Below, one piece after another: positions 1-64,000 of a stretch of 64,000 nucleotides of DNA. Location: contig NZ_JAATEJ010000006.1 of NCBI RefSeq assembly GCF_012034175.1, positions 1-64,000 of the forward strand, read 5' to 3'. Position numbers and translations under genes: made by a program. Within the stretch, counting starts at the first letter, position 1, and each line of letters opens with the position of its first letter. The DNA is from Actinacidiphila epipremni. Its GTDB lineage: Bacteria; Actinomycetota; Actinomycetes; Streptomycetales; Streptomycetaceae. The notes under the pieces are model-generated. The model did no database searches. It saw nothing but the letters and a program-made list of their open reading frames with translations, and was not told where the DNA came from.

Positions 1-25
1 CGCCCGGCCCGCCGGGTACGCGGAA

Positions 26-59
26 GGGCCGCCGCCCCGTGGTGACGAGGCGGCGGCCC
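26..59 (-). terminator. hairpin terminator of the beta-helix gene
   Basis: A perfect 11-bp GC stem (26-36 with 49-59) and a 12-base loop lie about 45 bases past the stop of the minus-strand gene ending at 104. There is no clear U-tract, which is common for streptomycete terminators. Confidence 0.7.
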
Positions 60-103
60 CGGTTGTCGCGACCGTTCAGGCGTCCGGGCCGGAGCCCGGC
101 GCT

Positions 104-2734
104 TTACGGGTACGAGGTCACCGTCGACGGCACCGTGCTGGTGCCCGAGGTGCCCGGACCGGTGTTGTTGATGACGTGGGCGTATTGGCCCATGCCACCG
201 AGCGACACCACCAACAGGTCGTGGAACTTCACGCCCGCCGTGGTCGGGGCCTCGAAACCGTGGTCCTGGATGATCGTCGGGTCCGCGGTGAAGTTGCAGT
301 AGCTGCCCAGTCCCCAGCCCTCGTGGGTGGTGACGTTGTCGTCGACCTTGTAGGCGGCGTACCCGCGGATACTGCCGTTCTGGATCGCGGCCTGGTTCGG
401 CGGGTCGTAGGCGATCTCGTTCTGGAAGAAGATCGTCTTGCCGTTCTGGCCGTGCCACTCGACGTCGTACTTCTCGAAGTGCTCCACGAACAGACCGGTG
501 GCCAGCACGTTGTTGCCGTTCACCTTCAGGCCGATGTTGGACGGGTTGGTCGTCCAGCCCACGCCCGCGCCGTGGTCGGCGCGCCACAGCCACGTGTGGT
601 CGATGATCACGTCGTTGCTGTTGATCTCGAACGCGGTGTCCGCCTTGCCGGGGCCCGCGCCGCCGATCCGGGCGAAGACGTCCTGGATCGTGGTCGGGTT
701 CGCGGCGTGGCTCGCGGACGAGCCGGGGGCGCCCACCTGGAGCAGCTGCGCGGAGTTGCCGGTACCGGCGTCGATCAGGAAGCCGGCCAGCCGCACGCCG
801 TCGACGTCGGCGACCTTCACCGCGTCCACGCCGTTGTCCGGCACGACCGTGGCGTAACCCAGGCCCAGCACCACGGTGTTGGCGCGGGTCACGTTGATCG
901 GCTGGTCCACGTGGTAGATGCCCGGCGTGAGCAGCAGGTTCAGGCCCTGGGCGAGCGCGGCGTTGATGTGCGCCGCGGTGTCACCGGGGTGGGCCACGTA
1001 GAACTGGCTCAGCGGGAGGGACGTGCCCGGGGTGTTGGGCCACGACACGCCGCTGACGTTCGTGCGCAGGTTCGGCACGAAGACCGAGTAGTTGTTGCCG
1101 TCCAGGTACATGTACGGCTTCTCACGCGACTCGGGCGTGGTGTTCAGCGTCGTGTAGACCGGGTTCGGGAAGCCCTGCGCCGGAGCGCCCTGGACACCCG
1201 AGAAGACCATGTTCCACACGCCGTTGGTCCAGCCCTGGATGGAGCTGTCGCGGGTGTACCACTGCTGCTGCGAGTACGGGCCGACGGTGCCGTCGATCTT
1301 GCTGTCGGCGATGTAGCCGCCCGACGCCCAGCCGTAGCTCGCCGGCGCCAGGTTCAGGCCGCCCTCGACGTGGATACGGCGGAACGGCGCGGCCTGCGCG
1401 ACGGCCCAGCGGTCGGTGCCGTTGACCGGCTTGACGGCCAGGTTCTCCACCGAGCGCCAGAAGTTCTGCGTCGCGTTGCCGTTGAACCAGCCGGCGTCCA
1501 CGGTGATGTCGCCGTTGATCTGGACGTCGTCGGGGTTCTTGCCCAGGCCCGAGACCGAGGTGTAGAAGCCGACCTGGTCGTTGAGCCCGTTGTAGGTGCC
1601 CGGCTTGAAGAACACCTGGTAGCGGGCGTCACCGAACTGGTTGCTCTCCTGCTGCTGGAAGATCTGGTCCAGCTGCCCCTGGAGGTTCGGGGTGGAGGGG
1701 TCGAAGACCTTGACGTTGGGGCCGAGGTCGCCGCCGCCCTGGATCGGGCCGCCCGGGTCGGTCGGCGGGGTGGTCGGCGGAGTGGTGGTGCCGCCGCCCG
1801 CGGTGCCGAAGACCTGGAACTCCCACAGCGAGTAGCCGTAGCCGGTGGCCCGGACGGTGCCGTACACCCGCACGTACCGGCCGCTGCCGGAGACGTTCAG
1901 GTTCTGCACGCCGCCGGTGCCGGTGGTGGTGGAGTAGATGTCGGTCCAGTTGCTGCCGTCGTTCGACGTCTGGATCTTGAACGCCTTGCCGTACGCGGTC
2001 TCCCAGTTCAGGGTGACCGACGTGATGGTGTCGGTGGCGCCGAGGTCGACCTGCAGCCACTGCGGGTCACTGGCCGCCGAGGACCAGCGGGTGCCGGTGT
2101 TGCCGTCCACCGCCGCGGACGCCGGGGTGCCGGCGTTCTCGGTCGAGGACGCGGTCGCGGTCTTGCCCTGCGAGAGCAGGGTGCCCGCGCCCGGGCCGGT
2201 ACCGCCGCCGGTGCTGCCGAAGACCTGGAACTCCCACAGGGAGTAGCCGTACTGCGTGGCACGGGTCGTCCCGTAGACCCGGACATAACGCCCGGAACCG
2301 TTTACGGTGAGGTTCTGTATGCCACCGGTCGCGGTCGTCGTGGAGTAGATGTCCGTCCAGTTCGAGCCGTCGGCCGAGGTCTGGATCTTGAACGCCTTGG
2401 CGTACGCGGTCTCCCAGTTGAGGGTGACCGAGGTGATGGTGTCGGTGGCGCCGAGGTCGACCTGGAGCCACTGCGGGTCGCTGGCCGCCGAGGACCAGCG
2501 GGTGCCGGTGTTGCCGTCGACGGCCGCGGACGCCGGGGTGCCGGCGTTCTCGGTCGACGAGGCGGTGGCGGTCTTGCCCTGCGAGAGCAGGGTGTCGGCC
2601 GCGTGGGCGGAGCGCATGGGGACGAAGAGCAGCAGTGAGGCGATCAGCGCCGTGATCACCGCCGCGGCGGTCTTGCGCCGGTTCGACAGCACCGCGGATC
2701 TCAGTGCGGTCGGGCCGGTGGGGGGAGCGAGCAT
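104..2734 (-). CDS. secreted beta-helix protein with two F5/8 type C (CBM32-like) domains
   Basis: This is an 876-residue secreted protein. I chose the ATG at 2734 because AGGAGAG lies 7 bases upstream. An upstream start at 2794 would add 20 residues before the signal peptide. Residues 1-46 are a signal peptide ending AHA. Residues 47-173 and 184-311 are two nearly identical discoidin/F5-8C domains (ASDPQWLQVDLGA, YSLWEFQVFG), followed by a Thr/Pro linker (about 312-330). The remaining ~545 residues have the Asn- and Gly-rich turn pattern of a right-handed beta-helix, as in pectate-lyase-like and GH55/GH87-type enzymes. Related streptomycete proteins are often labelled adenylyl cyclase or coagulation factor 5/8 protein, which says little about function. 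A polysaccharide-binding or polysaccharide-cleaving role is inferred. I could not place catalytic residues. It has its own promoter with two operator-like palindromes. Confidence 0.85.
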   Translation of the reverse strand: MLAPPTGPTALRSAVLSNRRKTAAAVITALIASLLLFVPMRSAHAADTLLSQGKTATASSTENAGTPASAAVDGNTGTRWSSAASDPQWLQVDLGATDTITSVTLNWETAYAKAFKIQTSADGSNWTDIYSTTTATGGIQNLTVNGSGRYVRVYGTTRATQYGYSLWEFQVFGSTGGGTGPGAGTLLSQGKTATASSTENAGTPASAAVDGNTGTRWSSAASDPQWLQVDLGATDTITSVTLNWETAYGKAFKIQTSNDGSNWTDIYSTTTGTGGVQNLNVSGSGRYVRVYGTVRATGYGYSLWEFQVFGTAGGGTTTPPTTPPTDPGGPIQGGGDLGPNVKVFDPSTPNLQGQLDQIFQQQESNQFGDARYQVFFKPGTYNGLNDQVGFYTSVSGLGKNPDDVQINGDITVDAGWFNGNATQNFWRSVENLAVKPVNGTDRWAVAQAAPFRRIHVEGGLNLAPASYGWASGGYIADSKIDGTVGPYSQQQWYTRDSSIQGWTNGVWNMVFSGVQGAPAQGFPNPVYTTLNTTPESREKPYMYLDGNNYSVFVPNLRTNVSGVSWPNTPGTSLPLSQFYVAHPGDTAAHINAALAQGLNLLLTPGIYHVDQPINVTRANTVVLGLGYATVVPDNGVDAVKVADVDGVRLAGFLIDAGTGNSAQLLQVGAPGSSASHAANPTTIQDVFARIGGAGPGKADTAFEINSNDVIIDHTWLWRADHGAGVGWTTNPSNIGLKVNGNNVLATGLFVEHFEKYDVEWHGQNGKTIFFQNEIAYDPPNQAAIQNGSIRGYAAYKVDDNVTTHEGWGLGSYCNFTADPTIIQDHGFEAPTTAGVKFHDLLVVSLGGMGQYAHVINNTGPGTSGTSTVPSTVTSYP
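1806..2598 (-). repeat. tandem 411-bp duplication encoding the two discoidin domains
   Basis: Two consecutive segments with a period of exactly 411 bp (137 codons) encode the two F5/8C domains. For example the same GTCGGTGGCGCC block occurs at 2030 and 2441. Most differences are at third codon positions. This is a recent in-frame duplication within one gene. Confidence 0.85.
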
Positions 2735-2856
2735 GGGCAACTCTCCTGGTTCCACACGTGGGGGGCAGAGGGTGCGCATCAAGACCGGCGGCAACGACGA
2801 CTACGCCGGTGCGCGCGGTCTTGACGGTGGATCAGGTGCCGTCCCGGTGTGGGTAC

Positions 2857-2947
2857 GTGAGCGCTCCCGCCGGGGAAACCCGGTGGAGATGAGAGCGCTC
2901 TCCCGGCACACACGGCGATGTTTCTCCCTGTGTTTCATCCATGTCAA
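2857..2947 (-). promoter_or_regulatory. promoter with two LacI-type palindromes
   Basis: On the minus strand TTGACA (2942-2947) is separated by 18 bp from AAACAT (2918-2923). Downstream lie a perfect GAGAGCGCTCTC palindrome (2891-2902) and a weaker GTGAGCGCTCCC (2857-2868). Both match the palindrome found before other glycosidase genes in the window. The sites would sit in the 5' leader, so a bound LacI-family protein could block transcription. The rest of 2948-3311 shows no gene. Confidence 0.7.
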
Positions 2948-3203
2948 GACTTGTGCACAAAGCCGGGACCGCGAAGAGGTGAAGCCCCAACAAGTCCGGC
3001 AAATGGCCCGTAACTTGCGACAGGGCTTGAACTTGACGCGTTGACCAGCGCGTATCGCGCAGGGTGTTCGGCGTCCGGCACGCTCGCCGCCCTTGCCGCA
3101 CCTCGGTCGGACAAGGCCCGGACGGCGGGGGAGGGGTGAAAAGCCTTCAGATGGTGAACGCGGAAGCGGCGCCTCCCCTTCTGCTGCCTTTGGCCCCGAA
3201 AGA

Positions 3204-3243
3204 CCGGCGAACGGCCGGCGAACGGCCGGCGAACGGCCGGCGG
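3204..3243. repeat. short 11-bp tandem repeat
   Basis: CCGGCGAACGG occurs three times head to tail at 3204, 3215 and 3226, followed by a partial fourth copy. It lies in the non-coding gap between two minus-strand genes. It has no spacers, so it is not a CRISPR array. Confidence 0.8.
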
Positions 3244-3311
3244 AAGTCCGGCCGAATACCGGCGAGCGACGGCGAACGGCCGGGAGCCGTGGGACGGCGG
3301 AGAAGGGACGC

Positions 3312-4010
3312 TCAGGGAACGAGCGGCCCGCGCAGCACCGCGTCCGCCGCCCGCCGGTCGCCCTTCCACACCAGGCCGGGCGCGTCGGCCGGCAGCCGCC
3401 CCCACAGCATGAGCAGCAGGTCCTCGGCCCGGCCGCCCACCGCGGCCTGCGGCGCGCCCGGGCCGTACGTCCAGCTGCCGCCGGTGTCGGTCGCCTCGAA
3501 GCCCACCGCGTGCCGCGGCGCCGCCGCCCGGCCCACCGCGACCTGGCGCGGCGCGAGGGTGTCCAGCACCTCGGCGACGCCGTCCGCGGCGAGCTCGGGG
3601 TCGAAGGCGGTGGGGTCCGCGCCCAGCGCGTGCTGGGCGTCCCAGCGGTGCACCAGCGTCTCCAGGCAGCGGCGGCGCTGCCAGAAGCCCACCGTCCGCG
3701 GCGGGTGGAAGGTCCACGCGGGGCCGGCCGGGTCGGCGTCCAGCACGTCCAGCACCGCCGCGCTGCGCTCGTCGAACCAGCGCAGCAGCGCCGCCGGTTC
3801 GCGCGGCGGCGCGAGGGAGCGGTGCGCCGGCCGGCGGGCGGTGACCGCGCTCACCGCGGTGCGGTGCCCGGCGCCCAGGTGCCCGGCCAGCTCGTACAGC
3901 GTCCAGGAGCCGCAGTGCTCGACCGGCGCGCCCAGGTCCCCGCCCAGCAGGCAGCCGCGGAAGGCGGCGGTCTCGCGGCGCAGCGCGGGCAGGTATCCGG
4001 CGGTCTCCAT
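3312..4010 (-). CDS. maleylpyruvate isomerase-family mycothiol-dependent enzyme
   Basis: This is a 232-residue cytoplasmic protein of the DinB-like MDMPI family, which uses mycothiol as thiol cofactor and a metal-binding helical bundle. The N-terminal half has the expected helical pattern: a conserved His in ELAGHLG (about residue 87), and HRWDAQHALG (about residue 144), which matches the second metal-ligand region. The C-terminal part (about 170-232) resembles the MDMPI_C domain, including a GGRAEDLLLMLWGR stretch. The length is normal for the family. The substrate is unknown; family members range from true maleylpyruvate isomerases to uncharacterised thiol transferases. It stands alone, with a terminator separating it from the phosphoesterase gene upstream. 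Confidence 0.82.
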   Translation of the reverse strand: METAGYLPALRRETAAFRGCLLGGDLGAPVEHCGSWTLYELAGHLGAGHRTAVSAVTARRPAHRSLAPPREPAALLRWFDERSAAVLDVLDADPAGPAWTFHPPRTVGFWQRRRCLETLVHRWDAQHALGADPTAFDPELAADGVAEVLDTLAPRQVAVGRAAAPRHAVGFEATDTGGSWTYGPGAPQAAVGGRAEDLLLMLWGRLPADAPGLVWKGDRRAADAVLRGPLVP

Positions 4011-4113
4011 GCCGCGACCCTACGCCCGCCCCGCCGCCCCGCCCGGCGGCGACGCGGCGCCGCCACCCGGCTGCCGCAGGGGGGCGCCGCGGGTCGGGGG
4101 CGGCGAGCGCGCG

Positions 4114-4144
4114 AAGGCCGTCCCGGCGGTGCCGGGACGGCCTT
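4114..4144 (-). terminator. strong hairpin terminator of the phosphoesterase gene
   Basis: A perfect 14-bp stem (4114-4127 with 4131-4144) with a 3-base loop lies about 95 bases downstream of the minus-strand stop at 4237. Confidence 0.85.
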
Positions 4145-4236
4145 GCGGAAGGAACCGGGGTCAGGGGGTGCCGGTTCCGCTGTTCACCTCGTCGGCCTGG
4201 CCGGCCGTGCCGGCCGGATCAGCCGCTCAGGCGGTG

Positions 4237-6204
4237 TCAGGCCGCCGCGCCGCCCCGGCGGCGGTGCTTGCGGGCGTAGTAGAGCGCGCCGCCGCCGACC
4301 AGCAGGACACCGGCGGTGATGCCCAGCGGCAGGACCGGGGAGCTGCCACCGGTTTCCGCGAGGGTCTGGGTGGAGGTGTCGTTGCCCTGGCCGTTGCTGC
4401 CGCCGTTGCCGTGGCCGCCGCCGTTCGCACCGCCGTTGCCGTTGCCGCCGTTACCGCCGTTGCCCCCGGTGCCGTTGCCGCCGCCGTTGCCGTTGCCGCC
4501 GCCGGTGCTGATCGGCTTGACCGACTTCACCGAGCCGTCGGCGTTGAGCAGCACCTGCTTGTTGTTCGGGTGCGCGAAGTCGAAGGCGCCGTTCAGCGAG
4601 TTGGCGCGGGCGTCGAAGGAGGCGTCACCGACCCGGCCGGTGTGCCAGTTGTCCTCGATGAACCGGGTGATCGAGGTCTGCTCGGTGCGGGTGTGGTCGA
4701 CCGAGTTGACCTTGCTGTAGGGCGAGATCACCAGCAGCGGCTGCCGGGTGCCCGGGCCGCAGCGGTCGGAGTAGCCGCCGGCCGACTTCGGGCCCGCCTG
4801 GCAGGCCGGGCTGTCGGTGGCCTTGCCGTTGGAGCCGACCGTGGTGTCCTTCGAGCCGTTCTGCGGCTTGGCGTACGCGTGGTCGTACCAGCCGTCGGAG
4901 TCGTCGTAGGAGATGACGACCGCGGTGTCCTTCCACTGCGGCGACTGCTGGAGCTCGTTGATCTCCTTGATCAGGAAGTTCTGCTCGTCCGTCGGGTCGG
5001 AGTAGGCGGCGTGGCCGTCCTGGTACTCCGCGGCCTTCAGGAAGCTGACCGCCGGCAGGTTGCCCGCCTTGACCGCGGCGTCGAAGTCGGTCAGGTCGTA
5101 GTTGTGGTTGGCCTGGCCGTTGTGGCCGATCTCGGCGGTGTTCTTCGGCGCGAGGTGGTGCGGGTTCGACGTCGACTTGTAGTACTGGAACGGCGAGTGG
5201 TGCGGGCTGTAGTCCACCGAGGACGCGCCGCCCACGTTGGTGTGGGTGCTGCCCTGGCAGTTGGCGTAGTCGCCCTGCTTACCGTCCCACGGGGTGGAGG
5301 GCCGGAAGCCGCCCTGGAACCAGCCCCACGTCACGCCCTGCTTGTTGAGCAGGTCGCCGACGTTCTTGCCCTGCAGCTTGGCCAGCGCGTTCTTGCTGGT
5401 GTGGCTGCTGTCCGAGCAGTCGTCGTAGGCCGGGTCGGGGTCGTTGATGACCGTGCCGACACCCTTGGCGTCCGGCGAGATCACCGTGTACGGGTCGGGC
5501 GTCGCGGTCTGCTGCGGGTTCTCGGTGCCCGAGGCCGGGTCGACCGAGACCACGCCGTGCGTCTGGCCGGAGATCAGGTTCAGCGCGCCCGGGGTCGAGG
5601 GCCCGTAGGTGGTGCTGTACGAGTTGTCGCCGAGCGAGTAGTGCTGGGCGTAGTTCCACAGCGCCGGCACGGTGTTGCCGTCGTAGTAGTCCATGACCAG
5701 GCCCGGCTCGCCGAACAGGCCGCCGGAGCAGGTGCTGGTCTCGGTGTTCTGGACGTACGCGTCGGCCTTGCCGCCGTTGGCCGCGTACTGCTCGGGGCCG
5801 TAGTTGTGGTTCTGGTCGCAGGTCACGGCCTGCGACGGGCCCAGCCGCTTGGGCGGGTACTGGTTGGGGTTGTTCTTCAGCAGGCCCGCGTGGCTGAGGG
5901 TGTCGATGTCCTTCGGCGTGTTCTTGGCCGCGGTGAACTTCGTGCCGTCGGTGTTGGCGGCCACCGGGTACGTGCCGAAGTAGTGGTCGAACGAGATGTT
6001 CTCGTCGAAGATCACGACCAGGTGCTTGATCGGCGTGGCCGTCGAGCCGCCGCCCTTGCCGTGGTCGCTGGAGTCGGCGAACGCGGGCGAGGTACCACCC
6101 GCCAGGACGAGCGCCGCGGCTCCCGCGAACGCGGCCCAGCGGGCCGCCGGGCGCATACGTGAACCCGCCCCTCGTCTCCTGCTCGTACGGCCTGTGGTGC
6201 TCAT
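4237..6204 (-). CDS. secreted, sortase-anchored phosphoesterase (acid phosphatase/phospholipase C-like)
   Basis: This 655-residue protein belongs to the phosphoesterase (PF04185, phospholipase C/acid phosphatase) family. After an Arg-rich signal peptide (1-43, AFA cleavage), the catalytic domain opens with IKHLVVIFDENISFDHYFGTYP, the family metal-binding start. It continues with SYDDSDGWYDHAY and the late SPYSKVNSVDHTRTEQTS region. Residues about 550-614 are a Gly/Asn-rich spacer. The end is LAETG (615-619), a hydrophobic segment and an RKHRRR tail. This matches the LAXTG signal of streptomycete class E sortases, so wall anchoring is inferred. The start at 6204 has GGAGG ten bases upstream; Met17 (6156) is an alternative. 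A PHO-box-like repeat upstream suggests expression on phosphate starvation. Confidence 0.88.
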   Translation of the reverse strand: MSTTGRTSRRRGAGSRMRPAARWAAFAGAAALVLAGGTSPAFADSSDHGKGGGSTATPIKHLVVIFDENISFDHYFGTYPVAANTDGTKFTAAKNTPKDIDTLSHAGLLKNNPNQYPPKRLGPSQAVTCDQNHNYGPEQYAANGGKADAYVQNTETSTCSGGLFGEPGLVMDYYDGNTVPALWNYAQHYSLGDNSYSTTYGPSTPGALNLISGQTHGVVSVDPASGTENPQQTATPDPYTVISPDAKGVGTVINDPDPAYDDCSDSSHTSKNALAKLQGKNVGDLLNKQGVTWGWFQGGFRPSTPWDGKQGDYANCQGSTHTNVGGASSVDYSPHHSPFQYYKSTSNPHHLAPKNTAEIGHNGQANHNYDLTDFDAAVKAGNLPAVSFLKAAEYQDGHAAYSDPTDEQNFLIKEINELQQSPQWKDTAVVISYDDSDGWYDHAYAKPQNGSKDTTVGSNGKATDSPACQAGPKSAGGYSDRCGPGTRQPLLVISPYSKVNSVDHTRTEQTSITRFIEDNWHTGRVGDASFDARANSLNGAFDFAHPNNKQVLLNADGSVKSVKPISTGGGNGNGGGNGTGGNGGNGGNGNGGANGGGHGNGGSNGQGNDTSTQTLAETGGSSPVLPLGITAGVLLVGGGALYYARKHRRRGGAAA

Positions 6205-6306
6205 GCTTACTCAGCCTCCGCTACGTGGCGCTTTACGCGTGCCGCTGTGGATTCGTGCACGGTGTCGAACGAGATCGTCCGGTCGATCCGCGACATGACA
6301 ACGGCC

Positions 6307-6339
6307 CGGTGGTGGCGCCCGGGTGAACAGCGGGTCAGT
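6307..6339 (-). promoter_or_regulatory. PHO-box-like direct repeats
   Basis: Read on the minus strand, ACTGACCCGCT (6329-6339) and GTTCACCCGGG (6318-6328) are adjacent 11-base units, with a weaker third unit (6307-6317). PhoP binding sites in Streptomyces are 11-base direct repeats built on GTTCACC. The site is about 110 bases upstream of a phosphoesterase gene, where PhoP control would make sense. Inference from pattern only. Confidence 0.5.
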
Positions 6340-6422
6340 AAATCCTTGGGGAAACTTGACCACCCCTTTACCCGACCGCTCGGCCCACCCGGGCCGCCTC
6401 CCGCGTACGCGGCGCGCCGGCG

Positions 6423-7676
6423 TCAGGCCAGCAGCGAGCGCCCCAGCCAGTCGGAGCGGTCCCGCACGCCCGGCAGCGCGAAGAAGTAGCCGCCGCCGAA
6501 GGGCGAGATGTAGTCCACCAGCGGCTCGCCGGCCAGGCGTTGCTGCACCGCGGCGAACTGCCGCTCCAGGTCCTGCTGGTAGCAGACGAAGATCAGCCCC
6601 ATGTCGAGGTTGCCGTCGCTGTCCATGCCGCGGTCGTAGTTGTAGCCGCGGCGCAGCAGGCGCGAGTCGTCGGTCTTGGGCGTGCGCGGGTTCGCCAGCC
6701 GGATGTGCGCGTCCAGCGGGATGACGTCGCCGGTCGGGTCCTCGGCGAACTTCGGCGTGTCGAACTCCTTGCCGCCGTCCAGCGGCGCGCCGGTGTCGCG
6801 GCGGCGGCCGAACATCCGCTCCTGCTCCATGAGGGAGACCCGGTCCCAGAACTCCACCAGCATCCGGATCAGCCGCACCACCTGGTACGAGCCGCCCGCC
6901 GTCCAGGCCGGTTCGCCGCCCGCGCCCACCCACACCAGGCGGTCGGCGACCTCGGGGTCGCCGGCGTCGGGGTTGGCGGTGCCGTCCTTGAAGCCCATGT
7001 GGTTGCGCGGTGTGCCGCTCGGGCGCGGCGGGCTGTTGAAGCCGTCCATCCGCCAGCGCACCTGCATCCCGCCGCGGGTGGCGCGGGCGATGTCGCGCAG
7101 CGCGTGCAGCACGGTGTCGGTGTGCGGGGCGCTCAGCTGGAGGCTGAGGTCGCCGTGGCACCACGCCGGGTCCAGGTCGTCGTCGTCGAAGGCGGGCATC
7201 GCCGACAGCCGCAGCGGCTTGCGGGCGGCGAGCCCGAACCGCTCGTCGAACAGCGACGCGCCGGCCCCGACCGTCACCGTCAGCCCGTCGCCGGGCACCT
7301 GCGGGCCCAGCGTGCCGCTGTCGGCGAGGGTGTCGGTGATGCCCAGCGGGGTGGGCGTGCCGCCCGCGGTCAGGAAGCGCGCCCGGTCGGTGATCGTGCG
7401 CAGCAGCTCGGTCAGCTCGCGCTTGTCGGTGGCGGTGACGTCGAAGGACAGGAAGGCGGTCGAGGGCTGGACGTCCTCGATGATGCCCGCCTGGTGCACC
7501 CCGTGGAAGGGGGCCGCCTTCGGCGCGGCGGAGGCGCTGGGGGTGGCCGCGGCGGCCGAGGACCCCGCGAGGGCGGTCGCGCCGCCGGCCACCGCGCCGA
7601 CCGCGCCCACGCCGATGGCCGCGCTGCGCAGGAAGCCGCGCCGCGCCAGGTCGCCGCCGTGCTGGGTGTCGGTCAT
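6423..7676 (-). CDS. efeB: Dyp-type heme peroxidase / deferrochelatase EfeB
   Basis: This 417-residue protein is exported by the Tat system: RRGFLRSAA at residues 12-20 is a twin-arginine motif, followed by an Ala-rich hydrophobic stretch. The body is a Dyp-type peroxidase, with GFKDGTANP (the GXXDG catalytic Asp motif) and the C-terminal [13 protein letters not shown]...[10 protein letters not shown] heme-pocket region. EfeB proteins oxidise Fe(II) or strip iron from heme and work with EfeO at the outer face of the membrane. Its ATG overlaps the TGA of efeO (ATGA), so the two are translationally coupled. No EfeU permease gene is adjacent, which is atypical for an efeUOB set. Confidence 0.93.
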
Positions 7677-8944
7677 GCCGTCCTCCGTACTTCGAAGATC
7701 GTCGCCACCGGGGCGAGTCGTTCCAGCAGATCGCCGAAGTCGGCGTTGATCCGCTCGCGTTGGGCCTGCGTGAGCTTGTCCACCGGCGTCCAGGCCGCGC
7801 CGTGGTGCTGCGCGGCGAGGTCGGCCTGCGCGCGGTCCAGGGCGGCGTCGAGCGCGGCCACGTCCGGGTAGCGGGGCACCAGCAGTGAACGCAGCTGGAC
7901 CAGGATCGCCCGGGTACCGTCGATGTTGGCGCTCGCGGTGGCCAGGTTGGTGCCGCTGCCGTAGTCGGTGCGGGCGGTCAGCTCGAACTGCTCGGCGTTC
8001 TCGATGATCTCGTGGGCGCGCAGGCCCATCGCCGCCGGATCCATCCGCTGCTGCGACCAGCCGCCCTGCAGCTCGCGCACCGCGGCGTCGAGCGCGGCGG
8101 CCGGCGCGCGCAGCGCCGCCGCGGACTGCCCGTGCCACAGGCCGTACTCGATGCGGTGGAAGCCGGTGAAGCCGGGGTCGTCGACCGCGCCCGGCGTACG
8201 GGCGGCGGTGCCGTTGATCGCGCCGTCGGCGTCGCCGAAGGTGTCGTAGGCGGCGCCCATCCGCTCGTAGACCAGATGGGCCGTCAGCCAGTCGGTGCGG
8301 GCTGCGGCCAGGTCGCCGTGGTCGATGTCCGCCTTCAGCTTCGCGGTGCCGGCCGCGAGGTCGCCGATACGCTGCCCGACCCACTTCTGGTACGCCAGCG
8401 TGGGCGGGATGAGGTCGTGCTGGTTGACCGGCGCCGCGGCCGGGCCCTGCGGGACGTCGCCGGCGACCACCACGGTCGGCCCGGTCACCGCGTCGGCGTC
8501 GTTCTCCAGGCACTTGAAGGCGTACGAGCCGCTGCCCAGGTCCACCGTCAGCGGGCGCGAGGTGCCCGGCGCGAGGCCGTCGACCTCGCCGTAGATCTTC
8601 CCGGTGCGCGGGTCGTCGAGGTAGACCTCGGAGGCGGTGGCGGAGATGTTGTGCAGGTCGAACACCTGCCGGCCGGGCCGCGGCTTTGTCCAGCCGCGCC
8701 CGCAGGTTCCGGTGGAGACCTCGATCGCGGTGTGCGGCAGCCCGTCGTCCGGCGTGCCAGCCGCGCTCGCGGCGCCGTGCCGGGACGACCCGCCGGAGCC
8801 GGCGACCAGGACGGTCGCGGTGACGGCCGCCGCGACCGCGACGGCGGCGGCGCCCGCCTGCCACCGCCGGCTGAACCGGACCCGCGGGCCGGAGGGGGAC
8901 GGGGGCGGCTGCGGCGGTTCTATGCCGTCAGGTTCGGCGGACAC
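7673..8944 (-). CDS. efeO: iron uptake protein EfeO (cupredoxin + M75/imelysin domain)
   Basis: I chose the GTG at 8944 because GGAGG lies six bases before it. The longer ATG start at 8968 has no such site. The 423-residue protein has one N-terminal membrane or signal segment (about residues 28-48), then a cupredoxin-like domain (about 65-165). Next comes an imelysin/M75 helical domain with [10 protein letters not shown], the HXXE metal motif of EfeO. It should bind ferric or ferrous iron outside the cell and pass it to a permease. It is the first gene of a two-gene unit with efeB. An iron-box-like site lies about 130 bases upstream. Confidence 0.92.
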
Positions 8945-9069
8945 ACCTGACCTCCAGTTTCCGTGCATGTGATCGGGGTGCGGCTCACTCTAAGCACGGC
9001 GTGGGGCGGCCATGTGGCTGCCGGCGGCAGGGAATCCACAATTCCGCACCAGTTCACCGACCGGCCACC

Positions 9070-9088
9070 TAAGGGAAGCCTTACCTCG
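9070..9088 (-). promoter_or_regulatory. iron-box-like (DmdR/IdeR) operator upstream of efeOB
   Basis: On the minus strand this 19-mer matches the actinobacterial iron box TTAGGTTAGGCTAACCTAA at 13 of 19 positions. It contains the inner inverted repeat TAAGG-N4-CCTTA. It lies in the 190-base gap before efeO and fits iron repression of an iron uptake operon. The remainder of the gap shows no gene. Confidence 0.6.
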
Positions 9089-9136
9089 GTTTTCCGGCCG
9101 CTGCCGGGCCCTCCGCGGGGCCGGAAAGGCGTGCCC

Positions 9137-10051
9137 TCAGGGCATCGCGGTACGCGCGGTGTCGGCCGCGGACTCCGCGAAGGCCCGCACCCGCGCGGTC
9201 GCCCGGGACGCCCGCCACACCGGACCCCACTCCAGTGGCGGCGTGTCGTGGAACGGCACGAACGCCACGTCCGGCCGGGCGTGGAACCGCACCGCGTGCG
9301 CCCCCACCGGGAACACCCCCAGCCCCGCGCCCACCAGCGTCAGGATCTCCTGGAAGGTCGCCGCGCTGCGCCCCACCGGGATCGGCCGCCCGGCCGGCGT
9401 CAGCCGCGGCGAACCCGGCTCGCGCCAGTGGTCGGGCAGCGAGCACGGCGCCCGCAGCAGCTCGGTGCGCGCCAGGTCCTCCACCGACACCGACGTACGG
9501 GCCGCGAGCTCGTGCCCGGCCGGCACCGCCAGCATCCGCGGCTCCGACAGCAGCACCGGGCCGTTCGCCAGGTCCGCGCCCGACAGCGGCAGGCAGGCGA
9601 TCAGCACATCCAGCCGGTCGGCCCGCAGCCGCTCCAGCGCCTCGCCCATCTGCACCTCGTGGATGTCCACCTCGCACTCCGGGTGCCGGGCCGAGAAGCG
9701 GTCGGTCGCCCGCACCAGCAGCTGCCCGGCCGCCGCCCCGACGAAGCCCACCCGCAGCCGCCCGCCCACCCCGCGCCCGGCCGCGACCGCCCCGGCGAAC
9801 GCCGCCTCCACCCGCTCGAACGCCGGCCGCAGCTCCTCGTGCAGCCGCCGCCCGATCGGGGTGAGCGCCACCGTGCGGCTGGTGCGCTCGAACAGCGGCG
9901 CGCCCACCCGCCGCTCCAGCTTGCCGATGATCTGGCTGACCCGCGCGGTCGTGATCCGCAGCCGCACCGCGGTCCGCCCGAAGTGCAGCTCCTCGGCCAG
10001 CGCCAGGAACGCCTCGATCTCGTACCGCTCCACCGCCGGCCTCCCGTCCAC
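9137..10051 (-). CDS. LysR-family transcriptional regulator
   Basis: This 304-residue protein has a LysR winged helix at residues 8-67 (EIEAFLALAEELHFGRTAVRL, ITTARVSQIIGKLERRVGAPLF) and a periplasmic-binding-like effector domain (about 95-290). The residue in the usual SQP/SQS position is VSQ, within family range. It lies downstream of nothing obviously regulated. The neighbouring S4 protein gene is divergent with a gap of about 140 bases and may share the promoter region. The effector is unknown. Confidence 0.9.
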   Translation of the reverse strand: MDGRPAVERYEIEAFLALAEELHFGRTAVRLRITTARVSQIIGKLERRVGAPLFERTSRTVALTPIGRRLHEELRPAFERVEAAFAGAVAAGRGVGGRLRVGFVGAAAGQLLVRATDRFSARHPECEVDIHEVQMGEALERLRADRLDVLIACLPLSGADLANGPVLLSEPRMLAVPAGHELAARTSVSVEDLARTELLRAPCSLPDHWREPGSPRLTPAGRPIPVGRSAATFQEILTLVGAGLGVFPVGAHAVRFHARPDVAFVPFHDTPPLEWGPVWRASRATARVRAFAESAADTARTAMP

Positions 10052-10189
10052 CCGTGCGTCGTAAATCGTACTGACGGTCGCCGAGGGGAACGACGTTGAT
10101 CATCTTGCCGCCGGGCCCGGCGGTGAAACCCGCCCCCGCCGGGGAAAACGCCGGTGTGCCGGGCCACCGGCCGCGTTAGGCTCGCAGGC

Positions 10190-10600
10190 ATGGCAGCCGC
10201 TGCACAGGAGAGCACCACCGGGAGCGTACGGGTCGACAGCTGGATCTGGTGCGTACGCCTGACCAAGACCCGCTCGCTGGCCGCCACCGCCTGCCGGGCG
10301 GGCCATGTGCGGGTCAACGGCGAGCGCGCCAAGCCCGCGCAGGCGGTGCGGCCCGGCGACGAGGTGCGGCTGCACCACGCCGGGCGCGAGCGCGTCGTCG
10401 TGGTGTCGAAGGTGCTGACCAAGCGGGTCGGCGCCGCCGTCGCCGCCGAGTGCTTCGTCGACAACAGCCCGCCCCCGCCGCCGCGCGAGGACGCCCTCGC
10501 CATGGGCGTGCGCGACCGCGGCGCCGGCCGCCCCACCAAGCGCGACCGGCGCGAACTGGAGCGGCTGCACGGCCTGAGCGGCCGGCCCCGGCGCGGCTAA
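10190..10600 (+). CDS. S4-domain RNA-binding protein (Hsp15-like)
   Basis: This small basic protein of 136 residues has an S4 RNA-binding fold at about residues 14-75 (VDSWIWCVRLTKTRSLAATA, GHVRVNGERAKPAQAVRPGD, EVRLHHAGRERVVVV). The basic tail ends near RPTKRDRRELERLHG, which is typical of Hsp15/HslR-type ribosome-associated factors that act on stalled 50S subunits. I used the ATG at 10190. An in-frame ATG at 10154 would add 12 residues without similarity. It converges on narI with only 13 bases between stops. Confidence 0.88.
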   Translation: MAAAAQESTTGSVRVDSWIWCVRLTKTRSLAATACRAGHVRVNGERAKPAQAVRPGDEVRLHHAGRERVVVVSKVLTKRVGAAVAAECFVDNSPPPPPREDALAMGVRDRGAGRPTKRDRRELERLHGLSGRPRRG

Positions 10601-10613
10601 GGCCCGAGGGCCC

Positions 10614-11333
10614 TCACGCCCCGATGCGCTCCCAGCCGCGCGGCTGCGGTCGCTCCTGGAGCGGCCCGCGGCTGCGGTAGACGAGGTAGGGGCGGAAGAA
10701 GTACGGCAGCGGCGCGCTGAACATATGCACCAGGCGCGTGTACGGCACCGCCGCGATCAGCACCATCCCGACGACCGCGTGCACCTGGAAGGCCACCGGC
10801 GCGCCCGCCATCAGGTCGGTGCGCGGATCCAGCCGGAACAGGCTGCGCGCCCACACCGCGATGGTGCCGCGGTAGTCGTAGCCGTGCCCGAAGCTCGCGT
10901 GCGAGAGCTTGGCGTACATCCCCAGCGCGATCGAGCCGACCAGCAGCACGTACATCGCCTTGTCGTTGCGGGTGGTGGCCAGCAGCACCGGCGCGTTGGT
11001 GCGCCGCCGGTAGACCAGCAGCGCGATCCCGGCGATCGCCAGCGCCCCCGCGAGCGTCCCGCCGATCAGCGACAGCAGGTTGTACGCGCGCTCGCGCACC
11101 CCGATCGCGTCGGTCCACGACGCCGGCACGAACAGACCCAGCAGATGGCCGGCCAGCACGAACAGGATCCCGTAGTGGAAGACCGGTGAGGCGAGGCGCA
11201 GCAGCCGCGACTCGTAGATCTCCGAGGAGCGCGTCGTCCAGCCGAACCGGTCGTAGCGGTGCCGCCAGACCAGGCCGCTGACCAGCAGGGCGAAGGCGAC
11301 ATAGGGCAGCGCGCCCCACAGCAGGATCCTCAT
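10614..11333 (-). CDS. narI: respiratory nitrate reductase gamma subunit NarI
   Basis: This 239-residue cytochrome b subunit of membrane nitrate reductase has five hydrophobic segments. Histidines suited to two b hemes lie in the early SPVFHYGILFVLAGHLLGLF and the late VHAVVGMVLIAAVPYTRLVHMFSAPLPYF segments. It should pass quinol electrons to NarH. The ATG at 11333 overlaps the narJ stop (ATGA), and MRILLWGALPY matches usual NarI N-termini. It is the last gene of the narGHJI operon. Confidence 0.95.
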   Translation of the reverse strand: MRILLWGALPYVAFALLVSGLVWRHRYDRFGWTTRSSEIYESRLLRLASPVFHYGILFVLAGHLLGLFVPASWTDAIGVRERAYNLLSLIGGTLAGALAIAGIALLVYRRRTNAPVLLATTRNDKAMYVLLVGSIALGMYAKLSHASFGHGYDYRGTIAVWARSLFRLDPRTDLMAGAPVAFQVHAVVGMVLIAAVPYTRLVHMFSAPLPYFFRPYLVYRSRGPLQERPQPRGWERIGA

Positions 11334-12067
11334 CGGCGCAGCTCCGTCTCCCGCGGTCCGCGGGGTCGTTGTCCGGCATCGGGCGCGAGCAGCGGCAGCA
11401 GCCGCAGATGCCCGTACGGCGCGAGCCCGACGTCCTCGCGCGGCGGCCCGCCGCGGGCCATGGCCAGCGCCTGCGCCCGGTCCGCGGGCGAGGCGCCCGG
11501 CAGCGCCGCGCACACCGCCGCCGGCACCGCCGCGTACGGCGAGCCGCTCTCGGCGAGCGCCAGCCGCAGCAGCTCCAGCGCCGGGCGGTGCGCCCGCAGC
11601 AGCGTGTCGTCGCGGGTGCCGGCGCAGAACTCCAGCACCACCGGCAGGAAGTCCGGCAGTTCACCGCCGCGCACCGCGAAGCCGCGCGCCCGGTAGGCGT
11701 TTTGGAAGCGCAGCAGCGCCTCGCCGCGCCGCCGGGTGTCGCCGTCGGTCCACCACGTCAGGTGCAGGCAGTGCCGGCTGGCGAAGTCGAAGGTCCGCAC
11801 GTAATCCGCCTCCAGCGCGCCCGGCTCGCCCTCCGCCAGGTGCGCGGCGAGCGGCAGCAGCAGCGCGCCCGGCCCGTCCGCGCCGCCCTCCCGCAGCGCC
11901 GCCCGCACCGTCCCCAGCTCGTCCCGCAGCTCCCGGTCCGGCCAGCCCAGCAGCCGCGCCGCCGCCTGGAGGACCACCGCCGTCCGGTACGGCACCGGTC
12001 CCGCGCCGCCGTCCGCCGTTCCCGGCCGCTCCCGCCGCCCGCGCCACGGCCGGCCCACCGCGCTCAC
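11330..12067 (-). CDS. narJ: nitrate reductase assembly chaperone NarJ
   Basis: This 245-residue NarJ/TorD-type chaperone is needed for molybdenum cofactor insertion into NarG. Family features include VLQAAARLLGWPD near residue 32, the FDFASRHCLHLTWWTDGDTRRRGEALLRF core and PDFLPVVLEF. The start is a GTG at 12067, whose GTGA overlaps the narH stop, with GGAG just upstream. The C-terminal Pro/Arg-rich tail is longer than in E. coli NarJ. It overlaps narI by 4 bases. Confidence 0.94.
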   Translation of the reverse strand: MSAVGRPWRGRRERPGTADGGAGPVPYRTAVVLQAAARLLGWPDRELRDELGTVRAALREGGADGPGALLLPLAAHLAEGEPGALEADYVRTFDFASRHCLHLTWWTDGDTRRRGEALLRFQNAYRARGFAVRGGELPDFLPVVLEFCAGTRDDTLLRAHRPALELLRLALAESGSPYAAVPAAVCAALPGASPADRAQALAMARGGPPREDVGLAPYGHLRLLPLLAPDAGQRPRGPRETELRR

Positions 12068-13752
12068 CGCTCCGCCCGGTCGTCGCCCGCGGTGTCGGAG
12101 CGGTACGGGCCGCTGGTGGGGGACGCCGCCGACACCGCGCCCTCGTCGTCGGCGGTCTGCCGGCGGCGCAGGACGTGGAAGCTCTCCAGGCTCACCAGCG
12201 GCAGCCGCCGGCGCCCGGAGTCCTCGCCGAACGGGCCCGCCGCGTGCACGTCGCCGCCCATCCCCGGGCCGCCCTCGGCGTCCAGCGAGCAGCCCTGCAC
12301 CACCGACTCCTCCAGGCCGTGCGCCTCGCCGATGGCCGCGGTCGGGATGACGTACCGCTCCTCGTACTTCGCGAGCGCCAGCAGCCGGTACATCTCCTCG
12401 ACCTCGCGCCCGCTCATCCCGACCGCCCGCGCGGCCTGCGACGTCTCGCCGCCGCCGGCGTCACCGAGGTTGACCGCCCGCATGTGGGAGCGCATCGCCG
12501 CCAGCTTGTCCAGGCTCGCCCGCACCGGCCCCGGGTCGCCCGCGGTGAACAGCCCCGCCAGGTACTCCACCGGGATCCGCAGCGCGTCGATCGCGCCGAA
12601 CAGATTCCCGGCGTCCTCACCGTCGAAGCCGGTCTCCGTCAGCGCCTCCACCACCGGCGACAGCGGCGGCACGTACCAGACCATCGGCAGCGTCCTGAAC
12701 TCCGGGTGCAGCGGCAGCGCCACCCGGTAGCGGCTGATCAGCGCGTGCACCGGCGAGCGGAGCGCCGCCTCGATCCAGTCCCGCGGGATGCCGTCGCGCT
12801 CGGCCGCCGCCCGCACCGCCGGGTCCTGCGGGTCCAGGAACACCCCCAACTGCGCCTCGTACAGCCCCTGGTCGTCGGGCACCGAGGCCGCCGCCGCCAC
12901 CCGCTCCGCGTCGTAGAGCATCACCCCGAGATAGCGCAGCCGCCCCACGCACGTCTCCGAGCACACCGTCGGCAGCCCCACCTCCACCCGCGGATAGCAG
13001 AAGGTGCACTTCTCCGCCTTGCCGGTGCGGTGGTTGAAGTAGACCTTCTTGTACGGGCAGGCCGTCACGCACTGCCGCCAGCCGCGGCAGCGGTCCTGGT
13101 CGACCAGGACGATGCCGTCCTCCTCGCGCTTGTAGATCGCCCCCGACGGGCAGGAGGCGACGCACGACGGGTTCAGGCAGTGCTCGCAGATCCGCGGCAG
13201 GTAGAACATGAAGGTCTCCTCGAAGGTGAAGCGCACCTTCTCGGCGATCTCCCGCGCCCGCGCCCCCGCACCGCCCAGCAGCGGGTCGGCCGCCTTGTGC
13301 TCGACGCTGCCGCCGAGGTCGTCGTCCCAGTTGGCGCTCCACTCGATCGCCATCGGCCGGCCCGTGATGAGCGAACGCGGCGCCGCCACCGGGTAGTCGT
13401 CACCGAGCGGCGCGTTCACCAGGTTGCGGTAGTCGTACGTCCACGGCTCGTAGTAGTCCTTGATGCCGGGCAGCACCGGGTTGGCGAAGATGCTCGCCAT
13501 CCGCGCCAGCCGGCTGCCGGCCCGCAGCGTCAGCGCGCCCCGCCGGTTGAGCCGCCAGCCGCCGCGCCACCGCTCCTGGTCCTGCCAGCGCCGCGGATAG
13601 CCCTGCCCGGGGCGGGTCTCGACGTTGTTGAACCACACGTACTCCATGCCGGTGCGGTTGGTCCACGTCTGCTTGCAGGTGACCGAGCACGTATGGCAGC
13701 CGATGCACTTGTCGAGGTTCATCACCATCGCGACCTGCGCCATCACCCGCAT
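12064..13752 (-). CDS. narH: respiratory nitrate reductase beta subunit NarH
   Basis: This 562-residue iron-sulfur subunit has four Cys clusters in order: CIGCHTCSVTCKQ, CEHCLNPSCVASCPSGA, CRGWRQCVTACPYKK and CTFCYPRVEVGLPTVCSETC. The Trp in CRGWRQC is the NarH signature that makes one cluster a 3Fe-4S centre. It should carry electrons from NarI hemes to NarG. The ATG shares a base with the narG stop (TGATG), so translation is coupled. The C-terminal acidic/Ser extension is not conserved-looking. A start four residues later (MAQVAM) is possible. Confidence 0.96.
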   Translation of the reverse strand: MRVMAQVAMVMNLDKCIGCHTCSVTCKQTWTNRTGMEYVWFNNVETRPGQGYPRRWQDQERWRGGWRLNRRGALTLRAGSRLARMASIFANPVLPGIKDYYEPWTYDYRNLVNAPLGDDYPVAAPRSLITGRPMAIEWSANWDDDLGGSVEHKAADPLLGGAGARAREIAEKVRFTFEETFMFYLPRICEHCLNPSCVASCPSGAIYKREEDGIVLVDQDRCRGWRQCVTACPYKKVYFNHRTGKAEKCTFCYPRVEVGLPTVCSETCVGRLRYLGVMLYDAERVAAAASVPDDQGLYEAQLGVFLDPQDPAVRAAAERDGIPRDWIEAALRSPVHALISRYRVALPLHPEFRTLPMVWYVPPLSPVVEALTETGFDGEDAGNLFGAIDALRIPVEYLAGLFTAGDPGPVRASLDKLAAMRSHMRAVNLGDAGGGETSQAARAVGMSGREVEEMYRLLALAKYEERYVIPTAAIGEAHGLEESVVQGCSLDAEGGPGMGGDVHAAGPFGEDSGRRRLPLVSLESFHVLRRRQTADDEGAVSAASPTSGPYRSDTAGDDRAER

Positions 13753-16700
13753 CAGTACGTCACCTCCGTCGTGCGGCGGCGGATCACGGTGACCTCGTCG
13801 CGCTGGTTGCCGGTCGGCCCCAGGTAGTTGAAGCCCCACGTCAACTGGGCGTAGCCGCCGATGAGATGGCTGGGCTTGAGGATCAGCCGGGTCAGCGAGT
13901 TGTGGACGCCGCCGCGCCGCCCGGTGGCCTGCGCGCGCGGCACGGCCACCGTCCGCTCCTGCGCGTGGTGCATGTAGACCGTGCCGGCCGGCATGCGGTG
14001 CGAGACCACCGCGCGCGCCGCGACCACCCCGTTGCGGTTGACCGCCTCGATCCAGTCGTTGTCGCGCACCCCGATCGCCGCCGCGTCCTGCGGCGCCAGC
14101 CAGATCACCTGCCCGCCGCGCGACAGCGACAGCATGAACAGGTTGTCCTGGTACTCCGAGTGGATGGACCACTTGTTGTGCGGTGTCAGATAGCGCACGG
14201 TGACCTCCCGCTGCCCGTCCGCGCCGAGCGCCGGCTCGCCGAACAGCCGGTGCATGTCCAGCGGCGGCCGGTAGACCGGCAGCGCCTCGCCGACCTCGTG
14301 CATCCAGTCGTGGTCGACGAAGAACTGCTGCCGCCCGGTCAGGGTGTGCCACGGCTTGAGCTGCTCGACGTTCTGCGTGAACGGGCTGTAGCGGCGCCCG
14401 CCGGACTCGCTGCCCGACCACTCCGCCGAGGTGATCACCGGCTCCGGCGCCCGCTGCGTGTCGGCGTACGTGATGCGCCGCGACTCGCTGTCGGCCGCCA
14501 GATGCGCCAACTCCCGCCCGGTGCGCGCCTCCAGCGTGCGCAGCCCCTGCACCGCGAGCCGCCCGTTGGTCGTGCCCGACAGCGCCAGGATCGCGTTCGC
14601 CGCCTTCACCGCGGTGTCCAGCAGCGGGCGCCCCCTGGCCGGCCCGTCCGCCGCCGAGCCGTTGAGCATCCGCAGGCTCTCCACCTCCGCGTCCGGCCGC
14701 AGCGTCACGCCCTTGGCTGGCAGGCCCAGCCGCTCCACCAGCGGGCCGAGCGCCGCCATCTTCGCGCCCACCGCGGTGTAGTCCCGCTCCACCACCGCCA
14801 GGGCCGGCATCGTCACGCCCGGCACCGGCGCGCACTCGCCGCGCCGCCAGTCCGCCGCGACCCCGCCGGGCTGCGCGGTCTCGCCGGGCGTGTCGTGCTG
14901 CAGTGCCGTCGCCACCAGGTCGCGCCGGGTGCCCAGGTGCTCCACCGCCAGCTCGCTGAACCGCCGGGCGACGGCCAGGAACGTGTCGAAGTCGGTGCGC
15001 GCCTGCCACGGCGGGTCGATCGCCGGCGAGAACGCGTGCACGTACGGGTGCATGTCGGTGCTGGACAGGTCGTGCTTCTCGTACCAGGTCGCCGCCGGCA
15101 GCGTCACGTCCGACAGCAGCGTCGAGGACGTCATCCGGAAGTCCAGCGACACCAGCAGGTCCAGCTTCCCCTCCGGCGCCCGCTCGTGCCACACCACGTC
15201 CCGCGGACGCACCTCGGGCGGCGCCTGCGCGGCGTTCAGCGAGTGGTGCGTGCCCAGCAGATGCCGGGTGAAATACTCCGCGCCCTTCGCCGACGAGCCC
15301 AGCAGGTTCGCCCGCCACAGCGTCAGCACCCGCGGCCAGTTGGCCGGGGCGTCCGGGTCCTCGCAGGCGAACTTCAGCGTGCCCGCCCGCAGTTCGGCGA
15401 CCGCCGCCGCCACCGGGTCGTCGCCCTCGGCCAGTTCCAGCGGATTGCGGTCGAAGGTCGGGTAGGAGGGCATCCACCCGGCGCGGGCCGCGTACGCCAG
15501 GCAGTCCGCGCCGGTCATCCCGTCGAACCGGCCCTCGCCCAGCGGCGAGGCCAGCACATCGGCCCGGAAGTGGTCGTAGCGCCACTGGTCGGTGTGCAGG
15601 AACCAGTACGCCGTCCCGATCATCTGCCGCGGCGGCCGTGCCCAGTCCAGCGCCCCCGCGAGCGCGGCCCACCCGGTCTGCGGGCGGCACTTCTCCTGCC
15701 CCACGTAATGCGCCCAGCCGCCGCCGTTGCGGCCCTGGCACCCGGTCAGTTGCAGCAGCGCCAGGAAGGCCCGGTAGATCGTCTCGGAGTGGAACCAGTG
15801 GTTGGTGCCCGCGCCCATCAGGATCATGCAGCGCCCCCGCGAGCGCTCCGCCGTCCGCGCGAACTCCCGGGCGATCCGCACGCACGCCGCCGCCGGCACC
15901 GACGTCAGGCTCTGCTGCCAGCCCGGTGTGCCGGGGCAGTCCGCGTCGTCGTACCCGGCCGGCCACTTGCCGGGCAGGCCGCCGCGGCCCACGCCGTACT
16001 GCGCCAGCAGCAGGTCGAAGACGGTGGTGACCAGCTGCCCGCCCGGCAGCCGCACCGCCGGGACACCGCGCCGCACCACCTCGCCGCGACCCTGGCCGTG
16101 CGGCCCGCCCTCGGTGTCGAAGCGCGGCAGCAGCACCTGCGCCGGGTGCGCGCCCGGCACGTCCAGCAGCGTCAAAGCCGGGCTGATCGCGCCCAGGTCC
16201 AGATTCCACCGCCCCTTGCCCGACTCGGCCCACCGGAAACCCACCGAGCCGCCGGGCACGGCCGGCCCGCCGCTCGCCTCGTCCCACACCGCGGTCTTCC
16301 ACTGCGCCGCTTCCTGCGCGGCGTGCGCGCCGCCCAGGTCCGCCGCGCGCAGGAACTTCGCCGGCACATAGGCGCCGTCGCGCTCGGCGAGCGTCACCAG
16401 GAACGGCAGATCGGTGTAGCGGCGCACGTAGTCGGTGAAGAACGGCACCTGCCGCTCGACGAAGAACTCCCGCAGCACCACGTGCCCCATGCCGATCGCC
16501 AGCGCCGCGTCCGTCCCCGGATGCGGGTGCAGCCACTCGTCGGCGAACTTGGTGTTGTCGGCGTAGTCGGGGGAGACCACCACGACCTTCTGTCCCCGGT
16601 AGCGGGCCTCGGCCATCCAGTGCGCGTCCGGGGTGCGGGTCACCGGCACGTTCGAGCCCCACATCACCAGATACGCCGCGTCCCACCAGTCCCCGGACTC

Positions 16701-17471
16701 CGGGACGTCCGTCTGGTCGCCGAAGACCTGCGGCGAGGCCACCGGCAGGTCGGCGTACCAGTCGTAGAACGACAGCATCGGCGCGCCGATCAGCGACATG
16801 AAGCGGGCCCCGGCGGTGTGCGAGACCATCGACATCGCCGGGATCGGCGAGAAGCCCGCGATCCGGTCCGGGCCGTGCTCCTTGATCGTGTGCACATGCG
16901 CGGCGGCGACGATCTCCACCGCCTCGTCCCAACTCGCCCGCACCAGCCCGCCCTTGCCGCGCGCCTGCTGGTAGCGGCGGCGCCGCTGCGGGTCCGCCTG
17001 GAGGTCCGCCCACGCCAGCACCGGATCGCCGAGCCGCTCCTTCGCCTCGCGGTACAGCTCCAGCAGCACCCCGCGCACATACGGGTAGCGGATCCGGGTG
17101 GGGGAGTAGGTGTACCAGGAGAAGGCGGCGCCGCGCGGGCAGCCGCGCGGCTCGTACTCGGGGCGGTCCGGGCCGACGGTCGGGTAGTCGGTGGCCTGCG
17201 TCTCCCAGGTGATGATGCCGTCCTTGACGTACACCTTCCAGCGGCACGAGCCGGTGCAGTTGACGCCGTGCGTGGAGTTGACGACCGAGTCGTGGCTCCA
17301 GCGGTCCCGGTAGAAGCGGTCGCTGTCCCGGCCGCCCTCGATGTGCTCGCTGTGCAGGTCGGCGGCGGTCTCGCCGCGCCGCAGGAACTTCCCCGCGGCG
17401 AGCAGGGCGGCACCGGCCTCCCGGGGTGCGCTGCCGCCGTGCGGGACGGTGTCCTTGGATGTGCCGCGCAT
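13752..17471 (-). CDS. narG: respiratory nitrate reductase alpha subunit NarG
   Basis: This 1239-residue molybdenum subunit (E. coli NarG has 1247) reduces nitrate to nitrite at the inner face of the membrane. HGVNCTGSCRW gives the His-x3-Cys-x3-Cys ligands of the FS0 cluster and CPRGAAFSWYTYSPTR the last ligand. The body follows the bis-MGD oxidoreductase pattern to the C-terminal GFNYLGPTGNQRDEVT. The ATG at 17471 has AAGGA six bases upstream. It is the first gene of narGHJI. No FNR- or NarL-type box was evident in the 162-base gap to the divergent transporter gene. Confidence 0.97.
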   Translation of the reverse strand: MRGTSKDTVPHGGSAPREAGAALLAAGKFLRRGETAADLHSEHIEGGRDSDRFYRDRWSHDSVVNSTHGVNCTGSCRWKVYVKDGIITWETQATDYPTVGPDRPEYEPRGCPRGAAFSWYTYSPTRIRYPYVRGVLLELYREAKERLGDPVLAWADLQADPQRRRRYQQARGKGGLVRASWDEAVEIVAAAHVHTIKEHGPDRIAGFSPIPAMSMVSHTAGARFMSLIGAPMLSFYDWYADLPVASPQVFGDQTDVPESGDWWDAAYLVMWGSNVPVTRTPDAHWMAEARYRGQKVVVVSPDYADNTKFADEWLHPHPGTDAALAIGMGHVVLREFFVERQVPFFTDYVRRYTDLPFLVTLAERDGAYVPAKFLRAADLGGAHAAQEAAQWKTAVWDEASGGPAVPGGSVGFRWAESGKGRWNLDLGAISPALTLLDVPGAHPAQVLLPRFDTEGGPHGQGRGEVVRRGVPAVRLPGGQLVTTVFDLLLAQYGVGRGGLPGKWPAGYDDADCPGTPGWQQSLTSVPAAACVRIAREFARTAERSRGRCMILMGAGTNHWFHSETIYRAFLALLQLTGCQGRNGGGWAHYVGQEKCRPQTGWAALAGALDWARPPRQMIGTAYWFLHTDQWRYDHFRADVLASPLGEGRFDGMTGADCLAYAARAGWMPSYPTFDRNPLELAEGDDPVAAAVAELRAGTLKFACEDPDAPANWPRVLTLWRANLLGSSAKGAEYFTRHLLGTHHSLNAAQAPPEVRPRDVVWHERAPEGKLDLLVSLDFRMTSSTLLSDVTLPAATWYEKHDLSSTDMHPYVHAFSPAIDPPWQARTDFDTFLAVARRFSELAVEHLGTRRDLVATALQHDTPGETAQPGGVAADWRRGECAPVPGVTMPALAVVERDYTAVGAKMAALGPLVERLGLPAKGVTLRPDAEVESLRMLNGSAADGPARGRPLLDTAVKAANAILALSGTTNGRLAVQGLRTLEARTGRELAHLAADSESRRITYADTQRAPEPVITSAEWSGSESGGRRYSPFTQNVEQLKPWHTLTGRQQFFVDHDWMHEVGEALPVYRPPLDMHRLFGEPALGADGQREVTVRYLTPHNKWSIHSEYQDNLFMLSLSRGGQVIWLAPQDAAAIGVRDNDWIEAVNRNGVVAARAVVSHRMPAGTVYMHHAQERTVAVPRAQATGRRGGVHNSLTRLILKPSHLIGGYAQLTWGFNYLGPTGNQRDEVTVIRRRTTEVTY

Positions 17472-17633
17472 GGTGTTCCTTCCCGGGCGACGACTTCGGA
17501 AGCTAGCAAAAGGGCGGAACCGGGCGCGGCCCGCGGGCGCCGACATGCCGGGCGTCCACCGTTCGGCGGGGCGCGCGGCGCGCGGCGCCGGGGGTTCGGC
17601 GTGCCGGGGGCGGGGGCGTGCTTCGATGCCGGG

Positions 17634-18629
17634 ATGACCACATCCCGGGCCCGTTCCTTCGAGGCGCTGTCCGGCGCGCGTGCCCTCGGATGGCTCGCCA
17701 CCGTGCCGCCCGGGGCCGGGGCCGCCGTCATGGCCACCGGCATCGTGTCGGTGGGGCTGCACCTGACCGGCCGCGCCGTGCTGTCGGGCATCGCCCTGGG
17801 CGTCGCCGCCGCGCTGTGGGTGCTGCTCGCGGTCGCCTTCGCGGTGCGGCTGCTGACCGACCGGGCCGGCTGGGTCGCGGCCTCCGCCAACCCGCCCGCG
17901 CTCACCGCGGTCGCCGCGACCTGCGTACTCGGCACCCGGCTGTCGCTGTTCGGCTCGCAGCGCACCGCGCTGGCGCTGCTGGCGCTCAGCGCCCTGGCCT
18001 GGCCGTGGCTGCTGCTGTCGGTGCTGCGGCACTTCAGGCGCCCCGAGCCGGGCGCCGCCTTCCTGGTCTGCGTGGCCACCGAAGCCCTCGCCGTGCTCGC
18101 CGCGACCCTCGCGCTCGCCGGGCAGGGCGACTGGCTGGCCTGGGCGGCGCTCGTGGTGTGCCTGCTCGGGGTGCTCCTCTACGTCGAGGCGCTGCTGCGC
18201 TTCGACTTCCGCCAGGTGCTCACCGGGCACGGCGACCAGTGGATCGCCGCCGGGGCGCTGGCGATCTCCGCGCTGGCCGCCGCCAAGCTCACCGCCTCAC
18301 CGCTGTGGACCGGCTCGGGGCACGGCGTGCTGCGGGACTTCACGCTCGTCCTGCTGGGGCTCGACATGGCGTGGTACGCGGTGCTGGCCGTCTGCGAGGT
18401 GGTCCGCCCCCGGCCGCGCTACGACCTGCGGCGCTGGTCGACGGTCTTCCCGCTGGGCATGAGCGCGGTCGCCTCGCTGACCGCCGCGCAGGCCGCCCGG
18501 GTCCGCTGGCTGCACGGGCTCGGCAGTGTGCTGCTGTGGATCGCGGTGGCGGCCTGGCTGTACGTCGCCGCGGGCTTCACCGCGCGGGTGGCGGGCGGGC
18601 GGCGGCGTGGGGCGGCGGGGAGCGCCTGA
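17634..18629 (+). CDS. TDT-family membrane transporter (TehA/Mae1-like)
   Basis: This 331-residue membrane protein has about ten hydrophobic segments and opens with LATVPPGAGAAVMATGIVSVGL, the start region of tellurite-resistance/dicarboxylate (TDT) transporters. Later segments include LLTDRAGWVAASANPPALTAVAA and FPLGMSAVASLTAAQAA. TDT members move anions such as C4-dicarboxylates, sulfite or nitrite. The position divergent from narG makes an anion-export role thinkable but unproven. The start at 17634 has a weak ribosome site; an in-frame GTG at 17601 is the main alternative. Confidence 0.8.
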   Translation: MTTSRARSFEALSGARALGWLATVPPGAGAAVMATGIVSVGLHLTGRAVLSGIALGVAAALWVLLAVAFAVRLLTDRAGWVAASANPPALTAVAATCVLGTRLSLFGSQRTALALLALSALAWPWLLLSVLRHFRRPEPGAAFLVCVATEALAVLAATLALAGQGDWLAWAALVVCLLGVLLYVEALLRFDFRQVLTGHGDQWIAAGALAISALAAAKLTASPLWTGSGHGVLRDFTLVLLGLDMAWYAVLAVCEVVRPRPRYDLRRWSTVFPLGMSAVASLTAAQAARVRWLHGLGSVLLWIAVAAWLYVAAGFTARVAGGRRRGAAGSA

Positions 18630-18664
18630 GCTTTGCGGGGGTCCGGCGCGGACCCTCGGGGGCG

Positions 18665-19120
18665 TCAGTACGACTGGAGCTCCCACAGGGTGCCCTCCGG
18701 GTCGCGTACGTGGGCCGTACGCATCGTGGGGCCCCACTCGGGGCGGTCGGCCGGGCCCGCGACGGGGGCGGCGCCGTGGCGCAGGCACAGCTCGTAGCCG
18801 GCGGCGACGTCCGGGACGCGGCTGACGAGCATGCCGCGGTCGGCGGCGGGGGTGCTGGTGCCGGTGCTGGTGCCGTGGCTGCTGCCGGTGCCGGTGGGGG
18901 TGGCGGGGCTTCCCGTCTCCGGGGCCGGGGCGAGCGCGGCCATGGCGTCCCGGCGGATCAGGGCGAGGACGCCCTGGTCGCCCACGTCCCAGCTCGCGTA
19001 CGGGCCGTCCGCCGTGCCGCGGGCGAGCCTCGCGCCGACCAGCCCGGGGAGCACGGCGTCGTAGAAGCGGAAGGCTGCGCCGAAGTCGCCGACGAGCAGG
19101 CGGGGATGGAGCGCGTCCAT
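18665..19120 (-). CDS. VOC-family (glyoxalase/bleomycin resistance-like) protein
   Basis: This 151-residue protein has the paired beta-alpha-beta-beta-beta pattern of the vicinal oxygen chelate superfamily: LHPRLLVGDFGAAFRFYDAVLPG at the start and MRTAHVRDPEGTLWELQSY at the end, the latter with the conserved metal-ligand Glu. A Ser/Thr/Gly-rich insert (about residues 75-95) with short GTS repeats separates the two modules and is unusual. GGAGG lies five bases before the ATG. It is divergent from a MarR gene with a shared 60-base region, so it may be that regulator's target. The substrate is unknown. Confidence 0.83.
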   Translation of the reverse strand: MDALHPRLLVGDFGAAFRFYDAVLPGLVGARLARGTADGPYASWDVGDQGVLALIRRDAMAALAPAPETGSPATPTGTGSSHGTSTGTSTPAADRGMLVSRVPDVAAGYELCLRHGAAPVAGPADRPEWGPTMRTAHVRDPEGTLWELQSY

Positions 19121-19153
19121 CGCGACCTCCGAAATTCATGGGTGCGGACCTAT

Positions 19154-19174
19154 TATTGGTGCGAGCCTACAATA
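19154..19174. promoter_or_regulatory. candidate MarR operator and promoter
   Basis: TATTG (19154-19158) and CAATA (19170-19174) form an inverted repeat in the VOC/MarR intergenic region. The second arm overlaps a -10-like TACAAT (19168-19173) placed 8 bases before the MarR ATG. Transcripts would be nearly leaderless. Autoregulation is inferred. Confidence 0.45.
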
Positions 19175-19180
19175 TGCCCT

Positions 19181-19672
19181 ATGGCCCCGGACCCGACGCC
19201 CGCACCGGCGACCCCGACCTCCACCCCGCCCACGCTCACCGCCCTGACCGCCTATCTGCTGTCCAGGACCGGCAAGGCGGCCCGCGGCCGGCTCGCGGCC
19301 CGGCTGGCGGAGGAGGACCTGCGGCTGTGGCACATGGCGGTGCTCGCCGCCCTCGCGGACTTCGGCCCGCACGCCCAGCGCGCGCTCGCCGAGCGGCTGT
19401 CCATCGACCCCAGCGACATGGTCAAGGTCCTCGACGACCTCACCGCCGCGGGCCACGTCACCCGCACCCGCGACCCCGCCGACCGCCGCCGGGTGCGGGT
19501 CACCGCGACCCCGGCCGGCCGCGCCGCCCTCGCCGCGCAGGTCGGCCGGGCGCAGGAGGTGCAGGCCGAACTGCTGGCCCCGCTGTCGCCGGCCGAACGC
19601 GCCACGCTGCACGCGCTGCTGCTGCGCGTCTTCACGCCGCTGACGGCCCGGCAGGGCCCACCCCTCGACTAG
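19181..19672 (+). CDS. MarR-family transcriptional regulator
   Basis: This 163-residue winged-helix regulator has a DNA-binding core at about residues 48-115 (LAALADFGPHAQRALAERLSIDPSDMVKVLDDLTAAGHVTR, then DPADRRRVRVTATPAGRA, the MarR wing with its Asp-Arg-Arg signature). Helices at both ends form the dimer interface. It is divergent from the VOC gene and only 18 bases ahead of a thiolase gene, so either may be its target. An Ala/Pro/Thr-rich N-terminus precedes the fold. Confidence 0.92.
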   Translation: MAPDPTPAPATPTSTPPTLTALTAYLLSRTGKAARGRLAARLAEEDLRLWHMAVLAALADFGPHAQRALAERLSIDPSDMVKVLDDLTAAGHVTRTRDPADRRRVRVTATPAGRAALAAQVGRAQEVQAELLAPLSPAERATLHALLLRVFTPLTARQGPPLD

Positions 19673-19690
19673 CGCTGCTAGTTTGTGGGC

Positions 19691-20881
<1,191 letters not shown>

Positions 20882-20890
20882 ACCGGCGCC

Positions 20891-20919
20891 CGGCCGGCAC
20901 CCCGGGCGTCCGCCGGCCG
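20891..20919 (+). terminator. possible terminator after the thiolase gene
   Basis: An 8-bp perfect stem CGGCCGGC/GCCGGCCG with a 13-base loop starts 10 bases after the stop. It is moderate evidence in such GC-rich DNA. Confidence 0.45.
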
Positions 20920-21015
20920 CCGACCCTTGCATGATCGGTAGGGGTTGGCCGCGGGGCACCGGTCTGGGAGAATCGGGTCTGTGCTGTTACGGACACCTCG
21001 ACGGGCGGAGTCGCC

Positions 21016-21882
21016 ATGACAAGCCCTGACGGGGCGCACCTGCTGGCGATCAGCGACCTGCACGTCGGATACCAGGCCAACCGGCTGATCGTGGAAGCCC
21101 TCCGGCCCGAGCACGAGGACGACTGGCTGCTCGTCGCCGGAGACGTGGGAGAGCGCTCCACCGACATCCTGTGGGCGCTGGGCACCCTCACCCGGCACTT
21201 CTCCACCGTCATCTGGCTGCCCGGCAACCACGAGCTGTGGACCCCGCCCGACGACCCGGTCCAGCTGCGCGGCGAACGCCGCTACCGCCATCTCGTCGAC
21301 GAGGCGCGGAAGTTGGGCGTCATCACACCCGAGGACCCGTACCCGCTGTGGGAGGGCCCGCAGGGACCGGTCGCCGTCGTCCCGATGTTCCTGCTGTACG
21401 ACTACAGCTGGCGCGACGGCGTCCCCGGCGCCCGTACCAAGGAGGAAGCGCTCTCCCGGGCCCGCGAGGCGGGCGTCGTCTGCACCGACGAGATGTTCCT
21501 GCACCCCGACCCGCTGCCGGCCCGCGACGACTGGTGCCGCGCCCGGGTCGCCGAGACCGCCCGCCGCCTCGACGCCCTCGACCCGGCCCTGCCCACGCTG
21601 CTCGCCAACCACTGGCCGCTGCACCGCGAGCCCACCCAGATCCTGCACTACCCCGAGTTCGCCCTGTGGTGCGGCACCGAGCTGACCGAGGACTGGCACA
21701 CCCGCTACCGCGCCACCGAGGTCGTCTACGGCCATCTGCACATCCCCCGGGTCATCTGGCGCGACGGCGTCCGCTTCACCGAGGTCTCGCTCGGCTACCC
21801 CCGCGAATGGGGCCGCCGCCCGAACGGCCCCTCGGGCCCGCGCCGGATCCTCGCCCGCGGCCGGCAGGAGGCCCACCGGTGA
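21016..21882 (+). CDS. calcineurin-like metallophosphoesterase
   Basis: This 288-residue protein shows the metallophosphoesterase motif series: SDLHVG (13-18), GDVGE (42-46), GNHELW (70-75), ANHWPLHR and GHLHIPR near residue 240, giving a two-metal site. It is likely cytoplasmic, with no signal peptide. It overlaps by 4 bases with a phosphopantetheinyl transferase gene. This pairing recurs in streptomycetes and suggests a linked role, perhaps turnover of phosphopantetheine or CoA intermediates, which is conjecture. Two LacI-type palindromes fall inside the gene (21147-21160 and, weaker, near 21447). Confidence 0.9.
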   Translation: MTSPDGAHLLAISDLHVGYQANRLIVEALRPEHEDDWLLVAGDVGERSTDILWALGTLTRHFSTVIWLPGNHELWTPPDDPVQLRGERRYRHLVDEARKLGVITPEDPYPLWEGPQGPVAVVPMFLLYDYSWRDGVPGARTKEEALSRAREAGVVCTDEMFLHPDPLPARDDWCRARVAETARRLDALDPALPTLLANHWPLHREPTQILHYPEFALWCGTELTEDWHTRYRATEVVYGHLHIPRVIWRDGVRFTEVSLGYPREWGRRPNGPSGPRRILARGRQEAHR

Positions 21883-22643
21883 TCGAACTCGTGCTGCCCG
21901 AGGGCGTGTTCCACCGCGCCGCCTACGGCGACGAGCTGGACTTCGCGCCGCTGCACCCCGAGGAGACCGCCGCCGTCGCCCGCGCCGTCGCCAAGCGGCA
22001 GCGCGAGTACACCGCCGGCCGCGCCTGCGCCCGGGACGCCCTGGCCCGGCTCGGCCTGCCGCCGGGCCCGATCCTGCGCGACGCCCACCGCGGCGCCCCG
22101 CAGTGGCCGGACGGCGTCGTCGGCAGCATCACCCACTGCGACCGCTACCGCGCCGCGGCCGTCGCCCGCAGGACCGACATCCTCGCGCTCGGCATCGACG
22201 CGGAACCGCACGACGTGCTCCCCGAGGGCGTGCTGGACGCCGTCACCGCCACCGACGCCGAACGCGCCGCGCTCGCCGGACTCATGGAGAGCGCTCCCCA
22301 GGTGCACTGGGACCGGCTGCTCTTCAGCGCCAAGGAGACCGTCTACAAGGCGTGGTATCCCTACCACCACCGCATGCTCGGCTTCCACGAGGCCGAGCTG
22401 CTCTTCACCGCCGACCCGGACGCCGCCGACCGCGGCGGCTACACCGCCCGGCTGCTGATCCCCGGGCCGCTGCTCGCCGACGGCGTCGGCCCCGACGTCT
22501 TCACCGGCCGCTGGGCCGTGCGCGACGGCCTGCTCGTCACCGCGATCGCCGTCCCGGCACGCACCGCCGCCGGCAGCCCCCGGGCGGCCGTCCCCGGCGC
22601 GTCCGCCCCCGCCGACCCCGGCACCACCGCGGCCACCGGCTGA
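21879..22643 (+). CDS. 4'-phosphopantetheinyl transferase (EntD/Sfp type)
   Basis: This 254-residue PPTase transfers the phosphopantetheine arm of CoA to carrier-protein serines of PKS, NRPS or fatty-acid systems. Key motifs are VGSITHC (81-87), GIDAEP with Asp107 and Glu109 (magnesium), and FSAKETVYKAWYP (149-161) with the conserved Lys and Glu. The GTG at 21879 overlaps the upstream TGA, with AGGAGG eight bases before it. The last 30 residues are Ala/Pro-rich and probably disordered. No biosynthetic gene cluster lies in the window, so it likely serves the whole cell. Confidence 0.94.
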   Translation: MIELVLPEGVFHRAAYGDELDFAPLHPEETAAVARAVAKRQREYTAGRACARDALARLGLPPGPILRDAHRGAPQWPDGVVGSITHCDRYRAAAVARRTDILALGIDAEPHDVLPEGVLDAVTATDAERAALAGLMESAPQVHWDRLLFSAKETVYKAWYPYHHRMLGFHEAELLFTADPDAADRGGYTARLLIPGPLLADGVGPDVFTGRWAVRDGLLVTAIAVPARTAAGSPRAAVPGASAPADPGTTAATG

Positions 22644-22760
22644 GGACCGGCTGACCACCGGTCACGTACGGCGGGCCGCTTACGGCCGGCGCACCGACCG
22701 GCCGCGTACGACCGGCGCAGGACGCCGCGCGCGGGAGACCGGCCCCGCGGCGGCCGGGCC

Positions 22761-23813
22761 TCAGGCCGACTCGCGCTCCACCAGCGTGGTCTTGAAGATC
22801 ACCGAGCGGATGTCCTGCGACGGGTCGTCGATCAGCGCCAGCAGCAGCCGGGCCATCTCCGCCGCCATGTCCTCCACCGGCTGGCGCACCGTCGTCAGCA
22901 GCGGCCGGGACGCCTGGGCCGCGCTGCTGTCGTCGAAGCCGATCACCGCGACGTCCTCCGGCACCCGCCGCCCCTGCTCCCGCAGGACGTGCAACGCCCC
23001 TTGCGCCATCAGGTCGTTGGCGACGAAGACCCCGTCGGTGTCGGGATGGCACTCCAGCAGCTCGCGCATCGCCCGCTCCCCGCCCACCTGCGTGAAGCTG
23101 CCCTCGACGCTCGGCACGTACGCGTGCCCGTGCTCGGCCATCGCCTCCCGGAAACCGGCCAGCCGGTCCTGCCCGGCCGGCGAGTCGAAGGGGCCGGCGA
23201 TCGTGGTGATCCGCCGGCAGCCGCGCGCCAGCAGCCGCTCGGCGGCGAGCTTCGCGCCCGCCTGCTGCGCCACGTCCACGTAGCTGATCGGGATCGCCGT
23301 CGACGGCCGGGCGAACAGCACGGTCGGCAGCCCCGCCTCGGTCAGCAGGAACGGCAGCGAGTCGCCCGGCGCTATCGACACCAGCGCCACCCCGTCGATG
23401 TGCTCCTGGCGCAGGTTGGCCACCAGCGCGTGCCGGGCGTCCTCGGAGTCGGCGAGCATCAGCACCGGGTGCACCCCGCGTGGCCGCAGCACCGTCAGCA
23501 GCCCGCCGACCACCCGGCCGAAGAACGGGTCGCTGAAGACCTGGCCGAGGAACGGGTCGTCGCGGGTGCGGTGCGCGGGGACGGAGAAGACCAGGGCGAT
23601 CGAGTCGGTGCGCCGGGTCACCAGCGTCCTGGCCGCCCGGTTGGGCACATAGCCGGTCGCCTCGACCGCCTCCTGGACGATCCGCTGGATCTCCGGGTCC
23701 ACGTTGCGCGTGCCGTTGACCACGCGGGAGACCGTCGCGCGCGACACCCCCGCGGACCGCGCGACGTCTTCCAGAGTGGGCTGGCGCGGCCCCGGCGGAC
23801 GGCTGCTCGTCAT
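22761..23813 (-). CDS. LacI-family regulator, likely of the GAGAGCGCTCTC regulon
   Basis: This 350-residue LacI repressor has its HTH at residues 12-36 (PTLEDVARSAGVSRATVSRVVNG) and hinge helix near YVPNRAARTLVTRRTDSIAL. The ligand-binding fold spans about 65-345. The HTH and hinge closely resemble the CebR/BglR group of Streptomyces, whose operator is TGGGAGCGCTCCCA. I chose the ATG at 23813. A -10-like TATAAC ends nine bases before it, so the mRNA is nearly leaderless. The promoter holds a perfect GGAGAGCGCTCTCC (23836-23849), implying autoregulation. It sits next to GH16 and GH3 genes with the same site. The inducer is probably a beta-gluco-oligosaccharide. Confidence 0.92.
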   Translation of the reverse strand: MTSSRPPGPRQPTLEDVARSAGVSRATVSRVVNGTRNVDPEIQRIVQEAVEATGYVPNRAARTLVTRRTDSIALVFSVPAHRTRDDPFLGQVFSDPFFGRVVGGLLTVLRPRGVHPVLMLADSEDARHALVANLRQEHIDGVALVSIAPGDSLPFLLTEAGLPTVLFARPSTAIPISYVDVAQQAGAKLAAERLLARGCRRITTIAGPFDSPAGQDRLAGFREAMAEHGHAYVPSVEGSFTQVGGERAMRELLECHPDTDGVFVANDLMAQGALHVLREQGRRVPEDVAVIGFDDSSAAQASRPLLTTVRQPVEDMAAEMARLLLALIDDPSQDIRSVIFKTTLVERESA

Positions 23814-23821
23814 GGGTGCAG

Positions 23822-23849
23822 TTATACCATGCGGCGGAGAGCGCTCTCC
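23822..23849 (-). promoter_or_regulatory. LacI autoregulatory operator and promoter
   Basis: The perfect 14-bp palindrome GGAGAGCGCTCTCC at 23836-23849 occupies the -35 area of a promoter whose -10 is TATAAC (23822-23827, minus strand). Binding would exclude RNA polymerase. Confidence 0.72.
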
Positions 23850-23956
23850 GGCCTTCGGTGCAGGCCACAGCGGGGCCGGGGGACATACAGGAGCGGGGTG
23901 CGACGACCCCCCACAGGCCCGCCGCACCCCGCCCCGGTCTCAGCCGGGCCCGCCGC

Positions 23957-26900
23957 TCAGGCGTACACCCCGAACTCGTACAGCGAGTCGCCGTACGCGG
24001 TGCCGCGCTGCCCGATCAGCACCCGCACATAGCGCCCGGAGCCGCTGACGTCGAAGGTGTCGACACCGCCGGCCCCGGTCGACGTCGAGTACACCGTCGT
24101 CCAGTTGCTCGCGTCGTTCGACAGCTGCACCTGGTACGCCTTCCCGTACGCCGCCTCCCACGCCAGCTGCACGTGCTTGACGGCCGTGACCGCGCCCAGG
24201 TCCACCTGCACCCACTGCGGGTCGCTCCAGTCGCTCGCCCACCGGCTGCTCATGTTGCCGTCGGTGGCCATGGACGGCGTGCACGGGCAGCCGCCGGTCG
24301 GGTCGGTCTGGTACGACGAGGCGGTCGTCGGCCTGCCCAGCGCCACGTTCGTCCCGTCGACCTTCGGGGCGACCACCCGGAAGGACTTGGTCTCGATGCC
24401 GACGTTGCCGTGCCCGTCGTAGGCGTAGACGTAGACCTTCCACACCCCGAGCGTCGTCGGCGCGGTCGCCGTGAACTGCCCGTTCCCGGTCTGGGTGAAG
24501 GTCACCTGGCGCAGCCCCGTGCCGCCGTCGACGTACTTCGAGGAGTACATCAGCTGGTAGCGGACCGTGTCGCCGTTGGGGTCGGTGGCCGGCGCCGACA
24601 CCGTGAACTGCCCGCCGGCCGGTACCGCGGTGGCGTTCGACACCGTCATCGACCCGATCACCGGCGGGGTGTTCGCCTGCGGCGAGCCGCCGTAGTCCTT
24701 GGCGACCGAGTAGTACGCCAGGCGCTTCCAGCCGCTCGGGCGGACGTTGAACCACACGCCGCCGAAGTCGTTCTCCTCGCCGTAGTTGAACATCGTCGCC
24801 CCGAGGCCGACGCCGGTGTGCCCCACGACGCAGTTCCACGCCGAGACGTACGCGTCGCGCTTCTGCGTGTCCGTCGGCTCGGTCGGCACCCCGTTCGCGT
24901 CGTTCGGCACCTCCCACTCGCCGGCCTCACCGGACTCCGTCACGATGTACGGCTTGGTGTAGCCGCCGTTGATCCAGTCCTGCTTGACGTTGCACACCGC
25001 CCCGTAGGAGTTGACCGCGTAGAGGTCGAGGGAGGGCGTGTACTGCTTGTAGTACGGCCACGCGCCCGTCCACGCGTCGGTCGACGTCACCGGGTGGTTG
25101 GGGTCGATCGCGTGGATCGCCTGCGCGACCTGCTCCACGAACTGCGCGTAGGCGATGCGCTGCTGCTCGATCGCCGCGCCGGAGTAGTGGTCCTGCGTGG
25201 TGAGGATGACCTCGTTGCCGACGTCCCACATCAGCACGCCGGGATGGTTCTTGTAGGTGGTCACCCAGTTCTTGATGTCGTTGAGGGTGTTGGTCTTGTA
25301 CGCGGTGTCGTTGACGTAGTCGGCGCCCTGGTTGAGCCAGAAGCCGCTCACGACCTTCATCCCGTACGCCGCCGCCGCGTCCAGCAGCGGCTTGCTGGTC
25401 GCGTCGGTGCCCCAGGTGCGCAGCGTGTTGACGCCCATCGCCTTCAGGTCGCGCATGTGGGCGTCGGCGGTGGAGGTCGCCGGGCCCCATGTCATGCCCT
25501 TGACCTGCCAGGGCTTGCCGTCCACCGTGAGCTGCCAGTTGCCCTGGCCGCCGGTGACGTGGACGTTGCTCGGCGCGGTCGGCACCGGCGGGTCGGTCAG
25601 CGGCGCGGGGGCGGTGCCGGTGGTCTGCGACACCGTCACGTTGTCGATGCTCAGCACACCGCCGGAGGAGGTGCCGGCGGCCGGCGAGGTGCAGCCGCAG
25701 ACCGCATTGGGGTAGGAACCGCCGATGCGCAGGCTGAAGTCGAGGTAGAGGCCGTGGTGCACGGCGGCGTTCCAGGTGGACACCCCGACCTGCGACTCGC
25801 TGACCTGCCAGATCTGGTTGCCGTCCAGATACCAGCGGATCTGCTCGTCGGAGGTGGTGCGGTCGATGATCTCGGAGTAGGTGTGGTAGCCGCTCTGGCA
25901 GCCGGTGCAGGTCGCCAGGCCGCTCGTCAGGCCGTTGTACTCGGCGCAGTTGCCGCCGGGCGCGGTGCCGCAGTGCAGCGTCGCGGAGACCTGGCTGCGG
26001 CCGTTGACGTCCTCCATGATGTCGCTCTCGCCGACCGCCGGCCATGAGTTGAGGTCGCCGCGGTAGGCGGCGCCCATCGCGCGGAAGGACGGCCAGTAGC
26101 CGAGCGCCTGGGCGACCTGCGGCTGCTTGAGCGTCGCGGAGATCTGCAACTGGCCGCCGGCCGGGGCGGTGAAGTCGGCGCGCTTGGTCTCGATCCGGCC
26201 CGAGGTCCAGGCGGTGCCGGACTTCAGGGCGGTGAGGTTGAGGTGGCCGCTGCCGTCGAGGCCGACGTTGGCGGTGGAGTCGGTGGCCGTCTCGACCTCG
26301 CCGGTGCCCCAGTTGGCCGGGCCGCCGGGGTAGGCGGTGCCGGTGTCGGTGATCCAGTTGTTGGCGTCGGGCCTGGTGTTGGCCGCGCCGTTGAAGTCGT
26401 CGCTCCACAGGGTCTGCCAGTTGCCGGGCGGCGGGGTGCCGGTGCCGCCGTTGCCGCCGCCGTTGCCGCCGCCGTCCGCGCCGCCGTCACCGCCGCCCGT
26501 GGTGCCGCCGGTCGTGCCGCCGGTGCCGGCCGTGCCGTAGACCTGGAACTCCCACAGCGAATAGCCGTAGCCGTTGCTGCGGACCGTGCCGTTCATCCGC
26601 ACATAGCGGCCGGAGCCGGTCGCGGTGACGGTCTCGGTGCCGCCGGGGGAGGAGGTGGTGGCGTAGATCTGCGTCCAGTGCGTGGCGTCGTCTGACACCT
26701 GGATCTGGTACGCCTTGGCCGGGTTCTCCCAGGTGAGCACCACTTTGCTGAGGGTGGAGGCGGCGCCGAGGTCGACCTGGAGCCACTGCGGGTCGGACCA
26801 GGCGCTGGCCCAGCGGGTGGTGGCGCTGCCGTCGACCGCCGCGGAGGCGGGGTAGCCGGCGCCCTCGGTGGAGGAGGCGGTGGCCGGCCTGCCCTGCGAG

Positions 26901-27046
26901 AGCAGGGTGTCGGCGGCGTGCGCGGGGGTGGTCGGGACGGCCAGCGCGTACAGCGCCAGGCCCACGGCCACCAGGAGCAGGAACGCGGCACGCAGCGGCG
27001 GAGGCAGGGCTCCGGCCCGCGGGCGTGCCGAGGGTGACGCATCCAT
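23957..27046 (-). CDS. secreted two-domain glycosidase: CBM32-GH16-TIM barrel-CBM32
   Basis: This is a 1029-residue secreted enzyme. Residues 1-44 are a signal peptide ending AHA. Residues 45-172 are an F5/8C (CBM32-like) domain, followed by a Gly-rich linker (173-205). Residues 208-474 are a GH16 domain with the catalytic triad Glu340-Asp342-Glu345 in ESDIME. Residues about 500-785 are a clan-A TIM barrel resembling the GH2 C-terminal or GH5 type. It has a likely acid/base Glu612 in DVGNEV and nucleophile Glu704 in IVTESGE. An Ig-like module (about 793-895) and a second F5/8C domain (896-1029) follow. GH16 suggests endo-beta-1,3(4)-glucan cleavage; the barrel specificity is open. Two catalytic domains in one chain is the odd feature. 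GGAG precedes the ATG by six bases. Confidence 0.9.
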   Translation of the reverse strand: MDASPSARPRAGALPPPLRAAFLLLVAVGLALYALAVPTTPAHAADTLLSQGRPATASSTEGAGYPASAAVDGSATTRWASAWSDPQWLQVDLGAASTLSKVVLTWENPAKAYQIQVSDDATHWTQIYATTSSPGGTETVTATGSGRYVRMNGTVRSNGYGYSLWEFQVYGTAGTGGTTGGTTGGGDGGADGGGNGGGNGGTGTPPPGNWQTLWSDDFNGAANTRPDANNWITDTGTAYPGGPANWGTGEVETATDSTANVGLDGSGHLNLTALKSGTAWTSGRIETKRADFTAPAGGQLQISATLKQPQVAQALGYWPSFRAMGAAYRGDLNSWPAVGESDIMEDVNGRSQVSATLHCGTAPGGNCAEYNGLTSGLATCTGCQSGYHTYSEIIDRTTSDEQIRWYLDGNQIWQVSESQVGVSTWNAAVHHGLYLDFSLRIGGSYPNAVCGCTSPAAGTSSGGVLSIDNVTVSQTTGTAPAPLTDPPVPTAPSNVHVTGGQGNWQLTVDGKPWQVKGMTWGPATSTADAHMRDLKAMGVNTLRTWGTDATSKPLLDAAAAYGMKVVSGFWLNQGADYVNDTAYKTNTLNDIKNWVTTYKNHPGVLMWDVGNEVILTTQDHYSGAAIEQQRIAYAQFVEQVAQAIHAIDPNHPVTSTDAWTGAWPYYKQYTPSLDLYAVNSYGAVCNVKQDWINGGYTKPYIVTESGEAGEWEVPNDANGVPTEPTDTQKRDAYVSAWNCVVGHTGVGLGATMFNYGEENDFGGVWFNVRPSGWKRLAYYSVAKDYGGSPQANTPPVIGSMTVSNATAVPAGGQFTVSAPATDPNGDTVRYQLMYSSKYVDGGTGLRQVTFTQTGNGQFTATAPTTLGVWKVYVYAYDGHGNVGIETKSFRVVAPKVDGTNVALGRPTTASSYQTDPTGGCPCTPSMATDGNMSSRWASDWSDPQWVQVDLGAVTAVKHVQLAWEAAYGKAYQVQLSNDASNWTTVYSTSTGAGGVDTFDVSGSGRYVRVLIGQRGTAYGDSLYEFGVYA

Positions 27047-27203
27047 GGCGGACTCCAGCGGTGGGGGGTGGTGAGGGGAGGGCGCGCTCCCGGCACGGAC
27101 GGAGGGGGGAGAAGGCGGGGGGAGGGCGCGGCGGGGAAGAGGTGCGGGCGCGCCGGGGAGGTGGCGGTGGAGGTGTGGTGCGCGGGTGTGGGGGAGGAGG
27201 GCC

Positions 27204-27259
27204 GGGAGAGCGCTCTCTCAGTGGCCCCGATGGTTGCGGCAACGTTTCCGGGGTGTCAA
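27204..27259 (-). promoter_or_regulatory. promoter and LacI-type operator of the GH16/TIM-barrel gene
   Basis: On the minus strand TTGACA (27254-27259) is followed after 18 bp by AACCAT (27230-27235). The palindrome GGGAGAGCGCTCTCTC (27204-27219) lies just downstream. A small inverted repeat GTTGC-G-GCAAC (27233-27243) overlaps the -10 and could be a second site. The layout is the same as before the beta-helix gene at 104-2734. Confidence 0.68.
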
Positions 27260-27503
27260 GGGATCGGACGCGAACGGCCGTGACCGCACCGGGTCGTTGG
27301 GCGGGATGTGCCGTCATGCGGTGGATTGGGTGTTGGGACGGATGAAGCTGATGGTACGGGCGGGGTGCCGGTGGGTGGTCCGGATGGCTTCTGACGGGTC
27401 GGGGCGCGTCGTGGCGGGTCGAAGCGGTGCTGTGCGGGCTGCCTGACGGGCGGTCGACGGGTGGATGGCGGCCGTTGGGCGGCCGGCGGACCGGTGGCGG
27501 GGC

Positions 27504-27558
27504 TTGACAGGGCGTCGGCCCGAGGGTGAAGGTAAGCGCCTGGGAGAGCGCTCTCCCA
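27504..27558 (+). promoter_or_regulatory. GH3 promoter with perfect 18-bp palindrome
   Basis: TGGGAGAGCGCTCTCCCA (27541-27558) is a perfect 18-bp palindrome, the best match in the window, 115 bases before the GH3 ATG. A TTGACA at 27504-27509 precedes it; the -10 is weak. The 27260-27503 stretch between the divergent promoters shows no gene. Confidence 0.72.
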
Positions 27559-27672
27559 GCTCTGTGGGCCCCCGCCCCCGGGACAGCTCGTCTCCAGCCT
27601 GCCGCTCACCGCGGCCTTCCGGCCGATGGACCGTCACGCCGCGGGCGGCGCCGCACGGAAGGCCATGAAGGG

Positions 27673-30381
27673 ATGACCATGATCACCCCCGGGTCCGTGC
27701 CCGCGCCGCAGTCCGCCGCCGCGCCGGCGATCACCGAGGAGCGGCTCGACGCGCTCGTCGCCCGGCTCGACCTGCCCGCCAAGGTCCGGCTGCTGTCCGG
27801 CGCGGACACCTTCCGCACCGCCGCGGAACCCGCCGTGGGGCTGCGCGCGATGGGCGTCTCGGACGGCCCGGCCGGTGTCCGCGGCGAGCGCTGGGACGAG
27901 CGCGACACCTCGCTCGCGCTGCCGTCGCCGACCGCGCTCGCCGCCGCCTGGGACGACGAGCTGGTCACCGCGCTCGGCGGGCTGCTCGCCGCCGAGGCCC
28001 GCCGCAAGCGGATCCATGTGCTGCTCGCCCCGACCCTCAATCTGCACCGCACGCCCGCCGCCGGCCGGCACTTCGAGTGCTTCTCCGAGGACCCGCTGCT
28101 CACCGGCCGCACCGCCGCCGCCTTCGTCCGCGGCGTCCAGGCCGGCGGCGTCGCCGCCACCGCCAAGCACTATGTCGCCAACGACTCCGAGACCGACCGC
28201 CTCACCCTCGACGCCCGGCTGGACGAGCGCACCCTGCACGAGCTCTACCTCGCGCCCTTCGAGGCCGCGGTACGCGCCGGGGTGTGGGTCGTGATGTCCG
28301 CCTACAACCGGGTGGACGGCGTGACGATGTCCGAGAGCCCGCTGCTGGCCGAGCCGTTGAAGGGCGCGTGGGGCTTCGACGGCGTGGTGGTCTCCGACTG
28401 GGGCGCGGTCCGCAGCACCGAGCCGGCCGCGCTCGCCGCGCAGGACCTCGCGATGCCCGGCCCGCACCCGCTGTGGGGCGGACCGCTGCTCGCCGCGGTC
28501 CGCGACGGCCGGGTGCCGGAGTCGGCGATCGACGCGAAGGTCCGCCGCCTCCTCCGCCTCGCCGCCCGCGTCGGCGCCCTCGACGCCGCCCCGGCGCCCG
28601 CGCCCGAGCCCGCCGCGGTGGTGGGGCCTGAGGCCGGGGTGTCGCCGCAGGCCGCTGCCGCCGCGCCGGCCGGGCGCGGGTCGGCCGCGGTAATGGGGCC
28701 CCCTTTCGATGCGTCCGCGCCGGCCGGTGCCGCGCCCGGGCTTTCCGCCGGGCCGGTGGCCGCGCAGTCTGCCGGCGGGGATGCCGCGTCGGCCGCTGCC
28801 GTGGCAGAAACCGCCGGGGCGCGGGGGTTGTTGCGGCGGGCGGTTGCCGCCGGGTGCGTGCTGGTGCGCAATGACGGCGGGGTGCTGCCGCTGGCGCCGG
28901 GTGGCGGGTTGCGGCGGCTTGCGGTGGTCGGGCCCCATGCCGCAGCCGCGCGGGTCCAGGGCGGCGGGAGCGCCGCGGTCTTCCCCGCAGGCGTCGTCTC
29001 ACCGCTCGACGGCATCCGGGAAGCGCTCTCCGGCACCGGCACCGAGGTCGTGTACGCCGAGGGGGTGCGGCTCGCCGGCCGGCCGACGCCGCTGCACCCC
29101 GGCAACGCCCGCGACCCGCGCACCGGCGAGCCCGGCGTGCTGGTGCGCTACCTCGCCGCAGACGGCACCGAGGTGTGCGCGGAACACCGGCTCAGCGGGC
29201 GCGTCCTGGAGCCCGGCGACGCCCCCGGCCTCGCCCGTACCGCCGCCCGCGTCGAGGTCAGCGCGCTGTTCACGCCGGACGTGCCGGGGGAGTGGCGGCT
29301 GTCGGTCGTGGGCCTCGGCGCGGTCGCGCTGCACGCGGACGGCGAGGCGCTGATCGACACCGTGGTCGTCCCCGAGTCCGACGACCCCACCTACGTCCAC
29401 GTCTCCCCGTCCTTCCGCACCGCCGCCCGCAAGGCCGTGCCGGGCGAACCGCTGCACCTGGTCGCGACCCGGGAGCTCGCCCCGGGGCTCGGGCTCGCCG
29501 TCGCGCTGGCCGCCGACCCGCCGCGGCTCGACGCGGACGCCGCCCTCGCCGCGGCGGTCGCGTGCGCCCGCGGCGCCGACGCGGCGGTCGTCGTGGTCGG
29601 CACGACCGACGAGATCGAGAGCGAGGGCAGCGACCGCGTCTCGCTCGCGCTGCCCGGCCGGCAGGACGAGCTGGTCGCCGCGGTCGCCGCCGCCAACCCC
29701 CGTACCACGGTGATCGTCAACAGCGGCGGCCCGGTCGAACTGCCCTGGCGGGAGAGCGCTCCCGCAGTGCTGCTGTGCTGGTTCCCCGGCCAGGAAGCCG
29801 GCCACGGCCTCGCCGACGTGCTCTTCGGCCGCGCCGAACCCGGCGGCCGGCTCCCCACCACCTGGCCCGCGCGCGCGGACGGCGCCCCGCTGCCCTCCAC
29901 CACGCCCGACGCCGGGGTGCTGCGCTACACCGAGGGCCCGTACGTCGGCCACCGCGCCTGGCGCCGCGCCGGCGCCGAACCCGCCTACTGGTTCGGCCAC
30001 GGCCTGGGCTACACCACCTGGGCCTACGAGACCATGACGGTCCGTCCGCTCGCCCCGGAACCCGGTGACGCCGGCGGGCCCGGCGCCCTCGCCCGGGTGA
30101 CGGTACGCAACACCGGGGCGCGCCCCGGGCGGGAGGTCGTCCAGGTGTACCTGACGACCGGGCCCGACGACCACGACGACGGAGGCCCCCGGCTCGCCGG
30201 CTACGCCGCCGTGCACGCGGCGCCCGGCGCCGCCGCGGTCGCCGAGGTGCGGATCGCGCCGCGCGTCCTGCAACGCTGGTCACCCGGCGAGCGGCGGTGG
30301 ATCCCGCGCCCGGGCCCGTACACCCTGCACGCCGGCCCCTCCGCCGCCCGGCAACCGCTCTCCCGGCCGCTGGACGCCTGA
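27673..30381 (+). CDS. GH3 beta-glucosidase with PA14 insert, cytoplasmic
   Basis: This 902-residue GH3 enzyme is read from the ATG at 27673 (GAAGGG just upstream). The N-terminal barrel (about 20-300) has KHYVAND (165-171) and the nucleophile Asp242 in VVVSDWGA. The C-terminal alpha/beta sandwich (about 383-760) is interrupted by a PA14 module (about 480-590), as in beta-glucosidases of the Kluyveromyces type. A fibronectin III-like domain ends the protein. There is no signal peptide, so it should hydrolyse imported oligosaccharides inside the cell. Residues 305-382 are an Ala/Pro/Gly-rich linker longer than usual. A GGGAGAGCGCTCCC site also occurs inside the gene at 29750-29763. Confidence 0.93.
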   Translation: MTMITPGSVPAPQSAAAPAITEERLDALVARLDLPAKVRLLSGADTFRTAAEPAVGLRAMGVSDGPAGVRGERWDERDTSLALPSPTALAAAWDDELVTALGGLLAAEARRKRIHVLLAPTLNLHRTPAAGRHFECFSEDPLLTGRTAAAFVRGVQAGGVAATAKHYVANDSETDRLTLDARLDERTLHELYLAPFEAAVRAGVWVVMSAYNRVDGVTMSESPLLAEPLKGAWGFDGVVVSDWGAVRSTEPAALAAQDLAMPGPHPLWGGPLLAAVRDGRVPESAIDAKVRRLLRLAARVGALDAAPAPAPEPAAVVGPEAGVSPQAAAAAPAGRGSAAVMGPPFDASAPAGAAPGLSAGPVAAQSAGGDAASAAAVAETAGARGLLRRAVAAGCVLVRNDGGVLPLAPGGGLRRLAVVGPHAAAARVQGGGSAAVFPAGVVSPLDGIREALSGTGTEVVYAEGVRLAGRPTPLHPGNARDPRTGEPGVLVRYLAADGTEVCAEHRLSGRVLEPGDAPGLARTAARVEVSALFTPDVPGEWRLSVVGLGAVALHADGEALIDTVVVPESDDPTYVHVSPSFRTAARKAVPGEPLHLVATRELAPGLGLAVALAADPPRLDADAALAAAVACARGADAAVVVVGTTDEIESEGSDRVSLALPGRQDELVAAVAAANPRTTVIVNSGGPVELPWRESAPAVLLCWFPGQEAGHGLADVLFGRAEPGGRLPTTWPARADGAPLPSTTPDAGVLRYTEGPYVGHRAWRRAGAEPAYWFGHGLGYTTWAYETMTVRPLAPEPGDAGGPGALARVTVRNTGARPGREVVQVYLTTGPDDHDDGGPRLAGYAAVHAAPGAAAVAEVRIAPRVLQRWSPGERRWIPRPGPYTLHAGPSAARQPLSRPLDA

Positions 30382-30425
30382 CGCCCCGGCACCCGCGGGC
30401 CGAAACAGCCCCCCACCCCCGGACC

Positions 30426-30459
30426 GGGCGCCCCCTGCTCCTGACGGCAGGGGGCGCCC
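30426..30459 (+). terminator. hairpin terminator after the GH3 gene
   Basis: A perfect 13-bp stem (30426-30438 with 30447-30459) and 8-base loop lie 45 bases past the stop. Confidence 0.82.
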
Positions 30460-30602
30460 GCCGCCCCGTCCCGCCTCCCGGCCGCCCCGCTGCCTGACGC
30501 GGCGTCCGCTCAAGATCGGCGTTGTCAGACCCCGCCGCTACCTTCAGTGGTGTCGCGCCGACGTGGCGCGTACATCCCCACGGGTACGAAGGAGATGGGG
30601 CG

Positions 30603-31118
30603 TTGTCTGACTTGGTGCCGGACGGGCAGAGGTCGAGCACGGCGCGGGTGGTGGCACCCGCGAGCCCGCGCAAGCTCGCCAAGGTCCCGTTCGTCGAGCT
30701 GGCCGACGGGCGGTTGCAGGGCGTGGTGTCCAGCGGCTCGGACATCGCGCGGGTCTACGTCTCGTCGGTCGCCGCCGGAACGTTCGCCTATACCTGCAGC
30801 ACGAACAACAACCGCCCCTGCGGCGGCGCGTACGGCGGCTTCTGCAACCACATCCGCGCCCTCATCGGCGAGGCGGTCCTCCAGTACGGCGCCGGGCGCG
30901 TCGCCCGCTACATGCGCGTGGAGCCGGTCGAGGCCGACTCGCCCGCGCAGTCCGTCATCGCCCCGATGGCCCAGACCCGCCCGGTGCCCGGCGACAAGTC
31001 GGCCGCCGCGTCCGTCTTCAGCCGCTTCCTGCGCCAGCTGGCGTATCTGGAGATGGCGCCGACCACCGCCCCGCTGCCCGAGATGCAGTGGTTCCCGCCG
31101 ACCAGGGCGGTGGCGTGA
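30603..31118 (+). CDS. SWIM-like zinc-binding protein, first gene of the MoxR cassette
   Basis: This is a 171-residue protein if it starts at the TTG at 30603, which has AAGGAG nine bases upstream. In-frame upstream starts have no ribosome site; GTG at 30615 is another choice. Residues about 55-95 hold Cys-x7-Cys-x7-Cys-x-His (TCSTNNNRPC ... GFCNHI), reminiscent of the Cys-x-His end of SWIM zinc fingers. A helical C-terminal half follows (VFSRFLRQLAYLEM). SWIM-type modules bind nucleic acid or protein. It overlaps the next gene by one base (TGATG) and begins a five-gene run. The role is unknown. Confidence 0.72.
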   Translation: MSDLVPDGQRSSTARVVAPASPRKLAKVPFVELADGRLQGVVSSGSDIARVYVSSVAAGTFAYTCSTNNNRPCGGAYGGFCNHIRALIGEAVLQYGAGRVARYMRVEPVEADSPAQSVIAPMAQTRPVPGDKSAAASVFSRFLRQLAYLEMAPTTAPLPEMQWFPPTRAVA

Positions 31119-32506
31119 TGCGCGCCGACCTGCTCGCCGAGAGCGTCGACGGGCTCGACGAGGCGCTCGCCGCCGTCGACGCCTTCGACGAGGCCCTGGC
31201 CACCGGGCTGCTGCGCCCGCAGCCCGCCCAGGCCGCCGGCCTCGCGCAACTGGCCGGCGCGCTCGCCGGCTCACCGCTGCACGCCAACGTCGCCGAAGCC
31301 GCCGCGAAGGCCGCCGAGGGGGCCGCGGGCGAGGACCACCTCCTGGCGCTCGCCGCCGCCCGCACCGCCCTGCTCGGCTCCGTGCACGACGCGCTCGCCG
31401 CCAGGGCCGCCGAGGCCACCGGACGGCCCGCCGCCGAGCCCCCCGCCGCGGACGCCGGTACCGGACCGGCCGTCAACGTGCTGGCGGCGGCCCGCTCCTG
31501 GCTGGCGGACCTGGCCCGCTGCGGCTGGCGCGGCATCGACCACGACGTGGTCTCCGGCGCCGCCCCGGTGGTCTCCGCGATGCTGCCCGACCCGGCGCTG
31601 CGCCGGCTCGCCGCCCTCCTCGACGGCTTCGCCGACGAACTCGCCGCCTCCTGCCCGGGCTCCGCGCTGGAAAGCGTCCCCGCCCGCCGCTGGGCCGACC
31701 TGTGGTCGCGCGGCATGCTGCTGACGCTCCCCGGTGCGGCCGGCGCGCCCGCCGCCGGGACGGCGACCGGCCGGCTGCTGCCGCTCGGCGTGGACCTGCA
31801 CGAGCACGCCACCGCCGTCCAGGCCCAGGTGCACGCCGTGTTCGAGCCCGCCGACGGGGCGGCGCCGCTGCTGGTGCGGGCGAGCGTGTCGGCGCCCAAG
31901 CCCGAGACGATCGTCGGCGCGGGCCTGTGGCAGCTGCTCCGGCCGCACATGTCGCTGCTGACCGCCGTCAGCGAAGGCCGCGCCATGGACGTGACCGGCA
32001 TGCCGCTCACCGCCGAGGGCGACCTGGTGTGGGACGACGCACGCGCCCGGCCGGGCGAGTCCGCCGACGCCTTCAGCACCGCCCGGGTCGCGCTGCCCAC
32101 CGCCGCCGACCCGGCGACCGCCCCGCTGGACCGGCACCCGGCACGTATCGCCGTCCCGGTCTTCCTGGAGGGATACGCGGCGGCGCAGGCGGAGACCGGG
32201 CTGACGTTCACCGTCGCCGGCACCGCGCTGCCCGTCGACACCGACCGCGTCCCGCTCGCCGGGCCGCTCACCCCCGAGGCGGTCGCCAAGTCCGCCGCCT
32301 GCATCGGCCTGCTGCGCTGGGACGCCGGCACCTTCCGCGTCCAGCCGCTGGCCGTCGAGACCGCCGTACGCAAGAAGCCCGTCGCGCTGCACGCCGGCGC
32401 ATGGGCCGGGGGCACGGCGGACAAGGCGGGCGTCAAGGCGGAGAAGGCCGCCACCGACGCGGCCGGGGTGCTGCGCGAGCGCGCGGGAAGGCTGCTGCGG
32501 AAATGA
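31118..32506 (+). CDS. uncharacterised protein of the MoxR cassette
   Basis: This 462-residue soluble protein is not one I recognise by family. It is Ala/Leu-rich, with a helical N-terminal third (LAESVDGLDEALAAVDAFDEAL...), a more beta-rich centre (LLPLGVDLHEHATAVQAQVHAVFEP, LLVRASVSAPKPETIVGAGLWQLLRPH) and a Lys/Ala-rich end. It has no signal peptide or membrane segment. The ATG shares a base with the upstream stop and the stop overlaps the next ATG (ATGA), so it is translated as part of the cassette. It may be an adaptor or substrate-recognition partner of the VWA/MoxR pair, by position only. Confidence 0.8.
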   Translation: MRADLLAESVDGLDEALAAVDAFDEALATGLLRPQPAQAAGLAQLAGALAGSPLHANVAEAAAKAAEGAAGEDHLLALAAARTALLGSVHDALAARAAEATGRPAAEPPAADAGTGPAVNVLAAARSWLADLARCGWRGIDHDVVSGAAPVVSAMLPDPALRRLAALLDGFADELAASCPGSALESVPARRWADLWSRGMLLTLPGAAGAPAAGTATGRLLPLGVDLHEHATAVQAQVHAVFEPADGAAPLLVRASVSAPKPETIVGAGLWQLLRPHMSLLTAVSEGRAMDVTGMPLTAEGDLVWDDARARPGESADAFSTARVALPTAADPATAPLDRHPARIAVPVFLEGYAAAQAETGLTFTVAGTALPVDTDRVPLAGPLTPEAVAKSAACIGLLRWDAGTFRVQPLAVETAVRKKPVALHAGAWAGGTADKAGVKAEKAATDAAGVLRERAGRLLRK

Positions 32507-34065
32507 CCGACCACCCCACCGCACCCGAGCCCGCCGCCCGCACCGCACCTGCCGGCACCGCACCTGCCGGCACCGCACCGGCCGCCGCCGCACCGGAGCC
32601 TGCCGAGCCCGCCACCCGCACCGCACCCGCTGGCACCGCACCCGCGCCCGCCGGCACCGCGCCGCCCGCGTACGACGCCCGGCGCCAGGTCGTCTACTGG
32701 CGGCTGCTCGCCCGGCTCTTCGACCCGGAGGAGCAGCCCGCGCTGGAGTCCGCGAGCCTCGCCGTCGTCGAGGACCTGGGCCTGCCGGCCGCGCTGCTCG
32801 ACCCGCAGACCTCGGTCGACTCCCTCGTGCAGCGCCACCCCGGGCTCGCCGGCGAGTTCGACGGCCTGATGGTGCCGGAAGCCGCCGGCGCGGGGGAGGA
32901 CGGCGACCCGCAGGACCGGGACCGCGCCGCCGAGGTCCGGCGCGCCGCGCTGGTCTCCAAGGTGCTGCTCAACGTCTTCGCCACCGGCAGCGGCAACGTC
33001 ACCGCGGGACAGCTCGCCCGCTGGCAGTCCGACGCCGGCTGGCTGGAGCGCGCCCTCGGCTGCCGCCCCGGCGAGCTGCGCGGCGGCCGGGCCGGGGCCA
33101 CCGGCGCCGGCGGTGGCGTCAGCCCCACCGGCACCGGCGGTGGCCACGGCACCCCCGACCTCAGCCGGCTCGTCCCCGCCATCGGCCCCGACCTCGCCGC
33201 CCTCGAAGCCGACCTCGTCCGCCGGATGCAGCTGCGCGAAGTGCTGGCCGACCCGCGGCTGGCCGCGCAGCTCACCCCGAGCATGTCGCTCATCGAGCAG
33301 CTGCTGCGCGACAAGAACAACCTGTCGGGCCTGGCCCTGGCCAACGCCAAGGCGCTGATCCGCCGCTTCGTCGACGAGGTCGCCGAGGTGCTGCGCACCC
33401 AGGTCGAGAAGGCCACCGCCGGCGCGATCGACCGGTCGATCCCGCCCAAGCGGGTCTTCCGCAACCTGGACCTGGACCGCACCATCTGGAAGAACCTCAC
33501 CAACTGGAGCCCGCAGGACGACAAGCTCTACGTCGACCGGCTCTACTACCGGCACACCGCGCGCCGCACCACACCGCAGCGGCTGATCGTGGTGGTCGAC
33601 CAGTCCGGCTCGATGGTCGACTCGATGGTCAACTGCACCATCCTCGCCTCCATCTTCGCCGGCCTGCCCAAGGTCGACGTGCACCTGATCGCGTACGACA
33701 CGCAGGCCCTCGACCTCACCCCCTGGGTGCACGACCCGTTCGAGACGCTGCTGCGCACCAACCTCGGCGGCGGCACCGACGGCACCGTCGCGATGGCGCT
33801 GGCCCAGCCGAAGATCGCCGAGCCGCGCAACACCGTCGTGGTGTGGATCTCCGACTTCTACGAGTGGCGCGGCGAGCCGCTGTTCGAGTCGATGGCCGCC
33901 GTCCACCGCTCGGGCGCCAAGTTCATCCCGGTCGGCTCGGTGACCAGCTCCGGGCGCGGCAGCGTCAACCCGTGGTTCCGCGAACGCTTCAAGGACCTCG
34001 GCACCCCGGTGCTCTCCGGCCACATACGCAAGCTCGTCCACGAGCTGAAGACGTTCCTCACCTGA
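32503..34065 (+). CDS. VWA-domain protein (MoxR partner)
   Basis: This 520-residue protein starts with a low-complexity Pro/Ala/Gly/Thr tract (about 10-55, repeated APAGT). A helical region (60-350) follows, then a von Willebrand A domain (about 360-515). The MIDAS metal site is complete: Asp366-x-Ser368-x-Ser370 in VVDQSGSM, Thr425 in GGGTDG and Asp451 in ISDF. VWA proteins work with MoxR AAA ATPases as adaptors in metal insertion or complex remodelling; CoxE and YehP-type proteins share this layout. The ATG overlaps the upstream TGA. The MoxR gene follows after an 82-base gap. Confidence 0.9.
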   Translation: MTDHPTAPEPAARTAPAGTAPAGTAPAAAAPEPAEPATRTAPAGTAPAPAGTAPPAYDARRQVVYWRLLARLFDPEEQPALESASLAVVEDLGLPAALLDPQTSVDSLVQRHPGLAGEFDGLMVPEAAGAGEDGDPQDRDRAAEVRRAALVSKVLLNVFATGSGNVTAGQLARWQSDAGWLERALGCRPGELRGGRAGATGAGGGVSPTGTGGGHGTPDLSRLVPAIGPDLAALEADLVRRMQLREVLADPRLAAQLTPSMSLIEQLLRDKNNLSGLALANAKALIRRFVDEVAEVLRTQVEKATAGAIDRSIPPKRVFRNLDLDRTIWKNLTNWSPQDDKLYVDRLYYRHTARRTTPQRLIVVVDQSGSMVDSMVNCTILASIFAGLPKVDVHLIAYDTQALDLTPWVHDPFETLLRTNLGGGTDGTVAMALAQPKIAEPRNTVVVWISDFYEWRGEPLFESMAAVHRSGAKFIPVGSVTSSGRGSVNPWFRERFKDLGTPVLSGHIRKLVHELKTFLT

Positions 34066-34110
34066 GGCGTGCCACCACCGCCTCCCCCCCTCTGAGCACT
34101 GCTCTTCCCC

Positions 34111-34136
34111 AGATCCTTTTCAGAGATCCTTTTCAG
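34111..34136 (+). repeat. 13-bp tandem repeat before the MoxR gene
   Basis: AGATCCTTTTCAG occurs twice in direct succession (34111-34123, 34124-34136), immediately before an AAAGG ribosome site and the ATG at 34148. It is AT-rich compared with the surroundings and is the only real gap inside the cassette. It could be an internal regulatory site or a translation-tuning element. Confidence 0.8.
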
Positions 34137-34147
34137 AAAGGCCCGAC

Positions 34148-35269
34148 ATGTCCGACCTGCTGCGTGCGCCCGCGGAGATCAAGTACGCCGAGGAGCTGGA
34201 CTGGCTGGAGTCCGTCGACGACGGCCCCAAGCCCTTCACCTGGCGGCTGTCGCCGAAGATGGTCCGGCTGTTCGTGCTGGGCTCCGAGCGCGCCGACGGC
34301 CTGGAGCGGGAGATCGCCCCGAAGTGGTTCGGCGACCGCAGCTTCGTGGAGCGCTCGATCGTCACCCTCGCCTCCGACCGCGGGCTGCTGCTGATCGGCG
34401 ACCCCGGCACCGGCAAGAGCTGGCTGGCCGAGCTGCTGTCGGCCGCGATCTGCCGCAACTCCACGATGGTGGTGCAGGGCACGGCCGGCACCACCGAGGA
34501 CCACATCAAATACTCCTGGAACGTCTCGCAGGTCATCGCCGCCGGCCAGTCCCGCGCCTCGATGATCCCCTCGCCGATCATGACGGCGATGGAGGCCGGC
34601 GCGATCGGCCGCTTCGAGGAGCTGACCCGCGCCACCAGCGACGTCCAGGACGCGCTCATCTCGATCCTGTCGGAGAAGTACATCTCCGTGCCCGAACTGG
34701 ACGGCGACGACGGCGAGAACATCGTCTTCGCCAAGCCCGGCTTCTCCGTCATCGCCACCGCCAACAGCCGCGACCGCGGGGTCAACGACCTGTCGTCCGC
34801 GCTCAAGCGCCGCTTCAACTTCGTGCGCATCCCGGTGGTCACCAACAAGAAGAGCGAGGCGGAGATCGTCCGCTTCCGCACCGAGGAGCTGCTGCGCCGG
34901 CACTCCATCGACCTCGACGTGCCGCCGACGCTGCTGGACGTGCTGCTGCAGAGCTTCGCCGACCTGCGCGCCTCGGCCGCAGCCGCCGGCAGCGACGACG
35001 AGAAGCTGGAGTCGGCGCTCTCCACCGCCGAGCAGATCGGCGTGCTGGAGGACGCGATCTTGCACAGCACCTTCTTCGGCGAGCGCACCCTGACCGCCCA
35101 CACCCTGGCCGGCTCGCTCGTCGGGTCGCTGGCCCGCCGCGAACCCGAGGACCTGGCGATACTCAACAAGTATCTGCACGGCGTGGTCGAGCCGCGCAGC
35201 AAGGAGCACGGCGGCGACTGGCCGGAGTTCCTGCAGGGTGGCCGCGACGCGATAGCCACCCTGTCGTGA
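34148..35269 (+). CDS. MoxR-family AAA+ ATPase
   Basis: This 373-residue AAA+ ATPase has Walker A GDPGTGKS (84-91) and a Walker B region reading GRFEELTRA (about 154-162). There the usual Asp-Glu is Glu-Glu. Sensor 1 lies in IATANSRDRG (Asn207) and arginine residues in SSALKRRFNF (219-224). MoxR ATPases remodel client proteins with VWA partners. The C-terminal lid (about 260-373) is helical. The stop overlaps the GTG of the next gene. Neighbours: a VWA gene upstream and a DUF5682-like gene downstream. The Glu for Asp change in Walker B is conservative but worth noting. Confidence 0.92.
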   Translation: MSDLLRAPAEIKYAEELDWLESVDDGPKPFTWRLSPKMVRLFVLGSERADGLEREIAPKWFGDRSFVERSIVTLASDRGLLLIGDPGTGKSWLAELLSAAICRNSTMVVQGTAGTTEDHIKYSWNVSQVIAAGQSRASMIPSPIMTAMEAGAIGRFEELTRATSDVQDALISILSEKYISVPELDGDDGENIVFAKPGFSVIATANSRDRGVNDLSSALKRRFNFVRIPVVTNKKSEAEIVRFRTEELLRRHSIDLDVPPTLLDVLLQSFADLRASAAAAGSDDEKLESALSTAEQIGVLEDAILHSTFFGERTLTAHTLAGSLVGSLARREPEDLAILNKYLHGVVEPRSKEHGGDWPEFLQGGRDAIATLS

Positions 35270-38109
35270 CCGGCGCGACCCGGGTCCCCGCCGCGGCCGG
35301 GGCGCAGGCGCCGTTCGAGGCGCTGCGCGGCCGGCTCCAGCAGGCCGCCGCGGCGTTCGCCGACGGCCCCGGCGCCCTGGAGGGCATCCTGCGGGGCATC
35401 GTCGACGACGTCGACCGCGCCGTGCGCGAACCGCTGGAGATCTTCCCCGTCTGCCACCACTCGCCGGCCTCCGCCATCGCGATGGCCCGGCGGCTGCGCG
35501 AGAAGCAGCCCAAGGTCGTCTACCTGGAGCTGTGCGAGGACATGGCGCCGCTGCTGCCGGAGCTGCGCAACTGCCGGCTGCCGGTGGCGGTGCAGGCGTT
35601 CGCCAGCGAGGTCGACGGCTTCCCCGCCGAGTGGGCGCCGCTGTCGGTCGTCGCCCCGATCACCGAGGCGTCGGCCGAATACCAGGCCATCGCCTACGCG
35701 CTGGAGACGCCCGGCGTGGAGCTGGTGCTGGTCGACCGCTCCAGCGACCACGTCTTCCAGTGGCAGCCCGGCGGCCGTCCCGCAGGTCCCGCCGACGCCG
35801 ACCCCGACCAGCCGCCCGCCGAGGAGGAGGCGGCCCTGCACGGCGACGCCGTGGGCATCGAGGTCGGCGACCTGCGCCCGCGGTTCGCCGAGCTGGAGGA
35901 GTACCTGCTGCGGCACGGCAGGGTGCGCCACTGGTCGGAGTGGTGGCACCAGTACGTCGAACTGCCGCTGGGCGACAGCGACCACGACACGTACCGCCAG
36001 GTCATGCTGCTCATCGGCAGCCTCTTCCGGCGGCTGGCGCCCGGGGACGCCGACCGGGTCGGCGTCGACGAGGACCGCGAGCGCTACATGTGGACGCGGA
36101 TGCGCGAGCACCTGGCCGCCACCGGCACCGACCCGGCCGACTGCCTGTACGTCTGCGGTGCCTTCCACGCCGCCAGCCGCGTCGCGGAGTTCGGCGTCCA
36201 CGGCAGCGACACGTTCACCATCGGCCCGCGCAGCGCCAGCACCTGGCAGTACGGCCTCATCCCGTCCAGCCACGCCGCCATCGAGGCGCAGTTCGGCCTC
36301 GCGCCGGGGTCGGTGTCGATCGCCGCCACGCAGTGGGCGAAGAACGTCAAGCGCAGCCGGGTCCGCCCGTTCCGGCTCGCCGGCCAGGCCGGCACGAAGG
36401 CACCGGCGAAGACCGCCAAGTCCGCCAAGGCCGCCGCCGCCCCGGCCCCCGCGCCGGCCGCCCCCGGCGCCGCGCCGCCGGACCGGCTCAGCGGCTTCCT
36501 GCAGCGCCCGCCCGTCCTGGACGCGCTGGACGAGGCGGAACTGCTCGGCTGGAGCGTCGACATCGTGCGCGCCGCCCGGCGGGCCGGCTACCTCGCCTCC
36601 ACCGCCGACGCCATCGCCGTCTTCGAGACGTCGATCCTGCTGGCCGGCATGCGCGACCGCGCGCGCCCCACGCCGTACGACTTCCAGGACGCGGCGATCA
36701 CCTGCATCGAGAAGGACGCCGTGCCCGGCAGGCGCGATGTGCGCCGGCTGGTGGAGATCATGATGGGCGGCGACCGGATCGGCCAGGTCGGCTACGACGC
36801 GCTGCCGCCGCTGGCCCGCGACGTCCACGACCGGCTCGCGCCGCTCGGCCTGAAGCTCCAGCAGCGCGGCGTGCAGCGGGCGCTGCTGGACCTGGCGTCC
36901 CAACCCGAGCTCAAGCCCTGCTCCGACGTGCTGTGGATGCTGCGCTACCTGATGCCGCCCGGCACCGCCCGGCCCATCATGGGCGAGCGGCGGCTGGGCG
37001 AGCAGCCCATCCAGGAGTCCTGGGACGTCGCGCTCGGCACCCACCAGCGGGCGCTGATCGAGCTGGGCTACGAGGGCGTCAGCATCGAGCAGGTCCTGGA
37101 GCAGCGGCTGCGCCGGGCCGCGTACGGGCCGCAGGCGACCACCGCGACGGTGCTCCAGGCCGTCGAGGACGCCACGCTCTACCTGCGCAGCCGCCGGCTG
37201 GCCGACGAGCTCGGCACCCGGGCCCTGGAGGTGCTGGCCACCGAGCGCACCGTCGACGGCGCGCCGGAGGTGCTGCGCCGGGTGCGCCGGCTGCTGGCGT
37301 ACTACCGCACCAGCGAGCCGGTGCTGCCGGCGTGGATCGAGTCCTTCGTCAAGACCGGCTACGCGCACTACTGCACGCTGCTGCCGACCGCCTTCACCGA
37401 CGAGGACGCGACCGTACGGCAGGTCGCGGCGATGCTGGGCTTCCTGTTCAGCATGGAGGGCCTGGCGCTGTCGCTGGGCTGCGACCGCACGCAGCTGGAG
37501 CTGGCCGTGGCGCAGTCGCACCCCGACGAGCCGGCCCGGGTCGCGCTGCTGTGGTCGGCGCAGCTGCATCTGGGGCGGCTGAGCCGGGCCGAGCTGCGGG
37601 CGCGGTGCGGGCAGCTGCTCGGCAACCCGCTGGTCGTGCCCGCCTACCCGCGCTACCTCAGCGGCTTCCTGCACGCCCTGGAGCCGGTGCCGCAGCTGGC
37701 GGACTTCGTGGTGGAGCTGGTGTCGAACGCCTTCGCGGTGCTGCCCGACCCGGTGCTGCTGCCCTGGCTGCCGACGCTGATCGGCACGCTGCGGGCCGGC
37801 GGCGCGGAACTGGCGCCGCTGCTGATCCGGGAGGCCGGGCGGATCTTCCCGGGGCGGCTCGCGGCGCTGGACACCTGGGTGCCGCCGTGGCTCGCGGAGC
37901 CGGCGCCGGCCCTTGCGGCGGCGCCCGGAGCGGCGGGGCAGCAGGGCGCCGCGCTGCTCGCCGCGCACCCGGCCACCTGCGACGCCCTCGCGCGGCTGCT
38001 GGGCTGCGACGGCGGGTGGGCGCAGGCCGGGCCCGCCGCCGGCGGCGCCGTCCTGGCCGCCCGGCACCCCGCGACGGCCACCGCGCTCGCGGCCCTGCTG
38101 GACGGCTGA
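35266..38109 (+). CDS. large DUF5682-like protein of the MoxR cassette
   Basis: This 947-residue protein starts at a GTG overlapping the MoxR stop (GTGA). I recognise the DUF5682 pattern. The N-terminal ~330 residues carry CHHSPASA (63-70), VVYLELCEDM (84-93), RERYMWTRM (271-279) and YVCGAFHAAS (295-304). The spacing of His, Glu, Arg/Met and His resembles the TraB/TIKI/ChaN-EreA superfamily, where these bind metal; that link is my inference. A Lys/Ala/Pro linker (about 375-410) leads to a long helical C-terminal region (about 415-900) of repeat-like alpha helices, then an Ala-rich end. No signal peptide. It is probably the effector or client-processing component of the cassette. Confidence 0.83.
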   Translation: MTGATRVPAAAGAQAPFEALRGRLQQAAAAFADGPGALEGILRGIVDDVDRAVREPLEIFPVCHHSPASAIAMARRLREKQPKVVYLELCEDMAPLLPELRNCRLPVAVQAFASEVDGFPAEWAPLSVVAPITEASAEYQAIAYALETPGVELVLVDRSSDHVFQWQPGGRPAGPADADPDQPPAEEEAALHGDAVGIEVGDLRPRFAELEEYLLRHGRVRHWSEWWHQYVELPLGDSDHDTYRQVMLLIGSLFRRLAPGDADRVGVDEDRERYMWTRMREHLAATGTDPADCLYVCGAFHAASRVAEFGVHGSDTFTIGPRSASTWQYGLIPSSHAAIEAQFGLAPGSVSIAATQWAKNVKRSRVRPFRLAGQAGTKAPAKTAKSAKAAAAPAPAPAAPGAAPPDRLSGFLQRPPVLDALDEAELLGWSVDIVRAARRAGYLASTADAIAVFETSILLAGMRDRARPTPYDFQDAAITCIEKDAVPGRRDVRRLVEIMMGGDRIGQVGYDALPPLARDVHDRLAPLGLKLQQRGVQRALLDLASQPELKPCSDVLWMLRYLMPPGTARPIMGERRLGEQPIQESWDVALGTHQRALIELGYEGVSIEQVLEQRLRRAAYGPQATTATVLQAVEDATLYLRSRRLADELGTRALEVLATERTVDGAPEVLRRVRRLLAYYRTSEPVLPAWIESFVKTGYAHYCTLLPTAFTDEDATVRQVAAMLGFLFSMEGLALSLGCDRTQLELAVAQSHPDEPARVALLWSAQLHLGRLSRAELRARCGQLLGNPLVVPAYPRYLSGFLHALEPVPQLADFVVELVSNAFAVLPDPVLLPWLPTLIGTLRAGGAELAPLLIREAGRIFPGRLAALDTWVPPWLAEPAPALAAAPGAAGQQGAALLAAHPATCDALARLLGCDGGWAQAGPAAGGAVLAARHPATATALAALLDG

Positions 38110-38192
38110 GCCGGGCCGCCGCGGCGCCGCATCCGGCACCGGCCCGGGCCTCCCGCGGGGCGGGGCGCCCGGGCCGGACCTGGCGGAAAATC

Positions 38193-38248
38193 TGGGAGAG
38201 CGCTCACCGAGGGGCGGCGGAAGTGCCGCGATCTGGCACTATGTGCCA
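38193..38248 (+). promoter_or_regulatory. LacI-type operator and second inverted repeat before the ROK gene
   Basis: TGGGAGAGCGCTCACC (38193-38208) is a one-sided match to the window's LacI-type palindrome. TGGCAC-TAT-GTGCCA (38234-38248) is a perfect separate 15-bp inverted repeat closer to the gene. Both lie in the 265-base gap between the cassette and the ROK regulator, which otherwise shows no gene. Confidence 0.55.
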
Positions 38249-38374
38249 TGTCGTAGCGATTCCCTGGGGGTGCCGATGCAGTCGTCAGGCACTCCCGGTC
38301 CCGCCGGGCGGGTCCCGCGGCAGGACCGGCGGGACGCACGGACCGCCGGGACCGACAGCAGGAGGGGGAGCCCG

Positions 38375-39586
38375 GTGACGCGCGAGGTGGGCCGGACGAC
38401 GAAGGACCTCCGGCGGATCAACCGCACCTCCGTGCTGACCAGGCTCTATCTGCACGGCCCCGCGAGCCGCTTCGACCTGATGAAGGCCACCGGGCTCAGC
38501 TCCGCGACCGTCAGCAACGTCGTCACCGACCTGGTGGCCGACGGCCTGGTCGCCGAGGCCGGGCTGCTGGACTCCGACGGCGGCCGGCCCCGTACGCTGC
38601 TCGAAGTGCGCCCGGGATACGCGCAGGTCGCAGGCGTCGACATCGGCGAGACCCACGTCCAGGTCGGGTTGTTCGACTGGACGCTGGACACCGTCGCGAC
38701 CGCCACCTACCCCATGGACGAGGGCCGCCCCGACCCCGCCGTGCTCGCCGAGCTGGTGCGGGCCGGGCTGGAGGAGGTCACCGCCAAGGCCGGCGTCGAT
38801 CCGGCCACGCTGCTCGGCGTCGGCGTCGGGGTGCCCGGCGCGGTGCTGCCGGACGGCCTGGTGCACGCGCCCACCCTCGGCTGGTCCGACGTGCCCTTCG
38901 CCGCCCGGCTGCGCCCGCATGTCGCCGCCCCGCTGCACGTCGACAACTGCGCCCGCACCCTCGGGCAGGCCGAGATGTGGCTCGGCGCCGGCCGCGGCGC
39001 CGAGCGCGCCATCGTCGGCCTGCTCGCGGTCGGCGTCGGCGCGGCGGTCGCCACCGGCTCGCCCGGCGGGGTCACCAGCACCACCAGCGAGTGGGGCCAC
39101 ACCGTCGTCGAGGCCGGCGGCGCCCTGTGCCGGTGCGGCTCGCGCGGCTGCCTGGAGGCGTACGTCGGCGCCGACGCGATCCTGGAGCGGTACGCCCGGC
39201 TCGCCGGCGAGCCCCGGCCGCCCGGCGCCCCCGCCGGCCGCGGCGGCGGCGCCGACACCGAGGCGCGGCTGGCCGCGCTGGTCGCCGCGGCGGCCCGGCC
39301 GGGCCCGGCGGCGGACACCGTCCGCGGCACCGCCGAATACCTCGGCATCGGCATCGCCAACCTCGTCAACCTGCTCGGCCCTGACCGGGTCATCCTCGCC
39401 GGCTGGGTCAGCGCGGCCATGGGCCCGGTGATGCTGCCCGCCGTCCGCGACGCGGTGCGCCGGCACACCCTGGACTACCTGGCCGGGCGCACGGTGCTCG
39501 CCATGGGCCGGCTCGGCCCGGAGCAGGTCGCGCTGGGCGCGGCGACCCTGCCCGTACACGAACTGCTCATGGCCGGCGGTCGCTGA
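38375..39586 (+). CDS. ROK-family transcriptional regulator
   Basis: This 403-residue ROK repressor is read from the GTG at 38375, which has AGGAGGGGG seven bases upstream; an ATG at 38276 would add 33 residues of low similarity. The N-terminal winged helix is at about residues 8-65 (LRRINRTSVLTRLYLHGPASRFDLMKATGLSSATVSNVV). The sugar-kinase-like fold carries VDIGETHVQVGLF and the ROK zinc motif CRCGSRGCLEAY. Such proteins repress sugar uptake genes and respond to sugars or sugar phosphates. It lies just upstream of an aldehyde dehydrogenase/ABC transporter operon in the same direction and probably controls it. Confidence 0.92.
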   Translation: MTREVGRTTKDLRRINRTSVLTRLYLHGPASRFDLMKATGLSSATVSNVVTDLVADGLVAEAGLLDSDGGRPRTLLEVRPGYAQVAGVDIGETHVQVGLFDWTLDTVATATYPMDEGRPDPAVLAELVRAGLEEVTAKAGVDPATLLGVGVGVPGAVLPDGLVHAPTLGWSDVPFAARLRPHVAAPLHVDNCARTLGQAEMWLGAGRGAERAIVGLLAVGVGAAVATGSPGGVTSTTSEWGHTVVEAGGALCRCGSRGCLEAYVGADAILERYARLAGEPRPPGAPAGRGGGADTEARLAALVAAAARPGPAADTVRGTAEYLGIGIANLVNLLGPDRVILAGWVSAAMGPVMLPAVRDAVRRHTLDYLAGRTVLAMGRLGPEQVALGAATLPVHELLMAGGR

Positions 39587-39703
39587 GCCGCACCCGGAGC
39601 AAGAACCGCCCCGCCAGGGCGTCCTGACGGCCCGTCATGTCCCGGTCCGGCCGCGGCGCCGCCGCCGCGCGGCAACCTCGGGGAAATTTCTCCGTCACGA
39701 CCG

Positions 39704-39740
39704 TTGACCCCCCATCCGCTTCTACTTAGTTTAAGTCGCG
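39704..39740 (+). promoter_or_regulatory. promoter with ROK-type operator before the ALDH/ABC operon
   Basis: TTGACC (39704-39709) and, 17 bp on, TAGTTT (39727-39732) make a promoter. The inverted repeat ACTTA-GTT-TAAGT (39724-39736) covers the -10 and is a good candidate ROK operator. The half TAAGTCGCGG resembles the TAAG-x-CGTGA half-sites before the GH30 and second GH16 genes. Confidence 0.6.
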
Positions 39741-39800
39741 GAAAAAGCGGTGCGCCCGGTCACCGGCGCGGCCGTCACCCTCCCGCACCCTGGAGCACGT

Positions 39801-41237
39801 ATGCCCTCCCAACCCGGCGACGGCCGGCTGTACATCGACGGAGCCTTCGTCCCCGCCGCCTCCGGAGCGACCGGAACCGTCGAGGAGAAGGCCACCGGCC
39901 GGCCGATCGGCAGCTACGCCCTCGGCGGCGCCGCCGACATCGACCGCGCGGTGGCCGCCGCCCGCGCCGCGCAACCCGCCTGGGGAGCGCTCTCCGCACC
40001 GGAACGCGCGGGCTATCTGCGGGGCATGGTGGGCTACCTGGAGGCGCACCACGACGAGCTGGTCGAGCAGTCCATGCGCGAGACCGGCGGGGTGCGGGCC
40101 AAGGCCGAGGACGAGGTCGGCACCAGCATCCGGCAACTGGCCCTGTCCGCCGTCCAGGTCAGCGAGAACGCCGGCGACATCCTCCCGCCCTACAAGGCCG
40201 GCAAGCTGTCGCTGTCCCGCGCCGTGCCGCTCGGCGTCCTCGGGCTCATCACGCCCTGGAACTACCCGATGAACCTCGCCATGCGGGCCCTCGCCCCGGG
40301 CCTGGCCTTCGGCAACACCGTCGTGCTCAAGCCCGCAGAGCTCACCCCGGTCATCGGCGGCCAGGTCCTCGCCGCCGCCGCCGACCACGCGGGACTCCCG
40401 CCGGGCGTGCTCAACGTCGTCACCGGCGACGGCCCCGACGCCGGCTGGCCGCTCGCCCGCCACCAGGGCCTGGACATGCTGGACTTCACCGGCTCGCGCG
40501 AGGTGGGCCTGGCCATCGACCGCGCCGCCGCCGGCGAGCTGCGCGACATCCGCCTCGAACTCGGCGGCAGCAACGCCTTCGTCGTCCTCGACGACGCCGA
40601 CGTCGAACTCGCCGCGAGCTGCGCGATGATCGCCTCCTTCGAGTTCCAGGGCCAGACCTGCATCAGCGCCAGCCGGCACATCGTCCAGCGCGAGGTCGCC
40701 GCCGGCTACCTCGACGCCCTGACCCGGCGGGCCGCCGCCCTCACCGTCGGCGACCCCTTCACCCCCGGCACCGCGCTCGGCCCGCTCATCAGCGCCGCCC
40801 AGCGCGACCGGGTGCACCACGGCATCGTCGAGCCATCCCTGGCCATGGGCGCCCGGGCACTGACCGGCGCCGGCTACGACGGGCTGTTCTACCGGCCCAC
40901 CGTGCTCGCCGACGTCACCCCCGACATGCCCGCCTTCCGCGAGGAGATCTTCGGCCCGGTCATCCCGGTGACCGTCGTCGACACCGAGGAAGAAGCCGTG
41001 GCGCTCACCAACGGCCTGCCCATGCTGATGAACTCCGTCTTCACCCGCGACCTCGTCCGCGGCCTCGGCGTCGCCGAGCAGCTGCACGCCGGCGAGGTCC
41101 ACGTCAACGACGCGCACGCGCGGCACGGCGCCGAGAACCAGATGCCCGGCTTCACCCGGCGGCAGTGGATCGGCCTCCAGCGCACCCCCCTGACCCTCCC
41201 CGACTGGGCCACCGCGCCCGCCCCGACAGAGAGCTGA
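39801..41237 (+). CDS. NAD(P)-dependent aldehyde dehydrogenase
   Basis: This 478-residue aldehyde dehydrogenase has the usual catalytic residues: Lys177 in VLKPAE, Glu254 in LELGGSNA and Cys287 in GQTCISASR, plus the Rossmann motif FTGSREVG (229-236). The family oxidises aldehydes to acids; the closest feel is benzaldehyde/vanillin or lactaldehyde type, but substrate cannot be fixed. GGAG lies five bases before the ATG at 39801. It is the first gene of an operon, 10 bases ahead of a sugar-binding lipoprotein gene, an uncommon pairing. A LacI-type palindrome falls inside it at 39982-39995. Confidence 0.92.
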   Translation: MPSQPGDGRLYIDGAFVPAASGATGTVEEKATGRPIGSYALGGAADIDRAVAAARAAQPAWGALSAPERAGYLRGMVGYLEAHHDELVEQSMRETGGVRAKAEDEVGTSIRQLALSAVQVSENAGDILPPYKAGKLSLSRAVPLGVLGLITPWNYPMNLAMRALAPGLAFGNTVVLKPAELTPVIGGQVLAAAADHAGLPPGVLNVVTGDGPDAGWPLARHQGLDMLDFTGSREVGLAIDRAAAGELRDIRLELGGSNAFVVLDDADVELAASCAMIASFEFQGQTCISASRHIVQREVAAGYLDALTRRAAALTVGDPFTPGTALGPLISAAQRDRVHHGIVEPSLAMGARALTGAGYDGLFYRPTVLADVTPDMPAFREEIFGPVIPVTVVDTEEEAVALTNGLPMLMNSVFTRDLVRGLGVAEQLHAGEVHVNDAHARHGAENQMPGFTRRQWIGLQRTPLTLPDWATAPAPTES

Positions 41238-41247
41238 GGACAACCCC

Positions 41248-42588
41248 ATGAGCGTGATACCGAGAAGACGGCGCGCGGCCGGCGCGGCGGCACTGGCGGC
41301 CGGACTGCTGCTGGCGGTGGCGGCCTGCGGGGGCGGCGGCTCCGGCACCACCGCCAAGGGCGGCGACACCAAGGCCGGCACGGGTACGGGCGGCAAGGTC
41401 ACCCTGACCTTCTGGGACTGGGACCCCAACATCGACAAGGTCGTGGCCAAGTGGAACGCCGGCCACCCCGGCATCCAGGTCAAGCTCTCCAACCCGGCCG
41501 GCGGCGACCAGCTCGTCGCCAAGATGATCACCGCGCACGAGGCCAAGAACGGCCCCGACATCGCCAAGGTCGAATACCAGTCGCTGCCCGCGCTGGTCTC
41601 CAAGGGCGTGGTCGCCGACATCACCGACTACACCAAGGACACCGTCACCAAGTACGACCAGGCCACGCTCAAGAGCACCGTCTTCCAGGGCAAGGTCTAC
41701 GGCATCCCGCAGGACGTCGCCCCGCTGATGCTCTTCTACCGCGCCGACCTGTTCGCCAAGTACGGCCTGACCGTGCCCAAGACCTGGGACGACTTCGCCG
41801 CCACCGCCAAGGCCCTGCGCGCCAAGGCCCCTTCGGCGTACCTGACCAACTTCGACGCCGCCGACCCGGGCTGGTTCACTGGCCTGGCCCAGCAGGCCGG
41901 CGCCAACTGGTGGTCCACCAGCGGCGACAGCTGGAAGGTCGACATCGCCGACGCGCCCACCAAGAAGGTCGCCGGCTACTGGCAGCAGCTCGTCGACGGC
42001 GGCAGCATCGCCAAGAACCCGTCGTTCTCCCCGCAGTGGAACAAGCAGATGAACGACGGCACCCTGCTCACCTGGATCTCCGGCGCCTGGGCGCCCGCCC
42101 AGCTCGGCGGTATCGCCCCCGCCACCAAGGGCAAGTGGAAGGTCGCCCAGCTGCCCGCCTGGACCGCCGGCGACCCGACCACCGGCATCTGGGGCGGCTC
42201 GGCCACCACCGTCACCTCCGACTCCCCGCACCCCGAGGAAGCGGCCGAGTTCGCCTCCTGGCTCAACACCGACGACGCCGCCGTGACCGAGCAGGTCAAG
42301 CAGATCAACGTCTACCCCGCCGCGACCGCCGGCCGTTCGCTGCCGGTGCTCCAGGCCGCGCCCGCCTTCTTCCCCAACCAGCCCGACTTCTACGCCGAGG
42401 TCAAGAAGGTCGCCCCGTCCGCCCGCAGCTTCCCGATGTGGGGCCCCGACGTCACCGTCACCTTCACCGGCTACACCGACGGCTTCGCCAAGGCCCTGCA
42501 GTCCGGCGGCTCCTTCACCGCCGCGCTCGACAGCATGCAGAGCGCGACGCTGGCGGACATGAAGAAGCTCGGATTCACGGTCGGCTGA
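41248..42588 (+). CDS. extracellular sugar-binding lipoprotein of an ABC transporter
   Basis: This 446-residue solute-binding protein (SBP family 1) has an N-terminal lipobox LAVAAC with lipid-attached Cys27 followed by a Gly/Ser/Thr spacer. The two-lobe fold follows (LTFWDWDPNIDKVVAKWNAGHPGIQVKL, YGIPQDVAPLMLFYRADLFAKYGL). Aromatic residues suited to sugar stacking are frequent. The ligand is probably an oligosaccharide, given the surrounding beta-glucan genes. AGGA lies 9 bases before the ATG. The stop shares a base with the permease start (TGATG). Confidence 0.94.
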   Translation: MSVIPRRRRAAGAAALAAGLLLAVAACGGGGSGTTAKGGDTKAGTGTGGKVTLTFWDWDPNIDKVVAKWNAGHPGIQVKLSNPAGGDQLVAKMITAHEAKNGPDIAKVEYQSLPALVSKGVVADITDYTKDTVTKYDQATLKSTVFQGKVYGIPQDVAPLMLFYRADLFAKYGLTVPKTWDDFAATAKALRAKAPSAYLTNFDAADPGWFTGLAQQAGANWWSTSGDSWKVDIADAPTKKVAGYWQQLVDGGSIAKNPSFSPQWNKQMNDGTLLTWISGAWAPAQLGGIAPATKGKWKVAQLPAWTAGDPTTGIWGGSATTVTSDSPHPEEAAEFASWLNTDDAAVTEQVKQINVYPAATAGRSLPVLQAAPAFFPNQPDFYAEVKKVAPSARSFPMWGPDVTVTFTGYTDGFAKALQSGGSFTAALDSMQSATLADMKKLGFTVG

Positions 42589-43484
42589 TGGCCCGCCCCA
42601 CTCCCACCGCGCGCAGGACCAGCGCCTTCCCGTACCTGCTGGTCCTGCCCGCCGTGCTGCTCTTCGCCGCCTTCGTGGTGGCCCCCGGCGGCTACGCGCT
42701 GCTGCTCAGCTTCCAGCGCCGCAAGGTCAACGGCGGCCTGCTCGGCGGCGGCACCCACACCGTCTTCGCGGGGCTCGCCAACTACCGCGACGTGCTGGGC
42801 GACTCCGAGCTGTGGTCCGGCGTCGTGCGGATGCTGCTGCTCGGCGCGATCACCGTGCCCGCGACCGTGCTGCTCGCGCTGCTCTTCGCGGTGCTGCTGG
42901 ACATCGAGGGCACCCGGCTGCGCCGCGTCACCCGGCTGACCATCTTCCTGCCCTACGCGGTGCCCGGCGTGATCGCCTCGCTCATGTGGGGCTTCCTCTA
43001 CCTGCCCGCGACCAGCCCGATCGGCGGCGACCGCGTCGACTTCTTCGGCCAGGTCGCCGTCTACTTCTCGGTCGGCAACGTCGCCGTGTGGGGCGCGGTC
43101 GGCTTCAACATGATCGTCATCTACACCGCGCTGCGCGCCCTGCCCGCCGAGCTCTACGAGTCCGCGCGGCTCGACGGCGCCTCGGAGTGGCAGATCATCC
43201 GGCGCATCAAGGTGCCGATGGTGATGCCCGCGGTCGTGATGTGCACGCTGTTCACCGTGCTCGCCGCCCTCCAGGTCTTCAACGAGCCCAACACCCTCAA
43301 GCCGCTGTCCAACGCGGTGTCGTCCACCTGGGTGCCACTGATGAAGATCTACGACGACGCGTTCGGCAACTCCGACATCTACTCCGCCGCCGCCACCTCC
43401 GTCGTGCTGACCGCGGCGGCGCTCCTGGTGTCCTTCGGCACCGCCCGCCTCATCCAGTCCCGCGTCCAGCAGGAGGCCGCATGA
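42588..43484 (+). CDS. sugar ABC transporter permease (MalF type)
   Basis: This 298-residue inner-membrane permease has six predicted segments and a binding-protein-dependent transport domain. The EAA loop is ELYESARLDGASEWQIIRRIKVP, the contact with the ATPase. It is coupled by 1-base and 4-base overlaps to its neighbours. No ATP-binding gene is present in the operon; streptomycete sugar importers of this kind commonly share the MsiK ATPase encoded elsewhere. Confidence 0.95.
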   Translation: MARPTPTARRTSAFPYLLVLPAVLLFAAFVVAPGGYALLLSFQRRKVNGGLLGGGTHTVFAGLANYRDVLGDSELWSGVVRMLLLGAITVPATVLLALLFAVLLDIEGTRLRRVTRLTIFLPYAVPGVIASLMWGFLYLPATSPIGGDRVDFFGQVAVYFSVGNVAVWGAVGFNMIVIYTALRALPAELYESARLDGASEWQIIRRIKVPMVMPAVVMCTLFTVLAALQVFNEPNTLKPLSNAVSSTWVPLMKIYDDAFGNSDIYSAAATSVVLTAAALLVSFGTARLIQSRVQQEAA

Positions 43485-44392
43485 CCGCCATGGCCGGCAC
43501 CTCGGCCACGCCCCGCGGCCGTACCGCCACCGCGCCACCGCCGCCCGCGGGCCCGCGCCCGCGGCGGATCGCGGCGCTGCCCACCGCGGCGCTGGTGCTC
43601 GGCGCGCTCTACTGCGTCGTGCCGACGCTGTGGATCCTGGTCGCGGCCACCAAGTCCCGCACCAAGCTCTTCTCCACCGACACCTACGTGCCCTCCCTCG
43701 ACCTCGGGCTGGTGCACAACATCCGCGACCTGTCGGACTACCAGCACGGCATCTTCTGGCACTGGATGCTCAACAGCTTCTTCTACGCCACCGTCGGCGG
43801 CGTGCTGGCCTCGCTGGTCTCCGCCGCCACCGGGTACGCGCTGGCCAAATACGCCTTCCGCGGCCGTACCGCGCTGTTCAACACCATCCTGGCCGGGGTG
43901 CTGCTGCCGCAGATCGTGCTCGCGGTGCCGCAGTACCTGCTGCTGTCGAAGGCGGGCCTGACCGACAGCCTCCTCGGGGTGCTGCTGCCGCAGCTGTTCA
44001 ACCCCTACGGCATCTACCTGTGCAAGATCTACGCCGAGTCCGCCGTCCCCGACTCCCTGCTGGAGGCCGGCCGGATCGACGGGGCGGGGGAGGGGCGGCT
44101 GTTCGTCTCGGTGGGCCTGCGGCTCATGGGACCGGGACTGGTGACCGTCTTCCTGCTGCAGTTCATCGCGATCTGGAACAACTTCCTGCTGCCGTTCGTG
44201 ATGCTCACCTCCGACGACAAGTTCCCGCTGACCGTGGGGCTCTACAGCCTGCTGCGGCACGGCGCCGCGGAGGCCTCGCTGTACTCGCTGGTGATCACCG
44301 GGACGCTGCTGTCCGTGCTGCCGGTGATCGCGCTGTTCCTGTCCCTGCAGCGCTTCTGGCGCATCGACCTGGTGACGGGGGCCCTCAAGTAG
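43481..44392 (+). CDS. sugar ABC transporter permease (MalG type)
   Basis: This 303-residue permease has six predicted segments and the EAA loop LLEAGRIDGAGEGRLFVSVGLRLMGP. AGGAGG lies eight bases before the ATG, which overlaps the upstream stop (ATGA). It is the last gene of the ALDH-SBP-permease-permease unit and is followed by a strong terminator. Confidence 0.95.
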   Translation: MTAMAGTSATPRGRTATAPPPPAGPRPRRIAALPTAALVLGALYCVVPTLWILVAATKSRTKLFSTDTYVPSLDLGLVHNIRDLSDYQHGIFWHWMLNSFFYATVGGVLASLVSAATGYALAKYAFRGRTALFNTILAGVLLPQIVLAVPQYLLLSKAGLTDSLLGVLLPQLFNPYGIYLCKIYAESAVPDSLLEAGRIDGAGEGRLFVSVGLRLMGPGLVTVFLLQFIAIWNNFLLPFVMLTSDDKFPLTVGLYSLLRHGAAEASLYSLVITGTLLSVLPVIALFLSLQRFWRIDLVTGALK

Positions 44393-44426
44393 GGGACCGC
44401 GGCTCGCGCCTGTGCCCGGCCCCGAA

Positions 44427-44470
44427 CCTGTGCGGGCTTCGAGACGTTCACTTCTTGAAGCCCGCACAGG
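44427..44470 (+). terminator. terminator of the ABC transporter operon
   Basis: A perfect 14-bp stem (44427-44440 with 44457-44470) and 16-base loop lie 35 bases after the second permease gene and just before the GH6 promoter. Confidence 0.85.
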
Positions 44471-44473
44471 GGA

Positions 44474-44584
44474 TTGACGCCGGTCCCGCTGCGAGGAGTT
44501 AATTCCTTCTGCCGCAAGTGGGAGCGCTCCCATCCCCGGGCCCGGATCCACGCCCGCGCCATGACAACCGGGACAGCGCTCTCC
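44474..44584 (+). promoter_or_regulatory. GH6 promoter with exact CebR-consensus operator
   Basis: TTGACG (44474-44479) and GTTAAT (44498-44503, 18-bp spacing) form a promoter. TGGGAGCGCTCCCA (44519-44532) is identical to the published CebR operator and would sit just after the transcription start. A weaker GGACAGCGCTCTCCC (44570-44584) follows. Cellobiose-type induction is inferred. Confidence 0.78.
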
Positions 44585-44635
44585 CGGTGCGGTGCCCGTG
44601 TCCGTTGCCCGAGGAGTACCGAGGAGTCCGCCCGC

Positions 44636-45832
44636 ATGACCGCACGCGTCCGCGCACGTACCCGTACGCTCACCGTCGCCGCGGCCACCGCCGCCCTGAC
44701 CGCCGTCACCGCCGTGGTGCCCGCGCACGCCACCGCACCCGGCCACCACGCGTCCGCCCCCACCACGCTGTTCACGCCGCCGGCCAACCAGGACGCCAAC
44801 AAGCAGATCCTCGACCTCGTCAAGCACTGGCAGCTCAAGGACGCCGCCGGGGTGCTCGCGATGACCCTGACCCCGCAGGCCGTGTGGTTCGACGGCGGCA
44901 CCGCCCCGGACGCCACCCGCGCCGCCGTGGACAAGACGGTGACCGCCGCCGCCCTCCGCCACCAGCTCCCAGTCCTCGCGCTCTACAACATCCCCGGCCG
45001 CGACTGCGCCCAGTACTCCGCGGGCGGCGCCGCCGACACCGCCGAATACCAGGCGTGGATCGACGCGGTGAAGGCCGGCATCGGCAACCGCCCCGCCGAC
45101 ATCGTCCTGGAGCCCGACTCGCTCGCCCTGCTCCCCTCCGACTGCGGCATGGACGACGCCCAGGGGACCAGGACGGCCGCCCGCTACGCCGAGATCCACT
45201 ACGCCGTCGACGCCCTCGAACCGCTCGCCGGCACCAAGGTCTACATCGACGCCGGCCACAGCGGCTGGCACAGCGTCAACGACATCGTGCCGCGGCTGGT
45301 CGCCGGCGGCGTCGACGACGCCACCGGCTACTACCTCAACATCTCCAACTACCGCGCCGACAGCGAGATCGCCTGGTACGGCACGCTCGTCTCGTCCTGC
45401 CTCGCCTACGTCTCCGCCGGCGGCGACGCCGCCGCGTGCCCCAACCAGTGGTGGGCGGTCAACGACGCGAAGGCGTGGCTCGCGGCCAACGTCCACACCG
45501 CGCCCGCCGCGATGAAGCACTACGTCGCCGACACCAGCCGCAACGGCCAGGGCCCCTGGACGCCGCCGGCCGGCGTCTACAGCGACGCCCAGGACTGGTG
45601 CAACCCGCCCGGCCGCGGCCTGGGCGCCCGGCCCACCCTGCGCACCGGCGACCCGCTGGAGGACGCCAAGCTCTGGGTCAAGATCCCCGGCGAGTCCGAC
45701 GGCCAGTGCACCCGCGGCACCGCGGGCCCCGACGACCCCGAGCGCGGCTACCAGGACCCGGCCGCCGGCAAGTGGTTCCCGCAGCAGGCCCTGGAACTGG
45801 TCCACAACGCCGACCCGGCGCTGCTGCCGTAA
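44636..45832 (+). CDS. secreted GH6 cellulase (endo-beta-1,4-glucanase or cellobiohydrolase)
   Basis: This 398-residue GH6 enzyme is read from the ATG at 44636 (GAGGAG nine bases upstream). Residues 1-32 are a signal peptide (PAHA). Family motifs are LALYNIPGRDCAQYSAGG with Asp123, IVLEPDSLALL with catalytic Asp161, KVYIDAGHSGW, YVADTSRNGQGPW and DWCNPPGRGLG. GH6 enzymes invert configuration when cutting beta-1,4-glucan; loop lengths that separate endo- from exo-acting forms cannot be judged here. It has no cellulose-binding module, which is unusual among streptomycete cellulases. Its promoter holds an exact CebR-type site. Confidence 0.95.
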   Translation: MTARVRARTRTLTVAAATAALTAVTAVVPAHATAPGHHASAPTTLFTPPANQDANKQILDLVKHWQLKDAAGVLAMTLTPQAVWFDGGTAPDATRAAVDKTVTAAALRHQLPVLALYNIPGRDCAQYSAGGAADTAEYQAWIDAVKAGIGNRPADIVLEPDSLALLPSDCGMDDAQGTRTAARYAEIHYAVDALEPLAGTKVYIDAGHSGWHSVNDIVPRLVAGGVDDATGYYLNISNYRADSEIAWYGTLVSSCLAYVSAGGDAAACPNQWWAVNDAKAWLAANVHTAPAAMKHYVADTSRNGQGPWTPPAGVYSDAQDWCNPPGRGLGARPTLRTGDPLEDAKLWVKIPGESDGQCTRGTAGPDDPERGYQDPAAGKWFPQQALELVHNADPALLP

Positions 45833-45896
45833 CCGAGCCCGCCCCGGGGCCGCTCCCGACCCGCCCCGGGGCACCGCGGGCCCGTTAGCCCGACCC

Positions 45897-45927
45897 GCGC
45901 CGCGCCGGCCCGCCGCCGGCGCGGCGC
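45897..45927 (+). terminator. terminator of the GH6 gene
   Basis: A perfect 13-bp GC stem (45897-45909 with 45915-45927) with a 5-base loop lies about 65 bases past the stop. Confidence 0.8.
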
Positions 45928-45997
45928 GCTGCCGCTGCGCGGGCGTACGGCGTGGGCGCACGGGCCCGCCCCAGGTCCATGGGGCACAGTGGGCGGC

Positions 45998-46567
45998 ATG
46001 CTGCCCGAGGTCCCGTCGCCCAACGACCCGCATGTGCGCCACATGCGCCGGATGCTGCTGGCCGTCATCACCGGAAGCTTCCTCTTCCTCATCCCGTGGA
46101 TCGCCTATCTGTACGTGAGCCTGCCGACGCACCGCACGGTGAGCAACTGGCGCTACGCCTGGGTCGGCTTCGACGGCGCGCTGATCGTCGTGCTCGGCAT
46201 CACCGCGCTGTGCGCCTGGCGCCGGCTGCAGATCTTCATCCCCTGGGCGGTCGCGACCGCCACCCTGCTGTGCTGCGACGCCTGGTTCGACATCGTGCTG
46301 GACTGGAACCACGGCGACGACCGCACCGCCGCCCTGGTCACCGCCGGCGTCGCCGAACTCCCGCTCGCCGCGCTGCTGCTGCACGCCGCCCGCAAGATGA
46401 TCCGGCTCACCCTCACCATCGCCTGGCACCACGCCGGCCACCCCGAGCCCGTGCCACCGCTGTCCCGGATGTCGCTGATCGTGCTGTCCGGCGACAAGGC
46501 GCCCGGCGGCCCGGACGGTCCCGGCGGCCCCGGCGACCGGACCGACCGGGGGCCGACCCCGCCGTGA
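45998..46567 (+). CDS. four-TM membrane protein of unknown function
   Basis: This 189-residue protein has four hydrophobic segments at about residues 18-38, 53-73, 79-98 and 110-128. These include LLAVITGSFLFLIPWIAYLYVSL and LIVVLGITALCAWRRLQIFIPWAVA. The Gly/Pro/Asp-rich tail is probably disordered. Similar small streptomycete proteins are annotated only as membrane or integral membrane protein. The start is ATG 45998, with a GTG three codons earlier also open. It stands alone between the GH6 and PfkB genes. Confidence 0.78.
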   Translation: MLPEVPSPNDPHVRHMRRMLLAVITGSFLFLIPWIAYLYVSLPTHRTVSNWRYAWVGFDGALIVVLGITALCAWRRLQIFIPWAVATATLLCCDAWFDIVLDWNHGDDRTAALVTAGVAELPLAALLLHAARKMIRLTLTIAWHHAGHPEPVPPLSRMSLIVLSGDKAPGGPDGPGGPGDRTDRGPTPP

Positions 46568-46590
46568 CCTGGTGCGCGAGCGCACCGCCG

Positions 46591-46610
46591 CTGTAAGATT
46601 TTGCTGCAAG
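46591..46610 (+). promoter_or_regulatory. CTTGCAG/CTTACAG direct repeats before the PfkB gene
   Basis: On the minus strand CTTGCAG (46604-46610) and CTTACAG (46591-46597) are direct repeats 13 bases apart. Such CTTGCAG repeats are typical of MalR-type control of maltose and amylase genes in Streptomyces. The site is about 55 bases before the PfkB ATG. Pattern-based and tentative. Confidence 0.4.
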
Positions 46611-46660
46611 TTTCAGCGCGGCCACTCGCGTTGGACCTGGACGCGAGGGGGAGTGGGCGA

Positions 46661-47617
46661 ATGGCGACCGCGGACGTGAGCCCGGCGTACGACGTGCTGG
46701 TGGTGGGCGGGGCGGGGGTCGACACGATCGTCCTGGTCGACGAACTGGCCGTACCGGCAGGCGACTTCGCCGCCGTCCCGCCGATCAGGGACTACCCCGC
46801 GCACACCGGCAACGGGGTCGCGCTCGGTTTCCGGGCGCTGGGGCTCGCCACCGGCTTCATCGACTTCCTGGGCGACGACCCGCAGGGCCGGCTGATCCTG
46901 GAGCGGTACGCCGCCGCCGGTCTCGACTTCCACCACCTGCCCGCGCCCGCCGGCACCCCGCGCAGCGTCAACCTGGTCGACCGGCAGGGCCGCCGCTTCT
47001 CCTTCTACGACGGGCGGCACCCGCGCGACCTGCGGCTGCCGCGGGACTTCTACCTGCCGTTCGTCGAGCGGGCCCGGCATGTGCACATCTCCCGCTCCCC
47101 GCACGCCGAACCGGTCTTCGCCGACGCGATACGGCTCGGCCGCACCGTCTCCACCGACCTGCACGCCTGGGACGGCGAGGACGCCTCGGCCCTGCCCTGG
47201 GCCTACGGCGCCGACCTGGTCTTCCTCAGCGCCGCCACGGTGGGAGAGCGCATTCCCGGTGTCATGCGGCAGATCCTGGACGGCGGCCGGGCCGCCCTGG
47301 TCGTCGCCACGGACGGCGCCGCCGGCTGCCACGTCCTGGAGCGCGGCGGCACCGCGCCCCGGCACTTCCCGGCCGTCGCACCCGAGCGGCCCGTGGTCGA
47401 CAGCAACGGCGCGGGCGACGCCTTCCTGACCGCCTTCCTGCACGCCCGCTTCGCCGGCGCCGCGCTGGAGGACTGCGTGCTGGCCGGATCGGTCTCGGGC
47501 GCCTTCGCCTGTGGCAGCCCCGGCACGCACGAGCAGCTCATCGACGCACCGGCGCTGGCCGCCGCCGTCGCCCGCGCCGCGGCCGGCCGCCGGGAAGCCG
47601 CCGCGCCGGTGGCCTGA
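46661..47617 (+). CDS. PfkB-family carbohydrate kinase
   Basis: This 318-residue ribokinase-like sugar kinase starts VLVVGGAGVDTIVLVDELAVPAGD and has GNGVALGFRALGL (about 52-64) for sugar contacts. The C-terminal catalytic motif is VVDSNGAGDAFLTAFLHA, whose Asp in GAGD is the base; Asn replaces the more usual Thr/Pro just before it. It would phosphorylate a free sugar or nucleoside with ATP. GGGGGAG lies 8 bases before the ATG. A near-palindrome TGGGAGAGCG-N-ATTCCC lies inside at 47241-47257. The direction and position suggest sugar use linked to the neighbouring transporter, but it is a separate unit. Confidence 0.9.
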   Translation: MATADVSPAYDVLVVGGAGVDTIVLVDELAVPAGDFAAVPPIRDYPAHTGNGVALGFRALGLATGFIDFLGDDPQGRLILERYAAAGLDFHHLPAPAGTPRSVNLVDRQGRRFSFYDGRHPRDLRLPRDFYLPFVERARHVHISRSPHAEPVFADAIRLGRTVSTDLHAWDGEDASALPWAYGADLVFLSAATVGERIPGVMRQILDGGRAALVVATDGAAGCHVLERGGTAPRHFPAVAPERPVVDSNGAGDAFLTAFLHARFAGAALEDCVLAGSVSGAFACGSPGTHEQLIDAPALAAAVARAAAGRREAAAPVA

Positions 47618-47632
47618 GCGTCCGCCGCCCGG

Positions 47633-48442
47633 TCAGCCCGCCTCGATACGGCGTACCGCGGTGTCCAGGGCCGCGTCCTGCGAGGTGTAGACCTCGCACA
47701 CCGGGTCGCCGCTCGGGGTGCGGGTGTGGTCGATCTCCCACAGGCTCAGCTCGCTGCCGTCCAGCAATAAGAACGCGTGCTCGTACAGCGACCAGGACAC
47801 CTGCCGGCCGTGCACCAGTGTGCTGCGGCGGGTGACGATGCTGATGTCGTGCGCGATGGCGCCCTGCAACCGGGCCCTGACCTCGTCGCCCGGCGCGCCG
47901 GCGTTGGCCGCGCGGCGCAGCAGCCGGCGGGCGTGCTCGGCGGAGTCGCCCTCGGTGTAGGTGCGCCGGAGAGCGTTCTCCGGGGCCGCGGCGGCGAGCA
48001 GCGCGTCCAGGTCCTCCTGCTCCGGGTCCCGGCCGGCGCCGGCCCGCGGGTCGCAGCTGACCTCGCGCGGACCGTGCGGCCCGCCGAAGGCGAGGTCCAC
48101 CTCCCACTCGGCGAGCGCCACCTCCTCCTGCCGGGTGAAGACCTGGCGGCGCACCCGGCCGTCCGGATCCGTGTCGTGCTCCAGCTCCCACACCAGCCGC
48201 ACCCCGCCGTCCGGCAGCAGGAAGCTGTGCCGGAAGGTCCGCCGGTTCATCCGCCGCGGCGGGCCCTTGGTGTGCCGGCAGGACTGCAGCCCGCAGTGGT
48301 GCATCAGGGCGGAGCGCACCGCGCCCAGTTCTCGTGCCGCCGCCAGCCCGTTGCCCGCCCTGGCCAGCAGGTGGGCGAGCTGGTCGGCCGGTGTGCCGCC
48401 CGAGCGCTCGGGCTCCGTCGTGTCCGCGCCTTCGCCGTCCAT
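47633..48442 (-). CDS. DUF6227-like protein with two repeats
   Basis: This 269-residue soluble protein has a duplicated pattern: RRTFRHSFLLPDGGVRLVWELEHDT in the first half and LYEHAFLLLDGSELSLWEIDHTR in the second. It resembles the streptomycete DUF6227 family, which normally has one such unit of about 140 residues; this protein may be a fused double. GGAGG lies five bases before the ATG at 48442. The function is unknown. It converges on the PfkB gene with only 15 bases between stops. Confidence 0.72.
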   Translation of the reverse strand: MDGEGADTTEPERSGGTPADQLAHLLARAGNGLAAARELGAVRSALMHHCGLQSCRHTKGPPRRMNRRTFRHSFLLPDGGVRLVWELEHDTDPDGRVRRQVFTRQEEVALAEWEVDLAFGGPHGPREVSCDPRAGAGRDPEQEDLDALLAAAAPENALRRTYTEGDSAEHARRLLRRAANAGAPGDEVRARLQGAIAHDISIVTRRSTLVHGRQVSWSLYEHAFLLLDGSELSLWEIDHTRTPSGDPVCEVYTSQDAALDTAVRRIEAG

Positions 48443-48735
48443 ACGGTCCTCCCGGCCTCCGCCGTCCCAACCCCGGCGACTCAGGGTAGTAGGACCGTTG
48501 CCGATTGCGCCCGCGAACGCCGACATTTGCGGGCGCTCGGCCGGTTTTCGCGCCCCTGGGCGGCGGATCGGGCCGTACGGGCCACCGCGCCGGCCGGCCG
48601 CGCGCCCGCCATCTGCCGGCCGCCCTGCCGCCGCCCGCCGGCCTCGCGGCCCCCGGCTGCCACCCGCGTGACCGCCGCTCGCCCTACCGCCGCCCGCCCT
48701 ACCGCCTCACGCCCTACCGCGCCGGCTGGCGCGGC

Positions 48736-49014
48736 TCATTCGCCGGGCGGCGGCGCGCCCTCCCGGCCCGCCGGCGCGGTGCCGGAGCCCGCGTCCGCCT
48801 CCGCGCCGGGGAAGGGGGTGCCGCAGCGGGCGCACACCGGTGACCTCATGTCCTCGCGCATGGCGCCGCACTCGTCGCAGACCCGGTCCAGCCAGCACAC
48901 CGGGTCGCCGCCCTCGGTGCGCTCCTCGCGGGCGGGCCGGGCAGGCCGCGCGGGCCGGCCGGGCTCAGCGGCAGGGTCGTACGCGGCGGGCCGGTCGTCG
49001 TGGCTGTCGCTCAT
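48736..49014 (-). CDS. small zinc-ribbon protein
   Basis: This 92-residue acidic protein has two Cys pairs, CDECG and CARCG, 13 residues apart, forming a probable zinc ribbon. It is flanked by Pro/Ala/Asp-rich disordered ends. The ATG at 49014 overlaps the stop of the AraC-family gene (ATGA), so it is likely co-expressed with that regulator. It may be a protein-protein or regulatory module. It is not recognisable beyond the zinc ribbon. Confidence 0.7.
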   Translation of the reverse strand: MSDSHDDRPAAYDPAAEPGRPARPARPAREERTEGGDPVCWLDRVCDECGAMREDMRSPVCARCGTPFPGAEADAGSGTAPAGREGAPPPGE

Positions 49015-50117
49015 GGCGTGGGCGTCCCCTCGGTCGGCTGCGGCTTCTGCTGCCCGGCCGGCGGCGCGGTCGTCCGCGCCGCTGCGCCCGCCGTGCGGCC
49101 GGCCTCCTGCGCGTTCCAGCGGCTCATCGCCCGGCGCAGCGACCGCGACTCGGCGAATCCCAGCCGGGCGGCGGCGCGTTGGGCCGAGCCGGTGCCGGCG
49201 TGGCGCAGGCCGGCCGCGCACTCCCGGCGGACGGCGTCCAGTTCGGCGCGCCAGGTGGTGCCGGACTCCGCGAGCCGCCGCTGGAGGGTGCGCGGGCTGA
49301 CCGCGAGCCGGCGTGCGGTCGTGGCCAACGACGGGCGGCCCTCGGCGAGTTGCGCCATGATCGCGGGCCGCAGCCCCGGCACCGGCCCGGCGGCGGGCGT
49401 CCGCGGCGGCGGGAAGGCCGCGGCGTTGCGCCGGATGATCGCGGCGAGCGCGGGATCGGCGGTGGCCGTCGGCAGGCGCAGGGCGCTGCGGTGCAACGTG
49501 ACGGTGTCGGCCCCGGCCCCGAACTCCACCTGCGCGGTGCCGAACCGGTCGGTGTGGGCCGTGGTGCGCGGCGGCGCGGCGTGCGCGAAGGTCACCCGTA
49601 GTGGGGAGAGCGCTCTCCCGGTGCTGTTCCGCATCTGCTCCACCAGCACTCCGAGGACGAACTCGGCTACCACCCAGCGCAGTTCGCTGTCCGGCCGGAG
49701 GATGCCGTAGGTGACGGTCACCTCGTCGCCGTCCTCCTGCACGCTGAGCGTCGAGCTGCTGCTCAGCAGGTGCAGATGCGAGGCGGCGAGCGCCAGCCCC
49801 TCACCCAGGGTCGGCGCGGTGCTCATCAGATAGTCGACGAGGTCGAACTGCCCGTGCCGGAACTGCCCGGCGGCCAGCAGCCCCGCGTCCGCCCGCCCGG
49901 TGCGGCCCAGCACCTCGCGCCACAGCTGGAAGGTCCCGGACGACGGGCTGCGCGCGGTGTCCGGGTCCCGCAGCACACTCGGCACCCCGGCTGCCCGCAC
50001 CAGCGACTCGGCCTCGGCGCCGCTGCGCGAGGACGCCCTGGCGATGAAGCGCGGCACCACGACGCACTCGGTGAGCGCGGCGATCGGCGGCGGTTCTGCG
50101 GTCGTGGCTACGGACAT
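49011..50117 (-). CDS. AraC-family transcriptional regulator (OruR/ArgR-like)
   Basis: This 368-residue regulator has an arabinose-operon-type N-terminal domain (about 20-210; GQFDLVDYLMSTAPTLGEGLALAASHLHLL is typical of the AraC_binding_2 family). The C-terminal AraC DNA-binding domain is at about 250-345 (SLATTARRLAVSPRTLQRRLAESG, AARLGFAESRSLRRAMSRWN). GAGGTG lies six bases before the ATG at 50117. The effector is unknown. A perfect LacI-type palindrome (49604-49619) lies inside the coding region. Confidence 0.9.
   Translation of the reverse strand: MSVATTAEPPPIAALTECVVVPRFIARASSRSGAEAESLVRAAGVPSVLRDPDTARSPSSGTFQLWREVLGRTGRADAGLLAAGQFRHGQFDLVDYLMSTAPTLGEGLALAASHLHLLSSSSTLSVQEDGDEVTVTYGILRPDSELRWVVAEFVLGVLVEQMRNSTGRALSPLRVTFAHAAPPRTTAHTDRFGTAQVEFGAGADTVTLHRSALRLPTATADPALAAIIRRNAAAFPPPRTPAAGPVPGLRPAIMAQLAEGRPSLATTARRLAVSPRTLQRRLAESGTTWRAELDAVRRECAAGLRHAGTGSAQRAAARLGFAESRSLRRAMSRWNAQEAGRTAGAAARTTAPPAGQQKPQPTEGTPTP
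49604..49619. promoter_or_regulatory. perfect 16-bp LacI-type palindrome inside the AraC gene
   Basis: GGGAGAGCGCTCTCCC is a perfect palindrome inside the coding sequence, far from any promoter I can see. It may act as a roadblock or decoy site for the LacI-family regulator. Confidence 0.6.
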
Positions 50118-50284
50118 ACCGGGCACCTCGCAAGTCCGCGGTCGGCGGTGACGGCAGGGACACGCACCTGTCCAGGGCAAGCCTGCGGCGTTCCCGCAGC
50201 CTACGCCGTATCCGGCGCGTTCGGTCCGCCGAGTGGCGCGTTGCGTCCTCCCTATGCGGAATGACCGGCACCATGATCTGGGGC

Positions 50285-50335
50285 AACGGTGCTCTCAGGT
50301 ACCGAGGGACCGCGCAGGGGGAGACGCGGCACCAC
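50285..50335 (+). other. glycine-riboswitch-like 3' fragment
   Basis: GGCAACGG, then GCTCTCAGGTACCGAGGGAC and CGCAGGGGGAG, resemble the conserved 3' half of glycine riboswitch aptamers. The 5' half (a GGGAGAG stem strand and CCGAAGG) is not evident, and no plus-strand gene follows. Probably a remnant or chance match. Confidence 0.22.
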
Positions 50336-50346
50336 CGGGGGGTGGC

Positions 50347-50380
50347 GCCGGCGCGGACGGTGTGCACCGTCCGTGCCGGC
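50347..50380 (-). terminator. hairpin terminator of the TetR gene
   Basis: A 15-bp stem with one G-U pair (50347-50361 with 50366-50380) and a 4-base loop lies 55 bases past the stop of the minus-strand TetR gene. The rest of 50118-50434 has no gene. Confidence 0.72.
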
Positions 50381-50434
50381 GGAAGTCCGCTGCGGCGCGG
50401 GCGGCCCGCCCCGGGGAGGGGGCGGCCCCTGCCG

Positions 50435-51109
50435 CTACCGCCCGTCCAGCCAGTGCGCGCGCCCCAGGCTGATGATCCGCATCCGCATCCGCGCCGTCTC
50501 CACGATCGTGTCGCGGGCCGCCGGGTCGTCCTGCGGCGCCTCCATGACGGCCGCCGCCGTCTGCACCATGTGGTCGACGTACAGGCCCGCCAGCACCCGC
50601 AGTTCCGCCGGGCTCCAGCCCGCCGAGGCGGGCTGCGCGGCGAGCCCGGTCGCCACCTCCTCGGTGAAGCGCGCCAGTTCCGCCGCGATCGCCTCGCGCA
50701 CCGGCCGCACCCCGCCGTACCGCTCGCGCGCGATGAAGCGGATGTGCGCCCGGTGCTCGTCGGCGTAGGCCACGGTGATCGCCACCGTGCGGTCGATGAG
50801 CTCGGCGGCGTCCGCGCCCGCCGCGCCGCCCGCCAGGGCGTCCCGGACGACCGTGTGCAGGCTGCCGAGCGCCTCGCCGACCAGCGCCACGCCCAGCGCC
50901 GCCAGGTCGGGGAAGTGCCGGTAGAAGGCGGCCGGCGCGACCCCGACCTCCCGGGTGACCTCGCGCAGCCCCAGGCTGCTCAGGCTCTGCCGGTCCAACA
51001 GCCGCAGGCCCGCGTCCAGCAGCGCCCGCCGGGTCTGCTCCTTCTGCGCCTGCCGGACCCGGAGCGGGGCGGGGGCCGGCGCGCCCGCCGCCCCTGATGT
51101 GTGACTCAT
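50435..51109 (-). CDS. TetR-family transcriptional regulator
   Basis: This 224-residue regulator has its HTH at about residues 25-75 (TRRALLDAGLRLLDRQSLSSLGLREVTREVGVAPAAFYRHFPDLAALG). A helical ligand domain follows (about 90-215). The sequence resembles the FabR-like group that senses acyl compounds, but that is only an impression. The ATG at 51109 has no clear ribosome site, so the mRNA may be leaderless. Two 15-base direct copies lie in the divergent promoter region to the small membrane protein gene, which is probably its target. Confidence 0.9.
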   Translation of the reverse strand: MSHTSGAAGAPAPAPLRVRQAQKEQTRRALLDAGLRLLDRQSLSSLGLREVTREVGVAPAAFYRHFPDLAALGVALVGEALGSLHTVVRDALAGGAAGADAAELIDRTVAITVAYADEHRAHIRFIARERYGGVRPVREAIAAELARFTEEVATGLAAQPASAGWSPAELRVLAGLYVDHMVQTAAAVMEAPQDDPAARDTIVETARMRMRIISLGRAHWLDGR

Positions 51110-51115
51110 GTCATT

Positions 51116-51181
51116 CAGTAAACAACCGTTCGCCGACTTCCGCCACCGTACGCTAGACTCGTCAGTCAGTGAACAAGTGTT
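51116..51181. promoter_or_regulatory. paired TetR operator copies in the divergent promoter region
   Basis: CAGTAAACAACCGTT (51116-51130) and CAGTGAACAAGTGTT (51167-51181) share 12 of 15 bases, one next to each divergent gene. TAGACT (51154-51159) is a -10 for the plus-strand gene, and the second copy follows it by 7 bases. Confidence 0.55.
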
Positions 51182-51216
51182 ATCTGAGTTCGCAACTCCC
51201 CGGAGGTGCCGCCGAC

Positions 51217-51369
51217 ATGAGCCTTGTCGTCCTTCTTGTGGGCATCGGCGTCGTGATGGGTGCGGCTGCCCATATGCCGCTGACCGTCTTCGCCGCCGCG
51301 TCCGCCGCCGTCGCCGTCTGGCTGCTGGGCTTCGCCGTACGCGAGGCCGCCGGCCGGCGCCGCGGCTGA
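51217..51369 (+). CDS. 50-residue membrane protein
   Basis: This very small protein consists of two hydrophobic segments (LVVLLVGIGVVMGAAAHM and TVFAAASAAVAVWLLGFA) and a basic tail. The ATG at 51217 has GGAGG about ten bases upstream. It is divergent from the TetR gene and followed by a DUF4190 gene in the same direction. Not recognised. It may be an accessory membrane peptide controlled by the TetR regulator. Confidence 0.65.
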   Translation: MSLVVLLVGIGVVMGAAAHMPLTVFAAASAAVAVWLLGFAVREAAGRRRG

Positions 51370-51439
51370 GCGCCCCGCCCGTACCGCCGCCGCACCCTTC
51401 GCCCGTACCGCACACCGCACCGCATACGGAGAGGACACC

Positions 51440-51721
51440 GTGAACACCGCAGCCCACCCGGTCCCGGCCGGCTCGCCGGCCGCGAAGAACCGCGACGCCG
51501 ACGGCATGGCCGTCGCGTCCTTCCTGCTGGGCCTGCCCGGCCTGCTGGTGATGAACCTGCTGCTCGGCCCGGCCGCCATCGTGCTGGCCCTGGTCGCGCT
51601 CTCGCGCGGCACCCGGCGCCGTGGCCGCGCCCTGCTCGGCCTCGCCCTGGGGGTGGCCGGCCTCGCCGTCCAGGCGGCGTTCGTCGTCGCCGGCCACGGC
51701 GTGCTCTGGTCCTTCGACTAG
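51440..51721 (+). CDS. DUF4190-type membrane protein
   Basis: This 93-residue protein starts at a GTG (51440) with GGAGAGG about six bases upstream. It has two membrane segments (GMAVASFLLGLPGLLVMNLLLGPAAIVLALVAL and ALLGLALGVAGLAVQAAFVV), the pattern of DUF4190 proteins. The function is unknown. It lies 70 bases after the 50-residue membrane protein and may be in the same transcript. Confidence 0.78.
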   Translation: MNTAAHPVPAGSPAAKNRDADGMAVASFLLGLPGLLVMNLLLGPAAIVLALVALSRGTRRRGRALLGLALGVAGLAVQAAFVVAGHGVLWSFD

Positions 51722-51738
51722 CCGCGCCGGACGTGTAT

Positions 51739-51777
51739 ACGGCGAAGGCCCGGCCGAACCGGCCGGGCCTTCGCCGT
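51739..51777. terminator. bidirectional terminator between DUF4190 and glyA
   Basis: A perfect 17-bp stem (51739-51755 with 51761-51777) with a 5-base loop lies between two convergent genes, 17 bases from each stop. Confidence 0.92.
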
Positions 51778-51793
51778 GCGGGGCTCGAAAAGC

Positions 51794-53239
51794 TCAGCTC
51801 AGGTCGATGCCCGGGTAGAGCGGGAAGCCCGCCAGCAGGTCGGAGGCGCGCTTGGCGACCTCGTCGGCGACGGCCGCGTCCAGCACGTGGTGCGCCTTGG
51901 ACAGCCCGCCCTTGGGCGCGGCAGCTGCCGTCGTACCGGACAGCACGGTGTGGATGAGGCCCGCGATCTCGTCCATCTCCGGCGCGCCCAGGCCGCGGGT
52001 GGTCAGTGCCGGGGTGCCGATCCGGATGCCGGAGGTGTACCAGGCGCCGTTGGGGTCCTGCGGCACGGAGTTGCGGTTGGTGACGATGCCGGCGTCCAGC
52101 AGCGCCGCCTCCGCCTGCCGGCCCGTCAGGCCGTAACCGGACACGTCGATCAGCACCAGGTGGTTGTCGGTGCCGCCGGTGACCAGCTTCGCCCCGCGGG
52201 TCAGCAGCCCCTCGGCCAGCGCCCGCGCGTTGTCGACGATCGCGTGCGCGTAACGGCCGAACTCCGGCCGCGACGCCTCGGCGAGCGCGACCGCCTTGGC
52301 CGCCATGACGTGCGGCAGCGGGCCGCCCAGCACCATCGGGCAGCCCCGGTCGACATGCTCGGCGAGCGAGTCGTCGCACAGCACCATGCCGCCGCGCGGG
52401 CCGCGCAGCGACTTGTGCGTCGTGGTGGTGACGATGTTGGCGTGCGGCACCGGGTCGAAGTCGCCGGTCAGCACCTTGCCGGCGACCAGGCCCGCGAAGT
52501 GCGCCATGTCGACCATCAGCGTCGCGCCGACCTCGTCGGCGATCTCGCGCATGATGCGGAAGTTGACCAGCCGCGGGTAGGCCGAGTAGCCGGCCACGAT
52601 GATCAGCGGGCGGAACTCGCGGGCGGTCTCCCGCAGCGCGTCGTAGTCCAGCAGGCCGGTGGTCGGGTCGGTGCCGTAGCTGCGCTGGTCGAACATCTTG
52701 CCGGAGATGTTCGGCCGGAAGCCGTGCGTGAGGTGGCCGCCCGCGTCCAGCGACATGCCGAGCATCCGCTGGTTGCCGAACTCGGCCCGCAGCTGCGCCC
52801 AGTCCTGCTCCGACAGGTCGTTGACCTGCCGCACCCCGGCCCGGGCCAGCCCCGGGGTCTCCACCTTCTGCGAGAGCACCGCCCAGAAGGCCACCAGGTT
52901 CGCGTCGATGCCCGAGTGCGGCTGTACGTACGCGTGCGCGGCGCCGAAGACGTTGCGGGCGTGCTCGGCGGCCAGCGCCTCGACGGTGTCGACATTGCGG
53001 CAGCCGGCGTAGAAGCGGCGGCCGATCGTGCCCTCGGCGTACTTGTCGCTGAACCAGTTGCCCATCGCCAGCAGCACCGCCGGCGAGGCGTAGTTCTCAC
53101 TCGCGATGAGCTTGAGCATCTCGCGCTGGTCGGCCAGCTCCGCGCCGATCGCGTCGGCGACCCGCGGCTCCACGCCCCGGATCACCTCCAGGGCGCTGCG
53201 GAAGGCGATCGACTGCGTGCTGTACGGCTGCTCGGCCAT
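51794..53239 (-). CDS. glyA: serine hydroxymethyltransferase GlyA (long form)
   Basis: This 481-residue PLP enzyme interconverts serine and glycine with tetrahydrofolate, feeding one-carbon metabolism. The PLP lysine is Lys276 in [26 protein letters not shown] and [14 protein letters not shown] are further signatures. It is about 60 residues longer than E. coli GlyA because of an insert around 130-165; such long forms occur in some actinobacteria. The ATG at 53239 has GGAGG six bases upstream. The leader contains a ZTP riboswitch, so expression should rise when ZTP signals folate shortage. Confidence 0.96.
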
Positions 53240-53263
53240 GCCGGTCCTCCGGTTCGTCATCGG

Positions 53264-53352
53264 GACGGCCCAGGCGCACGGCTCTCTTCGCGTCATCTCG
53301 CGGCGAGCCGCTCCCCGATGGTTGACCCCATCCCAGCGCGCCAGTCACGGCT
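53264..53352 (-). promoter_or_regulatory. ZTP (pfl) riboswitch upstream of glyA
   Basis: Read on the minus strand the leader contains, in order, CCGTGACTGGCGC, TGGGATGGGG, AACCATCGGGGAGCGG and GCCGTGCGCCTGGGC. These are the conserved blocks of the pfl/ZTP aptamer, with the GGCGC/GCGCC pairing. A -10-like TAGGCT (53360-53365) would start transcription just before it. It ends about 25 bases before the glyA start. pfl motifs commonly precede glyA, folD and purH in actinobacteria. Confidence 0.88.
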
Positions 53353-53439
53353 CACGCGGAGCCTATCAATCCCGGCGGTGGTGTTTTCATGGGTCGGGCC
53401 CGCGCGCGGCGCGCGGCACCCCGAGCGACGAGGAGCGGC

Positions 53440-54477
53440 ATGAGCCAGGCAGCGCAGCAGGCGCCGGTACGGGCGCGCATCCACCCGGGCGGCACGGGCG
53501 TCATCGAGCTGACGCGCCCCGCGGCGCTCAACGCGCTGGACCTGGCCATGGTCCGCCTCATGACCGACGCCCTCACCCGCTGGCGCGACGACCCGGCCGT
53601 ACGCTCCGTCCTGGTCGTCAGCGCCTCGCCCAGGGCCTTCTGCGCCGGCGGTGACATCGTGGCCGTCCGCGCGGCGGGCACGGCCGGCGACGACGCGGCG
53701 GTGCGGACGTACTTCACGGCCGAGTACGGCCTGGACGCGCTGATCGCCCGCTACCCCAAGCCGTACACCGCCCTGATCGACGGCTTCGCCATGGGCGGCG
53801 GCCTCGGCATCTCGGTGCACGGCTCGGCGCGGGTCGTCACCGAGCGCGCGGTGCTGGCCATGCCGGAGACCGCCATCGGCTTCTTCCCCGACATCGGCGC
53901 GAGCCACTTCCTGCCCCGGCTGCCGGGCGGCTACGGCTGGTACCTCGGGCTGACCGGCGCGCGGACCGCGGGCGCCGACGCGGTGGCGTGCGGGCTGGCC
54001 ACCCACCACCTCCCGTCGGCCGACCTGCCGGCGCTGCGGGACGCGCTGACCGCGCAGGGCGGCGAGCCGGACGCGGTGCTGCGGCGCTTCGCCCGGCCCG
54101 TACCGGCGCGGCCGGCGCACGCGGCGGCGGTGGAGCGCTGCTTCACGCCGGGGGAGCCGGGCGCGGGCGCGGACCCGGTACGGGACGTGGCCGCCGTACG
54201 GGCCCGGCTCGCGGCCGAGTCCGGTGAACCGCGGTGGGCGGAGGAGACCCTGGCGCTGCTGGACGCGGCCTCGCCGGCGAGCCTGGTGGCGACCGCCGCG
54301 CTGCTGCGGGCCGGCGCGGACGCCGCGCTGGAGGAGTGCCTGGCCCGCGAGCTGGAGCTGGCGTGCCGTACCGCCCGCACGGCCGACTTCCACGAGGGCG
54401 TGCGGGCGGCGCTGGTGGACAAGGACCGCAGGCCCGTGTGGTCGACCCCGGCGGAGTCCGTACTGTCCAATATGTGA
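53440..54477 (+). CDS. 3-hydroxyisobutyryl-CoA hydrolase-like enoyl-CoA hydratase family protein
   Basis: This 345-residue crotonase-fold protein has LTRPAALNALDLAMV, the oxyanion loops FCAGGDIVAV and GFAMGGGLGISVHG, and the late DFHEGVRAALVDKDRRPVW. The last of these is typical of 3-hydroxyisobutyryl-CoA hydrolases rather than short enoyl-CoA hydratases. It would act in valine breakdown. AGGAG lies five bases before the ATG at 53440. It is divergent from glyA. I see no other valine pathway genes nearby. Confidence 0.88.
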   Translation: MSQAAQQAPVRARIHPGGTGVIELTRPAALNALDLAMVRLMTDALTRWRDDPAVRSVLVVSASPRAFCAGGDIVAVRAAGTAGDDAAVRTYFTAEYGLDALIARYPKPYTALIDGFAMGGGLGISVHGSARVVTERAVLAMPETAIGFFPDIGASHFLPRLPGGYGWYLGLTGARTAGADAVACGLATHHLPSADLPALRDALTAQGGEPDAVLRRFARPVPARPAHAAAVERCFTPGEPGAGADPVRDVAAVRARLAAESGEPRWAEETLALLDAASPASLVATAALLRAGADAALEECLARELELACRTARTADFHEGVRAALVDKDRRPVWSTPAESVLSNM

Positions 54478-54569
54478 GATTGTGGTTTCAGGATGCGGAC
54501 CGGCGCGCGTAGCGTTGCCGTCGGACCCGCCGAGTCACGGCGGGACATGACGGACGGGAGCCCCGCGCC

Positions 54570-55310
54570 ATGCCTCGGGAATGGGATGCCAAGACCTACG
54601 ACTCGCTGCCGCTGCCGCACCTGAACTGGGGCCGCCGCACACTGGCCCGGCTGCCGCTCAAGGGCGACGAGCGGGTCCTCGACGCGGGCTGCGGCACCGG
54701 GCGGGACACCGAGGGCCTGCTCGACCTGCTGCCGGACGGCCGGGTGGTCGCCGTGGACGGGTCGGCGCGGATGCTGGAGCAGCTGCGCGCGCGGCTGGCC
54801 GGCCGGCTGGACCGGGTCGAGGTCGTGCATGCCGACCTGACCGAGCCGCTGCCCTTCGAGGGCGAGGTCGACGCGGTCTTCAGCGTCGCCGCCTTCCACT
54901 GGATCGACGACCACGCCGCGCTCTTCGCCGCGCTCGCCGAGCGGATGCGCCCGGGCGCCCGGCTGGTCACCGAGTGCGGCGGCCGGGGCAACATCGCCAC
55001 GGTCAACGCGGCCGTCGCCGAGGTCCGCGGCGAGGCGCCCGGCACCTGGGAGTTCGCCGGCACCGAGGACACCCGCGCCCGGCTGGCCGCCGCCGGCTTC
55101 ACCGACATCGAGGTGCGACTGCGGCCGGACCCCGCCCGGTTCGAGCCCGGCGAGCAGCTGGAGGCGTTCTTGGCCACCGTCATCCTGGGCGCCCACCTCG
55201 ACACCATGCCCGAGGCCGACCGCGAGCCGTTCGTCACCGCGGTGGCCGGCCGGCTCGCCGAACCGGTCGTGGACTACACCCGGTTGGAGATCTCCGCGGT
55301 CCGCGCTTAG
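54570..55310 (+). CDS. class I SAM-dependent methyltransferase (Tam-like)
   Basis: This 246-residue methyltransferase has motif I VLDAGCGTGRDTEGLLD (36-52), acidic motif II (VVAVDGSARMLEQL) and FSVAAFHWIDDHAALF (about 104-119), as in trans-aconitate methyltransferase-like enzymes. The C-terminal part ends in a Thr/Arg/Leu-rich strand. The substrate is unknown. GGGAG precedes the ATG by about 12 bases. It lies alone between the HIBCH-like gene and a LacI gene in the same direction. Confidence 0.87.
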   Translation: MPREWDAKTYDSLPLPHLNWGRRTLARLPLKGDERVLDAGCGTGRDTEGLLDLLPDGRVVAVDGSARMLEQLRARLAGRLDRVEVVHADLTEPLPFEGEVDAVFSVAAFHWIDDHAALFAALAERMRPGARLVTECGGRGNIATVNAAVAEVRGEAPGTWEFAGTEDTRARLAAAGFTDIEVRLRPDPARFEPGEQLEAFLATVILGAHLDTMPEADREPFVTAVAGRLAEPVVDYTRLEISAVRA

Positions 55311-55462
55311 CAGCGCGCCCGCGTTGTTAAGGTATGCGGGCCGATCACCCGATCGGTGAAGCACCGACCGACCGATCGACCGACAGCCAGCCGAGCCGAC
55401 CCGTCACGCCGACCAGCCCGTCACCCGCCCCGCGGCGGGCCGTCCCGCCGTATCGAGGCGCC

Positions 55463-56488
55463 ATGAGCCCCAAGAAGCGTCCCACCATCGCCGACATCGC
55501 CGAGGCCGCCGGCGTGTCCAAGGGTGCCGTCTCCTACGCGCTCAACGGCAAGGCGGGGGTCTCGGAGCAGACCAGGAGCCGGATCCTGGAGATCGCCGCC
55601 CGCATGGGCTGGCACCCCAGCAGCGCCGCCCGCGCGCTGTCCGACGGGCGCAGCGGCGCGATCGGCCTGGTCGTGGACCGCCCGGCGTGGGTGCTGGGCA
55701 TCGAGCCGTTCTTCATGCAGCTGATCTCCGGCGTGGAGGCCGGTCTCGCGGCCACCGGCACCGCGCTGCTGCTCCAGGTCACCGAGGACGCCCGTGCCGA
55801 GGAGGCGGCCTACCGCCGCTGGTGGGGCGAGCGCCGGGTCGACGGCGTGCTGCTGGTGGACCTGCGCGAGCAGGACCCGCGCCTGGGCCTGGTCGCCGAG
55901 CTCGGCCTGCCGGCGGTGGTGATCGGCCACGCCTCGGAGACCTCGGGCGTGCCGTCGGTGTGGATCAACGACGCCGCCGCCGTGCGCGAGACGCTGGCGT
56001 ACCTGGCCGCGATGGGCCACCGCAGGATCGCCCGGGTCGCCGGCCCCGCCGACTTCGTGCACACCCGCGAGCGCAGCGAGGCGTTCGAGGCCGCCGCGGC
56101 CGAGCTCGGCCTCGAAGGCGTGCCGTGCCTCTACACCGACTACTCCGGCGAGGAGGGCGCGCGGGCCACCCGGCGGCTGCTGTCCGGCTCGCTGCGGCCG
56201 ACCGCGATCGTCTACGACAACGACGTCATGGCGGTCGCCGCGCTCAGCGTCACCCAGGAGATGGGCGTCCACGTCCCCCGCGAGCTGTCGCTCGTCGCCT
56301 GGGACGACAGCGAGCTGTGCCGCCTGGTGCACCCCGCGCTGACCGCGGTCAGCCGCCGGGTGACCGAGTACGGCGAGCGGGCCGCCGCCGCCCTGCTCTC
56401 GCTCATCGACGAGGGGCCGGTCCCCGACATCCTGCTCCCGTCGCCGGCCCTGGTCCCGCGCGGCAGCACCGCGCCCTGCGGGGCGTAG
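55463..56488 (+). CDS. second LacI-family regulator, upstream of GH30
   Basis: This 341-residue LacI repressor has its HTH at residues 5-30 (RPTIADIAEAAGVSKGAVSYALNG) and hinge near WHPSSAARALSDGRSGAIGL. The sugar-binding fold spans about 60-335. The recognition helix (KGAVSYALN) differs from that of the regulator at 22761-23813 (RATVSRVVN), so it should read a different operator. GAGG precedes the ATG. It lies 212 bases before the GH30 gene and in the same direction. Control of the shared GH30/GH16 operator is possible, though the ROK regulator is an alternative. Confidence 0.92.
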   Translation: MSPKKRPTIADIAEAAGVSKGAVSYALNGKAGVSEQTRSRILEIAARMGWHPSSAARALSDGRSGAIGLVVDRPAWVLGIEPFFMQLISGVEAGLAATGTALLLQVTEDARAEEAAYRRWWGERRVDGVLLVDLREQDPRLGLVAELGLPAVVIGHASETSGVPSVWINDAAAVRETLAYLAAMGHRRIARVAGPADFVHTRERSEAFEAAAAELGLEGVPCLYTDYSGEEGARATRRLLSGSLRPTAIVYDNDVMAVAALSVTQEMGVHVPRELSLVAWDDSELCRLVHPALTAVSRRVTEYGERAAAALLSLIDEGPVPDILLPSPALVPRGSTAPCGA

Positions 56489-56560
56489 CGGCGCCGGGCC
56501 GCTCCCTCCGACCCCCGCTTGTTACAGGGTGTTTCATGCCCACGGCCGCCGCGCCATCCC

Positions 56561-56629
56561 TTGACGGGCCAGAGACCGGCTAGTTAAATCACGTCGCGAT
56601 ATAAGTCGTGAAACAAGGGGTGAAACAAG
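56561..56629 (+). promoter_or_regulatory. GH30 promoter with 23-bp inverted-repeat operator
   Basis: TTGACG (56561-56566), 17-bp spacer, TTAAAT (56584-56589). An inverted repeat TCACG-N13-CGTGA (56589-56611) starts at the last base of the -10. GTGAAACAAG is repeated at 56608 and 56620. The identical arrangement precedes the second GH16 gene. Confidence 0.75.
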
Positions 56630-56700
56630 CGTACGGACCCCCTCGCCGTGCGGTTGCCCCTGTCAGGCCCATGCCATCGTGCCGAGAAAGGCAACGAATC

Positions 56701-58623
56701 ATGAGCGCAACCACCCGGCCCCACACGGGCAGATCCTCCACCGCCCGACGACTGCGACGTGTCGTCGTCGGCATCCTGAGCGCCGCCGCGGCGGCGATCG
56801 TCCCGGTGCTCGCGGTCCCGGTGACCGCGCACGCCGCGGGCGAGAGCGTCCAGGTCTACCTCACCACCACCAACGACTCCGGCGGGCGCAACGTCGTCAA
56901 GGGCCTGGAGCAGCAGGCCCCGCTGGCCTTCGGCGCCGGCACCGGCGGCTCCGGGCAGAACGTCACGGTGGACGAGGGCACCACCTACCAGAAGTTCACC
57001 GGCGGCGGCGCGTCCTTCACCGACACCGCCGCCTGGCTGATGAACAGCAGCGGCGCCCTGTCGGCGTCGACCCGCAACACCGTCATGCAGAAGCTCTTCG
57101 ACCCGGTCAACGGGATCGGCCTGGGCTTCCTGCGCAACCCCATGGGCGCCTCCGACCTGGCCCGCAACAGCTACACCTACGACGACATGCCGGCCGGCCA
57201 GACCGACCCGACACTCGCCCACTTCTCCATCGCCCACGACCTCGCCGACGTCGTGCCGCTCACCAAGCAGGCGCGGCAGCTCAACCCGAACGTCAAGGTC
57301 ATGGGCACCCCGTGGACGCCGCCGCCGTGGATGAAGGACAACGACGCCTACAGCCAGGGCTGGCTCCAGTCGCAGTACTACGCCGCCTACGCGCAGTACT
57401 TCGTGAAGTACCTGCAGGCGTACCAGGCGCAGGGCGTCCCGGTCGACTACGTCACCGTCCAGAACGAGCCCACCTGCTGCTCCGGCTACCCGTCGGCGCA
57501 GTGGAACGGCTCGGGCCTGGCGTACTTCACCAAGACCAACCTGCTGCCCGCGCTGCACGCCGCGGGCCTGTCGACCAAGGTCCTGGCGCTGGACTGGAAC
57601 TGGGACACCTACGACAGCTACGCCGCGCCCACCGTCACCGACGCCTCGATCCGGACCGACCCCAACTTCGGCGGCATCGCCTGGCACGGCTACGGCGGCA
57701 ACGTCTCGGAGCAGACCACCGTCCACAACCAGTACCCCGACCTGCCGGCCTTCGACACCGAGCACTCCGGCGGCACCTGGATCGGCAACCAGCAGAAGGA
57801 GGACATGGAGAACCTGATCGACTACACCCGCAACTGGGGCCAGAGCTGGGTCAAGTGGAGCCTGGCGGTCGATCAGAACATGGGCCCGCACAACGGCGGC
57901 TGCGGCACCTGCACCGGCCTGATCACCGTGCACAACGGTGACAGCCGCAGCGGGCAGGTGGACTACACGATCGAGTACTACACGATGGGCCAGCTCACGA
58001 AGTTCGTGAAGCCCGGCGCCACCCGTATCGCCTCCACCGACAACTCCACGATCCGCAACGTCGCCTGGCGCAACCCCGACGGCTCCAAGGCGCTCATCGC
58101 CTACAACGAGTCGTCGTCCGCGCAGACGCTACGGGTCAACTGGGGCAACGAGAACTTCTCCTACTCACTGCCCGGCGGCGCCTCGGCCACCTTCACCTGG
58201 TCCGGCACGCCCGGCACCGGCGGCGGCACCGGGACCGGCCACACCGGCACGATCACCGGCTACGGCGGCAAGTGCGTCGACGTCGCCGGCGCCAGCAGCG
58301 CCAACGGCGCCGCGGTGCAGCTCTACGACTGCAACGGCACGGCCGCGCAGTCCTGGACCGCCTCCGGCAACACGCTGCAGGCGCTCGGCAAGTGCATGGA
58401 CGTGAGCGCCGCCGGCACCGCCAACGGCACCAAGGTCCAGCTCTACGACTGCAACGGCACCGGCTCCCAGGTGTGGAACCGCGGGTCCGGCAACACGCTG
58501 GTCAACCCGCAGTCCGGCAGATGCCTGGACGCCACCGGGCCGAGTTCGGCCAACGGCACCCGGCTGCAGATCTGGGACTGCACCGGAGCGGCCAACCAGC
58601 AGTGGAACGCGCCCGCACCCTGA
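56701..58623 (+). CDS. secreted GH30 glycosidase with ricin-type lectin domain
   Basis: This 640-residue secreted enzyme has a signal peptide (1-46). The GH30 catalytic barrel and its beta side domain follow (about 75-500): KFTGGGASFTDTAAWLM at the start, acid/base Glu256 in VQNEPTCC and nucleophile Glu354 in FDTEHSGGTW. After a Gly/Thr linker, a ricin B/CBM13 domain covers about 518-640 with three repeats (CVDVAGASSANGAAVQLYDC, CMDVSAAGTANGTKVQLYDC, CLDATGPSSANGTRLQIWDC). GH30 members cut beta-1,6-glucan, glucosylceramide or xylan; a fungal beta-1,6-glucanase role fits the neighbourhood. GAAAGG lies nine bases before the ATG. Confidence 0.94.
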   Translation: MSATTRPHTGRSSTARRLRRVVVGILSAAAAAIVPVLAVPVTAHAAGESVQVYLTTTNDSGGRNVVKGLEQQAPLAFGAGTGGSGQNVTVDEGTTYQKFTGGGASFTDTAAWLMNSSGALSASTRNTVMQKLFDPVNGIGLGFLRNPMGASDLARNSYTYDDMPAGQTDPTLAHFSIAHDLADVVPLTKQARQLNPNVKVMGTPWTPPPWMKDNDAYSQGWLQSQYYAAYAQYFVKYLQAYQAQGVPVDYVTVQNEPTCCSGYPSAQWNGSGLAYFTKTNLLPALHAAGLSTKVLALDWNWDTYDSYAAPTVTDASIRTDPNFGGIAWHGYGGNVSEQTTVHNQYPDLPAFDTEHSGGTWIGNQQKEDMENLIDYTRNWGQSWVKWSLAVDQNMGPHNGGCGTCTGLITVHNGDSRSGQVDYTIEYYTMGQLTKFVKPGATRIASTDNSTIRNVAWRNPDGSKALIAYNESSSAQTLRVNWGNENFSYSLPGGASATFTWSGTPGTGGGTGTGHTGTITGYGGKCVDVAGASSANGAAVQLYDCNGTAAQSWTASGNTLQALGKCMDVSAAGTANGTKVQLYDCNGTGSQVWNRGSGNTLVNPQSGRCLDATGPSSANGTRLQIWDCTGAANQQWNAPAP

Positions 58624-58641
58624 CGCCGCCCACCCCATGAA

Positions 58642-58735
58642 CGGCCGGCCGCGGCCCTCTCACCGCGGCCGGCCGCGCTGAAGGAAGAGAGACGGACCGC
58701 CGGGTCCGCGCGAGCAGCGCGGGCCCGGCGGTCCG
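58642..58735 (+). terminator. double hairpin terminator after GH30
   Basis: There are two consecutive stems: 13 bp perfect (58642-58654 with 58663-58675), and 19 bp with one G-U pair (58693-58711 with 58717-58735). The next gene begins at 58900; 58736-58899 shows no gene. Confidence 0.85.
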
Positions 58736-58899
58736 CCGTTTTCCGGCCATGGCGCCGGCCGGTGTCGACTGGTGTTTGTCAGACGTTGACCCACCCGGCC
58801 GTGTGCTGGCGGGACGTGGCCACCCGCGCCGCCTAACCTGGTGGAGCGCCCGGTTCCGGTCGTGCCCCGCTGCAGTGCCCCATGCGACGAGGAGTCCGC

Positions 58900-59877
58900 G
58901 TGTCCATCGCCCGCAACGAGGGTGCCGGCTGGCAGCGAACGTCGCTGCGGTCGACGATGATGCTGCTGCCGGTGGCCGCCGTCGCGCTGGTGGTGACCAG
59001 CAAGTGGACGATGATCAACTCCAGTGCCGGGCGGCTCGGCAACGCGGACACCGGATGGCTCGCGGTCGCGTGCCTGGCGGCCTTCCTGACCTGGGTGGCC
59101 TCGGCCACCGCCCAGCAGGGCGCGGTCGTCGAACGGCTGCCGCCCGGTGTGCTGCTGGCCACCCAGTTCGCCGCCTCCGCCGCCAACCACGTGCTGCCCG
59201 CGGGCGTCGGCGGCAACGCGGTCAATCTCCGCTTCCTGATGCGCCGCGGCCTGACCCCGACCCGGGCGCTGGCCGCGCTCGCGGTACGGGCCTGCGCCGC
59301 CGTCGCCGGCCGGATCACGCTGCTGCTGACCGTCCTCGCGCTCTTCCCCGGCGCCCTGCACCTGCACCGGCTGACCGGCGGCGCGCCCCGGCTGCCGGTC
59401 CACCCGCTGCTGATCTGCCTGGTGGCCGCGCTGGTGCTGGCCGCCGCCCTCGTCCTGACGCGCTGCGTGCGGCGGCTGCGGGACCGGGTGCGGGACGTCT
59501 TCGGCTCGGTGGTGCGCGACCTGCGCGTACTGCACCACAACCGGGCCCGTGTCGCGGCGCTGTGGGGCGGCTCGCTGGCCTTCCCCGCGATGCACACCGC
59601 GGTCGTGGTCGCGGTGGTACGGGCGGTGCACGCGCCGGTGCCGGTGAGCGGTGCGGTGGTGGCGTACCTGTTCGCGAGCACCGCCGCCGGGTGGATGCCG
59701 ACGCCGGCCGGCCTCGGCTCGCTGGACGCCGCCCTCGCGCTCGCCCTGATCAGCGCCGGCGCCTCCGGCGTGACGGCGACCTCCGCGGTGCTGGGCTACC
59801 GGCTCGTGACGACCTGGCTGCCGCTGGTGCCCGGCGTGCTCGTGCTGGCGCTGCTGGTGCGGCGCGGCGAGCTGTGA
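58900..59877 (+). CDS. flippase-like membrane protein (LPG synthase TM / YbhN family)
   Basis: This 325-residue membrane protein has about eight hydrophobic segments. Features include VLPAGVGGNAVNLRFLMRRGLTP and STAAGWMPTPAGLGSLDAALALALISAG, the two conserved loops of the lysylphosphatidylglycerol synthase TM (UPF0104/YbhN) family, thought to move lipids or lipid-linked sugars. I chose the GTG at 58900, with GAGGAG six bases upstream; an ATG at 58882 is in frame. It sits between two glycosidase genes, with terminators before it. Confidence 0.85.
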   Translation: MSIARNEGAGWQRTSLRSTMMLLPVAAVALVVTSKWTMINSSAGRLGNADTGWLAVACLAAFLTWVASATAQQGAVVERLPPGVLLATQFAASAANHVLPAGVGGNAVNLRFLMRRGLTPTRALAALAVRACAAVAGRITLLLTVLALFPGALHLHRLTGGAPRLPVHPLLICLVAALVLAAALVLTRCVRRLRDRVRDVFGSVVRDLRVLHHNRARVAALWGGSLAFPAMHTAVVVAVVRAVHAPVPVSGAVVAYLFASTAAGWMPTPAGLGSLDAALALALISAGASGVTATSAVLGYRLVTTWLPLVPGVLVLALLVRRGEL

Positions 59878-59889
59878 GGCCGGCCCGAA

Positions 59890-59905
59890 ATTGGTCCGGA
59901 CCAAT
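59890..59905. promoter_or_regulatory. DasR-like perfect palindrome before the second GH16 gene
   Basis: ATTGGTCCGGACCAAT is a perfect 16-bp palindrome 14 bases upstream of the -35. It matches the dre-type core TGGTC-GACCA used by DasR and related GntR/HutC regulators of chitin and GlcNAc genes in Streptomyces, with a CCGG-centred core. Confidence 0.62.
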
Positions 59906-59919
59906 GTGTGCCAGAAGTC

Positions 59920-59970
59920 TTGACGGCCCTTCGCCGCGCCATTTAAATCACGTCCTGAACTAAGACGTGA
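59920..59970 (+). promoter_or_regulatory. second GH16 promoter with 23-bp inverted-repeat operator
   Basis: TTGACG (59920-59925), 17-bp spacer, TTAAAT (59943-59948). TCACG-N13-CGTGA (59948-59970) starts at the last base of the -10. Spacing and key bases (TCACGTC, TAAG, CGTGA) are identical to the GH30 promoter. Confidence 0.75.
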
Positions 59971-60106
59971 GCGAAGCGCCCCCGGGTGGTGGACGCCGTC
60001 CGTTTCGTGCTGCTCACTCGTCTGTCAGGGGCATGGCGCCGGAAACGTATCCGTGGCGCGTGCCCCCGGCGTTCCGTGTCCCGCCGCCCCTACCGAGGAG
60101 TCCGGC

Positions 60107-61414
60107 ATGTCGGCATCACCCCCCACCCGACGCACCAGACGCATCCATCCCCTCCCGCTGCTGGCCGCCGCCGCGCTGCTGCTCGGCGCCCTGCTCCAGC
60201 AGACCGCCGCCCCCGGCCACGCCGCTGCCGCCGCGCCCGCCGCCGCACCGGCCCTCGCGCCCGCCGCGGCCACCGCGACCTTCACCGACGACTTCAACGG
60301 CGCCGCCGGCAGCGCCGTCGACGGCTCCAAGTGGGGCTACGAGACCGGCGACAACGTCAACAACCACGAGCGCGAGTACTACACCAGCGGCAACCACAAC
60401 GCCGCGCTCGACGGCCAGGGCGACCTCGTCATCACCGCCCGCAAGGAGAACCCCGCCAACTACCAGTGCTGGTACGGAACCTGCCAGTACACCTCGGCGC
60501 GGCTGTCCACCCCGCAGAAGTTCACCCAGGCGTACGGCCACTTCGAGACCCGGATGAAGCTGCCGCGAGGCCAGGGCATGTGGCCGGCCTTCTGGCTGCT
60601 GGGCAACGACATCGGCTCGGTCGGCTGGCCCAACAGCGGTGAGATCGACATCATGGAGAACGTCGGCTTCGAGCCCGGCAGCGTCCACGGCACCATCCAC
60701 GGCCCCGGCTACTCCGGCTCGGCCGGCATCGGCGCCGGCTACACCCTGCCCAACGGGCAGAGCTTCTCCGACGCCTTCCACACCTTCGCCATCGACTGGT
60801 CGCCCAACTCCATCACCTGGTCGGTCGACGGCCACGCGTACGAGACCCGCACCCCCGCCGACCTCGGCGGCAACCGCTGGGTCTTCGACCACCCCTTCTA
60901 CATCATCCTCAACCTCGCGGTCGGCGGTTACTGGCCCGGCGACCCCGACGGCAGCACCTCCTTCCCGCAGCAGCTCGTCGTCGACTACGTCCACGTCACC
61001 ACCTCCGACACCTCCGGCGGCGGCACCGGCGGCGGCCACCCCATCACCGGCATCGCCGGCAAGTGCGTCGACGTCGCGGGCGCGAACCCGGCCAACGGCA
61101 CGGCCGTGCAGCTGTACGACTGCAACGGCACCGCCGCGCAGAACTGGACCGTCGGCTCCGACGGGACGATCCGCGCGCTCGGCAAGTGCCTGGACGTGAC
61201 GGCCGCGGGCACCGCCGACGGCACGAAGGTGCAGCTGTACGACTGCAACGGCACCGCGGCCCAGAAGTGGACCGTCACCGCCGCGCACGACATCGTCAAC
61301 CCGGCGGCGAACAAGTGCCTCGACGCGACGGGCAACAGCTCCGCCAACGGCACCCGGCTGCAGATCTGGACGTGCTCCGGCGGGGCCAACCAGAAGTGGA
61401 CCGTGACGGGCTGA
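60107..61414 (+). CDS. secreted GH16 beta-glucanase with ricin-type lectin domain
   Basis: This 435-residue secreted enzyme has a signal peptide (1-38, GHA) and an Ala/Pro stretch to 55. The GH16 domain (58-298) has the catalytic Glu179-Asp181-Glu184 in GEIDIMENVG, MWPAFWLLG and WSVDGHAY. A Gly-rich linker and a ricin B/CBM13 domain (308-435) with three QxW-type repeats follow. The motif order fits laminarinase-type endo-beta-1,3-glucanases. GAGGAG lies six bases before the ATG at 60107. The lectin domain is very similar to that of the GH30 enzyme encoded upstream, so the two likely act on the same substrate surface. Confidence 0.95.
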   Translation: MSASPPTRRTRRIHPLPLLAAAALLLGALLQQTAAPGHAAAAAPAAAPALAPAAATATFTDDFNGAAGSAVDGSKWGYETGDNVNNHEREYYTSGNHNAALDGQGDLVITARKENPANYQCWYGTCQYTSARLSTPQKFTQAYGHFETRMKLPRGQGMWPAFWLLGNDIGSVGWPNSGEIDIMENVGFEPGSVHGTIHGPGYSGSAGIGAGYTLPNGQSFSDAFHTFAIDWSPNSITWSVDGHAYETRTPADLGGNRWVFDHPFYIILNLAVGGYWPGDPDGSTSFPQQLVVDYVHVTTSDTSGGGTGGGHPITGIAGKCVDVAGANPANGTAVQLYDCNGTAAQNWTVGSDGTIRALGKCLDVTAAGTADGTKVQLYDCNGTAAQKWTVTAAHDIVNPAANKCLDATGNSSANGTRLQIWTCSGGANQKWTVTG

Positions 61415-61430
61415 CCGCGCCACCCGGCAG

Positions 61431-61458
61431 GCGGGCCCCGGGATCCCCCCGGGCCCGC
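61431..61458 (+). terminator. hairpin terminator after the GH16 gene
   Basis: An 8-bp stem GCGGGCCC/GGGCCCGC (61431-61438 with 61451-61458) with further inner pairing lies 16 bases after the stop. The following 61459-61695 has no gene; it should hold the promoter of the two-component operon, which I could not define. Confidence 0.65.
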
Positions 61459-61695
61459 CGCCGACCCGGGCGCAGCCGGCCGGCCCGACCGGACCCGCGC
61501 TCCGCCCGGCCCCGCCCGGCGGGCACGCGCGGCCGGCTCTCCCCGGCCGCCCGTGCCCGCCGCACACCCCGGGTACCGACCCGGCGATGGCACTCCGCTC
61601 CCCGGCCGTGTAGGCATGGTTCCCGCGATGCACCATGCGGCGTCCGCGATCCCGCGGGCGCACACGGCGGCCGGGGAGCGGAGGCGTGGACGGAC

Positions 61696-62619
61696 ATGAC
61701 AGGCACCAGCGCGGGCGGCGCAGGAGGCGGGCAGCCGCGCGGGCGGGTCCTGGTGGTGGACGACGACGCCGCGATCCTGCGCTCCCTCGGCCGCGCCCTG
61801 CGCCTGCGCGGCTTCACCGTCGCCGAGGCCGACGGCGGCGCCGCCGCCCTGCGCCGGCTCGCCGGCGACGACCCGGCCGACGTGCTGGTGCTGGACATCT
61901 CCATGCCGGACGTCGACGGCATCGAGGTCTGCCGCACCCTGCGCGCCGCGGGCAACGACCTGCCCGTGCTGGTGCTGTCCGCGCTCGACGAGGTCGCCGA
62001 CCGCGTCGCCGGGCTCCAGGCCGGCGCCGACGACTACCTCGTCAAGCCCTTCGCCCTCGACGAGCTGGTGCTGCGCCTCGACGCCCTGCTGCGCCGCCGC
62101 CCGCCCCGCCCCGCCGGCCAGGTGCGCGCCTGCGGCCTGGTCCTCGACCCCGCCGCCAGGACCGCCACCCGCGACGGCACCCCCCTCGACCTGACCCGGC
62201 GCGAGTTCGAGCTGCTGGAGACCCTGGCCCGCAACACCGGCATCGTCCTGACCCGCGACCAGCTCCTCGACCGCGTCTGGGGCTACGACTTCGACGTCCG
62301 CAGCGACGCCGTCGACACCTTCGTCAGCTACCTGCGCCGCAAACTGGAGGCCGCCGGTCGCCCCCGCATCCTCCACACCGTCCGCGGTGTCGGCTTCGTC
62401 CTCCGCCCGGCGGAGCCCGGCACGCCGGGGACCGGGGGGAGCGGCGACCACTCCGCCGGGGACGCCGGGCCGGGCGGTGGCGGTGGTACGGGGAGCCCGC
62501 GCGGCGGGCGGGGTGGGGGCCGCTCCCGCGAGGGGCGGGCCGACGGGGGCCCGGCGCCGGGCGGTGCTCGCTTGAGCGGCGGCGCGGACGGCTCGCGGGG
62601 CGGGGGGAGCGGCGCGTGA
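61696..62619 (+). CDS. OmpR-family response regulator with Gly-rich tail
   Basis: This 307-residue response regulator has a receiver domain (17-130) with acidic pocket VVDDD (20-24), phospho-acceptor Asp67 in VLVLDISMPD and Lys117 in YLVKPF. The winged-helix DNA-binding domain (about 142-237) has LTRREFELLETLARNTGIVLTRDQLLDRVWGY and HTVRGVGFVLRP. About 70 further residues are Gly/Arg/Ser-rich and absent from most OmpR proteins. It overlaps the kinase gene by 4 bases (GTGA) and forms an operon with it. Confidence 0.95.
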   Translation: MTGTSAGGAGGGQPRGRVLVVDDDAAILRSLGRALRLRGFTVAEADGGAAALRRLAGDDPADVLVLDISMPDVDGIEVCRTLRAAGNDLPVLVLSALDEVADRVAGLQAGADDYLVKPFALDELVLRLDALLRRRPPRPAGQVRACGLVLDPAARTATRDGTPLDLTRREFELLETLARNTGIVLTRDQLLDRVWGYDFDVRSDAVDTFVSYLRRKLEAAGRPRILHTVRGVGFVLRPAEPGTPGTGGSGDHSAGDAGPGGGGGTGSPRGGRGGGRSREGRADGGPAPGGARLSGGADGSRGGGSGA

Positions 62620-64000
62620 AGCTCAGTGCGCGGATCGCGCTCGCCGTCGGGCTCGTCGTGCCGCTGCTCGTGCTGGCGTCCGGCTGGGTCATGGTCCGGC
62701 TCGTCACGCGGGACGTGCATGCCGCCGGTGACGCCCACCTGCGCGAACGGGCCGCCGCCGTACGGCCGGAGGCCCTCGGGCTGCTGCGGGCGATGGCCAA
62801 CGACCGCCCCGCGAGCGTCGAACAGGCCCGGCAGCGCCGGGTGTTCACCGCAGCGCTGGACGTCGGCATTCGCGTCACAGGACCCGAGGGCACCGTCAGC
62901 GGCGGCCCGCAACCGCCCGGCTCCCTCGCCCTGCCCGCGCCCGCCGGCGCCGCCCGGCCGGTCACCCTCAGCGCCGGCACGCAGAGCTGGCGGGTGCTCG
63001 CCGTGCCGCTCACCGCGGTGCGGCCCGCCGCGAGCGGCACCCTGTGGCTGTTCTCCGCCGACACCGCCGGGCAGCGGCAGATCAGGCAGGTACGCCGCCG
63101 GGTGCTCACCGTCGCGGTGCTGACCGCCCCGGTCGCCGGCCTGGCCGCCTGGCTCGCCGCCGTCCGGCTCGCCCGGCCGCTGCTCGCCCTGCGCCGCCGC
63201 GCCGCCGGCATCGACCCGCGCACCAGCGCCGCCCGCCTCGACCACACCCCCACCGGCGTGCCCGAGGTCGACGACCTGGCACGTACCCTGCAAACCGTGC
63301 TCGCCCGCTACGACGAGCAGGCCGCCCGCACCGCCGAGGCGCTCGCCACCGCCCGCGCCTTCTCCGCCGCCGCCTCCCACGAGCTGCGCACCCCGCTGAT
63401 GAGCATGCGCATCAACCTCGACGTGCTGGCCGGCGAGCCCGCGCCCGAGGGCGCCGAGCGCGCCGAGGTCGTCGCCGACCTGCGCGCGGAGCACGAACGG
63501 CTGCTGGGCCTGCTGGTGATGCTGCGCACCCTCGCGCAGGGCGACCTCGTCGAGGCCGACGCCTTCGTGCCCGTCGACCTCGCGGACCTGCTCGACGCCG
63601 CCGTCCGCGACCTGCGCCGCGACCACCCCGCCGCCGACGTCACCGTGACCGCCGAGGGGCCGTGCGGGGTACGCGGCTGGCCGCCGGGCCTGCGCAGCGC
63701 CGTCGACAACCTGCTCGTCAACGCCCTCGTCCACGGCGCCGGACCCGTCCGGGCCGCCGTGCACCCGGCCGCGGACGGCGCCGCCGTACGCGTCACCGTC
63801 GCCGACCACGGCCCCGGCGTCCCGCCCGCCGCCCGGCAAGGCGTCTTCGCCCGCTTCCAGCGCCGCACCGGCAGCCCCGGCGCCGGCCTGGGCCTCGCCC
63901 TGGTCGGCCAGCAGGCCGCGCTGCACGGCGGCACGGCCACGGTCACCGACCGCCCCGACGGCCGGCCCGGCGCGTACTTCGTCCTGGACATCCCGCGCCG
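62616..64000 (+). CDS. sensor histidine kinase, 3' end outside the window
   Basis: This membrane sensor kinase starts at a GTG overlapping the response regulator stop. About 461 codons are visible and the gene runs past position 64000. It has TM1 (about 8-28), an extracytoplasmic region of ~130 residues, TM2 (about 163-185) and a HAMP-like stretch. The phospho-acceptor is His255 in SHELRTPLMSM. An N box (VDNLLVNALVHG, about 363-374) and the G boxes VADHGPGVP and GAGLGLALVGQQAALHGG follow. The signal is unknown. It phosphorylates the adjacent regulator. Confidence 0.94.
   Translation, partial: MKLSARIALAVGLVVPLLVLASGWVMVRLVTRDVHAAGDAHLRERAAAVRPEALGLLRAMANDRPASVEQARQRRVFTAALDVGIRVTGPEGTVSGGPQPPGSLALPAPAGAARPVTLSAGTQSWRVLAVPLTAVRPAASGTLWLFSADTAGQRQIRQVRRRVLTVAVLTAPVAGLAAWLAAVRLARPLLALRRRAAGIDPRTSAARLDHTPTGVPEVDDLARTLQTVLARYDEQAARTAEALATARAFSAAASHELRTPLMSMRINLDVLAGEPAPEGAERAEVVADLRAEHERLLGLLVMLRTLAQGDLVEADAFVPVDLADLLDAAVRDLRRDHPAADVTVTAEGPCGVRGWPPGLRSAVDNLLVNALVHGAGPVRAAVHPAADGAAVRVTVADHGPGVPPAARQGVFARFQRRTGSPGAGLGLALVGQQAALHGGTATVTDRPDGRPGAYFVLDIPR

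Follow-up and report, generated by a model that had tools for sequence, protein, structure and literature searches.

The characterised member of family GH158 is described as an endo-beta-1,3-glucanase, and in BuGH158 of B. uniformis (PDB 6pal) mutation of the residues N136, E137 and E220 abolished activity; the enzyme accepts a beta-1,6 branch at subsite -1, yet it cleaves beta-1,3 links (PMC7157763). In the B. uniformis 1,3GUL, GH16, GH158 and GH3 enzymes are encoded by three separate genes of a SusC/D locus (PMC7157763). The gene described here resembles that system in the barrel plus Ig fold, in the Asn-Glu and Glu pair and in the set of GH16, GH158 and GH3, but its GH16 and GH158 domains are fused with two CBM32 modules, the GH3 gene is divergent and a LacI gene lies nearby. 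The closest solved barrel is GH158(Pro) (PDB 9oro, 9p25, 9p26 and 9p2f), which was soaked with laminaritetraose, although its entry is that of a single enzyme; the closest solved GH16 structures are the Streptomyces sioyaensis endo-1,3-beta-glucanase (3dgt) and the entry 7eo3, and in neither is a barrel fused. Retention of a GH16 fold for binding after loss of the catalytic residues has been described for the metazoan and fungal GH16_4 beta-glucan-binding proteins (PMC6827312). These form a eukaryotic subfamily in which about 9% of the members are affected (PMC6827312), whereas the module considered here is bacterial and sits beside an intact second engine. GH158 has been counted among the laminarin families of Streptomyces genomes (PMC11475409), and our literature search, which covered titles and the starts of abstracts, found no GH16-GH158 fused enzyme, nor one under GH158 in actinobacteria.

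The window analysed is a stretch of 64,000 nucleotides from Actinacidiphila epipremni (contig NZ_JAATEJ010000006.1, positions 1 to 64,000), and the features of the fused gene within it are as follows.

23957..27046, minus strand: whole gene, CBM32-GH16-GH158-Ig-CBM32, a single unbroken ORF of 1029 aa with its start at 27046
26912..27046, minus strand: signal peptide region, residues 1-45, Sec-type, with AHA before AD at its end, read by eye only
26531..26911, minus strand: N-terminal CBM32 (discoidin), residues 46-172, from Pfam, the match to 4zy9 and the fold
25619..26434, minus strand: GH16 module, residues 205-476, from phmmer and fold comparison with 3dgt and 7eo3
26081..26083, minus strand: Arg322 codon, at the conserved -1-subsite Trp position, from the alignment (SCLam W129 by motif spacing)
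26012..26029, minus strand: GH16 catalytic strand E340-S-D342-I-M-E345, from the translation
25727..25729, minus strand: Arg440 codon, at an Ala position kept in 74/74 controls, from the alignment
24677..25558, minus strand: GH158-type barrel, residues 497-790, from phmmer and the predicted structure
25211..25213, minus strand: Glu612 codon, acid/base, aligned to BuGH158 E137
24935..24937, minus strand: Glu704 codon, nucleophile, aligned to BuGH158 E220
24365..24676, minus strand: Ig-like module, residues 791-894, aligned with the Ig domain in GH158 structures
23960..24361, minus strand: C-terminal CBM32, residues 896-1029, from Pfam

We favour, with a probability of roughly 0.55, a reading in which the GH158 barrel would do the cutting and the GH16 domain would be turning into a glucan-holding module, a reading that infers every activity, binding role and regulation from the sequences, the predicted folds, the residue losses and the operator sites.

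Module order and assignment of the barrel

The original prediction described a secreted chain with a GH16 domain, a clan GH-A barrel, an Ig-like module and discoidin domains at both ends, and this architecture stands. The translation places Glu340, Asp342, Glu345, Glu612 and Glu704 at the residue numbers given there, the two discoidin stretches are F5/8 type C domains by Pfam (1.4e-46 and 6.7e-44), a Gly-rich linker separates the N-terminal one from the GH16 module, and the Ig-like module co-aligns with that of the GH158 structures. A chance ORF or an annotation artefact was ruled out, because both Actinomycetota and Chloroflexota have orthologues in which the modules follow the same order. 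For the N-terminal CBM32, the nearest solved structures are the DD1/DD2 domains of the Paenibacillus IK-5 glucanase/chitosanase (4zy9, 1e-36, TMt 0.91), so that both its sequence and its fold are similar to the chitosan-binding CBM32 type. In a Paenibacillus GH16 enzyme, a discoidin domain is described as binding polysaccharides and as strengthening the antifungal effect of the enzyme (PMC2789033).

The CAZy-type classification of the barrel comes out as GH158. Among solved chains, phmmer matched the barrel and Ig module to GH158 entries (9oro, 7.5e-39 to 3e-38; 6pal, 1.9e-25 to 8.9e-25), the 6pal alignment extending through the Ig module. The structure predicted for residues 489-894 from 51 sequences (pLDDT 93.0, pTM 0.90) is a (beta/alpha)8 barrel against which a C-terminal Ig-like domain packs, and its best counterparts are 9oro (Z 44.0 over 381 residues, 29% identity) and 6pal (Z 39.5), followed by a GH2 beta-glucuronidase at Z 27.2. 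Families GH2, GH42 and GH72, which Pfam offered for the barrel at 33.1, 16.7 and 15.0 bits, were discarded on this comparison, the GH158 structures being far closer. N611, E612 and E704 align with BuGH158 N136, E137 and E220, in a numbering equal to the PDB chain index + 22 by our own arithmetic, which gives the barrel the Asn-Glu and Glu residues of GH158 and makes Glu612 and Glu704 the correct candidates for acid/base and nucleophile. The three residues are present in 110/110 barrel sequences (the window and duplicates included; 95 distinct). By sequence and predicted structure, the barrel and Ig unit is thus a member of GH158, an endo-beta-1,3-glucanase family, and an actinobacterial barrel that had only a weak GH2 match in Pfam is now assigned. 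The enzyme of this soil actinomycete is predicted to cut beta-1,3-glucan with this barrel, by a retaining mechanism if it follows its family.

Residue changes in the GH16 module

The Pfam GH16 model did not report the GH16 module, which was recovered by phmmer (7eo3, 5.3e-77 over residues 201-477; 3dgt, 5.1e-72 over residues 205-474), and its predicted fold is a beta-jelly-roll close to that of both entries (TMt 0.89, 45-46% identity). Its E-x-D-x-x-E motif is intact, as had been claimed, and with E340, D342 and E345 kept the window copy is not a pseudo-GH16 in the sense of a lost catalytic carboxylate. What has changed is the -1-subsite Trp, replaced by Arg322, and an Ala, replaced by Arg440, which is Ala in all 74 aligned non-fused GH16s; 3dgt and 7eo3 retain both residues. 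By motif spacing, a mapping of our own, Arg322 stands at the position of SCLam W129, which is described as stacking on the glucose at subsite -1 and directing the chain between -1 and +1 (PMC7961093). The GH16_3 laminarinase pattern WPA...WXX...WPX is reported to be "largely conserved" (PMC6827312). Here W318 (WPS) and W335 (WPA) are present and, since the second Trp of the pattern is Arg322, we do not file the window GH16 as an active GH16_3 laminarinase. Its descent from the GH16_3 laminarinase kind is still clear, and we expect it to hydrolyse weakly or not at all, although it may still be active. The alignment further indicates that D436, S438 and R440 were added on one strand in the lineage of the window; as alternate residues of a strand they should face one side.

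The same positions were followed through 83 distinct fused GH16 modules, of which 11 keep W322, 50 keep E345, 79 keep E340 and all 83 keep D342; the -1 Trp is hence missing in 72, the acid/base in 33 and the nucleophile in four. These losses fall into a few combinations. Eleven modules have W322/E340/D342/E345 (W-EDE), and 35, the window copy among them, keep the three carboxylates with W322 replaced by R (32), K (2) or Y (1). Another 33 have R322 throughout, with E345 replaced by T (26), A (4), M (2) or S (1), and the last four, all from Thermogemmatispora, combine S322 with Q340. The non-fused controls, taken from the genome of the window and 30 relatives, keep W, E, D and E in 112/112 readable GH16 places (116 matching rows represent 114 places, from which L278, frame-shifted at the motif, and L299, without the region, were set aside), as do 3dgt and 7eo3. 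The proportion of GH16_3 members with a lost catalytic residue is given as 0.7% in a survey of GH16 subfamilies (PMC6827312).

On these counts, the prediction of two catalytic domains in one chain is only partly supported: it fits the barrel, whose residues are never lost, better than the GH16 domain, in which Arg322 and Arg440 have appeared and whose acid/base or nucleophile is gone in 37/83 relatives; the sequential attack by both domains that was suggested with it is likewise not supported. Nothing was found that bears on the other two suggestions, a beta-1,6-glucan specificity and transglycosylation. Annotating "GH16 plus barrel" as two catalysts would credit those 37 of the 83 distinct relatives with too many activities. 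A chain with two working glucanases, which both cut beta-1,3-glucan in synergy and correspond to the separate 1,3GUL genes of B. uniformis joined into one, would nevertheless agree with the intact E340/D342/E345 of the window copy, with the triad kept by 46/83 fused members and with the GH3 gene that adjoins here divergently, just as GH16_3, GH158 and GH3 share one locus in B. uniformis (PMC7157763). We consider this unlikely, if the strongest of the alternatives: the two arginines lie in the cleft region, where no control sequence examined has either of them, and the module has been kept in relatives that lack a catalytic residue.

The remainder of the GH16 fold is well conserved, 40 of the 63 positions invariant in the controls being kept in at least 97% of the fused modules; these include W318, W335 and His358, the other aromatic residues of the cleft region. 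In the 33 modules lacking the acid/base, Y317, W318, W335, H358 and W425 are kept in 33/33, and W231 and W280 in 32/32 of those with a residue there. If the acid/base had merely been relocated in this large clade, its GH16s would still cut. E389 occurs in 30 of the 33 (D in 1) and E402 in 29, at positions where the triad-intact relatives have T and Q (46/46), but L050 and L031, the two members without acid/base in the lineage of the window, are among the few that by clade pattern lack E389, and D346, adjacent to the lost E345, varies (D 23, N 5, G 5). A relocated acid/base is therefore the least credible of the explanations considered, and a very improbable one. The nucleophile and Asp342 are also retained in 33/33 of these modules, which simple binding would not demand and which, like the triad kept in the window copy and in more than half of the fused members, speaks against a holding module.

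Distribution of the fusion and order of the losses

Among the loci of relatives (one search confirmed 155, of which the best 80 were kept), 98/110 barrel ORFs carry a GH16 ahead of the barrel, and the 12 without it come from Kribbella, Pseudonocardiaceae-type genera and one Streptomyces. A second class of barrel from the genus of the window, about 60% identical, had no GH16 in the same ORF in 8/10 fetched loci; of the others, one is fused and one is truncated where its contig ends. In a draw of 396 genomes across the phylum, nine had a match at E ≤ 1e-20 and that of the window's own genome is the only fused one, the fusion being a minority form in this draw; barrel loci from the other genomes lacked GH16 in 9/9 cases. 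Because GH158 barrels without GH16 are so common (8/10 and 9/9 loci), the barrel can do without a GH16 holder. On the barrel tree, from which the GH16-less second-class and phylum-draw paralogues were left off, the presence of GH16 is one change.

In the tree rooted with non-fused GH16s as outgroup, a branch with support of 100 sets the fused modules apart. The first of them to branch are of the W-EDE kind (L064, Catenulispora, L068 and L059), and for that reason the module was probably intact at the time of fusion; 34 Trp-less rows of Actinomycetota type come next (support 91/94). On the barrel-only tree there are two changes of the acid/base state and one of the nucleophile. The three catalytic losses counted there were nonetheless not accepted as clearly independent, as the GH16 tree may merge two of them into one event. 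We claim two or three losses from these topologies, because the GH16 tree joins L050 and L031 to the large clade without acid/base (support 93/88); an AU test of their grouping with Actinacidiphila gave p 0.195.

The domains were also compared by median dN/dS (NG86, pairs with dS under 1.2), values that in a high-GC genome are meaningful only as a comparison within this analysis: GH16 against barrel was 0.217 vs 0.102 in the W-EDE group (11 members), 0.403 vs 0.270 in the R-EDE group (32 members) and 0.276 vs 0.221 in the clade without acid/base (31 members). Judged by codon substitution, the fused GH16 stays under purifying selection, and a decaying, functionless pseudo-domain is not favoured, given that there are no internal stop codons and dN/dS is 0.22-0.40 in all three groups. 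That the R-EDE group has the highest GH16 ratio might suggest that the GH16 of the window's lineage has been re-tuned, with Arg322, Asp436, Ser438 and Arg440 shaping a cleft for another glycan, which may be charged or substituted and would still be cut by the intact carboxylates. R440 and D436 each occur in 20 of the 35 Trp-less, triad-intact members, a consistent pattern rather than drift. However, relaxed constraint equally predicts a higher dN/dS, and the other genes found with the operator described below are all of beta-1,3-glucan or wall-mannan type, with no charged-glycan gene seen among them; we regard such re-tuning as improbable.

Set out as a succession of events, the holding-module reading would have as its working engine the GH158 barrel and Ig unit of a secreted endo-beta-1,3-glucanase, with Glu612 as acid/base and Glu704 as nucleophile. 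An active GH16_3-type laminarinase would have been fused to it while intact; the -1 Trp would then have disappeared from the fused lineage, followed in some branches by the acid/base or the nucleophile, the GH16 fold and the remaining conserved aromatics of the cleft being retained throughout. The GH16 would thereby be becoming an in-chain module that holds beta-glucan and keeps chains close to the barrel, the two CBM32s would anchor the enzyme to a fungal-wall-type polysaccharide, and the window copy, with three carboxylates present, Trp changed to Arg and Arg440 added, would be an intermediate stage. Whether a bacterial glycosidase domain has here been caught becoming a carbohydrate-binding module, the -1 Trp going first and the acid/base or nucleophile afterwards in two or three lineages, is in our judgement evenly poised. 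The stepwise origin of such modules from enzymes is rarely visible, and one gene family would preserve GH16 in its presumed intact starting form, at an intermediate stage and in its broken end forms. If true, the series W-EDE, R-EDE (the window), R-EDT/A/M/S and S-QDE offers a ladder for testing the passage from enzyme to lectin-like module, with the unchanged GH158 domain as an internal control beside the changing GH16.

The operator and its neighbouring genes

The fused gene is flanked by the following elements.

27206..27217, unstranded: palindromic operator GAGAGCGCTCTC, 160 bp upstream of the start of the GH16-GH158 gene
27544..27555, unstranded: the same operator, ahead of the divergent GH3 gene
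23837..23848, unstranded: the same operator, ahead of the LacI ATG at 23813
27673..30381, plus strand: GH3 gene, 902 aa with the start chosen here (PF01915, 5.2e-56; PF00933, 5.6e-38)
22761..23813, minus strand: LacI-family regulator, 350 aa, the next gene downstream (PF00356, PF13377)

No signal peptide was seen by eye in the GH3 protein. With at most one mismatch, 11 copies of the operator lie in the window, where 0.51 were expected; exact copies number 22 across the genome, compared with 0 for the control, so that the palindrome stands before the fused gene beyond chance. By inspection of the nearest ORFs, 14 of the 22 exact sites adjoin glucan-type or LacI genes: the GH16-GH158 gene (1), GH3 (5, one of them shared with a GH92 gene), GH55-like (2), GH64 (1), GH16 (3) and LacI (2), four of the 14 requiring a start codon downstream of that of the longest ORF. 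The other eight have no GH3, GH55-like, GH64, GH16 or LacI neighbour. Both GH55-like genes are named from their match to 4pew, which we take to be a GH55 enzyme and whose database title is putative secreted protein.

As the operator is common to GH3, GH55-like, GH64, GH16 and LacI genes, we infer that the GH16-GH158 gene is part of a beta-1,3-glucan regulon. Through these operator sites, a repressor of the LacI family would co-induce the fused enzyme with the divergent GH3 and the other beta-1,3-glucan enzymes. CelR-like LacI palindromes of actinobacteria with the cores TGAGAGCGCTCTCA and GGAGAGCGCTCTCC have been noted before GH16, GH5-called, GH3, CBM32 and LacI genes, as side notes to a study of cellulose regulation (PMC3377646), whereas here they mark a beta-1,3-glucan set that includes the fused enzyme; a known and so far unassigned palindrome would thus be tied to beta-1,3-glucan use. 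Among the best 80 of 155 relatives, the operator lies upstream of the gene in 57/76 with readable upstream DNA when exact and in 67/76 with at most one mismatch, compared with 4 hits, at the same tolerance, in 214,815 coding bp. Eight of the nine relatives without it are Chloroflexota. In the flanks retrieved for the same 80, LacI-type genes are found in 63 and GH3 genes in 18.

A GH55-like gene and further operator sites

At the start of the window, a gene for a secreted protein is preceded by the palindromic operator GAGAGCGCTCTC:

104-2794 (-), gene for the secreted protein, which carries two CBM32s and ends in a C-terminal unit
2891-2902, operator GAGAGCGCTCTC, 97 bp upstream of the longest-ORF start of the 104-2794 (-) gene

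The C-terminal unit matched 4pew, which we take to be GH55, over 547 residues (5.8e-278). Eight of the 22 GAGAGCGCTCTC sites in the window's genome adjoin neither a glucan enzyme nor a LacI gene, being found beside MFS, ABC exporter or PAS-SpoIIE neighbours or within ORFs. Such sites are present at:

window 49606
loci L249, L252, L253 and L255

At L253, two sites spaced 59 bp apart lie upstream of an ORF that has no Pfam match.

GH16 modules

The Pfam GH16 model matched neither the window module (25619-26434) nor its closest non-fused relative, L002, the sole Pfam match there being a weak one to SKN1/KRE6. Another non-fused GH16 gene (L278), from the fragmented assembly of a related genome (G015), carries a frameshift at the catalytic motif, which reflects either a sequencing error or a pseudogene.

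In the clade of fused GH16 modules lacking the acid/base E345 (L085-L118), Glu was gained at positions 389 (30/33) and 402 (29/33), numbered as in the window's fused protein, possibly as a second adaptation. L050 and L031, acid/base-less members of the window's own lineage, are placed differently in the barrel and GH16 trees, and exchange of their GH16 modules is possible.

GH158 barrels lacking GH16

A second class of GH158 barrels (L209-L216 and L220-L228; about 54-64% identity) is devoid of GH16 and presents the order barrel-Ig-CBM32, to which some members add a CBM32 at the N-terminus.
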